Origin: Microbacterium gallinarum
GTDB lineage: Bacteria > Actinomycetota > Actinomycetes > Actinomycetales > Microbacteriaceae
Assembly (NCBI RefSeq): GCF_014837165.1
Contig: NZ_JACSPM010000001.1
Location: 525,618-589,617, forward strand
DNA: 64,000 nt
Reading direction: 5' to 3'
Shown here: one piece after another, positions 1 through 64,000 of the stretch
How positions within the stretch are numbered: position 1 is the first letter of the stretch
How the letters are laid out: the number at the start of each line of letters is the position of its first letter
Position numbers and translations under genes: made by a program
The notes under the pieces: model-generated
Seen by the model: the letters and a program-made list of their open reading frames with translations, nothing else
What the model was told of the DNA's origin: nothing
The model's database searches: none

Positions 1-53
1 TAGACCCAGAAAGCCGTCGCCGCCAGGGCCAGGATGAGCAGGGCCCGTGTCAT
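1..53 (-). CDS. Partial membrane-anchored protein, N-terminus only (possibly PLDc_N family)
   Basis: Only the first 17 codons are inside the window (reading MTRALLILALAATAFWV), so the gene continues beyond base 1. The segment is a hydrophobic N-terminal helix after a single Arg. A TAGGAT -10 hexamer lies 7 nt before the ATG, the leaderless arrangement seen for many genes here. Small PLDc_N-type membrane proteins often flank menA in this bacterial group, so that family is a guess from context; nothing catalytic is visible. Confidence 0.4.
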   Translation of the reverse strand, partial: MTRALLILALAATAFWV

Positions 54-162
54 GCTCCCCATCCTAGGCGAGCATCGTGCGGCGCGGCCCTGTCGTGACC
101 GAACCGTCGTCTGGGTGGGCCGCCCCGCCGGAACGCACTGCCGGCTCGATTACGATGGACGC

Positions 163-453
163 GTGAAAGCCCGGTCCGCCCTCGTCTACACGGTGCTGCG
201 GCTCCTCGCCTTCCTGGTGCCGTTCGGCCTGCTGATGCTGCTGCCGATCATGCGCGAGTACTACTGGCTCGCCGCGATCTTCGCCGCGCTCATCGGCCTG
301 AGCCTGTCGATGCTGTTCCTGCGCCGTCCGCTCGACCAGATGAGCGCGGGCATCGCTGAGCGCCGTGACCGATCGCGCGCTGAGCGAGCGGTGAGCGACG
401 AAGATGCAGAGGATGCCGCGGCCGGCCCCTCCGAGTCCCGCTCCGGCGACTGA
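163..453 (+). CDS. DUF4229-type small membrane protein
   Basis: A 96-residue protein with two hydrophobic helices (about residues 5-25 and 32-50) followed by a charged Arg/Glu/Ala-rich tail, matching the usual shape of DUF4229 proteins found beside menA in actinobacteria. I chose the GTG at 163 because a TACGAT hexamer ends 6 nt before it, as expected for a leaderless transcript; an upstream ATG at 34 in the same frame would add an implausible Arg-rich leader. Function is unknown. It is convergent with menA. Family assignment is from recognition, not search. Confidence 0.65.
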   Translation: MKARSALVYTVLRLLAFLVPFGLLMLLPIMREYYWLAAIFAALIGLSLSMLFLRRPLDQMSAGIAERRDRSRAERAVSDEDAEDAAAGPSESRSGD

Positions 454-483
454 CTCCGGCGTGCGCCGGCGCCCGGCGGGTGC

Positions 484-1464
484 TCAGCCGACGAGCGCCC
501 ACGCGAGGAACGCCGCGTAGGCGAGCGAGGTCAGCGACGTGAGCCCGAGCGCGACCACCAGTTCGCGCGGGTCGCGGTAGGTCCACACGATCAGGATGGC
601 CGGGAGCGCTGCCAGCAGCACGAGCAGCGACAGCCACGCGATCGGATAGAAGAGCGCGAGATAGGCGGCGATCACGAACGGCGCGAGCACGAAGATCGTG
701 AACAGCCAGCGCGTGGCCGTGCGGCCGATGAGGGTCGTGAGAGTGCGCTTGCCCGATGCGCGGTCCTGGTCGATGTCGCGCAGGTTGTTCGCGAGCAGCA
801 CGGCGCACGCCAGCAGACCGATGGCGACGGCTCCGAACCACGCCTCCTGCGGCAGGGCGAACGCCTGCACCCAGGTCGTGCCGAGCGTCGCGACCAGTCC
901 GAAGAACACGAAGACGAAGAGCTCGCCCAGGCCGTAGTAGCCGTACGGCCGCTTGCCGCCGGTGTAGAACCACGCGGCGAGGATGCACGCGGCACCGACG
1001 GCGAGGAACCACCACTGCTGGGTGCGGATCGTGATGGCCAGGCCGGCGATCGCGGCGATCGCGAAGAAGACCAGCGCGACGGTCAGCACCGCGCGGGGCT
1101 TCGCCTTGCGCGATGCCGTGAGCCGGGCCGGACCGACCCGGTGGTCGTCGGTTCCCCGGATGCCGTCGCTGTAGTCGTTGGCGTAGTTGACGCCGATCTG
1201 CAGCGACACTGACACGATGAGGCAGAACAGCGCGATCACCCAGTGGAACACGTCCACGACGAGGATCGCGGCCGCGGTGCCGACGACGACGGGGCTGATC
1301 GCGAGGGGCAGCGTGCGCAGACGGGCCGCGCCGATCCAGTCGCGCGCGGTCGCCGGCTCGACGGCGCGGGGATCACCCGACTGGCGCGCCTTCTGCGGGT
1401 TGCCGCGGGAGGGCTGCTTCTTCGGACCGGGATGCTTGCGCTTCTTGCTGGAGGTGCCTGCCAC
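484..1464 (-). CDS. menA: 1,4-dihydroxy-2-naphthoate polyprenyltransferase MenA
   Basis: Integral membrane prenyltransferase of the UbiA superfamily that attaches the polyprenyl chain to 1,4-dihydroxy-2-naphthoate, giving demethylmenaquinone. The 326-residue protein has a basic Lys/Pro-rich N-terminal extension (first ~40 residues), then about eight membrane helices. The first Asp-rich motif is visible as NYANDYSDGIRGTD and the second as NNLRDIDQDRASGKRT, both prenyl-diphosphate/Mg-binding signatures of this family. The GTG start lies 8 nt after TAGGAT, suggesting a leaderless mRNA. menE, menB and menC lie within the next 9 kb, which supports the pathway. Confidence 0.92.
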   Translation of the reverse strand: MAGTSSKKRKHPGPKKQPSRGNPQKARQSGDPRAVEPATARDWIGAARLRTLPLAISPVVVGTAAAILVVDVFHWVIALFCLIVSVSLQIGVNYANDYSDGIRGTDDHRVGPARLTASRKAKPRAVLTVALVFFAIAAIAGLAITIRTQQWWFLAVGAACILAAWFYTGGKRPYGYYGLGELFVFVFFGLVATLGTTWVQAFALPQEAWFGAVAIGLLACAVLLANNLRDIDQDRASGKRTLTTLIGRTATRWLFTIFVLAPFVIAAYLALFYPIAWLSLLVLLAALPAILIVWTYRDPRELVVALGLTSLTSLAYAAFLAWALVG

Positions 1465-1570
1465 GAATCGTCATCCTAGAGGGCGACGCGATGAGCCGCC
1501 GCGAAGCGACGCCGGGTTGTGGACATGCGTCGGCACAAGCCCCTCCCTGCACGCGCCCTGCGCGCGCACA

Positions 1571-1972
1571 ATGGCTGCCATGCTGAGCATCGGAACGATC
1601 GTGCTGACGGTCGAGGACATCGCCCGCGCCGGCGACTTCTGGCGGAGTGCCCTGGGCTACGTGAACCGGGGCGAGCCGAGCGATGACTGGCTCATCCTCG
1701 ACCCGCCGGGAAAGGCGGACTGGGCGTCACCGGGGGCGAGCCTGGCCCTCTCGGTCACGGGCTATCCGCAGCACTATCCCCCGCGCATCCACCTCGACCT
1801 GTACGCCGAGGACCAGGCGGCCGAGGTGCGCCGGCTGCGGGCGCTCGGCGCACGCGAGGTCGACTGGCACGACTACCCCGAGGACGCCGACTGGATCGTG
1901 CTCGAAGACACCGAGGGCAACCGCTTCTGCGTGGTCGACACCGGCCCCTACCCCGGCTCCCCTGCCCGGTGA
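1571..1972 (+). CDS. VOC-family (glyoxalase/bleomycin-resistance fold) protein
   Basis: A 133-residue protein with one VOC domain: a beta-strand start (IGTIVLTVEDIARAGDFW) and the C-terminal LEDTEGNRFCVVD strand that normally carries a metal-binding Glu or a neighbouring residue. HLDLYAEDQAAEVRRL in the middle is typical of the glyoxalase-like subgroup of actinobacteria. Substrate cannot be inferred. The ATG at 1571 is used; an in-frame ATG at 1580 would remove three residues and is equally possible. The gene stands alone and is convergent with menE. Confidence 0.75.
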   Translation: MAAMLSIGTIVLTVEDIARAGDFWRSALGYVNRGEPSDDWLILDPPGKADWASPGASLALSVTGYPQHYPPRIHLDLYAEDQAAEVRRLRALGAREVDWHDYPEDADWIVLEDTEGNRFCVVDTGPYPGSPAR

Positions 1973-2015
1973 CGGCCCCGCGATCTGAGCGGAAGCCGCG
2001 GGCCGAGGCGCGGGG

Positions 2016-3170
2016 TCAGTGGAGGGAGGCGACGGCGCGGCGGATCGCCTCGCGATCCGGCTTGCCCGACGGCAGCGTCGCCAGCTCGTCGACGAGCACG
2101 AGCCTCGCCGGGCGCGCATGCGGGCCGATCGCGTCCTTGACGGCGGCGCGCGCCTCTTCGAGCTGCACGGACTCGCTGCGGCGCAGCACTTCGCCCCGGG
2201 TGGCGACGACGACGGATGCCTCGCCCCAGCGCTCGTCGGGGACGCCGACGACCACCGCGCCGGACAGTCCGGGCACGGTGCGGACGATGCGCTCGACGCG
2301 ATCGAGCGAGATGTTCACGCCGCCTGAGACGATCACGTTGTCGATCCGGCCGCGCACACGCAGGACGCCGTTTTCGAGGATGCCGGCGTCGCCGGTGCGG
2401 TACCAGCGGGCACCGTCGGGGGTGCGGGGGAACGCGGCATCCGTCAGCTCCGGATCGCCGAGGTAGCCCTCGGCCAGCACCGGCCCCGAGATCTGGACCT
2501 CGCCGCGCATGATCCGCAGGCTCACGCCGCGCAGCGGGACGCCGTCGTACACGCAGCCGCCGGAGGTCTCGGTGGCGCCGTAGGTGCGGACGATGCGCGC
2601 GCCAGCGGCCTGCGCCCGCTCGAGGGTCACGGGCGGCAGAGCCTGCCCGCCGACGAGGATGGTCTCGAACGACCGGAGGGCGGTCAGCACCGTGGCGTCG
2701 TCCTCGGCCGCATCGAGCAGGCGCGACAGCTGCGCCGGCACGAGCGACGTGTAGGTCGGGATGCGCTGGCCGCGGTCGGTGGAGGCCATCATGAGCGCGG
2801 CGGCCGCGAACCCCTGAGGCGTGAACGATCCGCTCAGGACGGCGGGCTCGCGATCGGCGACGATCGAGCGGACGAGCACCTGCAGACCCGCGACGTAGCT
2901 CGCGGGGAGCGCGAGCAGCCAGGCCCCTTCGCCGACACGGTCGGCAGTCGCCAGCGCGCTGGCGGTGAGGGCGTCGCGGCTGAGCACCACGCTCTTGGGC
3001 ACGCCGGTGGATCCCGACGTCGTCACCACGACGGCCGTTCCCGGCCGCACTTCGCCGGGCAGTTCGCTGACCATGCCGAGCCCGAGCGCCGGACCGGCGC
3101 CGTGCAGCGCACTCTTCAGAGCGCGCAGGATGTCGCGGGGGTCGTCGCCGATGACGGGTTCGAGCTTCAT
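2016..3170 (-). CDS. menE: o-Succinylbenzoate-CoA ligase MenE (AMP-forming)
   Basis: Acyl-adenylate-forming ligase that activates o-succinylbenzoate with ATP and CoA, the step before ring closure by MenB. The 384-residue protein carries the P-loop-like TTSGSTGVPKSVVL (about residues 50-63), the ATP motif TYGATETSGG, the YRTGDAG motif, and a C-terminal KPDREAIRRAV segment with the expected late Lys. It is short for the superfamily, which is normal for actinobacterial MenE. I start it at the ATG of MKLEP; longer readings overlap menB. It follows menB by 4 nt, so the two are probably co-transcribed. Confidence 0.9.
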   Translation of the reverse strand: MKLEPVIGDDPRDILRALKSALHGAGPALGLGMVSELPGEVRPGTAVVVTTSGSTGVPKSVVLSRDALTASALATADRVGEGAWLLALPASYVAGLQVLVRSIVADREPAVLSGSFTPQGFAAAALMMASTDRGQRIPTYTSLVPAQLSRLLDAAEDDATVLTALRSFETILVGGQALPPVTLERAQAAGARIVRTYGATETSGGCVYDGVPLRGVSLRIMRGEVQISGPVLAEGYLGDPELTDAAFPRTPDGARWYRTGDAGILENGVLRVRGRIDNVIVSGGVNISLDRVERIVRTVPGLSGAVVVGVPDERWGEASVVVATRGEVLRRSESVQLEEARAAVKDAIGPHARPARLVLVDELATLPSGKPDREAIRRAVASLH

Positions 3171-3174
3171 GGCC

Positions 3175-4071
3175 TCAGTACTGCCACGGGTACGGGGCCC
3201 AGTCGGGCTCACGCTTCTCGAGGAACGCATCGCGTCCTTCGATGCCCTCGTCGGTGCCGTACGCGAGGCGCGTCGCCTCGCCCGCGAAGACCTGCTGGCC
3301 GACGAGGCCGTCGTCGACGGCGTTGAACGCGAACTTGAGCATCCGGATCGCGGTCGGCGACTTCGTGAGGATCGTGCGCGCCATCGCGACCGCTTCGCGC
3401 TCGAGCTCGGCGTGCGGCACGACCCGGTTCACCGCACCCATCTCGTAGGCGCGCTGCGCCGAGTACTCCTCGGCGAGGAAGAACACCTCGCGCGCGAACT
3501 TCTGGCCGATCTGCCGGGCGAAATACGCCGAGCCGTAGCCGGCGTCGAAGGATCCGACGTCCGCGTCCGTCTGCTTGAACCGCCCGTGCTCTGCGCTCGC
3601 GATGGACATGTCGCACACGACGTGGAGCGAGTGGCCGCCGCCGGCCGCCCAGCCCGGGATCACGGCGATGACGACCTTGGGCATGAAGCGGATCAGCCGC
3701 TGCACCTCCAGGATGTGGAGGCGGCCGGCGCGCGCCGGGTCGGTGACGGTGTCGGTCTCGGAGTACTTGTAGCCGTCGCGGCCGCGGATGCGCTGGTCTC
3801 CGCCCGAGCAGAACGCCCAGCCGCCGTCCTTCGGGCTGGGCCCGTTGCCGGTGAGCAGGATGACGCCGATGCGCGGGTTCTGGCGCGCGGCGTCGAGCGC
3901 CTGGTACAGCTCGTCCACGGTGTGCGGGCGGAAGGCGTTGCGCACCTCGGGACGGTCGAATGCGATGCGCGCGATGCGCCCGTCCTTCGACACGTGCGAG
4001 GTGATGTCGGTGAAGCGGTCGGCGCCGGGTGCCGACATCCACTCGGCTTCGTCGAAGAGCTCCGAGACCAT
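3175..4071 (-). CDS. menB: 1,4-Dihydroxy-2-naphthoyl-CoA synthase MenB
   Basis: Crotonase-fold enzyme that closes the naphthoquinone ring of o-succinylbenzoyl-CoA. The sequence (298 residues) shows the oxyanion-hole segments FCSGGDQRIRG and PGWAAGGGHSLHVVCDM, the bound-bicarbonate-type region of MenB, and a C-terminal DWAPYPWQY tail typical of MenB. I place the start at the ATG of MVSELFDEAEW because TAGGCT ends 7 nt upstream; an in-frame GTG at 4107 that overlaps the LLM gene by 4 nt is the alternative. menE follows directly. Confidence 0.93.
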   Translation of the reverse strand: MVSELFDEAEWMSAPGADRFTDITSHVSKDGRIARIAFDRPEVRNAFRPHTVDELYQALDAARQNPRIGVILLTGNGPSPKDGGWAFCSGGDQRIRGRDGYKYSETDTVTDPARAGRLHILEVQRLIRFMPKVVIAVIPGWAAGGGHSLHVVCDMSIASAEHGRFKQTDADVGSFDAGYGSAYFARQIGQKFAREVFFLAEEYSAQRAYEMGAVNRVVPHAELEREAVAMARTILTKSPTAIRMLKFAFNAVDDGLVGQQVFAGEATRLAYGTDEGIEGRDAFLEKREPDWAPYPWQY

Positions 4072-4103
4072 GGGCTCCAGCCTAGAGCGCGGGATGCCGC
4101 CGC

Positions 4104-4904
4104 TCACGCGCCGTTCTTGGCGTCACGCCACCGCAGCCACGACTTCACGAGGTCGAAGTCCCAGTCCGGCCCCCCGAAGCCCAGCGTGAACAGCCGCACA
4201 CCGGCGTCGTAGAGGTCATCCGCGTCGTCCTCGCCGCGTCGCTTGAGCTCGTTCGAGACGATGAGTCCCGACGTGTCGCGCTCCTCCCTGTCGGCCCACC
4301 GCTCGATCACGCCGAGCTTGTGGGCGAGCTCTCCGGGGCGGACGAAGCTGTGCCAGATGTCGGCGTGGCGCGCCACCAGACGGAGGGTCTTCTGCTCGCC
4401 CTTGCCGCCGATCATCACCGGGATGCGCCGGGTCGGCGCCGGGTTGAGCTTCTGCCAGCGCGCCTCGATGCGGGCGAGCCCGTCGGCGAGGTCGTCGAGG
4501 CGGGAGCCGACGGTGCCGAACTCGTAGCCGTACTCCTCGTAGTCGCGCTCGAACCAGCCCGAGCCGGTGGCGAAGATGAAGCGGCCGGTGCCGTCCTTGG
4601 CGGAGATGTGGTCGATCGTGCGGGCCATGTCCGCCTGCAGATCGGGGTTGCGGTAGCTGTTGCAGTTGACGAGCGCCCCGAACTCGACGCGCTCGGTCTG
4701 CTCGGCCCACGCGGCGAGCATGGTCCAGGACTCGAAGTGCATGCCCTCGGGGTCGCCCGACAGCGGGAAGAAGTGATCCCAGTTGAAGAGGATGTCGACG
4801 CCCATCTCCTCGAGCCGGAGGACGGCGTCACGGAATGCGGAGTAGGGGGCGTGCTGCGGTTCCAATTGCACGCCGAGGCGCACCGGGGTATCCAGAAGGG
4901 GCAT
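4104..4904 (-). CDS. LLM-class flavin (probably F420-dependent) oxidoreductase
   Basis: A 266-residue luciferase-like TIM-barrel protein. Typical features are the N-terminal VRLGVQLEPQHAPYS strand, DILFNWDHFFP, TERVEFGALV, ATGSGWFERDYEEYGYEFG and RIPVMIGGKGEQKTLRLVARHAD, which resemble actinobacterial F420-dependent LLM enzymes. The substrate is unknown. It precedes menB and may form an operon with menB-menE, but no role in menaquinone synthesis can be read from the sequence. The ATG lies 6 nt after TAGGCT, so the message is probably leaderless. It belongs to the same broad family as the genes at 6402 and 35318. Confidence 0.8.
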   Translation of the reverse strand: MPLLDTPVRLGVQLEPQHAPYSAFRDAVLRLEEMGVDILFNWDHFFPLSGDPEGMHFESWTMLAAWAEQTERVEFGALVNCNSYRNPDLQADMARTIDHISAKDGTGRFIFATGSGWFERDYEEYGYEFGTVGSRLDDLADGLARIEARWQKLNPAPTRRIPVMIGGKGEQKTLRLVARHADIWHSFVRPGELAHKLGVIERWADREERDTSGLIVSNELKRRGEDDADDLYDAGVRLFTLGFGGPDWDFDLVKSWLRWRDAKNGA

Positions 4905-4919
4905 GGGAAAAGCCTAAGC

Positions 4920-4956
4920 GGGCGGGATGCCGGCGGCTCCGGCATCCCACCCGCCC
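4920..4956 (-). terminator. Imperfect hairpin, likely terminator of the PadR/membrane-protein operon
   Basis: The arms GGATGCCGG-type and CCGGCATCC pair around a 5-nt loop, extended by GGGC/GCCC with a 4-nt bulge. It follows the stop of the minus-strand membrane protein (4966) and sits just upstream of the LLM gene promoter, as expected for a terminator separating two transcription units. There is no clear T-run. Confidence 0.5.
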
Positions 4957-4965
4957 CTGTTCATG

Positions 4966-5928
4966 TCAGCGGGCGCGGTACGCCTTCAAGTACGCGTCGA
5001 TGGAGTCCCACGCGGCGATGGCGATGACGCCGAACCCGAACACGGTCGTGACGACGGCCGTCACGGTGCCGGCGTCTTCGGGCACGAGCGTGGGGAACAG
5101 CGCGGGGTTGACCAGCAGCTGCTGCGAGAGCAGCCACAGCGCACCGCCCGCGATCACGAGGTTCAGGAACAGGTTCACGGTCGCGGATCCCATGTTCCAG
5201 CCCCCCTTGGCGTAAACCGAGATCGCCAGCAGCGCCTCGAGGACCATGAGCACGAAGAGCGCGCCGATCCACCACGGCCACAGCGCCGGGGAGAGGAAGG
5301 GCATCCAGCCCTCCGCCGGTGAGTACACGACGCCGACGAACTGGTCCCAGAGGATCGCGCCCGCGGCGAGCGCCAGGAAGATCAGCGACGCGACCAGGTC
5401 GCTGAGGCTCGCCCCGCGGTCCTTCGGCTCGGGCAGATCGTCGGGCGTCCACGGTTCGACGATGCCGGACCCCGATGCGCGCTCGGAGCGCTCGACGATG
5501 AAGAACACCAGCGTGATCCAGAACGCGATGTGCACGATGACAGCCAGGGTGACGCTGACGACGTTGCCGACGATGGTGCCGAACTGCTCGCCCGCCAGCG
5601 TCTGGCCCAGTGCGACGCCGAACGCGGCGCACGCCGGCACGATCGCCCACAGCAGCTTCAGCAGGCGCCACCACGTCAGGTAGTAGCGGGGGCCGATGAG
5701 CCAGAGCGGCCGATCGGTGTAGCCCGCGGCGAGCTTGTCGGGGTCGCCGAGATCGGTCAGCACCGCACGCTCGGCCGCGTCGCGCGGTTCGCCCTCGGCG
5801 ACGCGGGCCTCGACCTGGTCGTCGATCGAACCGCGCAGCTCGGCGGCGAGGTCGGCGCGCTGCGCCTCGGGAACGGTGCGCATCGCGGCCGCAACGTAGC
5901 GGTCGGTCAGGGTCGTTGTCGTTGCCAT
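4966..5928 (-). CDS. HAAS-domain (permease-prefix type) polytopic membrane protein
   Basis: The first ~70 residues form a helical HAAS-like signalling domain (YVAAAMRTVPEAQRADLAAE, then GEPRDAAERAVLTDLGDP), which is characteristic of proteins encoded beside PadR regulators. The remaining part of the 320-residue protein contains about seven hydrophobic helices without recognisable catalytic motifs. The upstream padR gene ends 3 nt before this start, so the pair is an operon in which the PadR repressor probably controls this membrane protein and itself. The usual inference for such pairs is envelope stress or peptide response; that is family knowledge, not seen here. Confidence 0.75.
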   Translation of the reverse strand: MATTTTLTDRYVAAAMRTVPEAQRADLAAELRGSIDDQVEARVAEGEPRDAAERAVLTDLGDPDKLAAGYTDRPLWLIGPRYYLTWWRLLKLLWAIVPACAAFGVALGQTLAGEQFGTIVGNVVSVTLAVIVHIAFWITLVFFIVERSERASGSGIVEPWTPDDLPEPKDRGASLSDLVASLIFLALAAGAILWDQFVGVVYSPAEGWMPFLSPALWPWWIGALFVLMVLEALLAISVYAKGGWNMGSATVNLFLNLVIAGGALWLLSQQLLVNPALFPTLVPEDAGTVTAVVTTVFGFGVIAIAAWDSIDAYLKAYRAR

Positions 5929-5931
5929 GTG

Positions 5932-6267
5932 TCAGTCCTCCTGCGGAAGGGAGTCGATCGCGGTGGCGATCGCGTGGAATTCGTCGGTGAGGGCGGCCGC
6001 GAGGCGGGAGCCTGCGGCGCTGGTGCGGTAGAACTTGCGGGGCCGGGCCTCGTCGGTGTTCCACTCGCTCGTAAGGTGCCCCTGCTTCTCGAGCCGGCGC
6101 AGCAGCGGATACAGGGTGTTCGCGTCGGTCGGGAATCCGCGATCCCCGAGCTGTTCGAGCAGGCCGTACCCGTACCCCGGCTGCTCGAGCAGGCGGAGGC
6201 AGGCCAGCACGATCGTGCCGCGCCGCAGCTCCTGCAGGTGCGTGTCGAGGATCTCGGATTCGCTCAT
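5932..6267 (-). CDS. PadR-family transcriptional regulator
   Basis: A 111-residue winged-helix protein: ILDTHLQELRRGTIVLACLRLLEQPGYGYGLLEQL is the PadR N-terminal helix and HTH entry, and TLYPLLRRLEKQGHLTSEW is the recognition helix and wing. The C-terminal helix (residues ~85-108) is the short dimerisation helix of the PadR-s1 subgroup. It lies first in an operon with the HAAS-domain membrane protein and its own promoter overlaps palindromic sequence, so autoregulation is likely. The ATG is 7 nt after the -10 hexamer. Confidence 0.9.
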   Translation of the reverse strand: MSESEILDTHLQELRRGTIVLACLRLLEQPGYGYGLLEQLGDRGFPTDANTLYPLLRRLEKQGHLTSEWNTDEARPRKFYRTSAAGSRLAAALTDEFHAIATAIDSLPQED

Positions 6268-6304
6268 GGCTCACACTGTACTGTGTGTCACACACTATCG
6301 TCAA
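6268..6304 (-). promoter_or_regulatory. padR promoter with overlapping operator-like palindromes
   Basis: On the minus strand TTGACG (6299-6304) and TACAGT (6275-6280) are separated by 18 nt and the -10 is 7 nt from the padR ATG. The spacer holds GTGTGTGACACAC, an inverted repeat, followed by the CACTGTACTGTG-like element on the plus strand. A repressor bound here would block RNA polymerase; PadR itself is the obvious candidate. Confidence 0.65.
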
Positions 6305-6401
6305 GGACACATTGTCATGGGCATCACCTTGTTTGCTGGGACCCACTCGACCAACCCGCAAGTGCCTTGAGCCGCTCGGCATCACCGTCGAGACTCGGAC
6401 G

Positions 6402-7367
6402 ATGGTCTTCGTCGGATACCACGCCTCGCACGAACAGCTCCCACCCAGCGCACTGCTGACCTCCGTCGTCGGCGCCGAGCGCGCCGGCTTCGACGGAGCG
6501 ATGTGCTCCGACCACCTGGCGCCCTGGGGTGTGAGGCAGGGCGAGTCGGGCTTCGCCTGGTCGTGGCTCGGCGCCGCGCTCGCCTCGACCTCGTTCTCCC
6601 TCGGCGTCGTCAACGCGCCCGGACAGCGCTACCACCCTGTCGTGATCGCGCAGGCCATCGCGACGCTCGAGGAGATGTTCCCCGGACGGTTCTGGACGGT
6701 GCTCGGCAGCGGTGAGGCGATGAACGAGCACGTCACCGGCGACCCGTGGCCCTCGAAGGATGATCGCAACGCGCGTCTCGACGAGTCGATCGACGTCATC
6801 CGGCGCCTGCTCGCGGGCCACGAGGTCTCGCACGACGGTCACGTCCGTGTGCACCGGGCGCGCATCTGGTCGCTGCCCGACCAGCCTCCCCCGCTGTTCG
6901 GCGCCGCTGTCAGCGCCGAGACCGCCGGATGGCTCGCCGGACGCGTCGACGGCCTGGCGACCGTCGCGCAGGAGCCGGATGCGCTGCGCCGCGTCGTCGA
7001 CGCGTACCGCTCGTCCGGGGGCGTCGGACCGTGCACCCTGCAGGTGCATCTGTCGTTGGCGGAGACGGATGCCGCGGCCCTGGCCCTCGCGAAGGACCAA
7101 TGGCGCAACGGCCTGATCGGGCCGCCGGAGGCCTGGGACTTCGACCAGCCTGAGGACTTCGACGCCGCCGTCGGCGAGCCGGATGAGAGCGAGCTGCGCA
7201 AGGCGGTGCTGGTGGACTCGGATGCCGCATCCCTCGCCGAGCGCATCACCGAGCTCACCCGCATCGGCTTCGACCGCGTCTACCTGCACCACGTCGGCAA
7301 GGACCAGAACGCGTTCCTCGACCGCGCCGCGTCCGAGCTGCTCCCGGCCCTGCGGAGGACCCTGTGA
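6402..7367 (+). CDS. TIGR03885-type FMN-dependent LLM-class oxidoreductase
   Basis: A 321-residue luciferase-like TIM-barrel protein starting MVFVGYHASHEQLPPS. ERAGFDGAMCSDHLAPW, SFSLGVVNAPGQRYHP and GRFWTVLGSGEAMNEHV are characteristic of the non-F420 LLM subgroup known as TIGR03885. Its stop overlaps the start of the downstream GH13 gene by 4 nt (GTGA), so translation of the two is coupled. Such a pairing is known from other actinobacteria but the biochemical link is not established. The ATG follows GAGACT by 6 nt, so the mRNA is probably leaderless. Confidence 0.82.
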   Translation: MVFVGYHASHEQLPPSALLTSVVGAERAGFDGAMCSDHLAPWGVRQGESGFAWSWLGAALASTSFSLGVVNAPGQRYHPVVIAQAIATLEEMFPGRFWTVLGSGEAMNEHVTGDPWPSKDDRNARLDESIDVIRRLLAGHEVSHDGHVRVHRARIWSLPDQPPPLFGAAVSAETAGWLAGRVDGLATVAQEPDALRRVVDAYRSSGGVGPCTLQVHLSLAETDAAALALAKDQWRNGLIGPPEAWDFDQPEDFDAAVGEPDESELRKAVLVDSDAASLAERITELTRIGFDRVYLHHVGKDQNAFLDRAASELLPALRRTL

Positions 7368-9025
7368 AGATCACCGACACCAGCGACCTGTGGTGGAAGA
7401 CCAGCGTGGTCTACTGCCTCGACGTCGAGACCTACCTCGACTCCGACGGCGACGGGATCGGTGACTTCACCGGCCTCGGCCGGCGCATCGACTACCTCGC
7501 CGACCTCGGCGTGACCTGCCTGTGGCTCATGCCGTTCTACCCGACCGCCGATCGCGACGACGGGTACGACGTGACGGACTTCTACGGCGTCGACCCGCGG
7601 CTCGGCACGCACGGCGATCTGGTCGAGGTGGTGCGCACCGCGCGTGACCACGGCATCCGGGTGATCGTCGACCTCGTGGTCAACCACACGAGTGACAAGC
7701 ATCCCTGGTTCGTCGCCGCGCGTCGGTCCAAGACCTCGCCGTTCCGCGACTTCTACGTCTGGCGCGACGAACCGCCGGCGAACAACGTCAACGCGGTGTT
7801 CCCGGGCGAGGAGAGCACGCTGTGGGAGCTCGACGAGAAGAGCGGCCAGTACTACCTCCACAGCTTCTACAAGCACCAGCCCGACCTCAACATCGCCAAC
7901 CCCACGGTGCGCGACGAGATCGCGAAGACGATCGGCTTCTGGCTGCAGGTGGGCGTCTCGGGCTTCCGCGTGGACGCCGTGCCGTTCCTGCTGGAAGTGC
8001 CCGAGGGCGAGGAGTTCACCGATCCGCATGAGTACCTCCGCGACCTTCGCCGCTTCCTGCGGCGGCGCTCCAAGGAGGCCGTGCTGCTGGGCGAGGTCAA
8101 CCTCCCGTACAAGGAGCAGCTCGACTACTTCGGCGCCGGGAAGGGCGAAGAGCTCACCCTGCAGTTCGACTTCATCGGCATGCAGGCGCTCTATCTCTCA
8201 CTGGCCCGCTCCGATCCACGACCGCTCGCGAAGGCGCTGCGCTCGCGTCCGCCGATCGAGCCCGAGGCGCAGTGGGCCAACTTCGTACGCAATCACGACG
8301 AGCTGACCCTCGACAAGCTCACCGACAAGGAGCGCGACGAGGTCTTCGAGGCGTTCGCGCCCGACGAGCGGCAGCGCGTTTACGGCCGCGGGATCACACG
8401 CCGGCTTCCCCCGATGCTCGGCGGCGACCCGCGCCGCATCCGCATGGTCTACAGCCTGCTCTTCTCGCTCCCGGGCACGCCGGTGCTCTTCTACGGCGAA
8501 GAGATCGGCATGGGCGAGAACCCCGAGATCCCGGGCCGCCTGGCCGTGCGCACGCCGATGCAGTGGAACGACAGCCGCAGCGGCGGGTTCTCGACCGCGC
8601 CGCCGTCCCGGCTGACCGCCGCGCCGCCTGAGGGCGGCTACGCGCCCGCGCACGTCAACGCATCGGCTCAGCTCAACGACGACGACTCGCTGCTGCAGTT
8701 CATCCGCCGACTCGCGGCGCGCTACCGCATCTCGCCCGAGATCGGGTGGGGCGAGGTCGAGATCCTCGAGCACGACGCCCCCGCGGTGCTCGCCCACTCG
8801 GTCTCGGCCGACGTCGGGCGCATGATCGCCCTCCACAACTTCTCGGAGGAGCCGACCCGCGTGCAGCTGACGCTGGACAACGAACCGGAGGGCGCCCAGC
8901 TCAGCGACCTCTTCGGTCCCGACCGTCGCGAGCTCGACGACCGCGGGCGCGTCGACATCGAGCTGCCGGCGTACGGCTGGACGTGGCTCCGCGTCGCGCG
9001 CCCCGGCGACGGGCGCCTCGGCTGA
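7364..9025 (+). CDS. GH13 alpha-amylase-family protein (trehalose synthase-like)
   Basis: A 553-residue (beta/alpha)8 glycosidase. The four GH13 conserved regions are visible: DLVVNHTSDKHPWF, GFRVDAVPFLL with the nucleophile Asp (about residue 204), LLGEVNLPY with the acid/base Glu (about 243), and FVRNHDELTL with the transition-state Asp (about 310). The C-terminal ~90 residues form the beta-sandwich domain. The start YLDSDGDGIGDFTGLGRRIDYL resembles trehalose-synthase and related maltose enzymes, but the true substrate (trehalose, maltose or alpha-glucan) cannot be fixed here. It starts with GTG overlapping the LLM gene stop. Confidence 0.85.
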   Translation: MKITDTSDLWWKTSVVYCLDVETYLDSDGDGIGDFTGLGRRIDYLADLGVTCLWLMPFYPTADRDDGYDVTDFYGVDPRLGTHGDLVEVVRTARDHGIRVIVDLVVNHTSDKHPWFVAARRSKTSPFRDFYVWRDEPPANNVNAVFPGEESTLWELDEKSGQYYLHSFYKHQPDLNIANPTVRDEIAKTIGFWLQVGVSGFRVDAVPFLLEVPEGEEFTDPHEYLRDLRRFLRRRSKEAVLLGEVNLPYKEQLDYFGAGKGEELTLQFDFIGMQALYLSLARSDPRPLAKALRSRPPIEPEAQWANFVRNHDELTLDKLTDKERDEVFEAFAPDERQRVYGRGITRRLPPMLGGDPRRIRMVYSLLFSLPGTPVLFYGEEIGMGENPEIPGRLAVRTPMQWNDSRSGGFSTAPPSRLTAAPPEGGYAPAHVNASAQLNDDDSLLQFIRRLAARYRISPEIGWGEVEILEHDAPAVLAHSVSADVGRMIALHNFSEEPTRVQLTLDNEPEGAQLSDLFGPDRRELDDRGRVDIELPAYGWTWLRVARPGDGRLG

Positions 9026-9083
9026 GCGGAAAATGATTGCCGTGGCCGCGGCGCCATGCGACGATGACCCGAAGGAGGCCACC

Positions 9084-9260
9084 ATGACCGCCAAGCCCTC
9101 GTTCTTCACCCGCATCCGCCACGCCCTGCTCGGCAAGCCGCTGACCCACGAGCAGGCGCAGGCGCAGCGCGCGGCGCAGGCGGGCACGGCGCGCGGCTCA
9201 GCCTCCTTCGAGAACGGCGCGCGCGCACGCTCCGTGCAGAGTCAGACCTATTGGTTCTGA
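9084..9260 (+). CDS. Small basic hypothetical protein (58 residues)
   Basis: A short open frame starting at ATG with a good ribosome-binding site (AAGGAGG, 5-6 nt upstream). The product begins with MTAKPSFFTRIRHALLG, an amphipathic segment rich in Phe and Arg, continues with a Gln/Ala-rich middle (HEQAQAQRAAQAG) and ends in the aromatic SQTYWF. No known domain is recognised. The strong Shine-Dalgarno sequence and intact frame support a real gene between the GH13 gene and menC. Confidence 0.55.
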   Translation: MTAKPSFFTRIRHALLGKPLTHEQAQAQRAAQAGTARGSASFENGARARSVQSQTYWF

Positions 9261-9279
9261 CCCGGGCATGATGGGTCGC

Positions 9280-10278
9280 GTGAGCCACGCCACCCCGCCG
9301 CTGCCCGAAGTCCTCGCCTCGGCCCGCGTGGTCGCGCTTCCGCTGGCCACGCGCTTCCGCGGCGTCGACGTGCGCGAAGCGCTCCTGTTCGAGGGGCCGC
9401 AGGGCTGGACCGAGTTCTCGCCTTTCGCCGAGTACGACGACCGCGAGGCGGCGACGTGGCTGGCCGCCGCGATCGATTTCGGATGGATGCCGCAGCCTGC
9501 GGCCGTCCGGAACGAGATCCCCGTCAATGCCACGGTGCCCGCGGTGGCCGCGGCATCCGTCCCCTCCGTCCTCGCCAGGTTCGACGGCTGTCGCACAGCC
9601 AAGGTCAAGGTCGCCGAGGCCGGGCAGCGGCTGTCGGACGATGTCGAGCGTGTGCGTGCGGTGCGCGAGGAGATGGGCCCGGAGGGGCGCGTGCGGATCG
9701 ACGCGAACGGCGCCTGGAACGTCGACGAAGCCGAGCGGGCGCTGCACGCCCTCGCCGAGTTCGACCTCGAATACGCCGAGCAGCCGTGTGCCACGGTCGA
9801 CGAGCTCGCCGAGCTGCGTCGCCGGGTGAAGTACATGGGCATTCCGATCGCCGCCGACGAGAGCGTGCGCAAGGCGACGGATCCGCTCGCCGTCGCCCGC
9901 GCCGGCGCCGCCGACCTGCTCGTGGTCAAGGCGCAGCCGCTCGGCGGCGTGCGGCGAGCGCTGGCGATCGTCGCGGAGGCCGGGCTTCCCGCCGTCGTCT
10001 CGAGCGCCCTCGACACCTCGATCGGACTCTCGATGGGCGCGGCCCTCGCCGCCGCTCTGCCGGTCCTCGAGTACGACTGCGGACTCGGCACGGCGTCGCT
10101 GTTCACCGCCGACGTGACCGAGCCCCCGCTCGCTCCGGTGGGTGGCGTGCTGCCGGTCGGTCGCGTGCAGCCCGACCCGTCGCTGACGGCTCGGCACGAG
10201 GCATCCGCCGACCGCCGCGACTGGTGGCTCGACCGACTCGCGCGCTGTCACGCGCTGCTCGTCGAGCGCGCTGGCTGA
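9280..10278 (+). CDS. menC: o-Succinylbenzoate synthase MenC
   Basis: Enolase-superfamily dehydratase making o-succinylbenzoate from SHCHC. Motifs visible in order: AKVKVAE (catalytic Lys pair), RIDANGAWNVDEA (metal Asp), LEYAEQPC (metal Glu), IAADESV (metal Asp) and LVVKAQPLGG (second catalytic Lys). I prefer the GTG at 9280 (protein of 332 residues) because CATGAT lies 7 nt upstream as a leaderless -10; an ATG at 9268 would add four residues. The gene is separated from menA/E/B by other genes but completes the pathway. Confidence 0.9.
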   Translation: MSHATPPLPEVLASARVVALPLATRFRGVDVREALLFEGPQGWTEFSPFAEYDDREAATWLAAAIDFGWMPQPAAVRNEIPVNATVPAVAAASVPSVLARFDGCRTAKVKVAEAGQRLSDDVERVRAVREEMGPEGRVRIDANGAWNVDEAERALHALAEFDLEYAEQPCATVDELAELRRRVKYMGIPIAADESVRKATDPLAVARAGAADLLVVKAQPLGGVRRALAIVAEAGLPAVVSSALDTSIGLSMGAALAAALPVLEYDCGLGTASLFTADVTEPPLAPVGGVLPVGRVQPDPSLTARHEASADRRDWWLDRLARCHALLVERAG

Positions 10279-10302
10279 AACCCGGTTCCGAGGCCGCCTG
10301 CG

Positions 10303-10944
10303 TCAGCCTTCGGAGGGGGCGATCAGCAGCTGCGCGACCCGGGCGAGCTCTTCGTTCGTCGCCCGGCGCAGTTCGGCCTGATCGGCGCCGGCCATGACCG
10401 ACCGCACGGCAGCACCCTCCCAGACGGTGAGCAGCAGGCGCGCCGCATCGAGGGGCGGCAGGCGGAAGGTGAAGGACTCGGCGCGCCCGATGTCGTCGAT
10501 GATCTGCGCCACGCTGCGGAGCATCTCGTCGGTCTGCGCCAAGTACGCGGCGGCGAGCGCGGGTGTGCGGAGCGCGTGGATGCGGATCTCGCTCAGGAGC
10601 AGGACGCCCAGACGATCGTCGGCCGACATGTCGAGCACCTGCTGCACGATCTGCAGCGCGTTGGAGGGCACGTCGGCGAAGGCACCGGCACGCTCGAGTT
10701 CGGCGACGCGATCCCGCACCGCGGCGACGCGGCCGAGTGACACGCGTCCGGCCAGCTCGAGGAAGAGCTCGTCCTTCGTCTCGAAGTTCGAGTAGAAGGC
10801 GCCGCGGGTGAAGCCTGCTCGCTCGCAGACCGCTTCGACGGATGCCGCGTCCAGCCCGACTTCGGCGAAGACCTGGGCGGCGGCATCCAGCAGCTTCTGA
10901 CGCGTCGCCTCGCGGCGCGGCGACGTGACGCTCGTATCGCTCAA
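10303..10944 (-). CDS. TetR/AcrR-family regulator divergent from the MMPL exporter
   Basis: The 213-residue protein has a TetR N-terminal HTH (REATRQKLLDAAAQVFAEVG, then VEAVCERAGFTRGAFYSNFETKDELFLEL). I start it at a TTG because AAGGAGG is 5 nt upstream on the minus strand; a GTG at 10974 in frame lacks a ribosome-binding site. The C-terminal part is the usual ligand-binding helical domain. The divergent gene encodes an RND-type exporter and the intergenic region carries two adjacent palindromes, so it most likely represses its neighbour. Confidence 0.87.
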   Translation of the reverse strand: MSDTSVTSPRREATRQKLLDAAAQVFAEVGLDAASVEAVCERAGFTRGAFYSNFETKDELFLELAGRVSLGRVAAVRDRVAELERAGAFADVPSNALQIVQQVLDMSADDRLGVLLLSEIRIHALRTPALAAAYLAQTDEMLRSVAQIIDDIGRAESFTFRLPPLDAARLLLTVWEGAAVRSVMAGADQAELRRATNEELARVAQLLIAPSEG

Positions 10945-11005
10945 GAGATCCTCCTTCGCCAGTCTCACACGCACTACTCAGTTTCAGGACGGCAACCCGC
11001 CTTAC

Positions 11006-11039
11006 GATACACTCATGTATCCGATACAGCGCTGTATCG
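11006..11039. promoter_or_regulatory. Two adjacent TetR-type operator palindromes
   Basis: Immediately adjoining elements share the design GATACA-N4-TGTATC: the first is GATACACTCATGTATC at 11006-11021 and the second is the perfect palindrome CGATACAGCGCTGTATCG at 11022-11039. They lie between the divergent TetR gene and the exporter gene. The most likely ligand is the TetR protein encoded next door. Confidence 0.8.
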
Positions 11040-11074
11040 AAAGAACCTGAATTCGTCCGGAACGCGGAGGCGCT

Positions 11075-13987
11075 GTGTCCACCCTGTTGTATGCCCTCGG
11101 TCGCTGGTCCTACCGTCACCCGTGGCGGGTGCTGGTCGCATGGATCCTCCTCCTCGGCATCGCCGGTGGCGGGGCGCTCGCGTTCATGAAGGGCACCGAC
11201 AACTCCTTCTCGATCCCCGGCACCGAGGCGCAGGAGGGCATCCAGCTGCTCGATCGCAGCTTTCCGCAGGCGAGCGGCACGAGCGCCCAGCTGGTGATCG
11301 TCGCCGCCGACGGCGACACCGTCGCCCAGGCGCCCTACGCCGCTGAGATCGACGACACCGTCACAGCGCTGGAGGACATCGACGGCGTCATCGCGGTGAC
11401 CGATCCCTTCAACGAGATGGTCACCGGCATGGTCTCCGACGACGAGTCTGCCGCGATCATCCGCCTCCAGTTCGACGGACAGTCCACCGACGTCTCCGAC
11501 GAGACGAAGGACGCGCTCACGCTGGTCGCCGACGATCTTCGCGACACGCTGCCCGAAGGCTCGCAGGTGGCGATGGGCGGCGACTTGTTCTCGACGTCGG
11601 TCCCCGCACTCTCGCTCATCGAGGCCGTCGGCGTGCTCATCGCGCTGTTCGTGCTCATCGTCACCTTCCGCTCCTTCGCGGTGGCGTGGTTCCCGCTGAT
11701 CTCCGCGATCATCGGCGTCGGGCTCGCGATCGCGCTCATCTACCTCTCCACGGCGTTCGCCTCGATCTCGTCGACCACCCCCATGCTCGCGATCATGCTC
11801 GGGCTCGCCGTCGGCATCGACTACGCGCTGTTCATCGTCGCGCGACATCAGGATCAGGTGCGCACCGGCGTCGACCCCGAGGAGTCCGCTGCCCGCGCCA
11901 CCGGCACCGCGGGCTCCGCCGTCGTGTTCGCCGGCGCCACCGTGCTCATCGCCCTCATCGGCCTGGGCTTCGCCGGCATCCCCTTCCTCACCACGATGGG
12001 CATCGCCGCGGCGGTGGCTGTCGCCATCGCCGTGGTCGTCGCCCTGACGCTCACGCCCGCGCTCCTCGGCTTCGCCAAGGGTCGCGTCGCCGGCTGGGGC
12101 CACGGCAGGGCCCGTCGCGGCGTCGCGCTGCCCGTGCGGCGTCGCTCGTCAACCGCGGATGACGACGTGGCGCCGGCCGGGGCGGACGACGAGGCCGTCG
12201 TCGAGGAAGCCGATGCCGTTGCGCCCGTCGCCGCCGCGCCGAAGAAGACCAACCGCTGGGTGATGCTCGTGACGAAGCATCCCGTGATCACCACCGTCGC
12301 GGTGATCGTCACGCTGGGGGTGATGGCGATCCCCGCGGCCAGCCTCGCACTCGCACTCCCCAACGCGGGCCAGCAGCCCCAGACGAGCCAGGCGCGTCAG
12401 GCGTACGACCTCACCGCCGAGCACTTCGGCGCGGGATCGAACGGCCCGCTCATCATGACGGGCACCATCGTCACCTCGACCGATCCGCTCGGGCTGATGG
12501 CCGACCTCGCCGAGGAGATCGAGCAGGTGCCGGGCGTGAAGTCGATCGCCCTCTCGACCCCCAACGAGACGGCCGATACCGGGCTCATCCAGATCGTTCC
12601 CGAGACGGGTCCCGACGACCCGGCGACCGCCGACCTCGTGCGGGAGCTGCGCGCGCTCGCGCCGGAGCTGGAGGAGGAGTACGGCGTCGACCTGAAGGTC
12701 ACCGGCTTCACCGCCGTCGGCATCGACATCTCCGACCGTCTCGGTGCGGCCCTGCTGCCGTTCGGCATCTTCGTCGTCGGCCTGTCGCTGGTGCTCCTGA
12801 TGATCGTGTTCCGGTCGATCTGGGTGCCGGTCAAGGCCGCGCTCGGCTACCTGCTCTCGGTGCTCGCCGCCTTCGGCGTCGTCGCGGCCGTCTTCGAGTG
12901 GGGCTGGGGCGCCGAGCTGCTGCACGTGGACCGGACGGGGCCCGTGATCAGCTTCATGCCGATCATCCTCATGGGAGTGCTCTTCGGTCTCGCGATGGAC
13001 TACGAGGTGTTCCTCGTCAGCCGCATGCGCGAGGACTACGTGCACGCGCGCCGGGCCGCGTCGGGGCACGCCACGCGCAGCGATCGAGACATCGCGCTCG
13101 GCGCCGTGCGCTCGGGATTCTCGGCCTCGGCGCGCGTGGTGACGGCCGCGGCGGTCATCATGTTCGCCGTGTTCGCGGCCTTCGTGCCAGAGGGCGACGC
13201 GTCGATCAAGCCGATCGCCCTGGGTCTCGCCGTCGGCATCGCGGTCGACGCCTTCCTGGTGCGCATGACCCTGGTGCCGGCCGTCATGGCCCTGCTCGGC
13301 GCCAAGGCGTGGTGGATGCCGCGCTGGCTCGAGCGCGTCCTCCCCCACTTCGACATCGAGGGCGAGGCCGTCGAGCGCGAACTCTCGCTCGCGGAGTGGC
13401 CCGAGCCGCACACGACCGCCGCAGTCGTCGCGGAGGACCTCGCCGTGCGCGCCGAAGGCCCCGAGGAGTCCGTCGCGCTGTTCGACGGCGCGACGTTCCG
13501 GGTGGAGCCGGGCGGCACGCTCATCGCCACAGGGGATCCTCGCGCGGCGCGCGCGTTCGGGCTCGCGGTCGCCGGCCGCATCCCCCCGAGCGACGGGCGC
13601 CTTCGCGTCGCCGGCCACCTGCTGCCCGAGCGGGCGGCGTGGGTGCGCGCACACGTCGGCGTCGCGATCCTCGGCGGCTCCGACGACCCCGTGCGCGAGC
13701 TGCGCCGTGCGCTGAGCGGTCGCACCACCCTCGTGGTGGTCGACGGTCTGGACACGCTCGATCCCGCCGACCGCGACCAGGCCGCTGCGCTGCTGCGGGA
13801 TGCCGAGGCCGCCGCCCGAGCGCGATCGGGCGCGGCATCCGCTCCCCTCACCGTCATCGCGACCGCGAAGGCCGACGGCCCCGCGCTCGCCCTTCTGGCC
13901 GACGCGCGACGCTCCGACGTGAGCTCACTCGCCCTGCGCACCGGCACCGCCCCTGCTTCCCCTTCCATCGCCGAGGTGACCGCATGA
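11075..13987 (+). CDS. MMPL/RND exporter with a C-terminal ABC-ATPase-like domain lacking Walker A
   Basis: The 970-residue protein has two MMPL modules: the first with GTDNSFSIPGTEAQEGIQLL in its extracytoplasmic domain and the MLGLAVGIDYALFIVARHQD membrane signature (about residues 240-260), the second with MGVLFGLAMDYEVFLVSRMREDY (about 630-655). MMPL proteins export lipids or drugs using the proton gradient. After the last helix (~760) comes ~170 residues starting LFDGATFRVEPGGTLIA, then LRVAGHLLPERAAW, then RTTLVVVDGLDTLDPADRDQ, in the order of an ABC nucleotide-binding domain, but the Walker A position reads ATGDPRAARA with no GxxGxGKS. The gene overlaps the next by 4 nt. GGAGG precedes the GTG start. 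Confidence 0.88.
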   Translation: MSTLLYALGRWSYRHPWRVLVAWILLLGIAGGGALAFMKGTDNSFSIPGTEAQEGIQLLDRSFPQASGTSAQLVIVAADGDTVAQAPYAAEIDDTVTALEDIDGVIAVTDPFNEMVTGMVSDDESAAIIRLQFDGQSTDVSDETKDALTLVADDLRDTLPEGSQVAMGGDLFSTSVPALSLIEAVGVLIALFVLIVTFRSFAVAWFPLISAIIGVGLAIALIYLSTAFASISSTTPMLAIMLGLAVGIDYALFIVARHQDQVRTGVDPEESAARATGTAGSAVVFAGATVLIALIGLGFAGIPFLTTMGIAAAVAVAIAVVVALTLTPALLGFAKGRVAGWGHGRARRGVALPVRRRSSTADDDVAPAGADDEAVVEEADAVAPVAAAPKKTNRWVMLVTKHPVITTVAVIVTLGVMAIPAASLALALPNAGQQPQTSQARQAYDLTAEHFGAGSNGPLIMTGTIVTSTDPLGLMADLAEEIEQVPGVKSIALSTPNETADTGLIQIVPETGPDDPATADLVRELRALAPELEEEYGVDLKVTGFTAVGIDISDRLGAALLPFGIFVVGLSLVLLMIVFRSIWVPVKAALGYLLSVLAAFGVVAAVFEWGWGAELLHVDRTGPVISFMPIILMGVLFGLAMDYEVFLVSRMREDYVHARRAASGHATRSDRDIALGAVRSGFSASARVVTAAAVIMFAVFAAFVPEGDASIKPIALGLAVGIAVDAFLVRMTLVPAVMALLGAKAWWMPRWLERVLPHFDIEGEAVERELSLAEWPEPHTTAAVVAEDLAVRAEGPEESVALFDGATFRVEPGGTLIATGDPRAARAFGLAVAGRIPPSDGRLRVAGHLLPERAAWVRAHVGVAILGGSDDPVRELRRALSGRTTLVVVDGLDTLDPADRDQAAALLRDAEAAARARSGAASAPLTVIATAKADGPALALLADARRSDVSSLALRTGTAPASPSIAEVTA

Positions 13988-16005
13988 CCCTCCACATCGA
14001 ACGCGCGCGCTCGCGCCGGCCCGTGACGTGGCTGACGCTGATCGGCGTCCTGCTGCTGCCCGTCGTGATCGGCGGCGTGCTCGTCGCGGCGCTGTACAAC
14101 CCCGTCGAGCGGCTCGACGGTTTGCAGGCCGCCATCGTGAACGAGGACGAGCCCGTCACGATCGACGACCAGGTCGTCCCGCTCGGCCGTCAGCTGACCG
14201 CGGGGCTCGTCGAAGGCTCGGAGGACCAGCCGAGCAACCTGACGTGGACCATCTCGAACGCGGATGACGCCGCGGAAGGCCTCGCCGACGGCACGTACGC
14301 GGCCGTCGTGACCATCCCCGAGAACTTCTCGGCGGCGGCCACCTCGACACAGCCTGGCGAGACCCCGGCGCGCGCGACCATCGAGGTGCAGACGCCGCCC
14401 GACAGCCTGATCGTCGACGACGCCATCACGGCGCAGGTGACGACGGCCGCGGCATCCCTCATGGGAGAGCAGCTCTCGCAGGTCTACCTCGAGAACGTCT
14501 TCCTCGGCTTCACGACGCTCGGCGACCAGCTCGGCGAGGCGGCCTCGGGTGCCGCTCAGCTGGCCGATGGGGCATCGCAGGCGGCGGACGGCGCGACGCA
14601 GTTGGCCGACGGGATGCCGCAGCTGGCGTCCGGCGCCGACGGGATCGCCTCCGGAGCCGGAGACCTGCAGGGCGGACTCGGGCAGATCGCGGGCGGCATC
14701 GGGGGCGCCGCCGGCGGGGCGCGCGAGCTCGCCGCCGGGCTCGACACGGCCGCTGCGAAGGTCGTCAACCAGCAGCTGCAGGATGCCGCGGATGCGACGG
14801 CGAGCTACGCCGGCGCCGCCGCGGACGAGACCCTCGCCCTCGCCCTGCTGCTCGGCAACGACGACCCCGCCAACGGCCCGCTGGGCCTGGCGCAGAAACT
14901 CGGCGGCCTCGCCCAGCAGTGCATCGCGTCGGGCGGCTCGATCGACTTCTGCACGCAGCTCGGTGCCGCGGCGGCGACGGCCGGCACCGCAGCTCAGAAC
15001 GCCGGAGCGGCGGCGACGAGCGCCGGCTATGCCGACGGCTACGCCGCCGGGACCGCGTCGGGGATCTCGGAGCTCATGTCGCAGACGAGCGCGGGGCTCA
15101 CCGAGGCCGCGGGCGGTGCGCGCGCGCTCGGCTCGGGTCTCGACCAGCTCACCGGTGCGACCTCCCAGTCGGCCGACGGCGCGGGTCAGCTGTCGTCGGG
15201 CGCCGCTCAGCTCGCGGGCGGCATCGGCCAGGCCGGCGAGGGCGCGAGTTCGCTCGCCGACGGCGTGACGCAGCTCGCCGAAGGAACCACGACGCTCGCG
15301 GACGGATTGGACGAGGCATCCACCGCCCTTCCCTCGTACTCGGACGCGGAGGCGTCGAGCCTCGCGGAGGTCGTCGCGAACCCGGTCGAGGCCGACGGCG
15401 TCGGCAAGTCGCTGTTCGGCGCGTCGGCGATCCCGCTGCTGTCCACGCTCGCGCTGTGGTTCGGCGGACTCGCGACGTTCGTCGCGCTGCAGGCCGTGTC
15501 GCGGCGCGCGCTCACCGCACGCGAGCCGTCGGTGCTGCTGGCGCTGCGCGGATTCGCCCCGGCGGCGGCGCTCGGCGCGGCCCAGGGCGTCCTGGTCGCC
15601 GGCGTCGTGCAGCTCGCCGCCTCGTACGAGTGGAGCCAGTGGTGGGTGTTCGCCGGCGTGAGCGTCGTCGCGGGCGTCGCCTTCGCCGCTGTCAACCAGG
15701 CGCTCGTGGCTGTCTTCGGCGGCGCAGGCCGCTGGATCTCGGCGCTCATCGGCGTGCTCGCCGTCGCGACCGGCGTCGTCTCCACCGTGCCGGGCGTGCT
15801 GGCGGACCTCGCGGCGCTCATGCCGACCTCCCCCGCGTACCAGGGGATGGTCGCCGCGCTCACCGAGGCGGGCGGCATCGGAGCGGCGTTCGCCGGGCTG
15901 ATCGTCTGGGCGCTGCTCGCGTTCGGCGCGACGATCCTCGCCGTCGCCCGCCGCCGCACGACGTCTGCTCGCGCGCTCCTCGACGCCGTCCCCGTCACGG
16001 CGTAG
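13984..16005 (+). CDS. YhgE/Pip-domain membrane protein (ABC-2-like)
   Basis: A 673-residue protein with an N-terminal membrane helix (about residues 12-32), a long periplasmic stretch rich in Gly/Ala/Asp repeats of the LADGASQLADG type, and five to six C-terminal helices (from about 480). This layout is typical of the YhgE/Pip family, thought to be exporter or phage-receptor proteins. The ATG overlaps the MMPL stop codon (ATGA), so the two are translationally coupled and probably act together in export controlled by the TetR gene. Confidence 0.85.
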   Translation: MTLHIERARSRRPVTWLTLIGVLLLPVVIGGVLVAALYNPVERLDGLQAAIVNEDEPVTIDDQVVPLGRQLTAGLVEGSEDQPSNLTWTISNADDAAEGLADGTYAAVVTIPENFSAAATSTQPGETPARATIEVQTPPDSLIVDDAITAQVTTAAASLMGEQLSQVYLENVFLGFTTLGDQLGEAASGAAQLADGASQAADGATQLADGMPQLASGADGIASGAGDLQGGLGQIAGGIGGAAGGARELAAGLDTAAAKVVNQQLQDAADATASYAGAAADETLALALLLGNDDPANGPLGLAQKLGGLAQQCIASGGSIDFCTQLGAAAATAGTAAQNAGAAATSAGYADGYAAGTASGISELMSQTSAGLTEAAGGARALGSGLDQLTGATSQSADGAGQLSSGAAQLAGGIGQAGEGASSLADGVTQLAEGTTTLADGLDEASTALPSYSDAEASSLAEVVANPVEADGVGKSLFGASAIPLLSTLALWFGGLATFVALQAVSRRALTAREPSVLLALRGFAPAAALGAAQGVLVAGVVQLAASYEWSQWWVFAGVSVVAGVAFAAVNQALVAVFGGAGRWISALIGVLAVATGVVSTVPGVLADLAALMPTSPAYQGMVAALTEAGGIGAAFAGLIVWALLAFGATILAVARRRTTSARALLDAVPVTA

Positions 16006-16038
16006 CGCGACGCATACCGGCCCGGCCACGCGGTCTGC

Positions 16039-16087
16039 GGGGCCGGGCCGCGCCTTGCGCTCTGGGGGCCGGGCCGCGCCTTGCGCT
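16039..16087 (+). repeat. GC-rich 23-bp direct repeat, 26-bp period
   Basis: The sequence beginning GGGGCCGGGCCGCGCC and ending TTGCGCT occurs at 16039-16061 and again at 16065-16087, with a weaker third copy just after. It may be local slippage; it is not seen elsewhere in the window. Confidence 0.85.
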
Positions 16088-16174
16088 GTGCGGTCCGGGC
16101 CGCGCTGTGCGGTGTCGGGCTCTGCGCTGTTGGGCCGGGCCGGTTTGCGGGTCTCGTCCCGCCTCGCGGCCTCA

Positions 16175-16225
16175 GCTCACCTGTCGCGAAACGCCGCCAG
16201 CACCGACACAACGCGACAGGTGAGC
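16175..16225. repeat. 51-bp inverted repeat, copy 1
   Basis: Perfect 14-bp arms GCTCACCTGTCGCG and CGCGACAGGTGAGC flank a 23-nt middle. A second element of the same length starts 73 bp later, suggesting a mobile or dispersed REP-like repeat. Confidence 0.85.
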
Positions 16226-16247
16226 CTCCGATCGCCGCCCGCACCTT

Positions 16248-16298
16248 GCTCACCTGTCACGGAGCGCCGCCTGTCTCGACACATCGCGACAGGTGAAC
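16248..16298. repeat. 51-bp inverted repeat, copy 2
   Basis: Arms GCTCACCTGTCACG and CGCGACAGGTGAAC, 12 of 14 positions complementary, with the same total length as copy 1. The interior is different in part but keeps CGACACA near the right arm. Confidence 0.8.
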
Positions 16299-16347
16299 CC
16301 GGGCGGGGGAACGTCGCACCGCCCGCAGCGCTTCGGTGGAGGCATCC

Positions 16348-16360
16348 GCTCACCTGTCAC
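16348..16360. repeat. Half-copy of the 51-bp repeat
   Basis: GCTCACCTGTCAC is present, but the matching right arm is missing, so this may be an eroded third copy. Confidence 0.55.
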
Positions 16361-16474
16361 ACCGCAGGAGCACCGCCCCGGCACGATGCGGGCGGTGCGA
16401 CGAGCGCACGGCGAGTGCGGTCAGCCGAGCCCTGGTCAGCCCAGCCGCGTCAGCCCAGCCGCGTCCGCCCAGCG

Positions 16475-17536
16475 TCAGCTCAGGCCGGAGTAGGCGTGCA
16501 GGCCCTTGAAGAACATGTTCACGATCGTGAAGTTGAAGAGCACCGCGGTGAAGCCGATGATCGACAGCCACGCCGACCGGGCGCCGCGCCAGCCGCGCGT
16601 CGCGCGGGCGTGGATGTATCCCGCGTACAGCACCCAGATCACGAAGGTCCAGACTTCCTTGGTGTCGAAGCCCCAGTAGCGGCCCCACGCGTCGTTGGCC
16701 CAGATCGAGCCGGCGATGAGCGTGAACGTCCAGAAGATGAACCCGAGGATCGCGAAGCGGTACGCGAGCGACTCCAGCGCGTCCGAGCCCGGGAGGGTGG
16801 CGAGGAACCGCGGACCCGTCTTGACGGGCTGAGCGGGTGCCTCGGCCGACGCCGCGACGAGTGCCCGGCGCTCGCGCCGGGCCTGCATGAGCTGCATCAC
16901 CGACAGGCCGAAGGCGAGGGCGAACAGCGCGGTCGACAGCGTCGCCACGAACACATGGATGACCAGCCACACCGACTTGAGCGGGTCGGCGAGCGGCGTG
17001 ATCTCGACGTAGAAGGCCAGCGTCGAGCCCCCCAGCAGCACGACGGTGAGACCCGTGATGAACGAGCCGAGGAACCGCAGGTCGTAGCGGATCAGCACCG
17101 CGAGGTAGACCGCGACGATGAGCATGGTGCCGGTGAGGGCGAATTCGTACATGTTCGACCACGGCACGCGTCCTGCGGCGATGCCGCGCGTGACGTCGCC
17201 CGCGACGTGGAACAGGAAGCCGAGCACCGTCAGCGACGTGCCGATGCGGGCCCACACGAACCGCTTCCGGCGGCCGAGCGGGGCGTTGAGGTTCTCCTCC
17301 GCCGCCTTCTCCTGCGCGCGCAGCTCGCCCACCGAGCCACCCGTCGCGACGCCGCCCGCCGCGACCAGCTCGCGTTCGCGCACCTCCAGCTGGGCGTCCT
17401 TGGCGTCGACCGCGTCGGCTCCGCGGCGCGCGAGGTCGACGGCGTACGCGATGAAGGCGAGCGCGTAGATCGTGATCGCGGTCCACACCAGCAGCACCGA
17501 CACGGAGTCGAGCGTGAGAGCGGAGGATTCAGGCAT
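16475..17536 (-). CDS. ccsB: Cytochrome c biogenesis protein CcsB
   Basis: Membrane component of system-II cytochrome c maturation (also called ResC), which presents heme to the ligase complex with ResB. The 353-residue protein has about eight membrane helices, the tryptophan-rich segment AGSIWANDAWGRYWGFDTKEVWTFVIW that forms the WWD domain (about residues 270-296), and heme-ligand His positions in TRGIAAGRVPWSN and VWLVIHVFVATLS. It is the last gene of the minus-strand operon. The TAGACT hexamer lies 6 nt before its ATG, so it may also have its own leaderless promoter. Confidence 0.93.
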   Translation of the reverse strand: MPESSALTLDSVSVLLVWTAITIYALAFIAYAVDLARRGADAVDAKDAQLEVRERELVAAGGVATGGSVGELRAQEKAAEENLNAPLGRRKRFVWARIGTSLTVLGFLFHVAGDVTRGIAAGRVPWSNMYEFALTGTMLIVAVYLAVLIRYDLRFLGSFITGLTVVLLGGSTLAFYVEITPLADPLKSVWLVIHVFVATLSTALFALAFGLSVMQLMQARRERRALVAASAEAPAQPVKTGPRFLATLPGSDALESLAYRFAILGFIFWTFTLIAGSIWANDAWGRYWGFDTKEVWTFVIWVLYAGYIHARATRGWRGARSAWLSIIGFTAVLFNFTIVNMFFKGLHAYSGLS

Positions 17537-17540
17537 TGTC

Positions 17541-19244
17541 TCAGTCTACTTTCGGGTACGCCGGGGACTGCAGGCCGTCGAGGTGGCGCTGGGCGAACTG
17601 CGCCACCGCGGCATCGAGCGTCGGGTCCTCGCCGCGGGCGAGTCCCGCGTACTCGAGGTGGAGCGACTCGCCTCGCGGGGTCGCCTTCACCCACATGCGG
17701 CGGCGCGGCACGAAGAGCGCGGCGAGCAGGCCTGCGGTCGCGAGCACCGCGAACACCAGCACCCATGTGGCCGCGGCATCCCGGTGGATCGACAGCGACA
17801 CGTATCGCTTCACCGACTCCTCGTAGCCCTGCGCGCCCTCGGGCGCCTCGTTCTCGAACGTGATGCTGCCGAGCCCGTCGGGGAGGTCGGCGGTCTCTCC
17901 GGGCGCGAGCTCGATCGGCTCGACATCGGTGCCGCGCCCTGCGAGCTGCGTCATCTCGGACGGGTCGAGCGTGTACACGGATCGGGGCGTGCCGTCGTCG
18001 ATGCCGAGATCGCCGACCCACACGTTGAGCGACACGACCGGGTTGACCAGTGCGGGGTAGGCCGATGCGAACGCACCGGTGTGCAGCGGCGCCTGGGTGG
18101 GGTAGAAGAAGCCCTGCAGCGCCATCTGGTCCGGCAGGCCGTCGGTGATCTTCACGACGCCGAGGGAAGTCATGTTGGTGTCCTGCGGGAGGAAGGGCAC
18201 CGACTCCGAGAAGACGATCTCACCGTCCGCGTCGCGCACGGTGAGCGTCGGCGCATAGCCGTTGCCCATCAGGTAGATGCGGTCGCCGCCCATGTCGAGC
18301 GGGTGGTTGACCCGCACCTCGCCCGCGACCGGCTCCTCGCCCGCGTACTGCGTGGTGAGGTTCGCGACGAAGTCTCCGGCCTGGCCCTGGCCCTGCGCGC
18401 CGAGCGGCTGGTACGTGACGTCGAAGCGGTCGAGCGTCAGCGCGTACGGCTCGAGGGCCTCCTCGTCCACGAACCGCCCCGGGTTGAACGACGTGTAGTC
18501 GAGCATCGTGTTCACGAAGGTGCGTCCCTCGAGGATCACGGTCTGGCCGGTGTAGGTGAAGCCGCCGCCGAATCCGACCGCGAGCAGCACGCCGACCAGC
18601 GACGCGTGGAAGACGAGGTTCCCGGTCTCGCGCAGGTAGCCGCGCTCGGCCGACACCGACAGCATCGCCCCCGAGTCGTAGCGCTCGACGCGGTAGCCGG
18701 ACTTCTTCAGCTGCTGCTGCGCGGCCTCGATGGCCGAGGTCGCGGCGGCCGCGGCATCCGCTCCGGAATCGAACTCGATCGTCTCGGAGCGATGCGCGTC
18801 CAGACGCGAGAGACGGGCGGGCGTGCGCGGCGGCGTGGCGCGGAGGGCCTTCCAGTGGTGCTTCGTGCGCGGGATGACGCAGCCGATCAGCGAGATGAAC
18901 AGCAGGATGTAGATCGCGGAGAACCACGGCGACGAGTACACGTCGAACATGCTCAGGTTGTCGAGCACCGGCGCGAGGTCGGGGTTGTCGGCGAAGTACT
19001 GCGTGACGCCGTTCGGGTCGGCGCTGCGCTGCGGCACGAGCGAGCCGGGCACCGCGGCGATCGCGAGCAGGAGCAGCAGCACGAGCGCGGTGCGCATCGA
19101 CGTGAGCTGGCGCCATCCCCAGCGCAGCCAGCCGACGACGCCGAGTACGGGCTGGGTGATGTCGGATGCCTCGGCCTCGGCGTGGTCCGACGGCCGCAGC
19201 GGGTCGGCCGTCGCCGTGCCGGACTCAGAGCGGGAGCGGGACAT
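17541..19244 (-). CDS. resB: Cytochrome c biogenesis protein ResB
   Basis: Partner of CcsB in heme delivery to apocytochrome c. The 567-residue sequence has three helices near the N-terminus (LRWGWRQLTSMRTALVLLLLL first), a large extracytoplasmic domain (about residues 225-490) and one C-terminal helix (TWVLVFAVLATAGLLAALFV). NLVFHASLVGVLLAVGFGGG carries the His typical of the family. It overlaps the 3' end of ccdA by 20 nt and is 4 nt upstream of ccsB, so the operon is compact. Confidence 0.93.
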   Translation of the reverse strand: MSRSRSESGTATADPLRPSDHAEAEASDITQPVLGVVGWLRWGWRQLTSMRTALVLLLLLAIAAVPGSLVPQRSADPNGVTQYFADNPDLAPVLDNLSMFDVYSSPWFSAIYILLFISLIGCVIPRTKHHWKALRATPPRTPARLSRLDAHRSETIEFDSGADAAAAATSAIEAAQQQLKKSGYRVERYDSGAMLSVSAERGYLRETGNLVFHASLVGVLLAVGFGGGFTYTGQTVILEGRTFVNTMLDYTSFNPGRFVDEEALEPYALTLDRFDVTYQPLGAQGQGQAGDFVANLTTQYAGEEPVAGEVRVNHPLDMGGDRIYLMGNGYAPTLTVRDADGEIVFSESVPFLPQDTNMTSLGVVKITDGLPDQMALQGFFYPTQAPLHTGAFASAYPALVNPVVSLNVWVGDLGIDDGTPRSVYTLDPSEMTQLAGRGTDVEPIELAPGETADLPDGLGSITFENEAPEGAQGYEESVKRYVSLSIHRDAAATWVLVFAVLATAGLLAALFVPRRRMWVKATPRGESLHLEYAGLARGEDPTLDAAVAQFAQRHLDGLQSPAYPKVD

Positions 19245-20160
19245 TCGCGAACACCCCCTGCAGGCTCGCCATGAGCTGGGTCCACACGCCGGTCACCATC
19301 AGTACGCCGAGCACGATCAGCAGGGCTCCTCCGACCAGGTTGACGACGCGGATGTGCCGGCGCACGAACGTCACCGAGCGCGTCGCCCACCCGAAGCCGA
19401 GGGTGAGGAGGATGAACGGGATGCCGAGGCCCAGCGAGTAGGCCAGGCCCAGGGTCGCCGCGCGCGCGGCCGAGCCGGAGTCGAACGCCATCGCGAGGAT
19501 CACGGCGAGGGTGGGCCCGATGCACGGCGCCCAGCCGATGCCGAGCGCGATGCCGAGCAGCGGAGCGCCGATGAGCCCGAGGCTGCCGCGCACCTGCGGG
19601 CGCGCGATGCGCTGCGCAAGGCCGAAGACGCCGATGAACACGAGGCCCATCGCGATGACCACGACCCCGAGGACGCGGGTGATGAGGTCGGCGTACTCGA
19701 TGAAGAACCGGCCCAGCGTGCCGCCGAGCGTCGCAACGCTCACGAACACGAGCGTGAAGCCCGCGATGAACAGCAGCACCCCGAGCAGCAGCTTGCCGCG
19801 GGTGGGGGCCTCCGGCTCGGGGGCATCCGTCGTGCCGGCCGCCGCAGCCCCAGCCGAAGCCGCCGTCGCCGTCGCCGCCGTCAAACGGTCGGGAAATTCC
19901 GGCGTTTCTGCGCCGGAATCGCCCGAAAGAGCCGGATTCGCCCGACCGTTCGACGCCGACCGCGCGGAAGCCCGCACCGATGCCCGCGCCGAAGCCGGCA
20001 CCGAAGCCGGCCGAGCGCTGACCGCGCCGCCGATGAACCCGAGGTAGCCGGGGACGAGCGGCAGCACGCACGGCGAGAGGAACGAGAGCAGCCCGGCGAG
20101 GATCGCGATCGGCACGGCGACGAACAGCGACCCGCCGGCGACCAGATCGGCCGGGGTCAC
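19225..20160 (-). CDS. ccdA: Thiol-disulfide transporter CcdA with an in-frame insert
   Basis: The CcdA/DsbD-type membrane protein passes electrons from cytoplasmic thioredoxin to extracytoplasmic thiols, keeping apocytochrome c cysteines reduced. The 311-residue protein has six helices; LLSFLSPCVLPLVPGYLGFIGG (near residue 31) and IGWAPCIGPTLAVILAM carry the paired catalytic Cys. Residues ~49-120 between the first and second helices form an Ala/Ser/Arg-rich loop far longer than usual; its nucleotide sequence contains a composite palindrome (19884-19950). The GTG start overlaps the tlpA stop by 4 nt. Confidence 0.88.
   Translation of the reverse strand: MTPADLVAGGSLFVAVPIAILAGLLSFLSPCVLPLVPGYLGFIGGAVSARPASVPASARASVRASARSASNGRANPALSGDSGAETPEFPDRLTAATATAASAGAAAAGTTDAPEPEAPTRGKLLLGVLLFIAGFTLVFVSVATLGGTLGRFFIEYADLITRVLGVVVIAMGLVFIGVFGLAQRIARPQVRGSLGLIGAPLLGIALGIGWAPCIGPTLAVILAMAFDSGSAARAATLGLAYSLGLGIPFILLTLGFGWATRSVTFVRRHIRVVNLVGGALLIVLGVLMVTGVWTQLMASLQGVFANVPLPL
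19884..19950. repeat. 67-bp composite palindrome inside ccdA
   Basis: Outer arms AACGGTCGGG and CCCGACCGTT and inner arms ATTCCGGCG and CGCCGGAAT around TTTCTG are perfect. The element lies within the atypical loop and preserves the reading frame, coding about 22 residues. It looks like a palindrome inserted in a coding sequence. Confidence 0.85.
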
Positions 20161-20792
20161 GACTCCTCCAGCGCGTCGCGCACGAGCGTCTGCAGGATCG
20201 AGGCGCTCTCGAGCTGCCCGATGATGCGCGCGGCGACACGGCCCTGCTTGTCGAGCACGAGCGTGGTGGGCGTGGCGTTGATCGGCGTCTTGTCGGCGAA
20301 CGCGAGCTTGATCGCGCCGTCCTGCGCGGCCATGAGGCTCGGGTAGGTGACGCCGTACTGCTCGGCGAACGCGGTCGCGGTCTCGGGGGCGTCGCTCGTG
20401 TTGATGCCGATGAACGAGACGTCCTCGCCCTCGAACGACGCGTTCGCGGCCTCGAGCGCCTCCGCCTCGGCCCGGCACGGACCGCACGCGGCGTACCAGA
20501 AGTTGACCACCACCACATCGCCGGCCACGTCATCGCTGCCGAGCTTCTCGCCCGTCTCCGTCGTGCCGTCGAACACGACGGGCTCGGTGCGCTCGCCCTC
20601 GGGGATCTCGACGATCTGGAACCCGTTGGCCGCGATGAACCCCTTGTTGTCGCCGGCGCGGTACTGCTCCGCGAGCGGATCGTTCGCGCAGGCGGCGAGC
20701 CCCCCGATCAGTCCGAAGACGAGCAGAGCGGATGCCGCGCCCCTCGCCCGCCGGATGCCCGAGCGCTCCCGCGCCGATGCCTGTGACCCCAT
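20157..20792 (-). CDS. TlpA-family thioredoxin-like lipoprotein
   Basis: The 211-residue protein has a lipoprotein signal (LLVFGLIGGLAACANDPL, lipobox Cys about residue 35) and a thioredoxin fold whose active site WYAACGPCRAEAEA carries CGPC, the usual CXXC motif. It is expected to reduce apocytochrome c Cys with electrons from CcdA. The ATG overlaps the upstream phosphatase stop by one base (TGATG) and its stop overlaps ccdA, giving a continuous five-gene operon. Confidence 0.88.
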   Translation of the reverse strand: MGSQASARERSGIRRARGAASALLVFGLIGGLAACANDPLAEQYRAGDNKGFIAANGFQIVEIPEGERTEPVVFDGTTETGEKLGSDDVAGDVVVVNFWYAACGPCRAEAEALEAANASFEGEDVSFIGINTSDAPETATAFAEQYGVTYPSLMAAQDGAIKLAFADKTPINATPTTLVLDKQGRVAARIIGQLESASILQTLVRDALEES

Positions 20793-21421
20793 CACACCGC
20801 TCCCACATCGACCGAGCCCGAGAGCGACGCCGGCTCGGCGTACGCGATCTCGGACCATTTGCCGTCCGTCATCTCGAAGCTCGTCACGCTCGACAGCGCG
20901 CAGCGCCGCGCGCGGGGGTCGTGACGCAGCGGCAGCGAGGCGACCGCGAGATGCGTGATCCAGATCGGGAGCTGGTGCGACACGATCACGACGTCGCCGG
21001 AGTCCGCGGCATCCCACGCCTCCGTCATCGCCTGATTCATGCGACCGACGACATCCGCGTACGGCTCGCCCCAGCTGGGGAGGGCCGGCTTGCGCAGGTG
21101 GCGCCAGTTCCAGGGGTTGAGGAGCGCGCGGGCCATGCGCCGACCCTCGAAGACGTTGGTGGGCTCGATGACGCGCTCGTCGATGCGCGGCTCGAGGCCG
21201 AAGAGCTCGGTGAAGGGCTCGGCCGACTCCTGCGTGCGCTGCAGCGGCGAGCACACGAGCGCGGTGACCGGACGATCGAGCGACTGGATGTACTCCGCCG
21301 CCTGCCGGGCCATGCTGCGGCCGTCGACGCTGAGGCCGTATCCCGGGAGTCGCCCGTAGAGCACGCGGCGGGGGTTGTGGACCTCCCCATGGCGCACGAG
21401 ATGGAGGCGATCGGCGGGCAC
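20792..21421 (-). CDS. Histidine phosphatase-family protein (phosphoglycerate-mutase-like)
   Basis: A 209-residue enzyme with the RHG active-site motif near the N-terminus (LHLVRHGEVHNPRR), the second Arg in VCSPLQRTQESAE, and DVVIVSHQLPIW carrying the late catalytic His. These fit the histidine phosphatase superfamily; the substrate is unknown. It is first in the cytochrome maturation operon. Its GTG is 6 nt after TAGACT, so the operon is probably transcribed leaderlessly from here. Confidence 0.85.
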   Translation of the reverse strand: MPADRLHLVRHGEVHNPRRVLYGRLPGYGLSVDGRSMARQAAEYIQSLDRPVTALVCSPLQRTQESAEPFTELFGLEPRIDERVIEPTNVFEGRRMARALLNPWNWRHLRKPALPSWGEPYADVVGRMNQAMTEAWDAADSGDVVIVSHQLPIWITHLAVASLPLRHDPRARRCALSSVTSFEMTDGKWSEIAYAEPASLSGSVDVGAV

Positions 21422-21463
21422 CCGCCCAGTCTACGTGGGCGCGTTCTGTGGGGCGGCTGAGCG

Positions 21464-22177
21464 TCAGTCCCGACCGGCGGACGTCGACGAGGCGAGCTCG
21501 CGGGTCTCCTCGTGCTGGGCAGCGGTCCGCCGTTCGCGGGATGCCTCGACCACGGCTCGGGTGCGGACGAAGACGAACCACGCGCCCGCCAGCGCGACCA
21601 CCGCGATCACGACGTACTGCAGGATGTCGACGTACTGCTCGACCACGTGCCACGACTCGCCGAGCAGGTAGCCGGAGAGTACGAAGATGGTGTTCCAGAT
21701 GAGGCTCCCGGCCGCGGTGAGCAGGCCGAACCGCCACAGCGGCATGCGGGTCACGCCCGCCGGGATGGAGATGAGACTGCGGAAGATCGGGATCATACGA
21801 CCGAAGAACACGGCCTTGCCGCCGTGGCGCTGGAACCATCCGACCGTGCGGTCGATGTCCTCCGGGTGCAGCAGCGGCACGCGACCGGCGATGCGGCGCA
21901 GCCGGTCGACGCCGAGCCACGCGCCCAGGCCGTAGAGCAGGAGCGCCCCCACGATCGAGCCGCCGGTGGTCCAGCCGAGAGCCTCGAACAGCGAGAACGA
22001 GCCGGTGCTCGCCGCGAGCCCCGCCAGGGGGAGCACGACCTCGCTCGGCAGCGGCGGGAACAGGTTCTCGAGCGCGATGGCGACGCCGGCGCCGGCCGGG
22101 CCGATCACGTCCATCAGCGAGACGCACCAGTCCAGAAGGGCGGAGAGCCAGGAGGAGTCGGGGGAGGTTTCGGTCAT
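21464..22177 (-). CDS. DedA-family (SNARE-associated/VTT) membrane protein
   Basis: The 237-residue protein shows the DedA motif block: VAIALENLFPPLPSEVVLPLAG (Glu/Pro-rich re-entrant region) and FFGRMIPIFRSLISIPAGVTRMP (conserved Arg pair and Pro). DedA proteins are lipid scramblases or polyprenyl-phosphate transporters; which one cannot be told. Three to four helices follow. The start is the ATG of MTETSPDSSW; further upstream frame is Arg-rich and unlikely. It probably forms its own unit. Confidence 0.87.
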   Translation of the reverse strand: MTETSPDSSWLSALLDWCVSLMDVIGPAGAGVAIALENLFPPLPSEVVLPLAGLAASTGSFSLFEALGWTTGGSIVGALLLYGLGAWLGVDRLRRIAGRVPLLHPEDIDRTVGWFQRHGGKAVFFGRMIPIFRSLISIPAGVTRMPLWRFGLLTAAGSLIWNTIFVLSGYLLGESWHVVEQYVDILQYVVIAVVALAGAWFVFVRTRAVVEASRERRTAAQHEETRELASSTSAGRD

Positions 22178-22291
22178 CGGGGGCTTCGCTCTCGGTGATC
22201 GGATGCCGCGGCGACGCCGGGCGGGACTCCTCCACGCTAGGCGACCCACGTGTGCTCATCCTGGGTGCAGCCCCCCGAATCCCGCTTCGGG

Positions 22292-22663
22292 TCAGCCCGT
22301 CGGCACTCCCGCCGCGGCGATGAACGCACCCAGGAACCACGACGCGACGACGAGCGGGGCGGCGGCGAGCGGCACCCAGAAGGCGAGCTTGCGGAACACG
22401 AGCAGCAGGATCGTGACGATCGCGGCCGCGAGCAGGATCACCCAGGGCAGGGCGACCGCGGTGATCAGCCCTGCGCCGATCAGCTCCGAGCTGCAGTCGC
22501 GCGCGCCGCAGGAGTCGGACGCCATCGCGAGGAAGAAGCCGAAGAACGACATCATCGCGGCGAGCAGGGCGAGCAGCACCAGGAGGATCGACGAGACGAC
22601 GATGTCCCACACGCGCACCGGCCGGCGGGTCCGTGCGGGGCCCGGGGCGGGGTACGTGGTCAC
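22292..22663 (-). CDS. Small membrane protein, function unknown (DUF6264-like)
   Basis: A 123-residue protein with three hydrophobic segments (about residues 20-48, 64-88, 92-118) and a Pro/Arg-rich N-terminus. A Cys-rich extracytoplasmic loop (DSCGARDCSSE) lies between helices 1 and 2. The overall shape recalls DUF6264 proteins of the Microbacteriaceae, but the match is tentative. The GTG follows TAGGAT by 6 nt. It is divergent from aspS. Confidence 0.6.
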   Translation of the reverse strand: MTTYPAPGPARTRRPVRVWDIVVSSILLVLLALLAAMMSFFGFFLAMASDSCGARDCSSELIGAGLITAVALPWVILLAAAIVTILLLVFRKLAFWVPLAAAPLVVASWFLGAFIAAAGVPTG

Positions 22664-22698
22664 GGCGCCATCCTAGGGCCCACGTACACTGGTTCCTC

Positions 22699-24039
22699 GT
22701 GAGTGAACGCGTCCTCGTCAACCAGCTCCTCGGCCTCGCCGACGGCCCCGTCTCCGTCTCCGGATGGGTCGAGACCGTCCGCGATCAGAAGAAGGTGCAG
22801 TTCGTCATCCTCCGGGATGAGACCGGCGCGGTTCAGCTGGTGAATCCGGCCACCCGCCCCGCCGAGGACGGGTCGGAGCAGGATGCCGCGGCCCTCGCCC
22901 TCACGGACCTCATCTCGAACCTGTCCACGGGCACGTTCCTCACGGTGCACGGCGAGCTCAAGCACGACGAGCGCGTGAAGCTCGGCGGCGTCGAGATCAA
23001 GATCGGCACGCTGGACATCGCCGCCGCAGCACTGCCCGAGACGCCGATCGCCGCGGACTCCGGTCTCGACAAGCGCATGGACTGGCGCTTCCTCGACCTG
23101 CGCCAGCGTCGCAACAACCTCATCTTCCGCGTGCAGACGACCCTCGAGCACGCCATGCGCACCTACTGGATCGAGCGCGACTACATCGAGGTCCACTCCC
23201 CCAAGCTCATGGCGTCGGCATCCGAGTCCAATGCCGAGCTGTTCGAGGTCCCGTACTTCGAAGACAAGACCGCGTACCTCGCGCAGTCGCCCCAGTTCTT
23301 CAAGCAGATGGCGCAGGTCGCCGGCTTCGGCAAGATCTTCGAGATCGCACCCGCTTTCCGCGCCGACCCCTCGTTCACGAGCCGTCACGCGACCGAGTTC
23401 ACGTCGATCGACGCCGAGATCAGCTGGATCGACTCGCACGAGGACGTCGCGAAGATGCAGGAGGAGCTCCTGCAGACCGCGTTCCAGGCCGTCAAGGACA
23501 AGCACGGCGCCGAGATCGAGGAGCTCTTCGGCCTCGAGGTGCAGGTGCCCGCCATCCCGTTCCCGCGCATCCCGCTCGCCGAGGCGCTCGAGATCGTGAA
23601 GAGCCGAGGCTATGAGGTGCCGCGCACCGATGGCGACCTCGACCCCGAGGGCGAGCGCCAGATCTCCGCCTACGTCGAGGAGACGTACGGTCACCAGTTC
23701 GTCTTCATCACCGACTACCACCCCGAGGTCCGTGCGTTCTACCACATGCGCAACGAGGAGACCGGGCTCACCAAGAGCTACGACCTCCTCTTCAAGGGTG
23801 TGGAGATCACGACGGGCGCGCAGCGCGAGCACCGCGTCGACGTGCTGATCGAGCAGGCGAGGGAGAAGGGCCTCGAGCCCGAGCACCTCGAGTTCTACCT
23901 CGACTTCTTCCGTTACGGCGCTCCGCCCCACGGCGGCTTCGGCATGGGCCTCGCCCGCGTGATGATGCTGCTGCTCGGCCAGGATTCGATCCGCGAGGTC
24001 ACGTACCTGTTCAGGGGTCCCACGCGTCTCGCGCCCTGA
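22699..24039 (+). CDS. aspS: Aspartate-tRNA(Asp/Asn) ligase, archaeal type
   Basis: Class II synthetase charging tRNA with Asp. The 446-residue length and the anticodon-binding OB fold (VSVSGWVETVRDQKKVQFVIL) are those of the archaeal-type enzyme rather than the ~590-residue bacterial one. Catalytic motifs: MDWRFLDLRQRRNNLIF (motif 1 region), FEIAPAFRADPSFTSRHATEFTSIDAE (motif 2) and GFGMGLARVMMLLLG (motif 3). The short form is usually non-discriminating, so Asn-tRNA would be completed by GatCAB elsewhere. GTG start, 8 nt after TACACT. Confidence 0.93.
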   Translation: MSERVLVNQLLGLADGPVSVSGWVETVRDQKKVQFVILRDETGAVQLVNPATRPAEDGSEQDAAALALTDLISNLSTGTFLTVHGELKHDERVKLGGVEIKIGTLDIAAAALPETPIAADSGLDKRMDWRFLDLRQRRNNLIFRVQTTLEHAMRTYWIERDYIEVHSPKLMASASESNAELFEVPYFEDKTAYLAQSPQFFKQMAQVAGFGKIFEIAPAFRADPSFTSRHATEFTSIDAEISWIDSHEDVAKMQEELLQTAFQAVKDKHGAEIEELFGLEVQVPAIPFPRIPLAEALEIVKSRGYEVPRTDGDLDPEGERQISAYVEETYGHQFVFITDYHPEVRAFYHMRNEETGLTKSYDLLFKGVEITTGAQREHRVDVLIEQAREKGLEPEHLEFYLDFFRYGAPPHGGFGMGLARVMMLLLGQDSIREVTYLFRGPTRLAP

Positions 24040-24045
24040 CGCTTT

Positions 24046-24064
24046 TCCGCGGCCCGTCCGCGGA
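24046..24064 (+). terminator. Possible hairpin after aspS
   Basis: TCCGCGG and CCGCGGA pair around a 5-nt loop a few bases after the aspS stop. No T-run follows on this strand, so termination is uncertain. Confidence 0.35.
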
Positions 24065-24140
24065 GCGGGATGCCTTGGCTCAGCCGCCGAGCGGATGCCG
24101 CGGCTCAGCCGCCGAGCGGATGCCGCGGCTCAGCCGCCGA
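24065..24140. repeat. 25-26-bp tandem repeat covering the glutaredoxin stop region
   Basis: Three copies: 26 bp at 24065-24090 with two changes, then two identical 25-bp units GCGGATGCCGCGGCTCAGCC-GCCGA at 24091-24115 and 24116-24140. The last unit overlaps the final codons and the stop of the glutaredoxin gene; the extra copies lie just downstream of it on the minus strand, so they duplicate the gene end. Confidence 0.9.
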
Positions 24141-24375
24141 GCGCTGCGCGCAGCCGGTCGGGCGAGACGCGCCAGTGGCCGTGCAGCTCGCCGTCGATGA
24201 GCACGACCGGGATCTTCTCCCACCACTGCGCGTAGAGGGCGGGATCGTCGGCGATCGACAGCTCCTCGACCTCGACGGAGTCTTCGGGCAGGTCGGCGAG
24301 GACCGTCTCGACGACCTCCCGCGCGACGTCGCACAGGTGGCAGTCGGGCTTGCTGATCAGGGTGAGTGTGGTCAC
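24130..24375 (-). CDS. Glutaredoxin-family protein
   Basis: An 81-residue thioredoxin-fold protein. KPDCHLCDVAREVVE carries the CHLC dithiol active site close to the N-terminus, and EKIPVVLIDGELHGHWRVS holds the cis-Pro. It belongs to the glutaredoxin-like DUF836 group that is frequent in actinobacteria; the reductant and targets are unknown. It is 7 nt downstream of the rhodanese gene on the same strand and the two may share a transcript. Its 3' end lies in a tandem repeat. Confidence 0.85.
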   Translation of the reverse strand: MTTLTLISKPDCHLCDVAREVVETVLADLPEDSVEVEELSIADDPALYAQWWEKIPVVLIDGELHGHWRVSPDRLRAALGG

Positions 24376-24382
24376 GGTGTGC

Positions 24383-24676
24383 TCACGCCTCGACGGGATA
24401 CCCGGCCGCGATCCACTCGTCGGTTCCGCCGTCGACGTTCGTGGCGTCGTAGCCGCGCGCGGCGAGGGCTTCGACCACGCGCCCCGACCGTCCGCCGACC
24501 TTGCAGATGACCGCGAAGGCGCCGTCGGGGAGCTCGTCGAGGTGCTCGCCGATCGTCGACATCGGCAGGTTGACCGCGCCGGGCACCCTCCCCCCTTCGA
24601 ACTCCCACGTCTCGCGCACGTCGATGACGGGCGTGTCGGGGTTCTCGCGAAGCTGGTGGACGGTGATCGACTGCAT
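24383..24676 (-). CDS. Rhodanese-like sulfurtransferase domain protein
   Basis: A single rhodanese domain of 97 residues. VIDVRETWEFEGGRVPGAVNLP and the active-site loop ICKVGGRSG (Cys with the CxxGxR pattern) are intact, so persulfide transfer is possible. I start at the ATG of MQSITVHQL; an upstream ATG at 24715 would add 13 residues. The neighbour is a glutaredoxin, which fits a sulfur/thiol role, though the substrate is not known. Confidence 0.85.
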   Translation of the reverse strand: MQSITVHQLRENPDTPVIDVRETWEFEGGRVPGAVNLPMSTIGEHLDELPDGAFAVICKVGGRSGRVVEALAARGYDATNVDGGTDEWIAAGYPVEA

Positions 24677-24756
24677 GGCGGCCTCTCGGGCTAGCGGGGT
24701 CTCGGGCGCATACACGAAGCGCCCATCCGGAGACAGGCGCTTGGTGTCGATGCCGC

Positions 24757-24855
24757 TTACTTCTTGTTGCGGCGCTGGTGGCGAGTCTTGCGAAGCAGCT
24801 TGCGGTGCTTCTTCTTCGCCATGCGCTTGCGGCGCTTCTTGATGACTGAACCCAC
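24757..24855 (-). CDS. bS22-type small basic ribosomal protein (AURKAIP1/COX24 domain)
   Basis: A 32-residue, extremely basic peptide (VGSVIKKRRKRMAKKKH, then KLLRKTRHQRRNKK). It matches the short protein found on mycobacterial and other actinobacterial ribosomes and called bS22. A GAGG sequence lies 7-8 nt before the GTG start. The excisionase-like HTH gene upstream is the neighbour usually seen in this group. Confidence 0.85.
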   Translation of the reverse strand: MGSVIKKRRKRMAKKKHRKLLRKTRHQRRNKK

Positions 24856-24937
24856 GGAAAACCTCACAATGTCGGGGTCTGGGCGCGACGCGTGCGCGCC
24901 CGGGAACGGGCAGATGCGGAAAATGCCTCGGGACAGT

Positions 24938-25129
24938 CTAGCCGACGTCGGCGATAGGCCGTTGCAGCGCTGCGGTCACCGCCGATTCGGGCACCCGGTA
25001 GCTGCGACCGAAGCGCACCGCAGGCAGCTCGCCCGAGTGGACGAGGCGATAGACCGTCATCTTCGAGACGCGCATGAGCTCGGCGACCTCGGCGACGGTC
25101 AGGAAGCGCACGTCGGGCAGTTCCGGCAT
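24938..25129 (-). CDS. Small excisionase/MerR-type HTH protein
   Basis: A 63-residue winged-HTH protein: FLTVAEVAELMRVSKMTVYRLVHSGELPAVRFGRSYRVPESAV is the full DNA-binding domain, with the SKMTVYRLVHSG recognition helix and FGRSYRVP wing. It is similar to BldC-like regulators and to helix-turn-helix proteins normally placed just before the bS22 gene in actinobacteria. No partner domain is present. It likely binds DNA as a small regulator; targets unknown. Confidence 0.85.
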   Translation of the reverse strand: MPELPDVRFLTVAEVAELMRVSKMTVYRLVHSGELPAVRFGRSYRVPESAVTAALQRPIADVG

Positions 25130-25246
25130 GTCATCCCTTTCCCCAGAGAGTGATCGGGGTTTTCCCCAGTTCTGACCACACTCTAGAGCGCCGGAGGGAC
25201 GCGTGTAAACCTGTGTGACTCGTGGTGATCCTGTGATCTTGCCGGG

Positions 25247-26176
25247 TCATTTCTCGCCGCGCTGCCGGGCGCGACGCTCGCGGGCCTCGCGGGCCGCTTG
25301 CCGTTCCCCCCGGCGGGCGTCGCGCAGCGCCTTCTCCGCCTGCCGCACCGCTTTGCGCGCTTCGCGGAACTTCTTGTCGTCCGCGATGTCGGCATCGTCC
25401 ATCCCGGTCCAGGGCGCGCGTTCGGCGCGACGCCCCTTGTCCACCCCGGCGATGTATGCCGCGACGCCGTCGAGGCTGCGATCGAGGTTGAACGCGAAGG
25501 GATCCGACTCGTCGAGGAAGACCCCGGCGTCGATCGCCGCGCGCAGGTCGGGATACGCCTCGGCGGTGATGAGCCGGCGGTAGAGGGCATCCTCCGTCCG
25601 CGTGATGTCGGCGTCGCTCACGCCGCGTTCGCGCTCTACGCGCGCGTAGCCTGCGAGGACCGTGCCTGTCCATCGAGCATGGCCGGTGACCAGCAGCATC
25701 ACCGACAGGCGCTCCTCATGCGTGAGCGGAGTATCGGCGAGGGCGTGGAGCCCGGCATCCATCCACGCCGCGCTGTTCGGCGTCGTGGGCGAGCCGGTGA
25801 TCGGCACGTCGAGCACCCACGGGTGCTCGAGGTATCGCTGGACCTGCTCGCGATAGAGCACCTGCATCCGGTCCCGCCATGATCCGGCGATGCGGCTCGC
25901 CTCCGACGGCAGCCCGGTCGCCTCCTCCTGCATGAGCAGCACGAGGTCGTCCTTGGCGGTGACGTAGCGGTACAGCGACATCGGCGTGTAGCCCAGACGC
26001 GCGGCGACCGCCGCCATCGACACGGCGGCGAGCCCCTCGGCATCCGCGATCTCGACGGCGGCTTCCACGATGCGCTCGACGCTCATCTCCCGCTTGGGGC
26101 CGCGCTGCGGGTTCGCTGCGACGCCCCAGGCGAGCGCGACTCCGCGCGGAAGCTCAGTCTCAGCGGCATCCGTCAT
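25247..26176 (-). CDS. TetR-family regulator with a TetR_C domain and a charged C-terminal tail
   Basis: A 309-residue protein. VERIVEAAVEIADAEGLAAV and LGYTPMSLYRYVTAKDDLVLLM are the TetR HTH; residues ~100-245 form the ligand-binding helical domain. The last ~50 residues (from DDADIADDKKFREARKAV) are an Arg/Glu/Ala-rich predicted coiled coil ending RQRGEK, unusual for the family. It is divergent from a DrrAB-type exporter and its ATG is 6 nt after TAGACT. A palindrome lies in the shared intergenic region, so it probably represses both genes. Confidence 0.88.
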   Translation of the reverse strand: MTDAAETELPRGVALAWGVAANPQRGPKREMSVERIVEAAVEIADAEGLAAVSMAAVAARLGYTPMSLYRYVTAKDDLVLLMQEEATGLPSEASRIAGSWRDRMQVLYREQVQRYLEHPWVLDVPITGSPTTPNSAAWMDAGLHALADTPLTHEERLSVMLLVTGHARWTGTVLAGYARVERERGVSDADITRTEDALYRRLITAEAYPDLRAAIDAGVFLDESDPFAFNLDRSLDGVAAYIAGVDKGRRAERAPWTGMDDADIADDKKFREARKAVRQAEKALRDARRGERQAAREARERRARQRGEK

Positions 26177-26190
26177 GGCGTCAGTCTAAG

Positions 26191-26230
26191 ACTGTTTATC
26201 ACGTAAACAGTGTGTTAGCGTCATAAACAG
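26191..26230. promoter_or_regulatory. Operator palindrome between the TetR gene and the ABC exporter
   Basis: Perfect 8-bp arms ACTGTTTA and TAAACAGT around five bases occur at 26191-26211, and a third half-site TAAACAG is present at 26224-26230. The AT-rich arms stand out in this GC-rich DNA. The TetR product next to it is the expected ligand. Confidence 0.85.
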
Positions 26231-26259
26231 TTTCGTCCATACACAGTGGAGGTGTCGTC

Positions 26260-27174
26260 ATGACCCCCGAGAACAGCACTCCCGCCATCGACGTCCGCGG
26301 CGTCCGAAAGGCGTTCGGCGCGCAGGTCGTCCTCGATGACCTCGACCTCGTGGTCCGCAGGAGCGAGGTCTTCGCCCTGCTCGGACCCAACGGGGCGGGC
26401 AAGACGACGACGATCAACGTCCTCACCACGCTCACCCGGCCCGACGCGGGTGCGGTGGCAGTCGCCGGCATCGACGTCGTCCGCGACCCCGACGGCGTGA
26501 AGCGACGCATCAGCCTGACCGGCCAGTCCACCGCCGTCGACGACGTGCTCACGGGCATCGAGAACGTCACCATGCTCGGCCGGCTGTCAGGGCTCTCGGC
26601 GCGCGGCGCCCGACGTCGGGCCGCCGAGCTGCTCGAGCGGTTCGACCTCGCCGACGCGGCGACCAAGCGAGTCGGCGCCTACTCCGGCGGCATGCGGCGC
26701 CGACTCGACCTGGCGCTGAGCTTCGTCGTAACCCCCGAGGTGCTCTTCCTCGACGAGCCGACCACGGGGCTCGACACGCGCAGCCGGCGCGAGCTGTGGG
26801 ACGTGATCCGCTCGCTCGCCGACGCGGGCACGACGGTCTTCCTCACCACCCAGTACCTCGAGGAGGCCGACCAGCTCGCCGATCGCATCGCCGTGCTCGA
26901 CGGAGGCCGCATCGTCGCCACCGGCACCGCCGCCCAGCTGAAGGCGCGCGTCGGCGGCGACACCGTCGAACTGCACGACTCCCACGGCGACCTGCTGCGC
27001 GAGGTGCCGACCGACGGCACCGTGTCGGGCCTGCGCCGCGCGCTGGACGTGCTCGATGAAGCCGGCGCCGAGGGCGTCGTGACACTGCGGCGCCCGAGCC
27101 TCGATGACGTGTTCCTCGCCCTCACCTCGCCCGACACCCGCCGCACGGCGGCCGCAGCGAAGGAGATCGCATGA
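26260..27174 (+). CDS. ABC transporter ATP-binding protein, DrrA-type
   Basis: The 304-residue ATPase subunit of a two-gene ABC-2 exporter. Walker A GPNGAGKTTTINV, Q-loop in SLTGQSTAVDD, signature YSGGMRRRLDLAL, Walker B VLFLDEPTTGLD, and an H-loop-like FLTTQYLEEADQL (Gln where His is usual, as in DrrA-type proteins) are visible. The C-terminal ~80 residues are the DrrA-like extension. It overlaps the permease gene by 4 nt and is controlled from the intergenic TetR operator. Confidence 0.92.
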   Translation: MTPENSTPAIDVRGVRKAFGAQVVLDDLDLVVRRSEVFALLGPNGAGKTTTINVLTTLTRPDAGAVAVAGIDVVRDPDGVKRRISLTGQSTAVDDVLTGIENVTMLGRLSGLSARGARRRAAELLERFDLADAATKRVGAYSGGMRRRLDLALSFVVTPEVLFLDEPTTGLDTRSRRELWDVIRSLADAGTTVFLTTQYLEEADQLADRIAVLDGGRIVATGTAAQLKARVGGDTVELHDSHGDLLREVPTDGTVSGLRRALDVLDEAGAEGVVTLRRPSLDDVFLALTSPDTRRTAAAAKEIA

Positions 27175-27977
27175 CCGCCCTGACCCTCTCCCCCGAGGCC
27201 CCCGCCCTGCGGCCGCGCATCGGCGGACTCGTCGCCGAGAGCGTGTTCGTCGGCCGCAGTCTTCGTCACTCTCTGCGCGACGGCGAGTCACTGCTGATGG
27301 CGATCATGCTCCCGGTGCTGCTCATGCTGCTGTTCACCTACGTGTTCGGCGGTGCGATCGACCCCACCGGCGGCTACGTCGACTACGTGGTGCCCGGGAT
27401 CATCCTGCTGTGCGCCGGGTTCGGAGCATCCAGCACCGCTGTCTATGTCGCGAGCGACATGAAAGCGGGCATCATCGACCGGTTCCGCACCATGCCGGTG
27501 CGGGCGAGCGCCGTGCTCACCGGCCACGTCGTGGCGAGCCTGCTGCGCAACCTCGTCGCGACCGGGCTGGTGGTCTGCGTCGCGCTGCTCGTCGGATTCC
27601 GGCCGACCGCCGATGCGTGGGGCTGGGCGGGCGCGCTCGGCATGATCGCGCTGTGGATCCTCGCGATCACCTACCTGTTCGCGGCCCTCGGCCTCGCGTC
27701 GAAGAGCCCCGAAGGCGCCAACGCCTACGGGTTCATCATCCTGTTCCTGCCGTACCTGTCGAGCGCGTTCGTGCCGGTGGACTCGATGCCGCAGTGGCTG
27801 CAGTGGATCGCCGAGAACCAGCCGGTGACGCCGATCATCGAGACCATCCGGGGTCTGCTCATGGGCACGCCGATGAACGGTCAGGCGTGGTGGGGGATCG
27901 GCTGGTGCGTCGCGATCCTCGTCGTGTCGTTCGCGTGGGGCGCGTGGCTGTTCCGCCGCAAGGCCGGGCGCCGCTGA
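27171..27977 (+). CDS. ABC-2-type permease, DrrB-like
   Basis: A 268-residue membrane subunit with six helices. IDRFRTMPVRASAVLTGHVVASLLRN is the cytoplasmic coupling loop of DrrB-like permeases, and VPVDSMPQWLQWIAENQPVTPIIETIRGLL near the C-terminus is the family signature. With the ATPase next to it this forms a drug or lipid exporter. The start overlaps the ATPase stop, giving coupled translation. Confidence 0.92.
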   Translation: MTALTLSPEAPALRPRIGGLVAESVFVGRSLRHSLRDGESLLMAIMLPVLLMLLFTYVFGGAIDPTGGYVDYVVPGIILLCAGFGASSTAVYVASDMKAGIIDRFRTMPVRASAVLTGHVVASLLRNLVATGLVVCVALLVGFRPTADAWGWAGALGMIALWILAITYLFAALGLASKSPEGANAYGFIILFLPYLSSAFVPVDSMPQWLQWIAENQPVTPIIETIRGLLMGTPMNGQAWWGIGWCVAILVVSFAWGAWLFRRKAGRR

Positions 27978-28003
27978 GGCTGGGGGCGCGTCGGGACGTC
28001 GCG

Positions 28004-28408
28004 TCAGCGGCCGGGGAGCTTCTTGAAGGCGTTCTCGATCGCATACTTGGCGGATGCCGCGGCCCGACCCACCACGTCGGCGGCATGGGCCGCCGAGTCG
28101 GGCAGCGTCGAACCGGCGTACTGCGGGGCGTCGTCGTCTCCCAGGAAGGGGAGCAGCCAGTCGTCGACCTCGTCGAGAGGCTCGGCCGACAGGCTGTAGA
28201 ACCGGTGCTGCCCCTCCTCGCGCACCGAGACGAGGTGCGCCTCGCGCAGCACCTTGAGATGCTTCGACACGGTGGGCTGACTCGCCCCGAGTTCATGCAC
28301 GATGTGCGAGACGCTCGTTCCCCGTTCTCCCGCGGCGGCGCGGTCGAGGAGCAGTCGCAGGATGTCGCGACGTGTGCCGTCCGCGATCACGTCGAAGATA
28401 TCCGCCAT
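28004..28408 (-). CDS. ArsR-type winged-helix regulator
   Basis: The 134-residue protein has the ArsR HTH (MADIFDVIADGTRRDILRLLL, then SVSHIVHELGASQPTVSKHLKVLREAHLVSVREEGQHRFYSL). No Cys metal-binding cluster (ELCVCDL-type) is seen, so the effector is unlikely to be a soft metal. The C-terminal ~50 residues are Ala-rich and end FKKLPGR. It is convergent with the ABC permease and lies opposite the Trk operon. TAATCT is 6 nt before the ATG. Confidence 0.83.
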   Translation of the reverse strand: MADIFDVIADGTRRDILRLLLDRAAAGERGTSVSHIVHELGASQPTVSKHLKVLREAHLVSVREEGQHRFYSLSAEPLDEVDDWLLPFLGDDDAPQYAGSTLPDSAAHAADVVGRAAASAKYAIENAFKKLPGR

Positions 28409-28471
28409 GTGCTCAGATTAGTCAAGAGCCCCGCGGAGTACCATGACGGGAGTCTCGGCGAAGGGGGCGAC

Positions 28472-29911
28472 ATGGCGACTGACCCGGCAGGGTCGATCGT
28501 GCGCCGCGTGCCGTCGGCGCTGAAGGCCGCGTGGGACCGCCTGCGCAATCTCACGACTTCGTCGCCGGCGCGCTTCGCCGTCCTCGTCTTCGCCTCGCTC
28601 GTGCTGCTGTTCACGGCGCTGCTGTCGCTTCCTGCGGCGAGCGCCGACGGACGTCGACTGCCCCTCGCCGACGCCCTGTTCACGGCGGTGTCTACGATCT
28701 GCGTGACGGGACTCACGACGGTCGACATCGCCACGACGTTCTCGCCGCTGGGCAAGGTCATCATCTTCATCGGCGTCAACATCGGCGGTATGGGTGTGCT
28801 CACGCTCGCGTCCATCCTCGGGCTGGTGATCTCGAAGCGGCTGGGTCTGCGCGCGAAGCTCATCGCGGCGAGCGACTCGAACCCGCTGCGCTCGCACGGC
28901 GGCCCCGTGAACGAGGGCCAGACCGTGCGGCTCGGCGAGGTCGGCACGCTGCTGCGCACGGTCGCGCTGTCGACCCTCCTCATCGAGGCCCTCGTGGCCA
29001 TCGCCCTCTACCCCTCGCTCGTCTTCGCGGGGATCCGCCCCCTCGAAGCCCTGTGGGAAGCGCCGTTCTATGCGGCGATGGCCTTCACGAACACCGGCTT
29101 CACCCCGAACCCGGGCGGCCTCGTGCCGTTCGCCGACGACTACTTCCTGCTCACGGTGCTCATGGCCGGAGTGTTCCTCGGCAGCATCGGCTTCCCCGTC
29201 ATCTACGCGCTGTGGAAGAACTACTGGCACGTGCGCCGCTGGCCGCTGCACACCAAGCTCACGATCATCACCACGGTGCTGCTGTTCTTCGCGGGGGCGG
29301 CGGCGTTCCTCGCCCTCGAGTACGGCAACCCGAAGACGTTCGGCTCGATGGACGCGTGGGACACGACGTTCCAGGCGTTCTTCCTATCGGCGATGACCCG
29401 CTCGGGCGGGTTCGCCGTCGTCGACATCGGCGACCTCTACGGCTCGTCGCTCATCGTGGGCTGCATGCTGATGTTCGTCGGCGGCGGGTCGGCGTCCACC
29501 GCCGGCGGCATCAAGGTCACCACGCTCGCCGTGCTCGCGCTGGCCGTGTGGTCCGAGGCCAAGGGGCGCCAGTCCGTCGAGGCGTTCGGGCGCCGCATCC
29601 CGAGCGACGTTCAGCGCGTCGCTCTCTCCGTCGTCGCCTGGGGAGCCACGATCGTCGCCCTGTCGACGATCACCATCGCGCAGATCAGCCAGGCTCCGGT
29701 CTCCGACGTGCTCTTCGACGTCATCTCCGGGTTCGCCACCGTCGGCCTGTCGACCGGACTCACCGCCGAGCTCTCCGACCCCGCGGTGTACGTCATGGCT
29801 CTGACGATCTTCATGGGGCGCATTGGTACAGTGACACTCGCCGCGGCGGTGGCCGCGACATCCCGTTCGCAGCTCTACTCGCTGCCGGTGGAAAGGCCGA
29901 TCGTTGGTTGA
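28472..29911 (+). CDS. Potassium uptake membrane subunit (TrkH/KtrB)
   Basis: Ion-conducting subunit of a Trk/Ktr potassium transporter. All four selectivity-filter repeats are visible in the 479-residue protein: STICVTGLTT, AFTNTGFTPN, MTRSGGFAVV and GFATVGLSTG. I start at the ATG at 28472 (MATDPAGSIV) with an AAGGGGG sequence upstream. It overlaps the trkA/ktrA-type gene by 8 nt, which is translated from a TTG inside it, so expression is coupled. Confidence 0.92.
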   Translation: MATDPAGSIVRRVPSALKAAWDRLRNLTTSSPARFAVLVFASLVLLFTALLSLPAASADGRRLPLADALFTAVSTICVTGLTTVDIATTFSPLGKVIIFIGVNIGGMGVLTLASILGLVISKRLGLRAKLIAASDSNPLRSHGGPVNEGQTVRLGEVGTLLRTVALSTLLIEALVAIALYPSLVFAGIRPLEALWEAPFYAAMAFTNTGFTPNPGGLVPFADDYFLLTVLMAGVFLGSIGFPVIYALWKNYWHVRRWPLHTKLTIITTVLLFFAGAAAFLALEYGNPKTFGSMDAWDTTFQAFFLSAMTRSGGFAVVDIGDLYGSSLIVGCMLMFVGGGSASTAGGIKVTTLAVLALAVWSEAKGRQSVEAFGRRIPSDVQRVALSVVAWGATIVALSTITIAQISQAPVSDVLFDVISGFATVGLSTGLTAELSDPAVYVMALTIFMGRIGTVTLAAAVAATSRSQLYSLPVERPIVG

Positions 29912-30575
29912 GCGCATCAGGAGCGACGCACCCGTTCTGGTGATCGGGCTCGGACGATTCGGCGCCGCCTGCGCCGGCGAGCTCGACAGGCTCGACCGCG
30001 AGGTGCTCGCGATCGACGAGAACCTCGAGCTCGTGCAGAAGTGGTCCGAGCGCGTCACTCACACCGTGCAGGCCGACGCGCGCAACATCGACGCGCTCAA
30101 GCAGGTCGGCGCGCAGGACTTCCAGGTGGCTGTGGTCGCCGTCGGCTCGTCGATCGAGGCATCCGTCCTCATCACCGCCAGCCTGGTCGACCTCAAAGTG
30201 CCGCAGATCTGGGCGAAGGCGGTGTCGCAGTCCCACGGCAAGATCCTCGCCCGCGTCGGAGCCAATCACGTGATCTACCCCGAGCGCGAGGCCGGCGAGC
30301 GGGTCGCGCACCTCGTGAGCGGCCGCATGCTCGACTTCATCCGCTTCGACGACGACTTCGTGCTGGCCAAGATGTACCCGCCGAAGTTCATCCGCGGCGT
30401 GGGCCTCAACGAGTCGGGCGTGCGCACCAAGTACAACGTGACGGTCGTCGGTGTGAAGAGCCCCGGCAAGCCGTTCCGGTACGCCGAGGCGAACACCGTG
30501 GTGACCAACCACGACCTCATCATCGTGTCGGGCACCAACTCCGACATCGAGCGCTTCGCCGCCCTCGACCGCTAG
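29904..30575 (+). CDS. Potassium uptake regulatory subunit (TrkA/KtrA)
   Basis: A 223-residue cytosolic RCK protein. PVLVIGLGRFGAACAGELDRLDREVLAID is the NAD-binding Rossmann start with GxGxxG, and the C-terminal domain (~residues 140-220, RTKYNVTVVGVKSPG) is the RCK_C part. It forms a ring gating the TrkH/KtrB pore in response to nucleotides. TTG start within the end of the pore gene. Confidence 0.92.
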   Translation: MVERIRSDAPVLVIGLGRFGAACAGELDRLDREVLAIDENLELVQKWSERVTHTVQADARNIDALKQVGAQDFQVAVVAVGSSIEASVLITASLVDLKVPQIWAKAVSQSHGKILARVGANHVIYPEREAGERVAHLVSGRMLDFIRFDDDFVLAKMYPPKFIRGVGLNESGVRTKYNVTVVGVKSPGKPFRYAEANTVVTNHDLIIVSGTNSDIERFAALDR

Positions 30576-30607
30576 CCGATGTCGCACCCGGGGTGAAGAC
30601 TCGGGTC

Positions 30608-30988
30608 ATGATCGAAAGAGCTGAAGCGGATGCCGCGGCCCGCCGCTGGATCGAGCGATACGTCAAGGCGTGGAACAGCAACGACGAGGCCGACATCCGC
30701 GGCCTGTTCAGCGAGGATGCGCGATATCTCACCGACCCCTGGATCCCGGCCGTCGAGGGCGCCGACGCGATCGTCGCGTCGTGGCTCGAACGGCGCGATG
30801 AACCCGGCACCTTCACGTTCGAGGGCGACGTCGCAGGCGTCGACGGGCACACCTTCTTCTACGAGGCGGTGACCCGCTACGACTCGGGCACGACCTACAG
30901 CAACCTGTGGGTCGTGACGCTCGCCGACGACCTCGAGCGCGCCGAGTCGTTCACGGAGTGGTGGATGGATCAGGCCGACAAGAGCTAG
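30608..30988 (+). CDS. SnoaL/NTF2-like domain protein
   Basis: A 126-residue single-domain protein with the NTF2-like fold: a helical start (AAARRWIERYVKAWNSNDEADIRGLFSEDARYL) followed by beta-strands and an aromatic end (ESFTEWWMDQADKS). The family spans enzymes and binding proteins, so the function is unknown. It is downstream of the potassium genes with a short gap and probably has its own start; AAGACT is located 6 nt upstream. Confidence 0.75.
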   Translation: MIERAEADAAARRWIERYVKAWNSNDEADIRGLFSEDARYLTDPWIPAVEGADAIVASWLERRDEPGTFTFEGDVAGVDGHTFFYEAVTRYDSGTTYSNLWVVTLADDLERAESFTEWWMDQADKS

Positions 30989-31042
30989 GACCGCGCGCCG
31001 GCGGTGTGTCTCGATCCGCGGCTGCGCCGCACTCGACAACCG

Positions 31043-31076
31043 GCTGGCAGGGGGCGCCTACGCGCCCGCTGCCAGC
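31043..31076. terminator. Long hairpin overlapping the proC stop codon
   Basis: 15-bp arms (GCTGGCAGGGGGCGC and GCGCCCGCTGCCAGC) with one mismatch surround a 4-nt loop that contains the proC stop. It lies between two converging genes and may act as a bidirectional terminator, though no T-run follows. Confidence 0.5.
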
Positions 31077-31900
31077 TCCTTCGCGCGGGCGAGCGCGGCG
31101 TCGGTCGCTCGGACGAACACGTCGTCGAGCCGCGCATCGTGCAGCACCGCGACTGCCCGCTCGGTCGTGCCCTTCGGACTCGTCACACGGTGGCGCAGCT
31201 CGGCGGGGTCGTCGCCCGAGGCCTCGAGCAGCGCGGCGGCGCCGATGAACGTCTGCTCGGCCATGAGCCGGGCGTCGGCCTCGGAGAATCCCTTGCCGAT
31301 CGCCGCCTTGGTGAACTCCTCGACGACGAGGAAGAAGTACGCCGGCCCCGAGCCCGAGATGGTGGAGAGAGCGTCGATCTGCGCCTCCGGAACCTCGACG
31401 ACCGTGCCCACCGTCTCGAACAGCCGCCGCACGACCGCCACGGCGCCCGCGTCGGCGTGAGTTCCGGCCGCCAGCCCTGTCACACCACGGCCGACCAGCG
31501 ACGGCGTGTTCGGCATCGATCGGAGCACAGCGACGTCGTCACCGAGCAGCGACTCGAACGTCGCGATCGTGACGCCCGCGGCGAGGCTCACCACGATCGT
31601 CCCCGCGCGCAGGCTCGGCGCGATCTCTCGCAGCAGGTCGGGCACCATGGTGGGCTTGACGCCGATCAGAACGATGTCGGCGGCCGCCGCCGCATCCGTG
31701 TTGCCCGTCGGCTGCGCCTCCAACGCGATGCTCGTCACGCCCGCGAGTCCGTCGAGCTCGGCGGCCTTGGCGACCGAGCGATTGGTCGCGGTGACGCCGC
31801 GCGCCGCGAGTCCCGAGCGCACGAGACCGTGGAGGATCGCACCGCCCATCGAGCCGGCGCCGAGGATCGCGATCGGGGGAAGGGGAGGGGTGTCGGTCAT
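31058..31900 (-). CDS. proC: Pyrroline-5-carboxylate reductase ProC
   Basis: Last enzyme of proline synthesis, reducing pyrroline-5-carboxylate with NAD(P)H. In the 280-residue sequence IAILGAGSMGGAILHGLVRSGL is the Rossmann GxGxMG, and DALSTISGSGPAYFFLVVEEFTKAA is the C-terminal substrate-binding signature; LRHRVTSPKGTTERAVAVL is the conserved late block. ATG at 31900, 6 nt after TAGGAT, leaderless. Confidence 0.95.
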   Translation of the reverse strand: MTDTPPLPPIAILGAGSMGGAILHGLVRSGLAARGVTATNRSVAKAAELDGLAGVTSIALEAQPTGNTDAAAAADIVLIGVKPTMVPDLLREIAPSLRAGTIVVSLAAGVTIATFESLLGDDVAVLRSMPNTPSLVGRGVTGLAAGTHADAGAVAVVRRLFETVGTVVEVPEAQIDALSTISGSGPAYFFLVVEEFTKAAIGKGFSEADARLMAEQTFIGAAALLEASGDDPAELRHRVTSPKGTTERAVAVLHDARLDDVFVRATDAALARAKELAAGA

Positions 31901-31948
31901 GGCGCCATCCTACGAGCGCGCGGTCGGAGCATCCGATCTCATTCACTC

Positions 31949-31980
31949 TTGACTTATATAAGTGATGATGCAAGCATGGT
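31949..31980 (+). promoter_or_regulatory. Promoter with a 12-bp palindrome before the ArsR/SRPBCC operon
   Basis: TTGACT (31949-31954) and the AAGCAT-like -10 near 31973 are separated by about 18 nt. The perfect palindrome ACTTATATAAGT (31952-31963) overlaps the -35, a position suited to repression by the ArsR-type product of the next gene. Confidence 0.55.
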
Positions 31981-31983
31981 GCG

Positions 31984-32391
31984 ATGCACGCACTCGACGT
32001 CCTGGGAGACCCGGTGCGCCGACGCCTGCTCGAACTGCTCGCGGACGGCGAACGCAGCGCGGGCGACCTCGGCGAGATCGTGCAGCTCGAGTTCGGCATA
32101 TCCCAGCCCGCCGTGTCGCAGCACCTCCGCGTGCTGCGCGAGTCGGGTTTCGCGACCGCGCGGCCCGAGGGCACCCGGCGGCTCTACGCGATCGACCCCG
32201 CCCAACTCGAAGCCGCAGACAGCTGGTTCGATCCGTTCCGGCGGATGTGGCAGCCGAAGCTCGACGCGCTCGCCACCGAGCTCGCGCGCGGGCGGCGGGC
32301 GCGACGCCCGGCGGCGCATCCGCCCGACCGCCGCGAGCCGGCCGGCGACGACAGCGACAGCAGCAGCAACGACGATGACGAGGAGAACTGA
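31984..32391 (+). CDS. ArsR-type winged-helix regulator with a charged tail
   Basis: A 135-residue protein whose first ~95 residues are an ArsR HTH (ALDVLGDPVRRRLLELLADGERSAGDLGEI, then ISQPAVSQHLRVLRESGFA). The C-terminal part is rich in Arg, then Asp/Ser (DDSDSSSNDDDEEN), with no obvious metal site. It is the partner of the SRPBCC protein starting 2 nt after its stop; this pairing is typical of AHSA1-type operons. It probably represses its own promoter. Confidence 0.85.
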   Translation: MHALDVLGDPVRRRLLELLADGERSAGDLGEIVQLEFGISQPAVSQHLRVLRESGFATARPEGTRRLYAIDPAQLEAADSWFDPFRRMWQPKLDALATELARGRRARRPAAHPPDRREPAGDDSDSSSNDDDEEN

Positions 32392-32392
32392 C

Positions 32393-33067
32393 ATGGTGGA
32401 CGTCAACGCCCAGATCGGTGCGGTCGACCGCACCCTGCGCACGACCGAGCTCGACGGCGAGGAGGCGCGGGTCCAGTCGCTCGCGCAGACATATCCGTCG
32501 CCGATCGACGACGTGTGGGATGCCGTCACCACCGGCGAGCGCATCGCGCGCTGGTTCGCGCCCGTCGAGGGCGACCTGCGCCTGGGCGGCCGCTACCAGG
32601 TGGTCGGCAATGCGGGCGGCGAGGTGCTCGCCTGCACTCCCCCGCACGACGGCGTCGCGTCGTACCGTGTCACCTGGGAGTACGGCGGCGGCATTTCGTG
32701 GCTCGAGATCGGCCTCACGAGCCTCGGCGACGACCGCACGCAGCTGGTGCTCACCCACACCGCGAAGACCGAGGGGCTCCCGCCCGGCTTCTGGGAGATG
32801 TACGGCCCGGGCGCCACCGGCGTCGGGTGGGACATGGGGCTGCTCGGGCTGTCGCTCCACCTCACCGGCGGCGAGCGCATCGCGCCGGAGGAGGCCGAGG
32901 CGTGGCAGGTGAGCGACGAGGGCAAGCGGTTCTCGCGCGCGGCCGCCGACGGCTGGGCGAAGGCGCACGTCGCCGACGGCGGGGATCCGGATGCCGCAGC
33001 GGCCGCCGCGACCAACACCTACCTCTTCTACACCGGGCAGACCGCCGACGAGTCTCCGGAAGCCTGA
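32393..33067 (+). CDS. SRPBCC/AHSA1-type lipid-binding-fold protein
   Basis: A 224-residue START-like domain protein. SLAQTYPSPIDDVWDAVTTGERIARWFAPVEGDLRLGGRYQV is the typical AHSA1 N-terminal block, and a C-terminal hydrophobic groove strand YRVTWEYGGG follows. The ligand is unknown. It begins two bases after the ArsR stop, so the two genes are a single operon. Confidence 0.83.
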   Translation: MVDVNAQIGAVDRTLRTTELDGEEARVQSLAQTYPSPIDDVWDAVTTGERIARWFAPVEGDLRLGGRYQVVGNAGGEVLACTPPHDGVASYRVTWEYGGGISWLEIGLTSLGDDRTQLVLTHTAKTEGLPPGFWEMYGPGATGVGWDMGLLGLSLHLTGGERIAPEEAEAWQVSDEGKRFSRAAADGWAKAHVADGGDPDAAAAAATNTYLFYTGQTADESPEA

Positions 33068-33104
33068 GCCGCGCCGGCCGCGCCGGCATGAACGTGAAAG
33101 CCGG

Positions 33105-33133
33105 TTCACCCATGGGTCGGGCGGGGCTATAGT
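33105..33133 (+). promoter_or_regulatory. Promoter of the alpha/beta hydrolase gene
   Basis: TTCACC at 33105-33110 and TATAGT at 33128-33133 are separated by 17 bp, a good sigma-A-type spacing. About 50 nt of untranslated leader and a GGAGG before the ATG follow, so this gene is not leaderless. Confidence 0.6.
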
Positions 33134-33184
33134 CGAGTCAGCGGGGGCGAGGGCGTCCCCGGTGCGACAGCGGAGGACCCGATC

Positions 33185-34297
33185 ATGACCCTCTTCGACG
33201 GCATCACGCAGCGCGTCATCGAGACGCCGCGGCTGAACGTCAGCATCCTCGAGCGGGAGGGCGACAGCGAGACCACGCCGGGCGACCGCACGGTCATCCT
33301 CGTCCACGGCAACGTCTCGTCGTCGCTGTTCTGGCAGGAGCTCATGCAGGACCTGCCGAGCGATCTGCGGGTGATCGCGATCGACCTCCGCGGCTTCGGC
33401 GGCTCCGAGCACGCGCCGATCGACGCCACGCGGGGAGTGCGCGACTTCAGCGACGACGTGCACGCCACCCTGGAGGCCCTCGGCATCGGCCGCGCGCACT
33501 TCGTCGGCTGGTCCATGGGCGGCGGTGTGATCATGCAGTACGCGCTCGACCACGGCGCGCTCAGCCTCACGCTGGAGTCCCCCATCTCTCCGTACGGCGT
33601 CGGGCCGACCCGTCGTGACGGATCGCGGCTCACCGAGGACGACGCGGGCTGCGGAGGGGGCGGGACGAACCCCGACTTCGTGCAGCGCATCATCGACCAC
33701 GACGAGACGGATGAGGCTGCGACCTCACCGCGCAGCGTGTTCCGTGCGAGCTATGTGGCGCCCGGATTCACCTCCGAGCACGAAGACGTGTGGGTGACGT
33801 CGATGCTGTCGACCTCGACCGCGACGGGCAACTACCCGGGCGACAGCACGACGAGCGAGAGCTGGCCCGGGTTCGCCCCCGGCACCATCGGCGTGCTCAA
33901 CACGATGGCGCCGAAGTACTTCGACGTGTCGGGCATCGTCGACCTCGCCGAGAAGCCTCCGATCCTGTGGGTGCACGGCCTCCTCGACGCGATCGTGTCC
34001 GACGCCTCGCTCTACGACTTCAACAACCTCGGCAAGCTCGGCATCGTGCCGGGGTGGCCGGGCGACGAGGCCGCACCCCCGCAGCCGATGGTGTCTCAGA
34101 TGCGCGACGTGCTGGCTCGGTACTCCGATGCCGGCGGCCACGTGACCGAGCTCGCCCTCGAGGACGTCGGTCACACGGCGCACATCGAGCGTCCCGCCGA
34201 GTTCCGCCACGCGCTGCTGACCGCGATCGGCTACGTCGGACCGTCCGCCCATCCGTCACCGCCGACCGAGGCGATCATCCTCCGCTCCTCCGACTGA
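33185..34297 (+). CDS. Alpha/beta hydrolase
   Basis: A 370-residue hydrolase. VILVHGNVSSSLFWQEL is the oxyanion segment, FVGWSMGGGVIMQYA the nucleophile elbow (G-W-S-M-G), and LEDVGHTAHIERP holds the catalytic His; the Asp is probably in ILWVHGLLDAIVSD. The substrate is unknown. An insert of about 100 residues with STSTATGNYPGDSTTSE makes it longer than the core fold. GGAGG lies 8 nt before the ATG. A TATAGT promoter is upstream. Confidence 0.83.
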   Translation: MTLFDGITQRVIETPRLNVSILEREGDSETTPGDRTVILVHGNVSSSLFWQELMQDLPSDLRVIAIDLRGFGGSEHAPIDATRGVRDFSDDVHATLEALGIGRAHFVGWSMGGGVIMQYALDHGALSLTLESPISPYGVGPTRRDGSRLTEDDAGCGGGGTNPDFVQRIIDHDETDEAATSPRSVFRASYVAPGFTSEHEDVWVTSMLSTSTATGNYPGDSTTSESWPGFAPGTIGVLNTMAPKYFDVSGIVDLAEKPPILWVHGLLDAIVSDASLYDFNNLGKLGIVPGWPGDEAAPPQPMVSQMRDVLARYSDAGGHVTELALEDVGHTAHIERPAEFRHALLTAIGYVGPSAHPSPPTEAIILRSSD

Positions 34298-34348
34298 GGC
34301 CTCGTCAACCCGGCGGACGCACCACCGCGGCATCCGTAGACTCGTCGC

Positions 34349-35314
34349 ATGAGTGCTTCCGGCGGCGGCAAGGCGATCATCGCGGCGTTCCTGGCGAACA
34401 TGGGCATCGCCCTCGCGAAGTTCATCGCATGGTTCATCTCCGGCTCGGCGTCGATGCTCGCCGAGGCGATCCACTCGGTCGCCGACTCGGGCAACCAGCT
34501 CCTCCTGCTGCTCGGCGGGCGGCGCGCCAAGCGCTCCGCCGATCGCGAGCACCCCTTCGGCTACGGGCGCGAGCGCTACGTCTACGCCTTCGTCGTGTCG
34601 ATCATCCTGTTCTCGGTCGGCGGCCTGTTCTCGATCTACGAGGGCATTGAGAAGCTCACCCATCCGCACGAGGTCACCAACTACTGGGTGCCGATCGTGG
34701 TGCTCGTGATCGCCATCGTGCTCGAGTCGTTCTCGCTGCGCACGGCGATCAAGGAGAGCAACCATGTGCGCGGTCCGCGCCAGTCGTGGGTGTCGTTCGT
34801 GCGCCATTCGAAGGCTCCCGAGCTGCCCGTCGTCCTGCTCGAAGACGTCGGCGCGCTCATCGGTCTGGTCTTCGCTCTGTTCGGCGTGGGGATGACCGCC
34901 ATCACGCACAACCCGCTCTTCGACGCGCTGGGCACGCTCATGATCGGCACGCTGCTCATCGTGATCGCGATCGTGCTGGGCATCGAGACCAAGAGCCTCC
35001 TCGTCGGTGAGGGCGCGACGACCGCCGACCACGACCGCATCGTGACCGCGATCCTCGAGGGCCACGAGATCGAGAAGCTCATCCACATCAAGACGCTCTA
35101 CCTCGGCCCCGACGAGCTGCTCGTCGCCGCGAAGCTCGGGTTCGCGTCGGACAAGCCGCTCGCGTCGGTCGCCGCCGACATCGACCGCATCGAAGCGCGC
35201 GTGCGCGAAGCGGTGCCCACGGCCCGCGTGCTGTACTTCGAGCCCGATATCTACCGACCGGGCGACGATCCCACTCCCCCGACGTCGGACTTCGTGATCC
35301 GCTCGGCCGACTGA
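34349..35314 (+). CDS. Cation diffusion facilitator-family metal exporter
   Basis: A 321-residue CDF protein with six helices. SASMLAEAIHSVADSGNQLLLLLG includes the HxxxD metal site (helix 2) and ELPVVLLEDVGALIGL the second metal site (LEDxxAL) of helix 5. The C-terminal domain from about residue 210 is the cytosolic ferredoxin-like part. Zn, Mn or Fe could be the substrate. TAGACT is 6-8 nt before the ATG. Confidence 0.88.
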   Translation: MSASGGGKAIIAAFLANMGIALAKFIAWFISGSASMLAEAIHSVADSGNQLLLLLGGRRAKRSADREHPFGYGRERYVYAFVVSIILFSVGGLFSIYEGIEKLTHPHEVTNYWVPIVVLVIAIVLESFSLRTAIKESNHVRGPRQSWVSFVRHSKAPELPVVLLEDVGALIGLVFALFGVGMTAITHNPLFDALGTLMIGTLLIVIAIVLGIETKSLLVGEGATTADHDRIVTAILEGHEIEKLIHIKTLYLGPDELLVAAKLGFASDKPLASVAADIDRIEARVREAVPTARVLYFEPDIYRPGDDPTPPTSDFVIRSAD

Positions 35315-35317
35315 GCG

Positions 35318-36247
35318 ATGGAGTACTGCCTCTTCACCGAGCCGCAGCAGGGTGCGACCTACGACGACCAGCTCGCGTTCGCGCAGGCGGGCGAGCGTCT
35401 CGGATTCGACGGATTCTTCCGCTCCGACCATTACCTGCACATGGGCGACGGCGATCCGCTGCCCGGCCCGACCGACGCATGGACCACGCTCGCGGGGCTC
35501 GCGCGGGAGACGTCGCGCATCCGTCTCGGCACGCTGGTGTCGTCGGTCACCTACCGTCAGCCGGGCATCCTCGCGATCCAGGTCGCGCAGGTCGACGCGA
35601 TGTCGGGCGGACGAGTCGAGCTCGGGCTCGGCACAGGCTGGTTCGAGCGCGAGCACCGGGCGTACGGCATCCCGTTCCCCGCGAAGCGGTTCGATCTGCT
35701 CGAGGAGCAGCTCGCGATCGTCGCGGGTCTGTGGGGCACCCCCGCCGAGGAGTCGTTCTCGTTCGCGGGGAACCACTACGAGCTGACGGATGCTCCGCCC
35801 CTGCCACGCCCGGTGCAGGAGCGCATCCCGCTGATCGTGGGCGGCGCCGGCCCCCGGCGCACGCCCGAGCTCGCCGCGCGGTTCGCCACGGAGTTCAACA
35901 TCGGGTTCCGCCCCGAGCACGAGATCGCCGAGCGCTTCGCGGGGGTGCGCGCCGCGTGCGAGCGCATCGGCCGCGACCCCGACACGCTCAAGCTCTCCGT
36001 CGCGCTGCCGACGCTGGCCGCGGCATCCCGTCCCGAACTCGACCGAAGGGCCGCCAGCATCGATCGCACGGTGGACCAGCTGCGGGGCGACACCAACATC
36101 GTCGGCTCGCGGGATGAGATCGTCGCCAAGGTCGAGCGGATCGCCGCGCTCGGTGCGGATCGGCTCTACCTGCAGCTGATGGACCTGCAGGACGTCGACC
36201 AGGTCGAGTACCTCGGGCAGGACGTGCTGCCTCACCTCCCCCGCTGA
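35318..36247 (+). CDS. LLM-class flavin oxidoreductase (probably F420-dependent)
   Basis: The third LLM-family gene here, 309 residues. GFDGFFRSDHYLHMGDG, RIRLGTLVSSVTYRQPGILA, LGLGTGWFEREHRAYGIPFP and RIPLIVGGAGPRRTPELAARFATEFNI fit the TIGR03560-type F420-dependent group, which differs from the TIGR03885 gene at 6402. It starts 4 nt after the CDF gene stop and may be co-transcribed, but no functional link can be stated. Confidence 0.82.
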   Translation: MEYCLFTEPQQGATYDDQLAFAQAGERLGFDGFFRSDHYLHMGDGDPLPGPTDAWTTLAGLARETSRIRLGTLVSSVTYRQPGILAIQVAQVDAMSGGRVELGLGTGWFEREHRAYGIPFPAKRFDLLEEQLAIVAGLWGTPAEESFSFAGNHYELTDAPPLPRPVQERIPLIVGGAGPRRTPELAARFATEFNIGFRPEHEIAERFAGVRAACERIGRDPDTLKLSVALPTLAAASRPELDRRAASIDRTVDQLRGDTNIVGSRDEIVAKVERIAALGADRLYLQLMDLQDVDQVEYLGQDVLPHLPR

Positions 36248-36248
36248 G

Positions 36249-36992
36249 TCAGCCGCCCGTCACCGGCAGGCGGTACGACGGGAGACCACGCCGGCGCACG
36301 AGCCACTCCGCGACCACCAGGTTCGGCAGCCAGCAGAGGAAGGGCACCGCGGCGTACGCGTTCGCGAACGCCGCATCGAACTCCCAGGGCTGCCCGAGCA
36401 GCAACGGCGCGAGCAGCAGCAGGGGCAGCCAGAGCCGCAGGGTCACCCCGGCGTACGTGAGGCTGTAGTTGCGGATCATCCAGGCCTGATGGCTCGGAAC
36501 GTCGCCGCGACGGATCGCGCGGTAGGCACGCCAGCCGGTGATGAGCCACAGCACCGCGAGCGCGCCGAATCCGAAGAAGCCGACGTAGCCGGCAGGGCTG
36601 GACGGAGCGATGATGAGCCCCGCGACCCCGCCCACGGCGACGCCTGCCAGATAGAGGCGGCCGGTCCAGCGATGCACGCGCGGGGCGCGCTCGCGCAGGC
36701 CGCGCCAGAACTGGAGCGCGCCGAGGACGAGCGCGGTCGCGCCGCCGACGATGTGCACGTAGAAGGCCGCCTGCACGAACATCGGCGCCTCGGCGTATGT
36801 CGGCGCGAGGCCGACCTCGTCGCCGGCGAGATCCCGCAGCGACGCGGTGAAGTACGGCAACGCCGAGAACGCCACCACCGCGAGGGCCGAGAGAAGCACG
36901 AAGGCCCATCCCACGCGGCGGCTCGCGCGTGAGACCGGCGTGGCGACGGGGGCGGTGCGGACGGGTTCGATGAGGCGAGTCATGGCAGTCAC
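36249..36992 (-). CDS. DUF2306 membrane protein
   Basis: A 247-residue protein with about seven helices. PRVHRWTGRLYLAGVAVGGVAGL and VPSHQAWMIRNYSLTYAGVTLR carry the conserved His and Arg of the DUF2306 family, thought to be a heme- or quinone-related membrane protein but not characterised. TACGGT is 7 nt before the ATG, so it is probably leaderless. It is convergent with the LLM gene. Confidence 0.8.
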   Translation of the reverse strand: MTAMTRLIEPVRTAPVATPVSRASRRVGWAFVLLSALAVVAFSALPYFTASLRDLAGDEVGLAPTYAEAPMFVQAAFYVHIVGGATALVLGALQFWRGLRERAPRVHRWTGRLYLAGVAVGGVAGLIIAPSSPAGYVGFFGFGALAVLWLITGWRAYRAIRRGDVPSHQAWMIRNYSLTYAGVTLRLWLPLLLLAPLLLGQPWEFDAAFANAYAAVPFLCWLPNLVVAEWLVRRRGLPSYRLPVTGG

Positions 36993-37106
36993 CGTAGGGA
37001 CGCGGCGGCGGGGCGGGCAGGGTGCAGACCCCCGGATGGGCGGCGCGCGAACCCCCGGATCTCGAGCGGATGCCCTGATCGGACCTTCGCGCGCGTCAGC
37101 GCGCCG

Positions 37107-37568
37107 TCAGCGCCGCACGTCGAAGAAGGCGCGGAGGAGAGCCGATGCCTCGGCCTCACGGACGCCGGCGACGACCTCCGCCCGATACGGCAGGCGCCGG
37201 TCGCGCACGACGTCGTACATCGACCCCGCCGCGCCCGCCTTCTCGTCCCAGGCGCCGAACACCAGCCGCGAGACGCGCGACTGCAGCACGGCGCCGGCGC
37301 ACATGATGCACGGCTCGAGGGTCACGACGAGCGTGCACCCCTCGAGGTTCCACGAACCGACGGCGGCTGCGGCCGCGCGCAGCGCGACGACCTCCGCATG
37401 CGCCGTCGGATCGTGCGCGACCTCGCGGAGGTTCCGGCCCTCGCCGATCGCCCGACCCGCGGCATCCGTCACCACCGCCCCGACCGGTACGTCACCGGCC
37501 TCACCCGCAGCCGCGGCCAGCGCCAGCGCGCGGTCCATCGCGGCGAGGTCGGCGGGGTCGAACGTCAC
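37107..37568 (-). CDS. tadA: Nucleoside deaminase, probably tRNA adenosine deaminase TadA
   Basis: A 153-residue zinc deaminase: [13 protein letters not shown] holds the catalytic HAE, and [22 protein letters not shown] the PCxxC zinc ligands. Length and the sequence surrounding the active site fit TadA, which converts adenosine-34 of tRNA-Arg to inosine; guanine-deaminase-like relatives are the alternative. GTG start, 6 nt after TACGCT, leaderless. It is divergent from upp. Confidence 0.88.
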
Positions 37569-37645
37569 AGCACGAGCGTACGGCCGACGGGCTCGTGCGC
37601 GAACCCGCTTCCGGCGCGCGGCCCGTCACGCACTACCCTGGGCGT

Positions 37646-38278
37646 ATGCGCCTGCACGTCGCCGACCACCCCCTCATCACCCACAAGCTCACGGTGCTGC
37701 GCGACGAGCGCACCCCGTCGCCGGTGTTCCGCCAGCTCACCGAGGAGCTCGTGACGCTCCTCGCCTACGAGGCGACCCGCAGCGTGCGGGTGTCGCCCCT
37801 CGAGATCCAGACACCGGTCACCACCACCACCGGCGTGAAGATCAGCGAGCCCCGCCCGCTCGTCGTGCCCATCCTGCGCGCCGGCCTCGGCATGCTCGAG
37901 GGCATGGTCAAGCTCATCCCGACCGCCGAGGTGGGCTTCCTCGGCATGGTGCGCAACGAAGAGACGCTCGAGCCGTCGACGTACGCCGAGCGCCTGCCCG
38001 ACGACCTGAGCGACCGGCAGTGCTTCGTGCTCGACCCGATGCTCGCGACGGGCGGCTCACTGGGCGCGGCGATCGAGTTCCTCTTCGCGCGCGGCGCGCA
38101 GGACGTCACCGCGATCTGCCTGCTGGGCGCCCCGGAAGGCGTCAAGGCGATCGAGAAGCAGGTCGAAGGCCGCGACGTGACCCTCGTGCTGGGCGCGATG
38201 GACGAGCGCCTCAACGACAAGGGCTACATCGTGCCCGGGCTCGGCGACGCCGGCGACCGCCTGTACGGGACGGTCTGA
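37646..38278 (+). CDS. upp: Uracil phosphoribosyltransferase
   Basis: Salvage enzyme making UMP from uracil and PRPP. The 210-residue sequence includes [37 protein letters not shown] (PRPP loop) and DRLYGT at the end, all diagnostic. I begin at the ATG of [10 protein letters not shown], 7 nt after TACCCT; a further upstream ATG would add a 17-residue stretch without family similarity. Confidence 0.95.
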
Positions 38279-38281
38279 CCC

Positions 38282-39592
38282 TCACACGATGCTGACGGCA
38301 CGGGGGTCGGATGCTCCGACCGCCGTCACCTCGCCGGTGGCGAGTCCGCGACCCATGACCGCGATGGGCGTGAGCGCGCGGCCGTTGAACCGCGTCGCGG
38401 TCACCGCCGTGTAGGCGCCCATCGCCGGGCTCACCAGGAGATCGCCCACGGCGAGCTCGGGCAGCAGGGTTTCGCGCGCGATCACATCGGTCGAGTCGCA
38501 CGTCGGCCCGCCCAGCGTCGCCCACCGGTGTGTCGCGATGCCGGACGGCCCTTCACGCAGCTCCTTCTCGGCGTACACCAGCGGGTGGACGTCTTCGGCG
38601 ACGACGTTCGAGTACGAGCCGTACACCCCGTCGTCGAGGTAGTACCAGCGTCCGTCGCCGCGTTCGGCGACGCCGACCACGCTCGTGACGAGGGTCATCG
38701 CCTCGGCGACCATCACACGTCCGGGCTCGGCGATGATGTCGAGTCGCCCGACATGCGGTTCGAGGATCGGCCGCAGGCGGGCGGCGACCTCCTCGATGGT
38801 CGCGCTGGGCGCGTCGTACGAGACGGGGAACCCGCCGCCGATGTCGAGAGTGTCGAAGCGCACGCGCAACCGGCGCTCGAGGTCGACCATCAGCGCGAGG
38901 GTCTCGCTCACGGCAGCGGCGAACCGGGCGGGATCGTCGAGCTGGCTGCCGACGTGGAAGCTGAACCCGGCGATGCGGGTGCCCTGACGCTTCGCCTGCT
39001 CGACGAGGCGTGCTGCTTCGAACGGCCCGACGCCGAACTTGCTCGACAGATCGCTCTTCGCGTGCGGGCTGCGGTAGGCGAGCCGCACGAGAAGGCCGAC
39101 GTCACCGGGGGCGCCGGCGAACTTGGCGAGCTCGACGTCGTTGTCGACGACGAACGTGCGCACGCCTGCGGAGAGCGCCGCCTCGATCTCCGACGGCTTC
39201 TTGACGGGGTGGGTGTGGATGATCCGTGCGACGTCGATCCCACGCCGGGTGAGAAGCTCCAGCTCGTCTCCGGTGGCGACGTCGAAGCCGCTGCCCGCGT
39301 CGTCGAGCGCGGCGATGACGGCGTCGTGGGCGAGGGCCTTGACCGCGTAGTGGAACCGCACGAACGGCAGCGCGTTGCGCAGCCGGCGGTACTGCCGCCG
39401 CACCTGCTCCGGGTCGAGCAGCAGCAGCGGGGTGCCGTGCAGCGCGAGCGCGGCGCGGGCGGCGTCGGTGGAGAGGAGAGCGGATGCCTCGGCCCGCCGC
39501 CGTTCGACGAGCGCGCGGGTCGCACGGCGGTCGGCACGCGTGTCGGTGCGCATGCCGGCGTCCGTGCCGATGTCCGTGCCGGTGTCGATCAT
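38282..39592 (-). CDS. Type III PLP-dependent decarboxylase (ornithine/lysine decarboxylase-like)
   Basis: A 436-residue fold-III enzyme. FHYAVKAL contains the PLP Lys, FSFHVGSQLDDP and DIGGGFPVSY the phosphate-binding elements, EPGRVMVAEA the PLP-phosphate Arg, and GGPTCDSTDVI the substrate Cys-Asp pair typical of ornithine and lysine decarboxylases. It is therefore more like an ODC than a DAP decarboxylase, but the substrate is unproved. It follows the membrane-protein gene with a TGATG overlap, so the two are coupled. Confidence 0.85.
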   Translation of the reverse strand: MIDTGTDIGTDAGMRTDTRADRRATRALVERRRAEASALLSTDAARAALALHGTPLLLLDPEQVRRQYRRLRNALPFVRFHYAVKALAHDAVIAALDDAGSGFDVATGDELELLTRRGIDVARIIHTHPVKKPSEIEAALSAGVRTFVVDNDVELAKFAGAPGDVGLLVRLAYRSPHAKSDLSSKFGVGPFEAARLVEQAKRQGTRIAGFSFHVGSQLDDPARFAAAVSETLALMVDLERRLRVRFDTLDIGGGFPVSYDAPSATIEEVAARLRPILEPHVGRLDIIAEPGRVMVAEAMTLVTSVVGVAERGDGRWYYLDDGVYGSYSNVVAEDVHPLVYAEKELREGPSGIATHRWATLGGPTCDSTDVIARETLLPELAVGDLLVSPAMGAYTAVTATRFNGRALTPIAVMGRGLATGEVTAVGASDPRAVSIV

Positions 39593-40119
39593 GAGACCTG
39601 CTCCTCGGCACGCGATCCGTCGCGGAGACCCGTGCGGGCGGTGACCGTGAACGCCCCGGCCGCGATCGCGTAGAAGACGATGTCGGCGATGACCTTGCCG
39701 GCGAGCAGGCCCCACAGCGGGTCGGCCAGCAGCCAGACGCCGGCCATCAGCAGGGCGGGCCGGATGAGCAGGGTGTCCAGGATCTCGGCGAGGCCGAACT
39801 CGGCGACGAGCAGCATCATCGTGCGCCCGACCGCCACACGGCGGTTGCGCGAGACCGGCGCCTGCTCGATGTAGATGGTGATCGCGAGCACGGCGTAGAA
39901 CCCGAGGGTCTCGCCGAGGAGTCCGGCGAGGGCGATGACGGCCGGGTTGCCGGTCCAGATCGTCACCCCGAGACCGGCGATGAGCATGGCGGCGGTGCCG
40001 ACGATCTCGGCCGGGAGGTAGCGCGTGATCCAGAAGCCGAGACCGCGGCGTCGCGCGCCGTGCGCGGCGTCGTCGTCGGACTGCGCCGCCGTAGTGGGGC
40101 TGTGGGCGATCGTGGTCAT
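39589..40119 (-). CDS. Small membrane protein coupled to the decarboxylase
   Basis: A 176-residue protein with four to five hydrophobic helices (about residues 27-50, 52-70, 85-110, 118-140, 142-160) and a short charged N-terminus. IYIEQAPVSRNRRVAVGRTMM lies between helices. No known family was recognised. Its stop overlaps the decarboxylase start. The start is the ATG of MTTIAHSPTT. The association suggests a role in transport or membrane incorporation of the decarboxylase product. Confidence 0.6.
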   Translation of the reverse strand: MTTIAHSPTTAAQSDDDAAHGARRRGLGFWITRYLPAEIVGTAAMLIAGLGVTIWTGNPAVIALAGLLGETLGFYAVLAITIYIEQAPVSRNRRVAVGRTMMLLVAEFGLAEILDTLLIRPALLMAGVWLLADPLWGLLAGKVIADIVFYAIAAGAFTVTARTGLRDGSRAEEQVS

Positions 40120-40200
40120 GTCGCACCCCCTCACCCGTGAGAGAGGGCAGGGCGGAGCGTGTGATACCGACGCCGGCGTCGCGTGCCACCGGAACAAGAA

Positions 40201-40238
40201 GGTGCGGCATCCGCCCCTCGCCGAACGAATGCCGCACC
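40201..40238 (-). promoter_or_regulatory. Hairpin in the leader of the membrane protein/decarboxylase operon
   Basis: Perfect 10-bp arms GGTGCGGCAT and ATGCCGCACC surround 18 nt, about 80 nt upstream of the first ATG (minus strand). It could be a protein-binding site or an RNA structure in the 5' leader; the half-motif GGATGCCGC is also the common word of this genome. No terminator T-run is present. Confidence 0.5.
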
Positions 40239-40324
40239 CGCGCCTAAGCGACGCTAAGTCAGAGTACGCGCGCGAGCGGAACCTCGAGACGGGGTTGACA
40301 TGCTCGCCGCGGTTGTCTAGTGGA

Positions 40325-40645
40325 TCAGTTGTCGAGGAGCGGTTCCTGGGGGTTGCGACGGCCCGTCTCCTGCTCCCAGAACTCCAGCTGCTGGGTCAGC
40401 GCCTTGGCGAGTTCGAAGACCTGCTCCGGAGGGATCCGGATACGGCTTACGACCCGCGCGGGGACGATGGTGTGCCGCTCGCCGGTCTCGGGGTCGACCT
40501 GTTCACGCGGCGGCTGCGCGAGGGTGAGGAAGTCCATGACGAACACGGTGGGCGTGTGCCACACGTTGGCGAAGTCTGCGTAGGCGCCCCCGATGTGCTC
40601 GGGCGGAAGGTCGATCTCGAACTGGCGCGGCGCTTCGTCTGCCAT
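40325..40645 (-). CDS. DUF3467-family protein
   Basis: A 106-residue protein beginning MADEAPRQFEIDLPPEH and containing GGAYADFANVWHTPTVFVMDFL and RVVSRIRIPPEQVFELAKALTQQLEFWE, the pattern of DUF3467 proteins, which are beta-rich small proteins of unknown function. GGAGGT lies 4 nt before the ATG. The nuclease/helicase gene on the same strand ends 42 nt upstream, so co-transcription is possible. Confidence 0.82.
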   Translation of the reverse strand: MADEAPRQFEIDLPPEHIGGAYADFANVWHTPTVFVMDFLTLAQPPREQVDPETGERHTIVPARVVSRIRIPPEQVFELAKALTQQLEFWEQETGRRNPQEPLLDN

Positions 40646-40687
40646 GCGCACCTCCTGGGTCGCTGTGTGCGCGAGTCTACGCGCGGC

Positions 40688-43600
40688 TCAGCCCCGGCCG
40701 ACCAGCCGCGCGAATCCGCTGAGCCGCGCCACTCCCTCGGGTGTGTAGGGCAGGTCGTCGAGCAGCGCCGGCGAATGCACCAGGTAGGCGGTGTGCTTGG
40801 CGCGGGAGATCGCGACATTGAGCCGGTTGCGCAGCAGCAGGAATTCGAGGCCGCGCGGTGCGTCGCGTCCCGCGGACGCCGCGAGGGACACGATCGCGAC
40901 GGCGGCCTCCTGCCCCTGGAAGCGGTCGACCGTTCCCACCGGGATGTCGGGGAACCCGGCGGCGGCCAGAGCCTCCTCGACCGCGACCTGCTGGGCGTTG
41001 TAGGGCGTGACGACGATGATGTCGCCCTGCTGCAGCGCCCGCGGCGCGAGCGGCGTCGTCACGCCGTCGTCGTCGACGCGGATGTCGGCCCACGCGCGGC
41101 CGACGACGCCTCTCACGATGTCGACGACGGCGGCGGCCTCCTCGATGGACTGCGTGGCGTTCCCTCGGTGGCGGACCGGCACCGGGTGGAGCCCCGGCTC
41201 GACCCCCGCGAGCGTGCGCAGCGCGGTCGACGGATGGGCGGCGAGCTCGCCCCGGTACGACAGTTGCGATACCGGTTCGGCGACGGCGGGATGCATGCGC
41301 CACGTGCGCGCGAGGAAGTAGCCGTACTCGGGCGGGACGACGTCGGCGCCGTCCATGACCCAGCCGAGCGCCGACGTGTCGACGGGCTCCGGATGGGTGC
41401 CCTGGCTGACCTGCGGAAGCTGCTGCGGGTCGCCGAGCAGCAGCAGCCGAGGCGAGGCGAGCGACACCGCGATGGTCGAGGCGAGCGAGAACTGCCCGGC
41501 CTCGTCGATGACGAGGAGGTCGAGGCTGCCGCGCGGGATGCGTCCCTCGTGGCTGAAGTCCCAGGCCGTGCCTCCGACGACGAATCCCGATTCGGCCCGA
41601 TCGGCGGTGAACTCGGCGACGCCGTTCTTGCGCAGCGGAGTGAAGCAGTACTCGTCACGCTCCGTCTTGGGTGCCTTGCCCACGAGCTCCTTCGGGACGC
41701 CCGCCGCGACGATGCGCTCGAGCATGTTCTCGACCACGGCGTGCGACTGCGCGACCACGCCCACCTTGAATGCGCGCTCGCGCACGAGCCGGGCGATGAC
41801 GTGCGAGCCGACGTAGGTCTTGCCGGTCCCCGGCGGGCCTTGCACTGCGAGGTAGCTGCGGTCGAGATCGACGACGGCGCGAACGATCGCGTCGACGTCG
41901 TCGCCCGTCGCCGCGGGCAGTCCGCCGGCGACGGTGCGCGGCGGGCGCCGAGCGAGGATGTCGGTCGCCGGGTCGGCGGGAAGCGACGGCGCCGCGTCGA
42001 CCACGGCATCGGCCCACGCGTCGATCGCCGACTGCTGGTTGCCGGCGGACGGCGGCGCCATCGGCGTGAGCGCGATCGGCAGTCGCGACCAGGTCACGCC
42101 GTCGACCGCCGTCTCTTCGACGATCGCCCCGTCCTCGAGCACCTCGAGCACGGTGATCGACCGGTACGAGTGGATCCACCGCGGCGAGCCCTCGAACGGG
42201 TACGGTGCCGGCAGCTCGTACAGCGCGAAGGGCTGACCGCCCTCGCTCAGGCGCGTGCCGGGCGCCAGCTCGCCGCGCAGCTCGATCGTGCGACGCTCTC
42301 CGCCGCGGCCGCTCTCGGCGAAGTGCCAGTCCTCGACCACGCGGGAGCGAGCCGGGTCGATCACGACGACATCGCGGGTCTCCTCCCACAGGGGCACCGG
42401 CTCGCGCAGCCGCAGGAAGTGCGTGGCCCAGAAGGTCTTCGACTCACGCGGGTAGTAGTCGATCGCAGCGGCACCCAGTCGCAGGGACTGCGCGTCGGCG
42501 GAGTCGGCGGGGTGCTCGAGGGCGAGCCGTCCGAGGGCGAGCGCGCGGTGCGATGGCTCGTACGCACGCTCGTCGGCCTCGCCGTTCGGCGAGGGTCGGA
42601 GACCCGCCTCACGGGCACGGTCGACCAGCCAGTCGCGGAGGCGCCGCGTCGACACGCAGTCGTAGCGGTTGTAGTCCGCGAGGTCGTCGAGGATCTCCTG
42701 CGCGGCTGCCGCGTCCCCGTCGGCGGCGAGCGCGCGGGCCTCGACGTAGCGGACGATGGAGTCGTCGCCCTTCTGCACGTCGCTCGTACGCACCTCTGCG
42801 CCCATGTAGAGCGGCTCGAGCTTCTTGATCGAGTACGAGCGCGAGCCCACGCGCAGCGCGCGCCGCACGATCGGGTACAGATCGACGAACACCCCGTCGC
42901 GCAGGAGGCGGTCGACGTCGGCCTCGCGAACCCCGTGGCGAGCAGCCATGGCGAGCAGGTGCGACGGCTCGTAGGGCGCGTAGTGGTAGATGTGCATGCC
43001 GGGATGCTGCGTGCGGCGCAGGTCGACGATGTCGAGGAACGTCTCGAGGGCGCGCTTCTCGTCGGCGAACGAGTGCGCCCACAGCGCGCTGTACTGCTCG
43101 CGCTCGTCGACCCAGCCGAACAGGTAGTCGATCCCCCACTGCGTCGGCTCGCCCTCGCGGCCCGGTGGCTGCGGCTCGCTGTGAAGCGGGTCGCCCTCGA
43201 AGTCGAAGAACAGATCGCCATGATCGGGGCGGGGCAGCGCGCCCAGCGCGGTCGGCGCCACGACCTCGAAGGTCGGCAGCGGCGGCGGGCCGGCGTGATC
43301 CGACGGCGGTGACACGAGCGGGGGCGTCCCGGCGGGACTGTCGAGCTGCAGCCGGGCCTGGGTGCGCAGCATCCCGAACGTGTCGGGGTTCATGCCGGCG
43401 GGACCCCGCGGCGCGACGGCGAGCTCTTCGATCGTGCGCACGCCGGCGGCGCGCAGCCGCTGGCGCTGAACCGGTCGCATGCCGGCGACGAGGAGGAGAT
43501 CGCGGGATGCCACGACCTCCGCGTCGCAGGTCGCGCAGCGTCCGCACGCGACGACGTCGAGCTCGCCGCGCGGGTCGCCCCACGCGATCGCCTCGCCGGC

Positions 43601-44230
43601 GACGCGCAGGTCGAGGCGGCGGTCGGCGATGAGAGCGGCAAGGCGCTCGCGCCGCAGACGGAACACCGGCAGCAGGTCGTCGACCTCGTGCGCGCTGACG
43701 CTGCCGTCGCCGAGGAGCAGCTCGACGCGATCGGACCGCGGGACGCCGAGCCGGTCGAGCTGGTCGACGTACGCCGCGAGCTGCATGAGTGCAGTGACCC
43801 GCGCATGCCGGGCGAGCTTGGTGTCCTGCACGATCCACCGGCCGTCGGCGTCGCGAACGAGGAAGTCGGCGAACCCGACGAAGTCGGTCGTCGCGAACGC
43901 CGCCTGGTAGACGACGTCGGCGTCGGAGACGAGGGCGGCGTTCGTGAGCGCGACGGCCTCGGCGAGCGCCGCGGCGTCTGACGACCGCGCTTCGGGAACC
44001 TCGACGACCCCGTCGCCGAACCCCTCGAGGTACTCGGCGAGCACGCGGCGCTCATGCGCGGTGCCGAGCCGCCCGGCGCGGAGGAGCGTGAGGTCTTCGG
44101 GCTCGTCGACCGCCGCCACTCGCCCCAGCTTCGCGTCGATCGCCCGCAGCCACGCGAACTCGCACTCGGCGGCGGCCTTCAGATCGCTCGCGCTCCAGAC
44201 GATCCGGCCCTCGTCTTCGATGTATCGCAT
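40688..44230 (-). CDS. TM0106-type RecB-like nuclease fused to a DNA2-type helicase
   Basis: A 1180-residue fusion. The N-terminal part has a PD-(D/E)xK nuclease core (GFADFLVRDADGRWIVQDTKL around residue 120-137) with Cys residues at ~23 and the CGRCATC triad at ~230, suggesting an Fe-S cluster as in Cas4/AddB nucleases. The middle (~340-480) contains an RNase-H-like TM0106 domain (DLFFDFEGDPLHSE). The C-terminal part is a superfamily 1 helicase: Walker A GPPGTGKTYVGSHV (~798), Walker B LLVIDEAGQFS (~903), and TVDRFQGQEA with NVAISRAKHTAYLV. A role in DNA or RNA repair is likely but not proven. ATG of MRYIEDEGRIVW. Confidence 0.87.
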   Translation of the reverse strand: MRYIEDEGRIVWSASDLKAAAECEFAWLRAIDAKLGRVAAVDEPEDLTLLRAGRLGTAHERRVLAEYLEGFGDGVVEVPEARSSDAAALAEAVALTNAALVSDADVVYQAAFATTDFVGFADFLVRDADGRWIVQDTKLARHARVTALMQLAAYVDQLDRLGVPRSDRVELLLGDGSVSAHEVDDLLPVFRLRRERLAALIADRRLDLRVAGEAIAWGDPRGELDVVACGRCATCDAEVVASRDLLLVAGMRPVQRQRLRAAGVRTIEELAVAPRGPAGMNPDTFGMLRTQARLQLDSPAGTPPLVSPPSDHAGPPPLPTFEVVAPTALGALPRPDHGDLFFDFEGDPLHSEPQPPGREGEPTQWGIDYLFGWVDEREQYSALWAHSFADEKRALETFLDIVDLRRTQHPGMHIYHYAPYEPSHLLAMAARHGVREADVDRLLRDGVFVDLYPIVRRALRVGSRSYSIKKLEPLYMGAEVRTSDVQKGDDSIVRYVEARALAADGDAAAAQEILDDLADYNRYDCVSTRRLRDWLVDRAREAGLRPSPNGEADERAYEPSHRALALGRLALEHPADSADAQSLRLGAAAIDYYPRESKTFWATHFLRLREPVPLWEETRDVVVIDPARSRVVEDWHFAESGRGGERRTIELRGELAPGTRLSEGGQPFALYELPAPYPFEGSPRWIHSYRSITVLEVLEDGAIVEETAVDGVTWSRLPIALTPMAPPSAGNQQSAIDAWADAVVDAAPSLPADPATDILARRPPRTVAGGLPAATGDDVDAIVRAVVDLDRSYLAVQGPPGTGKTYVGSHVIARLVRERAFKVGVVAQSHAVVENMLERIVAAGVPKELVGKAPKTERDEYCFTPLRKNGVAEFTADRAESGFVVGGTAWDFSHEGRIPRGSLDLLVIDEAGQFSLASTIAVSLASPRLLLLGDPQQLPQVSQGTHPEPVDTSALGWVMDGADVVPPEYGYFLARTWRMHPAVAEPVSQLSYRGELAAHPSTALRTLAGVEPGLHPVPVRHRGNATQSIEEAAAVVDIVRGVVGRAWADIRVDDDGVTTPLAPRALQQGDIIVVTPYNAQQVAVEEALAAAGFPDIPVGTVDRFQGQEAAVAIVSLAASAGRDAPRGLEFLLLRNRLNVAISRAKHTAYLVHSPALLDDLPYTPEGVARLSGFARLVGRG

Positions 44231-44322
44231 TCCCGCCCTTCCCCTCCACGACCCTAGCCGCGGCAGCCGACACCACCGCGTCCCGCTCGCCCGCCCAGCA
44301 CGACCGGCCCGTGCCTCGGGCG

Positions 44323-44375
44323 AGTTGCCACTCGTGGCGGGTTCGGACCGCCCATCCCCGCCACCGCCGGCAACT
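44323..44375. repeat. Imperfect 53-bp inverted repeat
   Basis: Outer AGTTGCC and GGCAACT, and inner GTGGCGGG with CCCGCCAC, pair with a few mismatches. It has the architecture of the REP-like elements elsewhere in the window, and lies between two divergent genes. Confidence 0.55.
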
Positions 44376-44383
44376 GGACGCCC

Positions 44384-44405
44384 GATTCGCCCGCCCGGGC
44401 GAATC
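44384..44405. promoter_or_regulatory. Perfect palindrome in the helicase/nadE divergent region
   Basis: The 10-bp arms GATTCGCCCG and CGGGCGAATC are separated by two bases. It lies about 80 nt upstream of the nadE start and may be an operator for nadE or for the divergent helicase. No matching local regulator is seen. Confidence 0.55.
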
Positions 44406-44487
44406 GGTCGACGACAGGGAAGCCCGTGGCCGCAGACCTGCCCGCAAGACCTCGCCCCCGGCCGACGGCGCCTGACAGACTGAAGGC

Positions 44488-46554
44488 ATGAGCCTCCCCT
44501 TCGAGAGCGCCTACCGGCACGGGTTCGCACGCATCGCGGCCTGCACGATCCCGATCACGATCGCCGATCCCGTCGCGAACGCCGACGCCGTGCTCGCCAC
44601 GGCGGGCGAGTGCGACGCCGAGGCGGTGGCGGTCGCCGTCTTCCCCGAACTGTGCCTCACCGGCTACTCGATCGAGGACCTGGTGATGCAGGATGCCGTG
44701 CTCGACGCCGTCGAACGCGCCATCGAGGGGCTGGTCGAGGCATCCGCTGATCTCTTCCCGATGCTCGTGGTCGGCGCGCCGCTGCGCCACCGCAACCGGC
44801 TCTACAACTGCGCGGTCGTGATCCACCGGGGCGAACTGCTGGGCGTCGCCCCCAAGTCGTACCTGCCGACCTACCGCGAGTTCTACGAGCGCCGCTGGTA
44901 CGCGCCCGGCGACGACCAGGTGGGCGAAGACATCCGCGTAGGCGAGCTCGAGGCTCCGTTCGGCCCCGATCTGCTCTTCGAGGCGCTCGACGTGCCCGGC
45001 CTCGTCGTGCACGCCGAGGTGTGCGAAGACGTATGGGTGCCGATCCCGCCGTCCGCCGGAGCCGCCCTCGCGGGCGCCACCGTGCTGCTCAACCTCAGCG
45101 GCAGCCCGATCACGATCGCCCGCGCCGAGGACCGCAAGGATCTGTGCCAGTCGCAGTCGCTCCGCTGCCTCGCCGCGTACGCATATGCCGCCGCGGGTAT
45201 GGGCGAGTCGACGAACGACGTCTCATGGGACGGCCAGACGATGATCTACGAGGGCGGCAGCCTGCTGGCCGAGACGGAGCGGTTCCCCGACGGACCTCGC
45301 CGATCGGTCGCCGACGTCGATCTCGACCGCCTGCGCCAGGACCGTCTGCGCCAGGGCACCTTCGACGACAACCGCCGCACGTACGACCCGCGATTCCGCG
45401 TCGTCCACTTCGAACTCGACCCGCCCGCCGCCGACATCGGACTGCGCCGCACGCTCGACCGCTTCCCGTTCGTGCCCGACGACCCCGAGCGCCTGGCGCA
45501 GGACTGCTATGAGGCGTTCAACATCCAGGTCTCGGGGCTGGTCCAGCGCCTGCAGGCGATCGGAGGGCCCAAGCCCGTCATCGGCGTGAGCGGCGGGCTC
45601 GACTCGACGCACGCGCTGCTCGTCGTCGCGCGCGCGATGGACCGCATGGGCCGCCCGCGCAGCGACATCCTCGCGTACACGATGCCCGGGTTCGCGACCA
45701 GCGCGCACACCAAGTCGAACGCGATCGCCCTTGCCGAGGCCGTGGGCGCGTCGATCGAGACGATCGACATCCGCCCCCTCGCGACCGAGATGCTCGAGCG
45801 CCTCGACCACCCGTTCGCCGATGGCGAGCCGGTGCACGACATCACGTTCGAGAACGTGCAGGCAGGCCTGCGCACCGACTACCTCTTCCGCCTCGCGAAC
45901 CACCACGGCGGCATGGTGATCGGCACGTCCGACCTCTCCGAGCTCGCGCTCGGCTGGGCGACGTACGGCGTCGGCGACCACATGAGCCACTACGCCGTGA
46001 ACGCGGGCGTGCCGAAGACGCTCATCCAGCACGTGATCCGCTGGGTGATCTCGCACGAGGGCGAGGGCTCGACCGATCTGTCCTCCGACGCCAAGCGCGT
46101 GCTGCAGTCGGTGCTCGACACCGAGATCTCGCCCGAACTCGTGCCGGCGGGGCAGGACGGCAAGCTGCAGTCGACCGAGGACCGGATCGGCCCCTACGCG
46201 CTGCACGACTTCGCGCTGCACCACCTCCTGCGGTTCGGCTTCCGCCCGTCGAAGATCGCCTACCTCGCCGCGCACGCGTGGGGCGACAAGGATGCCGGCG
46301 CCTGGCCGCCCGGGTTCCCCTCCGAGGACCGCTACGCCTACGACCTGCCGACCGTCGCGAAGTGGCTGCAGGTCTTTCTGCGGCGCTACTTCGCGTTCGC
46401 GCAGTTCAAGCGCTCGGCGATCCCCAACGGCCCCAAGGTCTCGCCGACCGGCTCGCTGTCGCCCCGCGGCGACTGGCGCGCGCCCTCGGACGGCAACGCG
46501 AACGTGTGGATCGCGGAGCTCAAGGCCGCTCTCCCCGAGCTCGTCGACGAGTGA
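44488..46554 (+). CDS. nadE: NAD synthetase, glutamine-hydrolysing
   Basis: Final step of NAD synthesis. The 688-residue enzyme fuses a nitrilase-type glutaminase (VFPELCLTGYSIEDL Glu, APKSYLPTYREFYERRWY Lys, EVCEDVWVP Cys) to an ammonia-dependent NAD synthetase with the PP-loop GVSGGLDSTHALLV (about residue 370). TSDLSELALGWATYGVGDHMSHYAVNAGVPK is the NAD-synthetase core. ATG start; CAGACT precedes it by 6 nt. It is divergent from the nuclease/helicase. Confidence 0.95.
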   Translation: MSLPFESAYRHGFARIAACTIPITIADPVANADAVLATAGECDAEAVAVAVFPELCLTGYSIEDLVMQDAVLDAVERAIEGLVEASADLFPMLVVGAPLRHRNRLYNCAVVIHRGELLGVAPKSYLPTYREFYERRWYAPGDDQVGEDIRVGELEAPFGPDLLFEALDVPGLVVHAEVCEDVWVPIPPSAGAALAGATVLLNLSGSPITIARAEDRKDLCQSQSLRCLAAYAYAAAGMGESTNDVSWDGQTMIYEGGSLLAETERFPDGPRRSVADVDLDRLRQDRLRQGTFDDNRRTYDPRFRVVHFELDPPAADIGLRRTLDRFPFVPDDPERLAQDCYEAFNIQVSGLVQRLQAIGGPKPVIGVSGGLDSTHALLVVARAMDRMGRPRSDILAYTMPGFATSAHTKSNAIALAEAVGASIETIDIRPLATEMLERLDHPFADGEPVHDITFENVQAGLRTDYLFRLANHHGGMVIGTSDLSELALGWATYGVGDHMSHYAVNAGVPKTLIQHVIRWVISHEGEGSTDLSSDAKRVLQSVLDTEISPELVPAGQDGKLQSTEDRIGPYALHDFALHHLLRFGFRPSKIAYLAAHAWGDKDAGAWPPGFPSEDRYAYDLPTVAKWLQVFLRRYFAFAQFKRSAIPNGPKVSPTGSLSPRGDWRAPSDGNANVWIAELKAALPELVDE

Positions 46555-46581
46555 CGGGATGCCGCGGCCTCGGCATCCCTC

Positions 46582-46663
46582 GCACAGAATCGGAGATCCT
46601 CGCCGACGCGCCGCCGGTCCCGGTCGGAGCGCGGCGTGTCGCCCACGAGCTCCGATTCTGTGC
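46582..46663. repeat. 82-bp inverted repeat, copy A
   Basis: It begins GCACAGAATCGGAGATC and ends with the complement GAGCTCCGATTCTGTGC; inner parts share CGACRCGCC with the other arm. An element of exactly the same length is found at 61704. Located between the converging nadE and PPTase-like genes. Confidence 0.9.
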
Positions 46664-46698
46664 TCGACCCGGGTCCCTGCGACGCCGGATCATGCCGA

Positions 46699-47277
46699 TC
46701 AGACCGGCGCCGCGCCGTAGGCGAGGGTGATGATCCAGCTGTCGCGGGACAGGTCGGCGAGCTTGTAGTAGACGCGGCGGTCGGGGATCCAGCCTTTCGT
46801 GCGCGGGCTGTCGAGGCGCACATGGTCGGCGGCGACCCGGGCGCCCCGTCCGTCGGCGTCGCGCACGGCCTGCACGCGCGTCCAGTGCGCGAGCAGCTGG
46901 TCGACGTCGCTGCCGTCGTACAGGTGGGAGTGCCGCTTCATCTCTCGCAGCGTCGGCTCGTCGGGGTGGGCGTCGCGCAGGTCGAGGCCGAGCGGGATCG
47001 CGGGGTCGGCGACGGCGACCACCGTGGCCGCACGGTAGTTGGCGTTGCGGATGCGCAGCGGCACCTCCTGGCCCTCCACCTCGGCGATGAGCTGGGTGTG
47101 GAAGCCGAAGGTCCCCGGTGCCTCGCGCTCGACGCGCACGGTCGCGGGGTCGACGCCGAGCTGCGCTGCGACGATCTCCTTCGCCAGAGTGCGCTTGCGA
47201 TCGTGCTCCGGAAGCTTCGGGTCCCAGCCGAGCCGCGCCGTGATCCCCGCCGGAGTGTCCAGCAGCACCGATTCCAT
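46699..47277 (-). CDS. Degenerate 4'-phosphopantetheinyl transferase-like protein
   Basis: A 192-residue protein with the layout of Sfp-type PPTases: PLGLDLRDAHPDEPTLREMKRHSHL and LLAHWTRVQAVRDADGRGARV, the latter aligning with the WTxKEAxxKAxGxG motif. The KEA positions read VQA, so both the Lys and the catalytic Glu are lost, and no activity can be assumed. The C-terminus DSWIITLAYGA is the usual end of the family. GAAGAGG lies 6 nt before the ATG. Family assignment is by motif resemblance only. Confidence 0.65.
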   Translation of the reverse strand: MESVLLDTPAGITARLGWDPKLPEHDRKRTLAKEIVAAQLGVDPATVRVEREAPGTFGFHTQLIAEVEGQEVPLRIRNANYRAATVVAVADPAIPLGLDLRDAHPDEPTLREMKRHSHLYDGSDVDQLLAHWTRVQAVRDADGRGARVAADHVRLDSPRTKGWIPDRRVYYKLADLSRDSWIITLAYGAAPV

Positions 47278-47438
47278 GGTCCACCTCTTCCCGCGGCCAC
47301 CCCGCTCCCCTCATCATGTCCCGGCTTCCTGGAACGAGGAAGGGCACCGCGCGAGGGATGCCGCAACCGCGGCTGCGCGCGCGACAGGTTGCGCAACCCC
47401 CGTGCACGGTGCGCCGAGGGCGGTGCCAGGATGGTGCC

Positions 47439-48902
47439 ATGGCCGGACGCGCGACCGTCGTCGGCAGCGGGCCGAACGGGCTCGCCGCCGCCGTCGCGCT
47501 CGCCCGCGCGGGCTTCGAGGTGCGCGTGCTCGAGGCGGCCCCCACCCTCGGCGGCGGCGTGCGCAGTGCGGAGCTGACCCTGCCCGGGTTCGTGCACGAC
47601 GTGTGCTCGGCGGTGCATCCCGCCGCCCTGTCATCGCCGGTCTTCCGCGCCTTCGGGCTCGGCGAGCGCATCGAGTGGATCCGCCCCGAGGCGTCCTACG
47701 CCCAGCCGCTGGACGGCGGGCGGGCCGCGATCGCGTGGCGCGACATCGAGCGCACCGCGTCGGGGCTGGGCCGCGACGGCCGGATGTGGCTCGCGGCGCT
47801 TCGCCCGCTCAGCTCGCACCTCGACGCCGTGGTCGACTTCACCGGATCGCAGCTGCTGCGGTGGCCGCGGCATCCGATCACCGCCGTCCGCTACGGACTG
47901 CGCGCCCTTCAGCTGGGCTCGCGCCTCGGCCGCGGGACGTTCGCGACGGAGGAGGCGAACGCCCTCCTCGCGGGTGTGTTCGCCCACTCGAACTCGCAGC
48001 TGCCGAGCGTGGGCGCGTCGGCGTCCGGGCTCTTCCTCGCGGCGCACGCGCACGCGGCCGACGGCTGGGCCTTCCCTCGGGGCGGGGCGCAGCGCATCGC
48101 GGATGTGCTCGCCGACGACCTGCGGGCGCACGGCGGTGCGATCGAGACCGGGCAGCACGTGACCACGCTCGACGGTCTCGACTGGGGCGACCCCGCCGCG
48201 GGCGATGTGCTGCTGCTCGACACGTCGCCGCGGCTTGCGCTCACCCACCCCGGCATCCCTGCGCGGTATGCGACGGCGATCCGCCGCTACCGCTACGGGG
48301 CGGCCGCCGCCAAGGTCGACTTCGCGCTCGACGGCCCGGTGCCGTGGGCGCACTCCGACGTGGCGCAGGCGCCGACGGTGCACGTCGGCGGGACCCGCGC
48401 CGAGGTCGAGGCGAGCGAGAACGCCGTCGCCCGCGGTTCGGTCACCGACCGGCCGTACGTGCTCGCCGTGCAGCCGACGGTGCTCGATCCGAGCCGGGCA
48501 CCCGAGGGCAAGCACGTGCTGTGGACCTACATCCACGTGCCGGCCAGCTCGACGCTCGACGCCACCGAGCTCGTGACGCGTCAGGTCGAGCGCTTCGCCC
48601 CCGGCTTCCGTGACCGGATCCTCGCGACGAGCGCGATGACCGCGGCGCAGCGCGAGGCCTACAACCCGGCCGACATCGGCGGCGACATCCTGGGCGGGGC
48701 TTTCACCTTCGCGCAGGCGATCCGCCGGCCGACCGTCTCGCCGACGCCGTGGCGCACGCCGATGCCCGGGGTGTACCTCGCGTCGGCCGCGTCGCCGCCC
48801 GGCCCCGGGGTGACGGGCATGCCGGGGTGGTACGCGGCGCGGCAGGCGCTGCGCGACACGCAGGGGCTGCGGCTCGAGCCCGAGGACCTGTTCCGGACGT
48901 GA
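47439..48902 (+). CDS. FAD-dependent oxidoreductase (phytoene-desaturase-like)
   Basis: A 487-residue flavoprotein with an N-terminal Rossmann motif (TVVGSGPNGLAAAVALARAGFEVRVLEAAPTLGGGVRS) and a C-terminal FAD motif (TPMPGVYLASAASPPGPGVTGMPGWYAARQAL). The DGWAFPRGGAQRIADVLADDLRAHGG segment is shared with NAD(P)/FAD oxidoreductases of the phytoene-desaturase type. Specific substrate unknown. Start at ATG 47439, CAGGAT being 6 nt upstream. Confidence 0.85.
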   Translation: MAGRATVVGSGPNGLAAAVALARAGFEVRVLEAAPTLGGGVRSAELTLPGFVHDVCSAVHPAALSSPVFRAFGLGERIEWIRPEASYAQPLDGGRAAIAWRDIERTASGLGRDGRMWLAALRPLSSHLDAVVDFTGSQLLRWPRHPITAVRYGLRALQLGSRLGRGTFATEEANALLAGVFAHSNSQLPSVGASASGLFLAAHAHAADGWAFPRGGAQRIADVLADDLRAHGGAIETGQHVTTLDGLDWGDPAAGDVLLLDTSPRLALTHPGIPARYATAIRRYRYGAAAAKVDFALDGPVPWAHSDVAQAPTVHVGGTRAEVEASENAVARGSVTDRPYVLAVQPTVLDPSRAPEGKHVLWTYIHVPASSTLDATELVTRQVERFAPGFRDRILATSAMTAAQREAYNPADIGGDILGGAFTFAQAIRRPTVSPTPWRTPMPGVYLASAASPPGPGVTGMPGWYAARQALRDTQGLRLEPEDLFRT

Positions 48903-48906
48903 CGGC

Positions 48907-50421
48907 ATGGACGGCTTCGCAGCAGTCGACTTCGGGTTCGCGCGGGAGGTGCTCCAGCGGGGCATCGCCGCGATCTACGTCGTCGCCTTCGTCTCGACGC
49001 TGAACCAGTTCCGCCCGCTGCTCGGCGAGCACGGCCTGCTGCCCGCACCCGAGCTGATGGCGTGGGCGAAGGCGTCGGTGCCCGGGCGAGGGCAGGACTC
49101 CCGCGGCCCGCGCAGATCGGCCTGGCGGCTGCGCCCGACGCTGTTCCGCTGGATGAGGTACACCGACCGCCGGCTGGTGGCCCTGTGCTGGGCGGGCATC
49201 GTGGTGGCGGCTGCGGTAGTGTGCGGCATCCCGCAGCTGTTCACTCCGTGGGCTCCGATGGCGTGCTTCCTGGCGCTGTGGCTGGGGTACATGTCGATCG
49301 TCAGCATTGGCCAGACCTTCTACGGCTTCGGCTGGGAGATGCTGCTGCTCGAGGCGGGCTTCCTCGCCGCGTTCCTGGGGTCGGCGGTAGAGCCGCCGCC
49401 CACCGTGGTGATCGTGCTTTTCTGGTGGCTCGTGTTCCGGCTCGAGTTCGGGGCCGGCATGATCAAGATCCGCGGCGGCCGCGAGTGGCGCGACCTGACC
49501 GCCCTCACGTACCACCACGAGACCCAGCCGATGCCCGGTCCGCTCAGCCGGCAGGCGCACCTGCTCCCCCGCTGGTTCCACAAGGGCGAAGTGGTGGGGA
49601 ACCACTTCGCCCAGCTCATCGTGCCGTGGTTCCTCTTCGCCCCGCTCGTCGGGCTGTCGTTGCCAGGACCCGTTCCCGCGATCGTCGGTGCGGTGGCCGG
49701 CGCGATCGTCATCGCGACGCAGCTGTGGCTCGTGATGACGGGCAACTTCGCATGGCTGAACTGGATCACCATCGTGCTCGCCTTCTCGGCGATCGGGCTG
49801 CCGTCCGCGCGTGACGCGTCCCTCGCGCACGACCCGCCGTGGATCGTCGACAGGCTGCCGCTCCCCTGGCTGGTCGTCACCTGCGCCGTCGGAGTGGTCT
49901 ACGCCGTGCTGAGCTGGTGGCCGCTGCGCAACCTCTTCGCGCACCGGCAGCTCATGAACGCGAGCTTCAACCGCTGGCAGCTGGCGAACGCCTACGGTGC
50001 GTTCGGCACGGTCACCAAGCAGCGGATCGAGATCGTCGTCGAAGGGACGACGGACGAGGATCCGGATGCCGCGACCTGGCGCGAGTACTCCTTCAAAGGC
50101 AAGCCGGGCGATGTGCGGCGCGTGCCCCGGCAGTTCGCCCCGTATCACCTGCGCCTCGACTGGCTGATGTGGTTCCTGCCACTCGGCCGCTCTCTCGACG
50201 ACTGGTTCACGGTGCTCCTGATCAGATTGCTCGAAGCGGATGCCGCGATCCTGCGGTTGCTCGCCGACGATCCGTTCCGCGGCGAGCGGCCGGTGTGGGT
50301 GCGCGCGGTGGCCTATCACTACCGGTTCACCACACACGCGGAGTTCCGCACCACCCGAGAGCGGTGGCATCGGGAGCGACGCGGCGACGTGCTGGGCCCG
50401 ATGGCTCTGCGCCGCAGCTGA
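48907..50421 (+). CDS. Lipase maturation factor-like membrane protein
   Basis: A 504-residue multi-spanning protein beginning VLQRGIAAIYVVAFVSTLNQFRPLLGEHGLLP, with LEFGAGMIKIRGGREWRDLTALTYHHETQPMPGPLS and LMNASFNRWQLANAYGAFGTVTKQRIEIVVEGT, all typical of the LMF1-like family, which is thought to aid folding of secreted proteins. About eight helices. It starts 4 nt after the FAD gene and may form an operon with it. Confidence 0.85.
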   Translation: MDGFAAVDFGFAREVLQRGIAAIYVVAFVSTLNQFRPLLGEHGLLPAPELMAWAKASVPGRGQDSRGPRRSAWRLRPTLFRWMRYTDRRLVALCWAGIVVAAAVVCGIPQLFTPWAPMACFLALWLGYMSIVSIGQTFYGFGWEMLLLEAGFLAAFLGSAVEPPPTVVIVLFWWLVFRLEFGAGMIKIRGGREWRDLTALTYHHETQPMPGPLSRQAHLLPRWFHKGEVVGNHFAQLIVPWFLFAPLVGLSLPGPVPAIVGAVAGAIVIATQLWLVMTGNFAWLNWITIVLAFSAIGLPSARDASLAHDPPWIVDRLPLPWLVVTCAVGVVYAVLSWWPLRNLFAHRQLMNASFNRWQLANAYGAFGTVTKQRIEIVVEGTTDEDPDAATWREYSFKGKPGDVRRVPRQFAPYHLRLDWLMWFLPLGRSLDDWFTVLLIRLLEADAAILRLLADDPFRGERPVWVRAVAYHYRFTTHAEFRTTRERWHRERRGDVLGPMALRRS

Positions 50422-50514
50422 AGGCGCGGCCAGGGGCGGGCGGGATCCCCAGCGCGCGCGAGGTCCGGCGGCGCGACCGGCGGACGTTCAGGTACGGCCG
50501 GGGAGAATAGGGGG

Positions 50515-51072
50515 GTGAAGCTCCTCGTCGCGGCCCTCGAGGCCGAACTCGTCGCGTTCCCCGCCGACCTCCCCGGCTTCGATCGGCTCGTGACCGGCCC
50601 CGGGAAGCTGCAGGCCACCTACGCGCTGACGCGCGCCCTCGACGCCCGCGCGTACGACGAGGTCGTCGTCGTCGGCACGGCCGGCGCCATCGACGCGACC
50701 CTCGAGGCGGCGGTCTACGACATCGAGGCGGCGATCCAGCACGACGTCACCGATATCGACGGCAAGGTCGGCCAGCACGTGTCGCTTCCCCCGCGCGTGG
50801 AGCTCGGCCGCGACGGGGTCACCATCGCGACCGGCGACCATTTCGTCGACGACGCCGAGGCCGTGTCGGTCATCCGCCCGCTCGGAGCCCGCCTCGTCGA
50901 CATGGAGACCTACGCGTACGGCTGGGTCGCCGAGCAGTTCGGTGTTCCGATCCGCGTGCTCAAGGCCGTTTCGGACCGCGCGCAGGACGACGCGATCACG
51001 GACTGGCGCGCCACGGTGACGGCCTGCAGCCACCAGCTGCGCGACACGATCCGCGCCGAATACGGCGTCTGA
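50515..51072 (+). CDS. Purine/MTA-type nucleosidase-family protein
   Basis: A 185-residue protein of the nucleoside-phosphorylase superfamily. KLLVAALEAELVAFP, VTGPGKLQATYAL, VVVVGTAGAIDATL and LVDMETYAYGWVAEQFGVPIRVLKAVSDRAQDD match MTAN/purine nucleosidases; the last holds the DMET Glu and a catalytic Asp. The exact nucleoside is uncertain. GTG start, close to GAGAAT. Confidence 0.8.
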   Translation: MKLLVAALEAELVAFPADLPGFDRLVTGPGKLQATYALTRALDARAYDEVVVVGTAGAIDATLEAAVYDIEAAIQHDVTDIDGKVGQHVSLPPRVELGRDGVTIATGDHFVDDAEAVSVIRPLGARLVDMETYAYGWVAEQFGVPIRVLKAVSDRAQDDAITDWRATVTACSHQLRDTIRAEYGV

Positions 51073-51075
51073 CCG

Positions 51076-51252
51076 TCAGTCCCTGCGCGAGAACAGCCCG
51101 CGCAGGATGAAGAAGACGATCGCTGCCACGATGGCGACGATGACGAGCTTGCCGATGAACCACAGCAGCGAGAACAGCACGTCGACGAGCACCCAGGCGA
51201 TGACGATCGCGGCGATGACTCCCAGAACGGTCCATGCAGTGCTCTTGTTCAC
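51076..51252 (-). CDS. Small two-helix membrane protein (58 residues)
   Basis: Translated from GTG at 51252: the peptide begins VNKSTAWTVLGVIAAIVIAW, continues with a second helix after residue ~35 (GKLVIVAIVAAIVFFIL) and ends RGLFSRRD. TAGGCT is 6 nt before the GTG, the leaderless arrangement common here. Function is unknown. Convergent with the nucleosidase gene. Confidence 0.65.
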   Translation of the reverse strand: MNKSTAWTVLGVIAAIVIAWVLVDVLFSLLWFIGKLVIVAIVAAIVFFILRGLFSRRD

Positions 51253-51331
51253 CCTGACAGCCTAGATAGTCTGAGAGGCCGCGGGGATCGTCCTGGCTTC
51301 CGCGCGACCTTTTCTCCGCAGCAAGGAAACC

Positions 51332-52330
51332 ATGAGCGACCCCACCCCTCCCCCCTCCGACGACACGACCCCGGCCGACGCACAGGCCACGCCGGCGCCC
51401 GACGCGCAGCCCACCGAGGCCTACGGCGCACCCGCCGACGCGCAGCCGACCGAGGCGTACCCGCCCGCCGACGCGCAGCCCACCGAGGCGTACCCGCCCG
51501 CCGACGCGCAGCCCACCGAGGCGTACCCGCCTGCGTACGGCCAGCCCCCCGCCGGTCAGCAGTACGGACAGCCGGCCGACCCGGCCGCGTACGGGCAGGC
51601 GGCCTACGGTCAGCCCGCGTACGGGCAGCCAGCGTACGCCGGCGCGGCGCCCGCGGATCTCGCCGCCCGCCCGCGCACGCTCGGCTGGGTCTCACTCGGT
51701 CTCGCGATCGGCGGCCTCGTGCTCGTCGGCGCCGCGTACCTTCCGCTGGCCTGGGTCTCGCTCGTCCTCGCGCTGATCGGCGGTCTGCTGCTGCTGGCGG
51801 CGCTCGTCTTCGGCATCGTCACCCTCGCAAGCAAGAAGCAGGGCGGCAAGGGCCTCGGCATCGGCGCGATCGCCGCCTCGGTGCTGGGCGGGTTCGCCTG
51901 GATCGGCGCCATCACGCTCGCCTTCGTCTGGATCGGACTGGCGGCTGTGGGGTCGAACTCGGGAGGCGAGCTCGAGCCCGCGCCGACTGTCTCGGAGTCG
52001 GCGCCCGTCGAGGACGGCACCGACGACGGCTCGGAGGGCGAGGCGACCGGAACGTACGACGAGGCCGCGTACCTCGCCGCCGTGCGGCCCGAGATCCTCG
52101 CGATCATGCAGGAGATCGAGCCGAGCATCACCGAGGAGGTCACCGCGCAGTTCTACACCGACGAGATGCTGATCTCGATCGGTCAGAGCACGCTGGTGAT
52201 GGGGGACGCGGGCGTCGAGGCAGCGATCGGCGGCATCGTGGAGGGCTCCGACGGCATGTTCGGTGAAGAGCAGGCCACCCGGTTCATCACCACGATCTAC
52301 GACGCAGCGCAGCAGTACCTCGTCGAGTAG
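51332..52330 (+). CDS. Membrane protein with an N-terminal DAQPTEAY repeat (DUF4190-like)
   Basis: A 332-residue protein. Residues ~24-66 carry four repeats of ADAQPTEAYPP, followed by a Tyr/Gly/Gln-rich region (QPPAGQQYGQPADPAAYGQ). Two helices (about residues 118-145 and 147-170) and a third at about 185-206 follow, then an acidic exported C-terminal domain (residues ~210-332). The helix pair resembles DUF4190 proteins with a disordered N-terminus. GGAAACC precedes the ATG. Confidence 0.7.
   Translation: MSDPTPPPSDDTTPADAQATPAPDAQPTEAYGAPADAQPTEAYPPADAQPTEAYPPADAQPTEAYPPAYGQPPAGQQYGQPADPAAYGQAAYGQPAYGQPAYAGAAPADLAARPRTLGWVSLGLAIGGLVLVGAAYLPLAWVSLVLALIGGLLLLAALVFGIVTLASKKQGGKGLGIGAIAASVLGGFAWIGAITLAFVWIGLAAVGSNSGGELEPAPTVSESAPVEDGTDDGSEGEATGTYDEAAYLAAVRPEILAIMQEIEPSITEEVTAQFYTDEMLISIGQSTLVMGDAGVEAAIGGIVEGSDGMFGEEQATRFITTIYDAAQQYLVE
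51398..51526 (+). repeat. Coding 30-33-bp tandem repeats
   Basis: Repeat units start CCCGCCGACGCGCAGCC and occur as two nearly identical 33-bp units at 51461-51493 and 51494-51526, preceded by 30-bp and more diverged ones. They encode the DAQPTEAY repeats of the membrane protein. Confidence 0.85.
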
Positions 52331-52349
52331 TCGACGTACGAGAAGGGCG

Positions 52350-52369
52350 GGCCGGTCTGCGTACCGGCC
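52350..52369. terminator. Bidirectional terminator hairpin
   Basis: GGCCGGT and ACCGGCC surround CTGCGT between converging genes; GGCCTTTCTG follows on the plus strand and CGCCCTTCTC on the other strand, giving short T-tracts. Confidence 0.65.
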
Positions 52370-52389
52370 GGCCTTTCTGCGTCATCGCA

Positions 52390-53244
52390 TCACGACGCCC
52401 ACTGCGTCTTCGGCCAGGTGATGGCGGCCAGATTCGCCTGACCGGACAGCGACGGGTGGAAGTAGTCGCGCGTGGAGATGTCGGCCCGGGTGAACGCGTA
52501 GTTCGCGACGACCCCGCCGTCGTATCGGCACCACACGTACGCCGCACACGCCTCCGCGAGCGCCAGGTTGTATTCATCGACCCGCTGCTGCACCGCGGCT
52601 CGACGCTGGACGTCTACCGCTTTGGTGCTCGACGGATTCGCCAGCATCGACTTGCAGATGCCGAGCAGGGCCCACGTGAGTCGCGCGCTGGCGCTGGACT
52701 TGTTGACCTCGTACATCCGCAGCAGGTTCGGAACGCTCGCGATGAAGACCTGCGGCGCGGCGGCGCTCTTCGACAGCGTGACGAGCGCGTTCTGCACGTT
52801 GGTCTTGAACGTGGCGGTCGGCGTCATGGCGCCGACGGTCTTGGTGCACGCATCGTTCGCCCCGATCTCGATCGTGACGTACTGGGCTCCCTGAGTCACG
52901 GCTTTGGCGGCCTGCGTGTTGAGGGCTCCGGAGGCGGCCCCGGCGACCGCGTTGTTGTACCCGACGGCATTGTCGGGCGCCGCGGTCGCGCGAAGGCGGA
53001 GCAGCTGCGAGTTGACCGACGTCGTCGACCCGGTGGCCCAGCTGTTCGCCGGACAGTTGAGCAGGCTGCTGCAGGTCATCGAGGCCTGGGTTATCGAGTC
53101 GCCCAGCGCGGCCATGACACGCACGTTGTCCGGTGGGAGGGGAGCCGCGTGGGCGGCGGACGCCGTGAACAGGCTGCCGGTGACGATGATCGCCGAGGCG
53201 GCGAGGGTGGCGAGGGCGCGGCGCCCCCAGGATGAGGTGCGCAT
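52390..53244 (-). CDS. Secreted SGNH/GDSL hydrolase
   Basis: A 284-residue exported esterase or lipase-type enzyme. MRTSSWGRRALATLAASAI begins a Sec signal ending near AHAAP. MAALGDSITQASM holds the catalytic Ser of block I, GYNNAVAGAASG block II, EIGANDACT block III and DYFHPSLSGQANLA the Asp and His of block V. Substrate unknown. Upstream minus-strand promoter-like elements (TTGCCC, TAACGT at 17-18 nt spacing near 53358-53385) and a small palindrome TTACACCCGTGTAA-like sequence are present. Confidence 0.87.
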   Translation of the reverse strand: MRTSSWGRRALATLAASAIIVTGSLFTASAAHAAPLPPDNVRVMAALGDSITQASMTCSSLLNCPANSWATGSTTSVNSQLLRLRATAAPDNAVGYNNAVAGAASGALNTQAAKAVTQGAQYVTIEIGANDACTKTVGAMTPTATFKTNVQNALVTLSKSAAAPQVFIASVPNLLRMYEVNKSSASARLTWALLGICKSMLANPSSTKAVDVQRRAAVQQRVDEYNLALAEACAAYVWCRYDGGVVANYAFTRADISTRDYFHPSLSGQANLAAITWPKTQWAS

Positions 53245-53395
53245 GTGGAAGTACTCCGTACGACGTTGTGGATGGAGCGTGCGCGGCGCGCGGCCGCGGC
53301 CGGACGGAGCCGGCGGTTCGGGCGTGATCGGTCCCCAGGAACGATCCTGCGCGAACGTTACACCCGTGTATCCGGGCGGGGCAATGGGTGCCGCG

Positions 53396-56300
53396 TCACG
53401 CGGGCAGGGCGGCCTCCTGGCGGATGACGCTCGGCCCCTGGGGAGTGGCCTCGACGGCCAGTTGCGCGGGGAGCTGCTCCTTCATCGCCGCGACGTGACT
53501 GATGAGGCCGACCGTGCGGCCGCCCTGGCGGAGCTCGTCGAGCGTGCGCATCGCCAGCTCCAGCGTGTCGTCGTCGAGCGAGCCGAATCCCTCGTCGATG
53601 AACAGGGTGTCCAGTCGCACGCCGCCGGCACGTGCGGTGACGACCTCGGCGAGACCGAGCGCCAGCGCAAGCGACGCGAGGAACGTCTCGCCGCCCGACA
53701 GTGACTGCGCCGGACGGGCGAGGCCGGTGTGCGCATCCATGATCGAGAGGCCCAGTCCAGACGACGCGCCGCGCGCCGCGAGGGCGTCGCTGTGCTGCAG
53801 GCGATAGCGCCCGGACGACATGTCGTCGAGCCGCAGATTGGCGGCCTCGACGATCTCCTCCAGTTCGGCGGCGAGGACGAAGGACTCGAGCGTCATGCGA
53901 TGCGTGTTCGGCGCCCGGCCGGCCACTGTGTTCGCGAGCCGGGCGATCACCGCGTGGTCGGCGGCGAGTCCGCTGATCGCGTCATGCGCGGTCGTCGCGC
54001 GCCGGACGAGGTCGGCGAGCCGCTCGGCGACCTGCGACGCGTGCGCCGCCCGATCGACGGCTGCGCTCCACTGGTCGCGAGCCGCATCGAGCGCGAGAGC
54101 GGTCGCCGCGACGTCGACCGGCTCTTCCGGCGCCCCGGCGAGCTCGAGCTCGAGATCGCGCAGACGATCGCGCTCCGTCCGCAGGGCGACCTCGTGCTCG
54201 CGGATGCGCTCGTCGAGGGCGACCCTCGCCTCGCTCGCGCGCAGGGCCGCGGCCGCGTCGAGGGCGTCGGAGAACGCGGATGCCGCGATCCGGGCGTCGC
54301 GGTCGCCGGCAGCGCGCCGGGCGGAGGCCTGCGCGGCATCGGCCGTCGCCAGTGCGTCGCGCAGCGCGGTCGCCAGGGACCGCTTCGCCGTGGCGTCGGC
54401 GATGCGGTCGGCGACGCCGGCGAAGTCGCCGCGCGCGTCGTCGACGGCACGGCGCGCAGAGGCCGCATCGGCCGCGAGCGCGGCAAGGCGCTCCCGCAGG
54501 GCACCGAGCTCCGTCGCCAGCGACTCGCGCTCCGCCCGCGCCTCGGCCTCGGTGGCGGCGAGCTGCGCGCGCTCCGTCGCCAGGCGATCACGGCGTGCGG
54601 CCGCCTCGGACGCGGCGGCGACGGACGCCTCGGCCGCCGCGAGCTCGGTCGTCAAGGTGTCGGCATCCGCACCGCCCGCCCGTGCGACCGCCGCCGCGCA
54701 GCGCTCGCGTGCTTCCTTCGCGCGCGCGGCCACCGCCTGCTCCGCCTCGGCGGCGACATCGCGTGCGTGCTCGGCTGCGGTGATCTCATCATCGGAGACG
54801 GGGGTGTCGGAGGCCGGAGCCGGGGCCGGATGCTCTGTCGCGCCGCACACGGCGCAGGGCTCGCCGTCGACGAGCTCCGCGGCGAGCTCGCCGGCGCGGC
54901 CCGCGAGCCGGCGCTGCAGCAGCGAGGTGACGACCGCCCGCGCGGTGTCGAGCTCGGCGCTCGCGTGCAGATACGCCGCCTCCGCCGCACCTGCGGCGTC
55001 CTCGAGGCGTGCGGCCTCCTGCGCGGCGGCGAGACGGGCCGCCAGTGCGTCGCGATGCGCGATCGCCGCGTCGAGGGCGCCCGCGGCTCCCTGGGCCGCG
55101 CTCAGTTCGGCGTCGAGCTCGGCGAGTCGTGCGGGGAATGCGCCTCGCAGCTCATCGATCCGGCCGAGGTTCTGGGTGTGCTCCGTCGCGCGCGCCTCGC
55201 CCTCGGCGAGCTCGGCGGTCAGGCGGGCGAGGTCGCGCTCGCGGGCCTCGGCGGCGGACCACACGGCGAGATCGCCGGTCTGCTGCTCGATGAAGGCCGC
55301 GAGGGCATCGACGGACAGTTCCGCGTCGTCGATGGCGGCGGCCTCGGCCCAGGCCGCACGCGCACGCGCCACCTCGGTGACGGCGGCTGCCGCGGCCTCG
55401 GCCGCGCCGACCGCAGCCTCAATCGGCGCCCGGAGCGCTTCGGCCTCGAGGGCGCGCGTCAGCGTCCCACGGTCGGCAGCGATCGCGGACTCGGCCGCCT
55501 CGAGGGCCTCGAGCGCTGCCCGGGACCGGGCGCGCTGCTCCTGCTTGTCGCGCAGCGTCTTCGCCGCGGAGTGCGCGTTCTCGGCGGAGCGGTGCGCCGC
55601 GTCGGCCTCGGCGCGCTCGCGCACGAGCGTCTCGGCGCGGTACTCGGCGCGCTGCACCCCCACAGCCGCAGCGGGCAGGCGCTCCGCCGGGGCGAGCGGC
55701 TCGACGGGCGACCCGCCGTCGAGCTCCCCGGCCGCGAGGAGCCGCTCGGCCTCCGCCAGCAGCATCTCGACGCCGTCACCGGCCGCTGCGAGCGAGCGCT
55801 CGGCATCTTTCCTCCGCTCCTCGAGCGCGAGCTGATAGGCCTCGTAGGTGCGCGTGCCGAACAGTCGGCGCAGCAGCCGCTGCCTTTCGTCGTTCTTCGC
55901 GAGGAGGAACTCGGCGAATCGGTTCTGCGCCAGCAGGATCACCTGGAGGAACTGCTGCTGGCTGAGTCCGAGGATCTCATCGAGCGCATGCGCGACGTCG
56001 ACGGGTCGCGCAGCGCGGCCGATCCACTCCCGCTCGACGTGCTCGTCGAGCTGAGCCCGGTGGGGCTCGGTCGTCATGCCGGTGCCGCGCTGCTTCGGAC
56101 GCTCGTACTCCGGGGAGCGCGTCACGCGCCAGCGGCGGCCGCCCGCGCTGAACTCGACGGTCACGACGGTGGGGTCTTCGGGGGCGCAATGGTCGCTGCG
56201 CAGCCGCTTGTCGGATCCGTCGTAGCGCGGCACCCCGCCATAGAGCGCGAAGGTCACCGCGTCGAGAACGCTCGACTTGCCCGCGCCGGTGCGGCCCGCG

Positions 56301-56398
56301 ATGAGGAAGATGCCGTCGTCGGCGAACGCGTCGAAGTCGACCACCTGCCGCTCGCGGAACGGCCCGAACCCGGTGACCTCGAGTCGGTGCAGCCTCAC
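53396..56398 (-). CDS. sbcC: Exonuclease SbcC (SMC-like ATPase)
   Basis: DNA-processing ATPase that works with SbcD on hairpins and double-strand ends. In the 1000-residue protein, Walker A IAGRTGAGKSSVLDAV is near residue 35, a Zn-hook GEPCAVCGATEH is near residue 515, and LSGGETFLASLALALGLAEVV, LDTLFIDEGFGSLDDDTL are the signature and Walker B near the C-terminus. The rest is a long Ala/Glu/Arg-rich coiled coil. GTG start overlaps the sbcD stop by 4 nt (GTGA). Confidence 0.93.
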   Translation of the reverse strand: MRLHRLEVTGFGPFRERQVVDFDAFADDGIFLIAGRTGAGKSSVLDAVTFALYGGVPRYDGSDKRLRSDHCAPEDPTVVTVEFSAGGRRWRVTRSPEYERPKQRGTGMTTEPHRAQLDEHVEREWIGRAARPVDVAHALDEILGLSQQQFLQVILLAQNRFAEFLLAKNDERQRLLRRLFGTRTYEAYQLALEERRKDAERSLAAAGDGVEMLLAEAERLLAAGELDGGSPVEPLAPAERLPAAAVGVQRAEYRAETLVRERAEADAAHRSAENAHSAAKTLRDKQEQRARSRAALEALEAAESAIAADRGTLTRALEAEALRAPIEAAVGAAEAAAAAVTEVARARAAWAEAAAIDDAELSVDALAAFIEQQTGDLAVWSAAEARERDLARLTAELAEGEARATEHTQNLGRIDELRGAFPARLAELDAELSAAQGAAGALDAAIAHRDALAARLAAAQEAARLEDAAGAAEAAYLHASAELDTARAVVTSLLQRRLAGRAGELAAELVDGEPCAVCGATEHPAPAPASDTPVSDDEITAAEHARDVAAEAEQAVAARAKEARERCAAAVARAGGADADTLTTELAAAEASVAAASEAAARRDRLATERAQLAATEAEARAERESLATELGALRERLAALAADAASARRAVDDARGDFAGVADRIADATAKRSLATALRDALATADAAQASARRAAGDRDARIAASAFSDALDAAAALRASEARVALDERIREHEVALRTERDRLRDLELELAGAPEEPVDVAATALALDAARDQWSAAVDRAAHASQVAERLADLVRRATTAHDAISGLAADHAVIARLANTVAGRAPNTHRMTLESFVLAAELEEIVEAANLRLDDMSSGRYRLQHSDALAARGASSGLGLSIMDAHTGLARPAQSLSGGETFLASLALALGLAEVVTARAGGVRLDTLFIDEGFGSLDDDTLELAMRTLDELRQGGRTVGLISHVAAMKEQLPAQLAVEATPQGPSVIRQEAALPA

Positions 56399-57549
56399 GC
56401 TCTCGCCTCCGCGAGCGTGCGCTCGTCGATGACGTCGCGGATGACCTCGGACTCGCGCTCGGAGGCCCCCTCTCCCTCGCGCACGTGCACGAGGAAGGCA
56501 TCGACCAGTTCGGCGTCGCTGCGGGCCTGGCGCACGCGGCGCGAGTAGGTGAGGCCGTCGTCGCCGCGCAGGCCTTCGGGCGTGTGCATGACGGTGGCGC
56601 AGTGCGGGAACCGCGCCTGCAGCCGGCGCATGGGATCGAGCTGCGGGGTGGCGTCGGTGTACTGCGCGCACACCCACGCGTCGGTGGCCTCCGCGAAGCG
56701 CTCATCGCCGAGCAGTTCGTCGAGCGAGCCTCGGATCGTCATGAGGCGGCGCGGCACCGGCAGGTCGAGCCACTCCACCGCGGCGAGGCCGTCGGCATCG
56801 AGGTCGATCAGCCACGAGCCGCGGGGCTTGTCGCCCTCGCCGAAGCTGTAGTGCAGCGGGGCACCGGCGTAGCGGACGCGGTCGGACAGCCGCTGGCGGC
56901 CGTGGATGTGACCGAGCGCGACGTAGTCCGGCCCGTCGAACGCGGCCAGCGGAACGACGTCGAGGCTGCCCTGCCGGATCTCGCGCTCGACGCCGGGCGT
57001 GGCGTCGACGCCGGCGGCGAAGCAGTGGGCGATCGCGACGGAGCGCCCGCCGCGACGCGCGGCATCGACGCGGACGAGCCCCATCGCGTACTCGATCGCG
57101 AGACGCTGCGAGCGGATCTCGGCGTCGGGCCAGAGGTGGCGCACGAGCGCGGGCTCGAGGAACGGGATGCCGTAGAAGTGCACCGGTCCGTGCTCGTCGT
57201 CGACGGTGACGGGCGTGCCCGTCGTCAGGGGATCGGTGACGACGTGGATGCCCTGCCGCAGCAGCGACGACTGGAATCCGAGGCGCGCCGACGAGTCGTG
57301 GTTGCCGCTCGTCACCACCACGGTCGCACCGGCGTCGGAGAGTGCGGCCAGCGCGCCGGTGAGCACGCCGTAGCAGGCTGCGGCCGGCGCAGCGGAGTCG
57401 AACACGTCGCCCGCCACGACCACGACGTCGACCTCGTGCTCGCGCACCTGGCCGACGAGAACCTCGAGCACGCCGCCGAGCGCATCGAGCGTGGCGTGGC
57501 CGTGGAACGACCGCCCGATGTGCCAGTCCGAGGTGTGCAGGATCCGCAT
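56395..57549 (-). CDS. sbcD: Exonuclease SbcD (Mre11-type)
   Basis: A 384-residue calcineurin-like nuclease that cuts DNA with the help of SbcC. Metal-binding motifs: MRILHTSDWHIGRSF, VVAGDVFDSA, VVTSGNHDSSARLGF, VAIAHCFAAG and ALGHIHGRQRL. ATG start, TACGGT 6 nt upstream. Translationally coupled to sbcC by the overlapping stop. Confidence 0.94.
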   Translation of the reverse strand: MRILHTSDWHIGRSFHGHATLDALGGVLEVLVGQVREHEVDVVVVAGDVFDSAAPAAACYGVLTGALAALSDAGATVVVTSGNHDSSARLGFQSSLLRQGIHVVTDPLTTGTPVTVDDEHGPVHFYGIPFLEPALVRHLWPDAEIRSQRLAIEYAMGLVRVDAARRGGRSVAIAHCFAAGVDATPGVEREIRQGSLDVVPLAAFDGPDYVALGHIHGRQRLSDRVRYAGAPLHYSFGEGDKPRGSWLIDLDADGLAAVEWLDLPVPRRLMTIRGSLDELLGDERFAEATDAWVCAQYTDATPQLDPMRRLQARFPHCATVMHTPEGLRGDDGLTYSRRVRQARSDAELVDAFLVHVREGEGASERESEVIRDVIDERTLAEARA

Positions 57550-57642
57550 GCTCACACCGTACGTTCGCGCGCCGACATCGCGGTCGAGGCAGGCCGGGCG
57601 AGGCCGACGGGAGAGGCCGTTCGCAGGGCGTAGCCTGCTCCC

Positions 57643-58116
57643 ATGCCCTTGCCCGAGGTGTGCGTCGTCTTCGTGATGCGCACCGGCGCGGACGGCCTCG
57701 AGGTGCTCCTGGGCGACCGGCTGACGGGCGCCGGACGGGGGCGGATCGTCGGCGCGGGCAGCGCTCTGCAGCGGGGCGAGACAGCGCGCGACGCCGCCGT
57801 GCGCGGCCTCCTCGAAGAGGTCGGCGTCGGGGTCGCGGCATCCGATCTCCGTGAAGCGGGCGTCGTGGAGCGGCACTTCCCGACACGGCGGACGCTGTCG
57901 GAGCATGCGACCGTATTCGTGTGCCGGCGGTTCACCGGTGTCCCGGCGGCGAGCGCGACCCTCGCGCCCCGATGGTTCCCGCTCGGCGAGATCCCCTACG
58001 GGCGCATGCGCGCCGACACGGTGCGGTGGCTGCCGGGCGTGCTGCGGGGCGGCAGCGTCGACGCGCGGTTCACGTTCGGGGCCGATCTGTCGACGGTCGT
58101 GCTGGAAGCGAGCTGA
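57643..58116 (+). CDS. NUDIX hydrolase
   Basis: A 157-residue NUDIX protein. The box reads GETARDAAVRGLLEEVGVGV, with the metal-binding EE and the final G kept but the first Glu of the usual RE pair replaced by Gly. Surrounding RIVGAGSALQRGE and FVCRRFTG are typical of 8-oxo-dGTP- or nucleotide-type members. Substrate unknown. TAGCCT is 6-7 nt before the ATG, leaderless. Divergent from sbcD. Confidence 0.82.
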   Translation: MPLPEVCVVFVMRTGADGLEVLLGDRLTGAGRGRIVGAGSALQRGETARDAAVRGLLEEVGVGVAASDLREAGVVERHFPTRRTLSEHATVFVCRRFTGVPAASATLAPRWFPLGEIPYGRMRADTVRWLPGVLRGGSVDARFTFGADLSTVVLEAS

Positions 58117-58179
58117 GCGGATGCCTCGACCCGGCGGCGCGTGCCGCCCGCGCACGCTCCTGCGGACGTATCGTGGAAT

Positions 58180-58737
58180 ATGGCGCCCGCGACGGAACCC
58201 GCTCCGCGATCCACCGTCGTCGCCCTGGTCGGCGGCGACAGCGAGCCGCTGCTGAGCGGCCTCGCAGACGTTCCGGCCGTCCGCGCACTGTCGCTGCGCG
58301 CGGCCCATCCCGCCGAGGCCGCCCGTGCGGTCGTGTCGGCGGCCTCCCCGTATGTCGTGCACGATGCCGACCCGCTCGAGCACGTCGCGGCGGCCTGGGT
58401 CGAGCTGTACGAGGAGCGCGCCACGCTCGGCACGCTCGAGGTCGAGGTGCAGACCTTCCTCGATCTCTTCGCCCACGGCGAGGCGGTGATGCCGGACTAC
58501 TACGTCGTCGTCGGGCCCGAGTCGATCGAGGGCACGTGGCGGCACTGGTGGCTCGGCGCCCTCGCGCACCGCGCACCCTCTCGCGTGCTGCCGGTCGAGG
58601 CCTCGGCGGCCGCGCTGCGCGCCCGCCTGCGCGCCCTCCCCGCGTCGCGTCCGTGGCCGGATCCGGAGTGGCTGCGGCGGGTGCAGTTCGACATCCCCGA
58701 CCGGGTCGGGCTGCGCGACGAACCCGGGGCGGCATGA
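58180..58737 (+). CDS. Hypothetical protein, 185 residues
   Basis: Starts MAPATEPAPRSTVVALVGGD. No recognised motif. The protein has a Rossmann-like start (STVVALVGGDSEPLLSGLAD), an alternating pattern, PYVVHDADPLEHVAAAWVELYEER and MPDYYVVVGPESIEGTWRHWWLGAL with many Trp. It may be a small alpha/beta protein conserved in the family. The alpha/beta hydrolase gene follows after 22 nt and could be co-transcribed; the NUDIX gene is 63 nt upstream. Confidence 0.55.
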   Translation: MAPATEPAPRSTVVALVGGDSEPLLSGLADVPAVRALSLRAAHPAEAARAVVSAASPYVVHDADPLEHVAAAWVELYEERATLGTLEVEVQTFLDLFAHGEAVMPDYYVVVGPESIEGTWRHWWLGALAHRAPSRVLPVEASAAALRARLRALPASRPWPDPEWLRRVQFDIPDRVGLRDEPGAA

Positions 58738-58759
58738 GCCGGTCGAATACGCTTCTGGG

Positions 58760-59494
58760 GTGAGTCCGGCCCGAGAGTTCTCCTTCGCCGGCGCGACCCT
58801 GGTGGTGGAGCGCCGCGGTGCCGGCGACCCCGTCTACCTGCTCGTCCACGGAATCGGCATGGGCCGGAGCGTCTTCGCCGACCTCATCGCGAATCTCGAC
58901 GATCGCGCCGAGGTCATCGCGATCGACCTGCCGGGGTACGGCGAGGCGCCCGAGCCTCGCCGGGTCCTCACGATGGAGCGCACGGCCGATCTGATCGCCG
59001 CCTACCTGCGCGGCCACGCTGACGGACCCGTCATCGTGATCGGCCACTCGATGGGCGCGCAGATCGCCCTGGAGCTCGGGGCGCGGCATCCGTCCGCCGT
59101 CTCCGCCCTCGTGCTCGTGGGGCCGACCGTGGATCCCGACGCACGATCGGGCCTCCGGCAGCTGTCGCGGCTGCTGCGCGACATCGCAGGCGAGAGTCCC
59201 AAGGTGATCGCCCGCGGTGCCCGCGAGTACGTGCGCGCCGGCCCGAAGCTGCTCACGAAGTTCCGCGCGATGCTCGTCCACCGCCCGGAGGACGTGCTGC
59301 CCGCCGTCTCGGCCCGGACGCTGGTGCTGCGCGGCGAGAACGACCTGGTCGCACCCCGAGCCTGGTGCGAGCGCATCGTCGCGTCGATGCCCGACGCGCG
59401 CCTCGAGGAGGTGCCCGACCGCGGTCACGAGACGATGATCCGGGATGCCGCGCCCGCCGCCGCACTCATCCGGGCGTTCGCCGGCGACCGCTGA
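58760..59494 (+). CDS. Alpha/beta hydrolase, small
   Basis: A 244-residue hydrolase: LLVHGIGMGRSVFADLIANL (oxyanion), VIVIGHSMGAQIALELG (nucleophile elbow), LVLRGENDLVAPRAW (Asp) and VPDRGHETMI (His). Substrate is not determined. GTG start; GAATAC lies 13 nt upstream. It is a distinct sequence from the hydrolase at 33185. Confidence 0.85.
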   Translation: MSPAREFSFAGATLVVERRGAGDPVYLLVHGIGMGRSVFADLIANLDDRAEVIAIDLPGYGEAPEPRRVLTMERTADLIAAYLRGHADGPVIVIGHSMGAQIALELGARHPSAVSALVLVGPTVDPDARSGLRQLSRLLRDIAGESPKVIARGAREYVRAGPKLLTKFRAMLVHRPEDVLPAVSARTLVLRGENDLVAPRAWCERIVASMPDARLEEVPDRGHETMIRDAAPAAALIRAFAGDR

Positions 59495-59594
59495 CGGACT
59501 GCCGCGATCGAGCGGATTCCTGCCACCTCCGCGGGAGCCTGCAATGTCGGACCCCCGGCGTACGTTGTGGTCATCGGAAGCAACGGAGGAAACA

Positions 59595-59837
59595 ATGCTC
59601 TCGCTCGTCACCGCCGCCGAACAGCAGTACCGCCACGAGACCATGTGGCGCGATCGCGAACTCGCCCTGCTGCGCTCCATCCGCGCACGCCGCGAGTCTC
59701 AGGCCGCCGCGCTCGCCGCTCCGGCCGTCGCGCCGACGCAGGCCGCCCCCGCACGCCCGCGCGGCGTGTGGGCCCGACCGATCGGGGTCCATGCCGCTGC
59801 GGCCGACGCCTGCCCGACCGCCTGCGCGATCGCCTGA
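59595..59837 (+). CDS. Hypothetical protein, 80 residues
   Basis: GGAGG lies 5-6 nt before this ATG. Product begins MLSLVTAAEQQYRHETMWRDRELALLRSIRARR, a charged amphipathic helix, followed by an Ala/Pro-rich segment. Similar short proteins are common in actinobacteria; no function can be assigned. It is close to a terminator. Confidence 0.5.
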   Translation: MLSLVTAAEQQYRHETMWRDRELALLRSIRARRESQAAALAAPAVAPTQAAPARPRGVWARPIGVHAAAADACPTACAIA

Positions 59838-59886
59838 CGCGACCAACGACCACGCCCTCGCCGAGGGCATGATCGCCCGACAGCAC

Positions 59887-59917
59887 GATGCCCGCCCTCA
59901 CATCGAGGGCGGGCATC
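59887..59917. terminator. Strong hairpin between converging genes
   Basis: Perfect 13-bp arms GATGCCCGCCCTC and GAGGGCGGGCATC around ACATC, followed by GCTCGTCTC. It probably ends both the small hypothetical gene and the acidic protein gene on the other strand. Confidence 0.75.
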
Positions 59918-59925
59918 GCTCGTCT

Positions 59926-60525
59926 CTACGCCTGCTCCGGCGATGCGGCGTCACCCGTCGCGATCTGGTTCGCCAGTTCGTCGACGTCAGCCGCCGGCAG
60001 GTCCACACCGGCCTGATCGAGCCGCTGCTGCAGCACCTCGGCGATGCGTCCCACCGGCTCTGTGCCGACGTCGGCTCGCGTCTGCGCGGCGATGCCCGAC
60101 ACCTTGTCGATGGCGCTGGCGTCGTTCTGCGACATCGCAGGCAGCCGCTGCTCCTGCTCGGTGCCGAGACCGCCCTCCTGACGCTGGGCTTCGCCGACGG
60201 TGAGCGTGTCGCGCCCTTCGTCCTGCCCATGGTGGTCGAGCCCGTCCGCGGATCCCATCACGCCGATGCCGACCGCCTCGTGGCTCGGCTCCGCGGCTGC
60301 GGCCGCCGCCGGTTCGGCGTCCTGCGCGGGGCCGTCCGCCGTCGTCGGCGCGGCGTCCGCGCCTTCGTCGGCCGCCTCGAGATGGCTGCCGCTCGTCGGC
60401 TCAGGCGTGACGCCGCCCTCTCGGGTCGGGTCCTCCGAACCGGGGGTTCCGGTGGCGCCGGCCGCGTCACCCCGGTCGGGGTAGTTGACGCCGGGCTGCT
60501 CGAACTCGTTGCCTGTGGTGCTCAT
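59926..60525 (-). CDS. Acidic hypothetical protein, 199 residues
   Basis: A Gly/Ala/Glu/Pro-rich protein starting MSTTGNEFEQPGVNYPDRGD, low-complexity in residues ~20-90, and ordered at the C-terminus (VGRIAEVLQQRLDQAGVDLPAADVDELANQIATGD). The stretch GHHGQDE and GGLGTEQEQRLP lies between. No family recognised. Its start overlaps the stop of the gene upstream (TGATG), so they are co-translated. Confidence 0.55.
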   Translation of the reverse strand: MSTTGNEFEQPGVNYPDRGDAAGATGTPGSEDPTREGGVTPEPTSGSHLEAADEGADAAPTTADGPAQDAEPAAAAAAEPSHEAVGIGVMGSADGLDHHGQDEGRDTLTVGEAQRQEGGLGTEQEQRLPAMSQNDASAIDKVSGIAAQTRADVGTEPVGRIAEVLQQRLDQAGVDLPAADVDELANQIATGDAASPEQA

Positions 60526-60752
60526 CACGGCTCCTCTTCGCCTCGTTCTTCGGTCACCCCGAGATCGGGGTCGGCTCCCTGCCGCGCCGCCTCGCCCTCG
60601 ATGGGGTCGTCGGGCTGCAGCGCGGTGTCGGTCAGCAGCGTCTCGGAGTCGGCCTCCTCGGCGCTGCGCTCCTGTGCTTCGGTGTCGCCGACCTCGTCCC
60701 ACCCGCCGGGCGGGTCTGCGTCGATCACTCCATCGGGAAGATCACGGTCCAT
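60525..60752 (-). CDS. Acidic hypothetical protein, 75 residues
   Basis: Starts MDRDLPDGVIDADPPGGWDEVGD; strongly acidic with Asp/Glu throughout (AEEADSETLLTDTALQPDDP, then EERGEEEP). No transmembrane or catalytic motif. It is immediately upstream of the 199-residue acidic gene and the pair may be a small stress or structural operon, but there is no evidence for a role. Confidence 0.5.
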   Translation of the reverse strand: MDRDLPDGVIDADPPGGWDEVGDTEAQERSAEEADSETLLTDTALQPDDPIEGEAARQGADPDLGVTEERGEEEP

Positions 60753-60823
60753 GAGGCGCTCCTCTCGTCACCCTCCACCCTGTGGGGAGCCCCGCTGGGG
60801 CATCAGGGGGTTGACAAGCCGAG

Positions 60824-61270
60824 TCAGCGACTCTCGGCGGCGCCGACCGCATCCGTACCCGCGGCAGCGCGGCCGGCCGCACGATCCCGGGCGACCGCAT
60901 CGCCCAGCATCTGACCGCCCGTGCGCGTGAGGGCGCGACGCCACGGCAAGGTGCCCTCGATCTCGATCTGGATCGACATCGACAGCAGCGTGCGGATCAG
61001 CACGATCAATCCGAGGATCGCGGCGTCCTCGAGTGACGGTTTGGACGTGATGGTGCGGATGAGATCGGCGGCGACCAGCACCTCGAGACCGAGCAGGATC
61101 GCGGCGCCGAGCGTCGTGCGCAGGGTGGTGAACGCCGCACCTCCGCCCTCGTGCCGGGCCAGCGACCGCGCACCGAGCACGACGGCGATGACGAAGCCGA
61201 CGATCATCGCGGCGGCGCCGACGGCCTCGAACCCCACGGCGACGGTGGTGAACACCTCTTCCATGCGCAC
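60824..61270 (-). CDS. DUF1622 membrane protein
   Basis: A 148-residue protein with three helices (about residues 12-32, 45-70, 80-100). EGGGAAFTTLRTTLGAAILLGLEVLVAADLIRTI and LEDAAILGLIVLIRTLLSMSIQIEIEGTLPWR are characteristic of DUF1622. Function unknown. GTG start, 6 nt after TATGCT, leaderless. Confidence 0.82.
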   Translation of the reverse strand: MRMEEVFTTVAVGFEAVGAAAMIVGFVIAVVLGARSLARHEGGGAAFTTLRTTLGAAILLGLEVLVAADLIRTITSKPSLEDAAILGLIVLIRTLLSMSIQIEIEGTLPWRRALTRTGGQMLGDAVARDRAAGRAAAGTDAVGAAESR

Positions 61271-61305
61271 GCGGCCAGCATAGGGCCGGGCGGCGGAGCA
61301 GGTGA

Positions 61306-61605
61306 CTAGGCGGAGCGGCGTCCGGCGAGGATGCCGTTGCGACCGGGGTTGGCCGCGAACCAGTCGGCCACGTACCAGCAGACCGGGCTGACGGCCCGCG
61401 AACCCGAGCGCTCGAGCTCGGCGACCGCCCGGTCGACGAGCTCGCCGGCGTAGCCGTGCCCGCGGAACGTGGGCACCGTGTACGCGCGCGTCATCGCGAC
61501 GGTGCGGCCGTCGTCGCGATAGTCGAGCACGCTCACGAGGTCGTCGCCGCGGTGCAGCGTGTAGCGCGAGGCATCCGATTCGTGGGTGAAGCGCAGCTCA
61601 GTCAC
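61306..61605 (-). CDS. Small GNAT-family N-acetyltransferase
   Basis: A 99-residue GNAT of the short GCN5-like type: TRAYTVPTFRGHGYAGELVDRAVAELER contains the acetyl-CoA loop RGHGYA, and VSPVCWYVADWFAANPG is the typical end of this subgroup (COG2388). The substrate is unknown. GTG start, 6 nt after TACCCT. Confidence 0.83.
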   Translation of the reverse strand: MTELRFTHESDASRYTLHRGDDLVSVLDYRDDGRTVAMTRAYTVPTFRGHGYAGELVDRAVAELERSGSRAVSPVCWYVADWFAANPGRNGILAGRRSA

Positions 61606-61703
61606 CTCGTCAGGGTATGCCCGCCCACCCCCGCCGGGACGCGGGCGGGCGGGATGTCGCGGCGTTCGCTCGGCGACCTCCCGGGTCGCACCCAGGCGCC
61701 GGT

Positions 61704-61785
61704 GCACAGAATCGGAGATCGTGCGCGACACGCTGGGCGCGGCATCCGTCCCCCGGTGTGTCGACGAAGATCTCCGATTCTGTGC
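61704..61785. repeat. 82-bp inverted repeat, copy B
   Basis: Same length and terminal sequences as the element at 46582: it starts GCACAGAATCGGAGATC and ends GATCTCCGATTCTGTGC. The next bases differ but CGACACRC motifs occur inside each arm. It lies between the GNAT gene and the beta-glucosidase stop. Confidence 0.9.
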
Positions 61786-61792
61786 GACGGCC

Positions 61793-63247
61793 TCAGGCGG
61801 GGAGCACTCCGGTCTTCGCGAGCTCGGCGTACCAGCGTCCACTGTCCTTGACCGTGCGCTCGAGCGAGTCGAAGTCGACGCGCACGATCCCGAAGCGCTT
61901 GGCGTAGCCATAGCCCCACTCGAAGTTGTCGAGGAGCGACCACACGAAGTAGCCCCGCAGATCCACCCCCTGCTCCAGCGCGCGGTGAGCCGCGGTGAAG
62001 TGGCGGCGCAGGTAGTCGAGCCGCTCCGGGTCGGGCACCGACCCATCGTCGGCGACGACATCGGCGAAGGCTGCGCCGTTCTCGGTCACCATCAGCGGCT
62101 GGGCGGGGAACTCCGCCTTCAGCGCCAGCAGGAGCTCCTCGAGTCCCTCGGGAGCGATGTTCCAGCCCATCTCGGTGTACGGGCCGGGCTGCGCGACGAA
62201 CTCGACGAGCTGATCGCTGCCCGGCCACGCGGTGCCGCCGGCGGCGCCCTTGTGCCCGTCGTTCATCTGCTTCGGCGAGACGCCGTCCCAGAGCTGCACG
62301 GTGGCCGTCGAATAGTAGTTGACGCCCAGCACGTCGATCGGCTGGTGGATCGCGGTGAGGTCACCATCGCGCACGAACGACCAGTCGGTGACGGATGCCG
62401 TGTCCGCGACCACGTCGGACGGGTATTCGCCTTTCAGCAGCGGGTGCGTGAAGACACGGTTGGCGAGGCCGTCGATGCGGCGCATGGCCTCGCCGGCCCC
62501 GTCGCCCACGCCGCGGAGCACGTGGAAGTTGAGGGTGATCGAGTAGTCGGGGTCGCCCGTCGACGTCGCGCGCAGCGCCTGGACGGCGCGGCCGTGGCCG
62601 AGGTTGAGGTGGTGCACCGCGGCGAGCGCGGCGGCGGGCTCGTGCCGCCCGGGCGCGTGCCCGCCCTGTCCGTAGCCGAGGTAGGCCGAGCACCACGGCT
62701 CGTTCAGCGTGGTCCAGGTGTGCACCCGGTCGCCGAGCGCCGCGCCCATGACCTCGGCGTAGCGCTCGAAGGCGTCCGCCGTCGCGCGCACCGGCCAGCC
62801 GCCGGCATCCTCCAGCGCCTGCGGCAGGTCCCAGTGGTAGAGCGTCGCCACCGGAAGGATGCCGCGCTCGAGCAGACCGTCGACCAGCCGGGAGTAGAAG
62901 TCGATCCCAGCCTGGTTGACCTCGCCGGTGCCGGTCGGCATGATCCGCGGCCACGCGATCGAGAATCGATAGGCGCCGAGTCCGAGCTCCTTCATCAGGT
63001 CGAGGTCGGCGTCGACGCGGTGGTAGTGATCGCAGGCGACGTCGCCGGTGTCGCCGTTCCAGACCCTGCCGGGCGTCTTGCTGAAGGTGTCCCAGATCGA
63101 GGGGCCGCGGCCGTCCTCGTCGAAGGCGCCCTCGACCTGGTACGACGCCGTCGCCGAGCCGAACGTGAAGCCGGGCGGGAACACGAGACCCGCGTCGCGG
63201 TAGTCGGGGCTGCCCTGGGTGATCGTCGCAGAAGTCACGGGTGTCAT
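61793..63247 (-). CDS. GH1 beta-glucosidase
   Basis: A 484-residue glycoside hydrolase. [24 protein letters not shown] is the N-terminal GH1 signature, [15 protein letters not shown] contains the acid/base Glu of NEP, and [11 protein letters not shown] the nucleophile Glu of the ENG motif. It would release glucose or related sugars from beta-glycosides in the cytoplasm. The ATG overlaps the GH31 stop (ATGA), so it is translated from the same mRNA. Confidence 0.93.
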
Positions 63248-64000
63248 CGTGTCACCTCCGACAGGTCGGCCGTGAACGTCTCGCTCCGGCCGTCGGGGGT
63301 CGTGACCGTCACGTCGCGGGCTCCCGAGCCGCCGGGGAAGACGCGCAGCGTGAGCCCGTCGAGATAGTCGTAGTCGGGTCGGTCGCTGCGCGCGCCCCAC
63401 GGGATGACTGCTCCGGGCCGCACATAGAGCGGCAGGCTGTCGAAGCCATGGGTCTCGCGACGCCATCCGCCGCCCGTCACCGTCTCGCCGGTGAGCAGGC
63501 TCGTCCACTCGCCGGCCGGCAGGTAGAACTCGACCTCGCCCGCCTCCGAGAAGACGGGAGCCACCAGGATGTCGCCGCCGAGCATGTACTGACGGTCCAG
63601 GTGCCGCACGGCGGGGTCGTCGGGGAACTCCAGCAGCATCGGCCGCAGCAGCGGCAGGCCGGTGGCCGCGGCATCCACTCCCGCCTGGAACAGGTAGGGC
63701 ATGAGGTGCATCTTCAGGTGCGTGAATCGCCGGGTGACCTCGACGGCCTCCTCGTCGAACGCCCACGGCACGCGGTACGAGCCCGAACCGTGGAAGCGGC
63801 TGTGGCTGCCGAGCAGGCCGAACGCGGTCCAGCGCTTGTAGACCGCGGTATCCGGGGTCCCTTCGAACCCGCCGATGTCGTGGCTCCAGTGCGCGAATCC
63901 GCTGTACGCGAGCGACAGCCCGCCGCGCAGCGTCTCGGCCATCGACACGAACGTCGACGTCGAGTCGCCGCCCCAGTGCACGGGCATCGTCTGACCGCCC
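63244..64000 (-). CDS. yicI: GH31 alpha-xylosidase (C-terminal part), cut by the window edge
   Basis: Only about 250 C-terminal residues are in the window. [10 protein letters not shown] carries the acid/base Asp of YicI-type alpha-xylosidases, and [25 protein letters not shown] and [14 protein letters not shown] are the usual GH31 blocks, followed by a beta-sandwich end. The nucleophile region is outside. Activity on isoprimeverose-type oligosaccharides is family knowledge. The gene is co-transcribed with GH1. Confidence 0.87.

Follow-up and report, generated by a model that had tools for sequence, protein, structure and literature searches.

Organization of the MMPL-YhgE locus

The window (the whole 64,000-nucleotide stretch of Microbacterium gallinarum DNA that was analysed, from a genome of 3.35 Mb) contains a plus-strand open reading frame at 11075-13987, which begins with GTG and encodes a 970-residue protein made up of an MMPL pump and a folded C-terminal domain. 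The features of the locus are the following.

10303..10974, minus strand: divergent TetR-type regulator (open reading frame)
11075..13393, plus strand: MMPL (RND superfamily) transporter region, residues 1-773 (PF03176, 6.5e-80; Asp-Tyr pairs)
13394..13954, plus strand: predicted degenerate ABC nucleotide-binding domain (pseudo-NBD), residues ~774-960 (AlphaFold2 model; Foldseek and VIA-align)
13520..13579, plus strand: Walker A position LIATGDPRAARAFGLAVAGR, residue 816, without GxxxxGK[ST] and with the family hallmark GR kept
13601..13642, plus strand: LRVAGHLLPERAAW, residue 843, the best-conserved stretch of the pseudo-NBD (28-relative alignment)
13721..13777, plus strand: Walker B-like strand and D-loop-like region RTTLVVVDGLDTLDPADRD, residue 883, with the Asp kept and the catalytic Glu replaced by Gly
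13850..13879, plus strand: H-loop position TVIATAKADG, residue 926, without His
13984..13987, plus strand: ATGA overlap of the MMPL-NBD stop and the YhgE start (sequence)
13984..16005, plus strand: YhgE/Pip protein of 673 residues, with a predicted type V ABC permease fold and a long coiled-coil stalk (TIGR03061; AlphaFold2; VIA-align)

The MMPL part matches PF03176 with 269 bits against a Pfam cut-off of 20.5. It has Asp-Tyr pairs in TM4 (GIDYALF, residue 247) and TM10 (AMDYEVF, residue 640), which we take, from the background on MmpL3, to be the proton relay; across the fused MMPLs, the pair is kept in 151/151 in TM10 and in 142/151 in TM4. The tail domain is about 187 residues long, and the final ~10 residues of the protein are disordered. 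Two very long minus-strand open reading frames (12149-13654 and 13036-16029) overlie the operon and were set aside, as they are probably shadow ORFs of GC-rich coding DNA. A TetR-like ORF is found near 105 of 110 fused genes and likewise near 16 of 19 unfused MMPLs, and the divergent TetR-type gene in the window is a probable regulator of the MMPL-YhgE operon. By eye, the gene upstream at 9268-10278 (plus strand) resembles a menaquinone-pathway enolase-type enzyme, and the downstream region at 16475-20487 (minus strand) resembles cytochrome c biogenesis genes (ccsB, resB and ccdA-like).

Predicted ABC fold and missing catalytic parts of the tail domain

A Pfam search with the window protein as a single sequence gave no ABC match above the cut-off. 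When 28 relatives were combined into a profile, it matched ABC domains of PDB entries, the best being CFTR NBD1 (1.2e-6, query residues ~9-91), and NCBIfam ABC ATPase models are matched by 21 of the 28 alignment members, all weakly. AlphaFold2 run on the 28-relative alignment models the domain with a pLDDT of 91.3 and a pTM of 0.87. The top Foldseek rows for this model are all ABC ATPases (best 1.7e-9), and VIA-align retrieves ABC NBDs with Z scores of 14-16, ~158 residues being aligned at an rmsd of ~2.5 Å for most rows. By model and structure comparison, the domain has the ABC ATPase core fold, and the MMPL tail is thus predicted to be an ABC nucleotide-binding domain. Pfam, AlphaFold2 and the PDB structure comparison together bear out the original prediction of an MMPL exporter with a fused ABC-ATPase-like domain lacking Walker A, and the outcome that it had named as contrary, a fold unrelated to ABC ATPases, did not occur. 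AAA_16, the sole Pfam match of the tail (0.008-0.017, below the cut-off), was rejected as its identity, because the structure comparison and the profile searches give ABC NBDs.

The four motifs that had been pointed out in the tail are all present in the protein, at residues 816, 843, 883 and 926. The Walker A position reads ATGDPRAARA, with no GxxxxGK[ST]. Walker B is VVVDG, in which the Asp is present and Gly occupies the place of the Glu; no Glu occurs among the commonest letters of this column in the fused forms. The H-loop position reads ATAKADG, and the column of the switch His contains no His among the fused forms. The helical subdomain with the LSGGQ signature is missing from the window domain, so that the RTTLVVVDGLDTLDPADRD strand is reached directly. 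The span from the AGR motif to Walker B is ~55 residues in the window type versus more than 100 in stand-alone relatives, and in the AlphaFold2 model strand 89-92 is followed by one short helix and then by strand 113-117. LSGGQ strings occur in four fused proteins; in the one inspected by eye (L015), the string sits after Walker B and does not represent a signature. With Walker A, the signature, the catalytic Glu and the switch His all missing, ATP hydrolysis by the fused pseudo-NBD is very unlikely, judged from its sequence. We assign the tail to the ABC NBD fold and not to the ABC ATPases, because the catalytic features that we looked for were not found.

Conservation of the domain

The homologous MMPL in other Microbacterium genomes also has the tail domain, which occurs in many further families of the order as well. 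The domain is therefore present in close homologues and far beyond the Microbacteriaceae, and its absence from close homologues, the second outcome named as contrary to the original prediction, did not occur. Across 28 sequences, W2, P3, G40, R62, G68, P78, V84, R85 and D120 (domain numbering) are invariant. When the window gene is compared pair by pair with relatives from Microbacterium, dN/dS is 0.10-0.44 for the domain and 0.10-0.27 for the MMPL part. The value for the domain is the higher one in every pair, indicating a weaker constraint on the domain, and the closest pair is near equal (0.101 versus 0.099). These sequence comparisons indicate that the pseudo-NBD is under purifying selection. 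A random extension is ruled out by the conservation of the domain in 151 distinct proteins and by dN/dS values below 0.45.

Pairing with YhgE

Loci were gathered along three routes, starting from the domain, from MMPL and, as an independent route, from YhgE. YhgE lies directly downstream of 171/171 domain-bearing MMPLs versus 0/20 MMPLs without the domain at loci with sufficient flank. The loci are partly redundant and go back to 151 distinct fused proteins and 217 distinct N-termini of YhgE. YhgE-adjacent sequences formed part of the training set of the final domain profile; the unbiased first-pass profile of 28 relatives had already given the same picture. The control MMPLs without the domain end 6-33 residues past the MMPL match. 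Conversely, 248 of the 250 YhgE genes examined in the class have an NBD directly upstream, which is fused to MMPL in 173 cases and stands alone in 75. Of the two exceptions with no detected upstream NBD, L028 is a masked locus. The other, L242, is the sole unmasked YhgE locus with no detectable upstream NBD, and an MMPL ends ~4 kb upstream of it. The view that YhgE is a permease without an ATPase therefore did not hold: in actinomycetes, nearly every YhgE comes with an ABC-like partner of its own, most often a degenerate one.

In the window, the MMPL-NBD stop and the YhgE start are joined by the ATGA at 13984-13987, confirming the 4-nt overlap noted originally. The last base and the stop codon form ATGA in 127 of the 151 distinct fused genes, a frequency that is consistent with translational coupling. 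Two loci (L221 and L228) have two adjoining NBD-YhgE pairs in tandem. The MMPL-YhgE operon of the Microbacterium type is also present in records titled Stenotrophomonas maltophilia P13 (L110) and Planococcus sp. APC 4015 (L106), and these assemblies are probably contaminated or mislabelled.

The YhgE protein of the window matches the N-terminal family model TIGR03061 at 2.1e-34, with 118.5 bits against a cut-off of 96.15; the C-terminal model TIGR03062 gives 1.7e-15 and 57.2 bits, below its cut-off of 102.2. Pfam ABC2_membrane_3 is matched at 4.2e-10. The AlphaFold2 model (pLDDT 79, pTM 0.56) has a helix at the N-terminus and a domain of extracellular type, together with long coiled-coil helices (about 143-448) and a membrane bundle at the C-terminus. 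With residues 472-662, VIA-align retrieves ABCG, ABCA, Pdr5 and NosY chains at Z scores of ~12-16, which gives this part the ABCG/ABC-2 fold. Foldseek returned no row with E below 0.001, the best being a domain of a putative ABC type-2 transporter, and the PDB profile matches of YhgE were discarded as coiled-coil noise. Because the plain Foldseek E-values are weak, our assignment of the permease fold rests on VIA-align and Pfam, which agree with the original prediction that YhgE resembles an ABC-2 permease. The membrane part of YhgE is thus predicted to fold like type V (ABC-2/ABCG-like) permeases.

Origin of the tail domain from a YhgE ATPase

The tail domain has its closest relatives in stand-alone ABC-like proteins whose genes lie immediately upstream of YhgE. 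Among 63 distinct stand-alone partners, GxxxxGK[ST] is present in 10, GxxxxGR[ST] in 34 and a long helical region in 61, and the corresponding counts among the 151 distinct fused forms are 3, 5 (GR[ST]) and 6. Walker A is kept in 31 of 32 ordinary ABC ATPases of the same order, which served as controls. The hallmark GR after the P-loop helix occurs in 46 of the 62 YhgE-linked domains with GxxxxG[KR][ST] versus 1 of 31 ordinary ABC ATPases. In quick tree searches without bootstrap, the YhgE-linked NBDs, both fused and stand-alone, split from ordinary ABC ATPases (SH-aLRT 99), and all fused forms except L232 and L233 form one group (95), including a contig-end fragment (L149) and with L098 at the unresolved base. 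The MMPL tree, obtained in the same quick manner, splits all fused MMPLs, L232 and L233 included, from unfused paralogues (SH-aLRT 99) and groups the GK-keeping L098, L232 and L233 together (85). The NBD tree and the GR hallmark rule out a randomly captured ordinary ABC ATPase as the source of the domain.

The fused proteins that keep GxxxxGK[ST] are L232, L233 and L058 (the same gene as L098), and L232 exceeds the Pfam ABC_tran cut-off (60.5 bits versus 25). In L232 and L233 (G354 and G438, family f45), the NBD fused to MMPL has an intact GPSGSGKT as well as the helical region, and from these motifs the fusion is possibly ATP-active. The existence of fused and stand-alone forms with an intact Walker A or helical region indicates a stepwise loss. 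Homology, gene context and the trees show, at the level of sequence, that the tail is the former or cognate ATPase (NBD) subunit of YhgE, which was fused to MMPL and catalytically dismantled in most lineages. The simplest reading of the sequences is that a YhgE ATPase still bearing its P-loop was fused to MMPL once and that the P-loop and the helical subdomain were lost afterwards; several independent fusions are possible instead. In the large-genome families f37, f22 and f35 (L181-L210, L211-L250), the stand-alone YhgE partners mostly have GxxxxGR[ST] or no P-loop, indicating that the decay of YhgE-linked NBDs is class-wide and independent of MMPL fusion.

Discussion

The window YhgE belongs by TIGR03061 to the YhgE/Pip family (TIGR03061/TIGR03062; Pip of L. 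lactis and PIPEF of E. faecalis; related to EsaA/YueB), with which it shares LxxG heptad repeats. For PIPEF, a YhgE/PIP domain with no known function and an MFS-like domain at the C-terminus are described, and the excerpted account of it mentions neither an ABC-like nor an MMPL partner (PMC4999554), in contrast to the window YhgE. Type V transporters (ABCG1/2, ABCA1, NosDFY, TarGH and Wzm-Wzt) have the permease fold predicted for the YhgE membrane domain and the ABC NBD fold predicted for the fused tail, whereas the NBD of the window has lost its catalytic parts, has no helical subdomain and is joined to a proton pump. The degenerate NBDs of asymmetric ABC exporters resemble the window domain in that one NBD has lost catalytic residues. 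They differ in retaining both P-loop and helical subdomain and in pairing with an active NBD within one ABC protein. MmpS5-MmpL5 is an RND pump with a coiled-coil tube, in which the coiled coil is part of MmpL5 itself and MmpL5 works with MmpS5 and AcpM (excerpts of PMC12501195). Both systems combine an MMPL pump with an accessory protein and an extended coiled coil, but the same excerpts mention no ABC-like domain. In the window system, the coiled coil sits in YhgE. Neither an MMPL-NBD fusion nor YhgE-linked pseudo-NBDs turned up in the searched titles and abstracts of the open-licence PMC literature. The component families are known; what appears to be new is their combination, together with the graded loss.

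We propose, with a probability of roughly 0.65, that the pseudo-NBD is a docking module joining MMPL and YhgE in one complex. The original suggestion of a bridge between the two systems thus gains strong, though indirect, support from the kinship of the domain with the stand-alone partners of YhgE, from the invariable presence of YhgE next to the fusion and from the type V permease fold predicted for YhgE. The pseudo-NBD would retain the surface of an NBD and seat on the membrane domain of YhgE, and MMPL and YhgE would thereby form one complex. MMPL would supply proton-motive energy to this complex, and the permease or conduit would be YhgE, whose long extracellular coiled-coil stalk may span part of the cell wall. 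MmpS5L5 offers a functional analogy. The fusion suggests that two kinds of transporter are wired into one machine with no need for ATP at the fused site. The weaker constraint on the domain than on the MMPL part speaks against the docking reading. Moreover, many stand-alone YhgE-linked NBDs are degenerate and have no MMPL within the ~13 kb examined, so YhgE may need neither ATP nor MMPL. We consider only tentatively the broader idea of a hybrid class, in which an RND/MMPL pump would have taken over a type V permease whose own ATPase, once fused to the pump, became a non-catalytic coupling, with proton-motive force in place of ATP.

Alternatively, the pseudo-NBD might be a regulatory sensor that binds a nucleotide or another ligand without hydrolysis and gates MMPL or YhgE. 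In its favour, the model shows an intact ABC core, an Asp on the Walker B side never varies, AGR hardly varies, and GxxxxGR[ST] is found in 34 of the 63 stand-alone partners. However, the whole P-loop sequence, beyond the Lys, has gone in almost all fused forms (GxxxxGK[ST] is absent from 148/151), and therefore no recognisable phosphate-binding site is left; we regard such a sensor as rather unlikely. The losses of the catalytic motifs and of the helical subdomain, the higher dN/dS than in MMPL and the very frequent ATGA overlap would also suit a slowly decaying relic that has no structural role and matters only for the co-translation or expression of YhgE. Purifying selection and invariant residues such as G40, R62, G68, P78, R85 and D120 argue against it, as do the confidently predicted core and the retention of the domain in every YhgE-linked MMPL across many families, and a relic is thus improbable. 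An asymmetric NBD dimer, in which the pseudo-NBD and a competent ABC ATPase encoded elsewhere power YhgE with ATP, is more doubtful still: ABC exporters with one degenerate site are known (PMC7756269), but the helical subdomain and the signature needed by the opposite site are absent, and the interval between MMPL and YhgE, where we looked, contains no competent NBD gene.

The MMPL-NBD proteins link two transporter superfamilies in one polypeptide, and the path from ATPase to pseudo-ATPase is visible in a series of intermediates. The poorly understood YhgE/Pip proteins of actinomycetes gain a defined partner and a place among the type V ABC permeases. It becomes a testable question whether an ABC permease can be re-powered by proton flux after its ATPase has been turned into a coupling.
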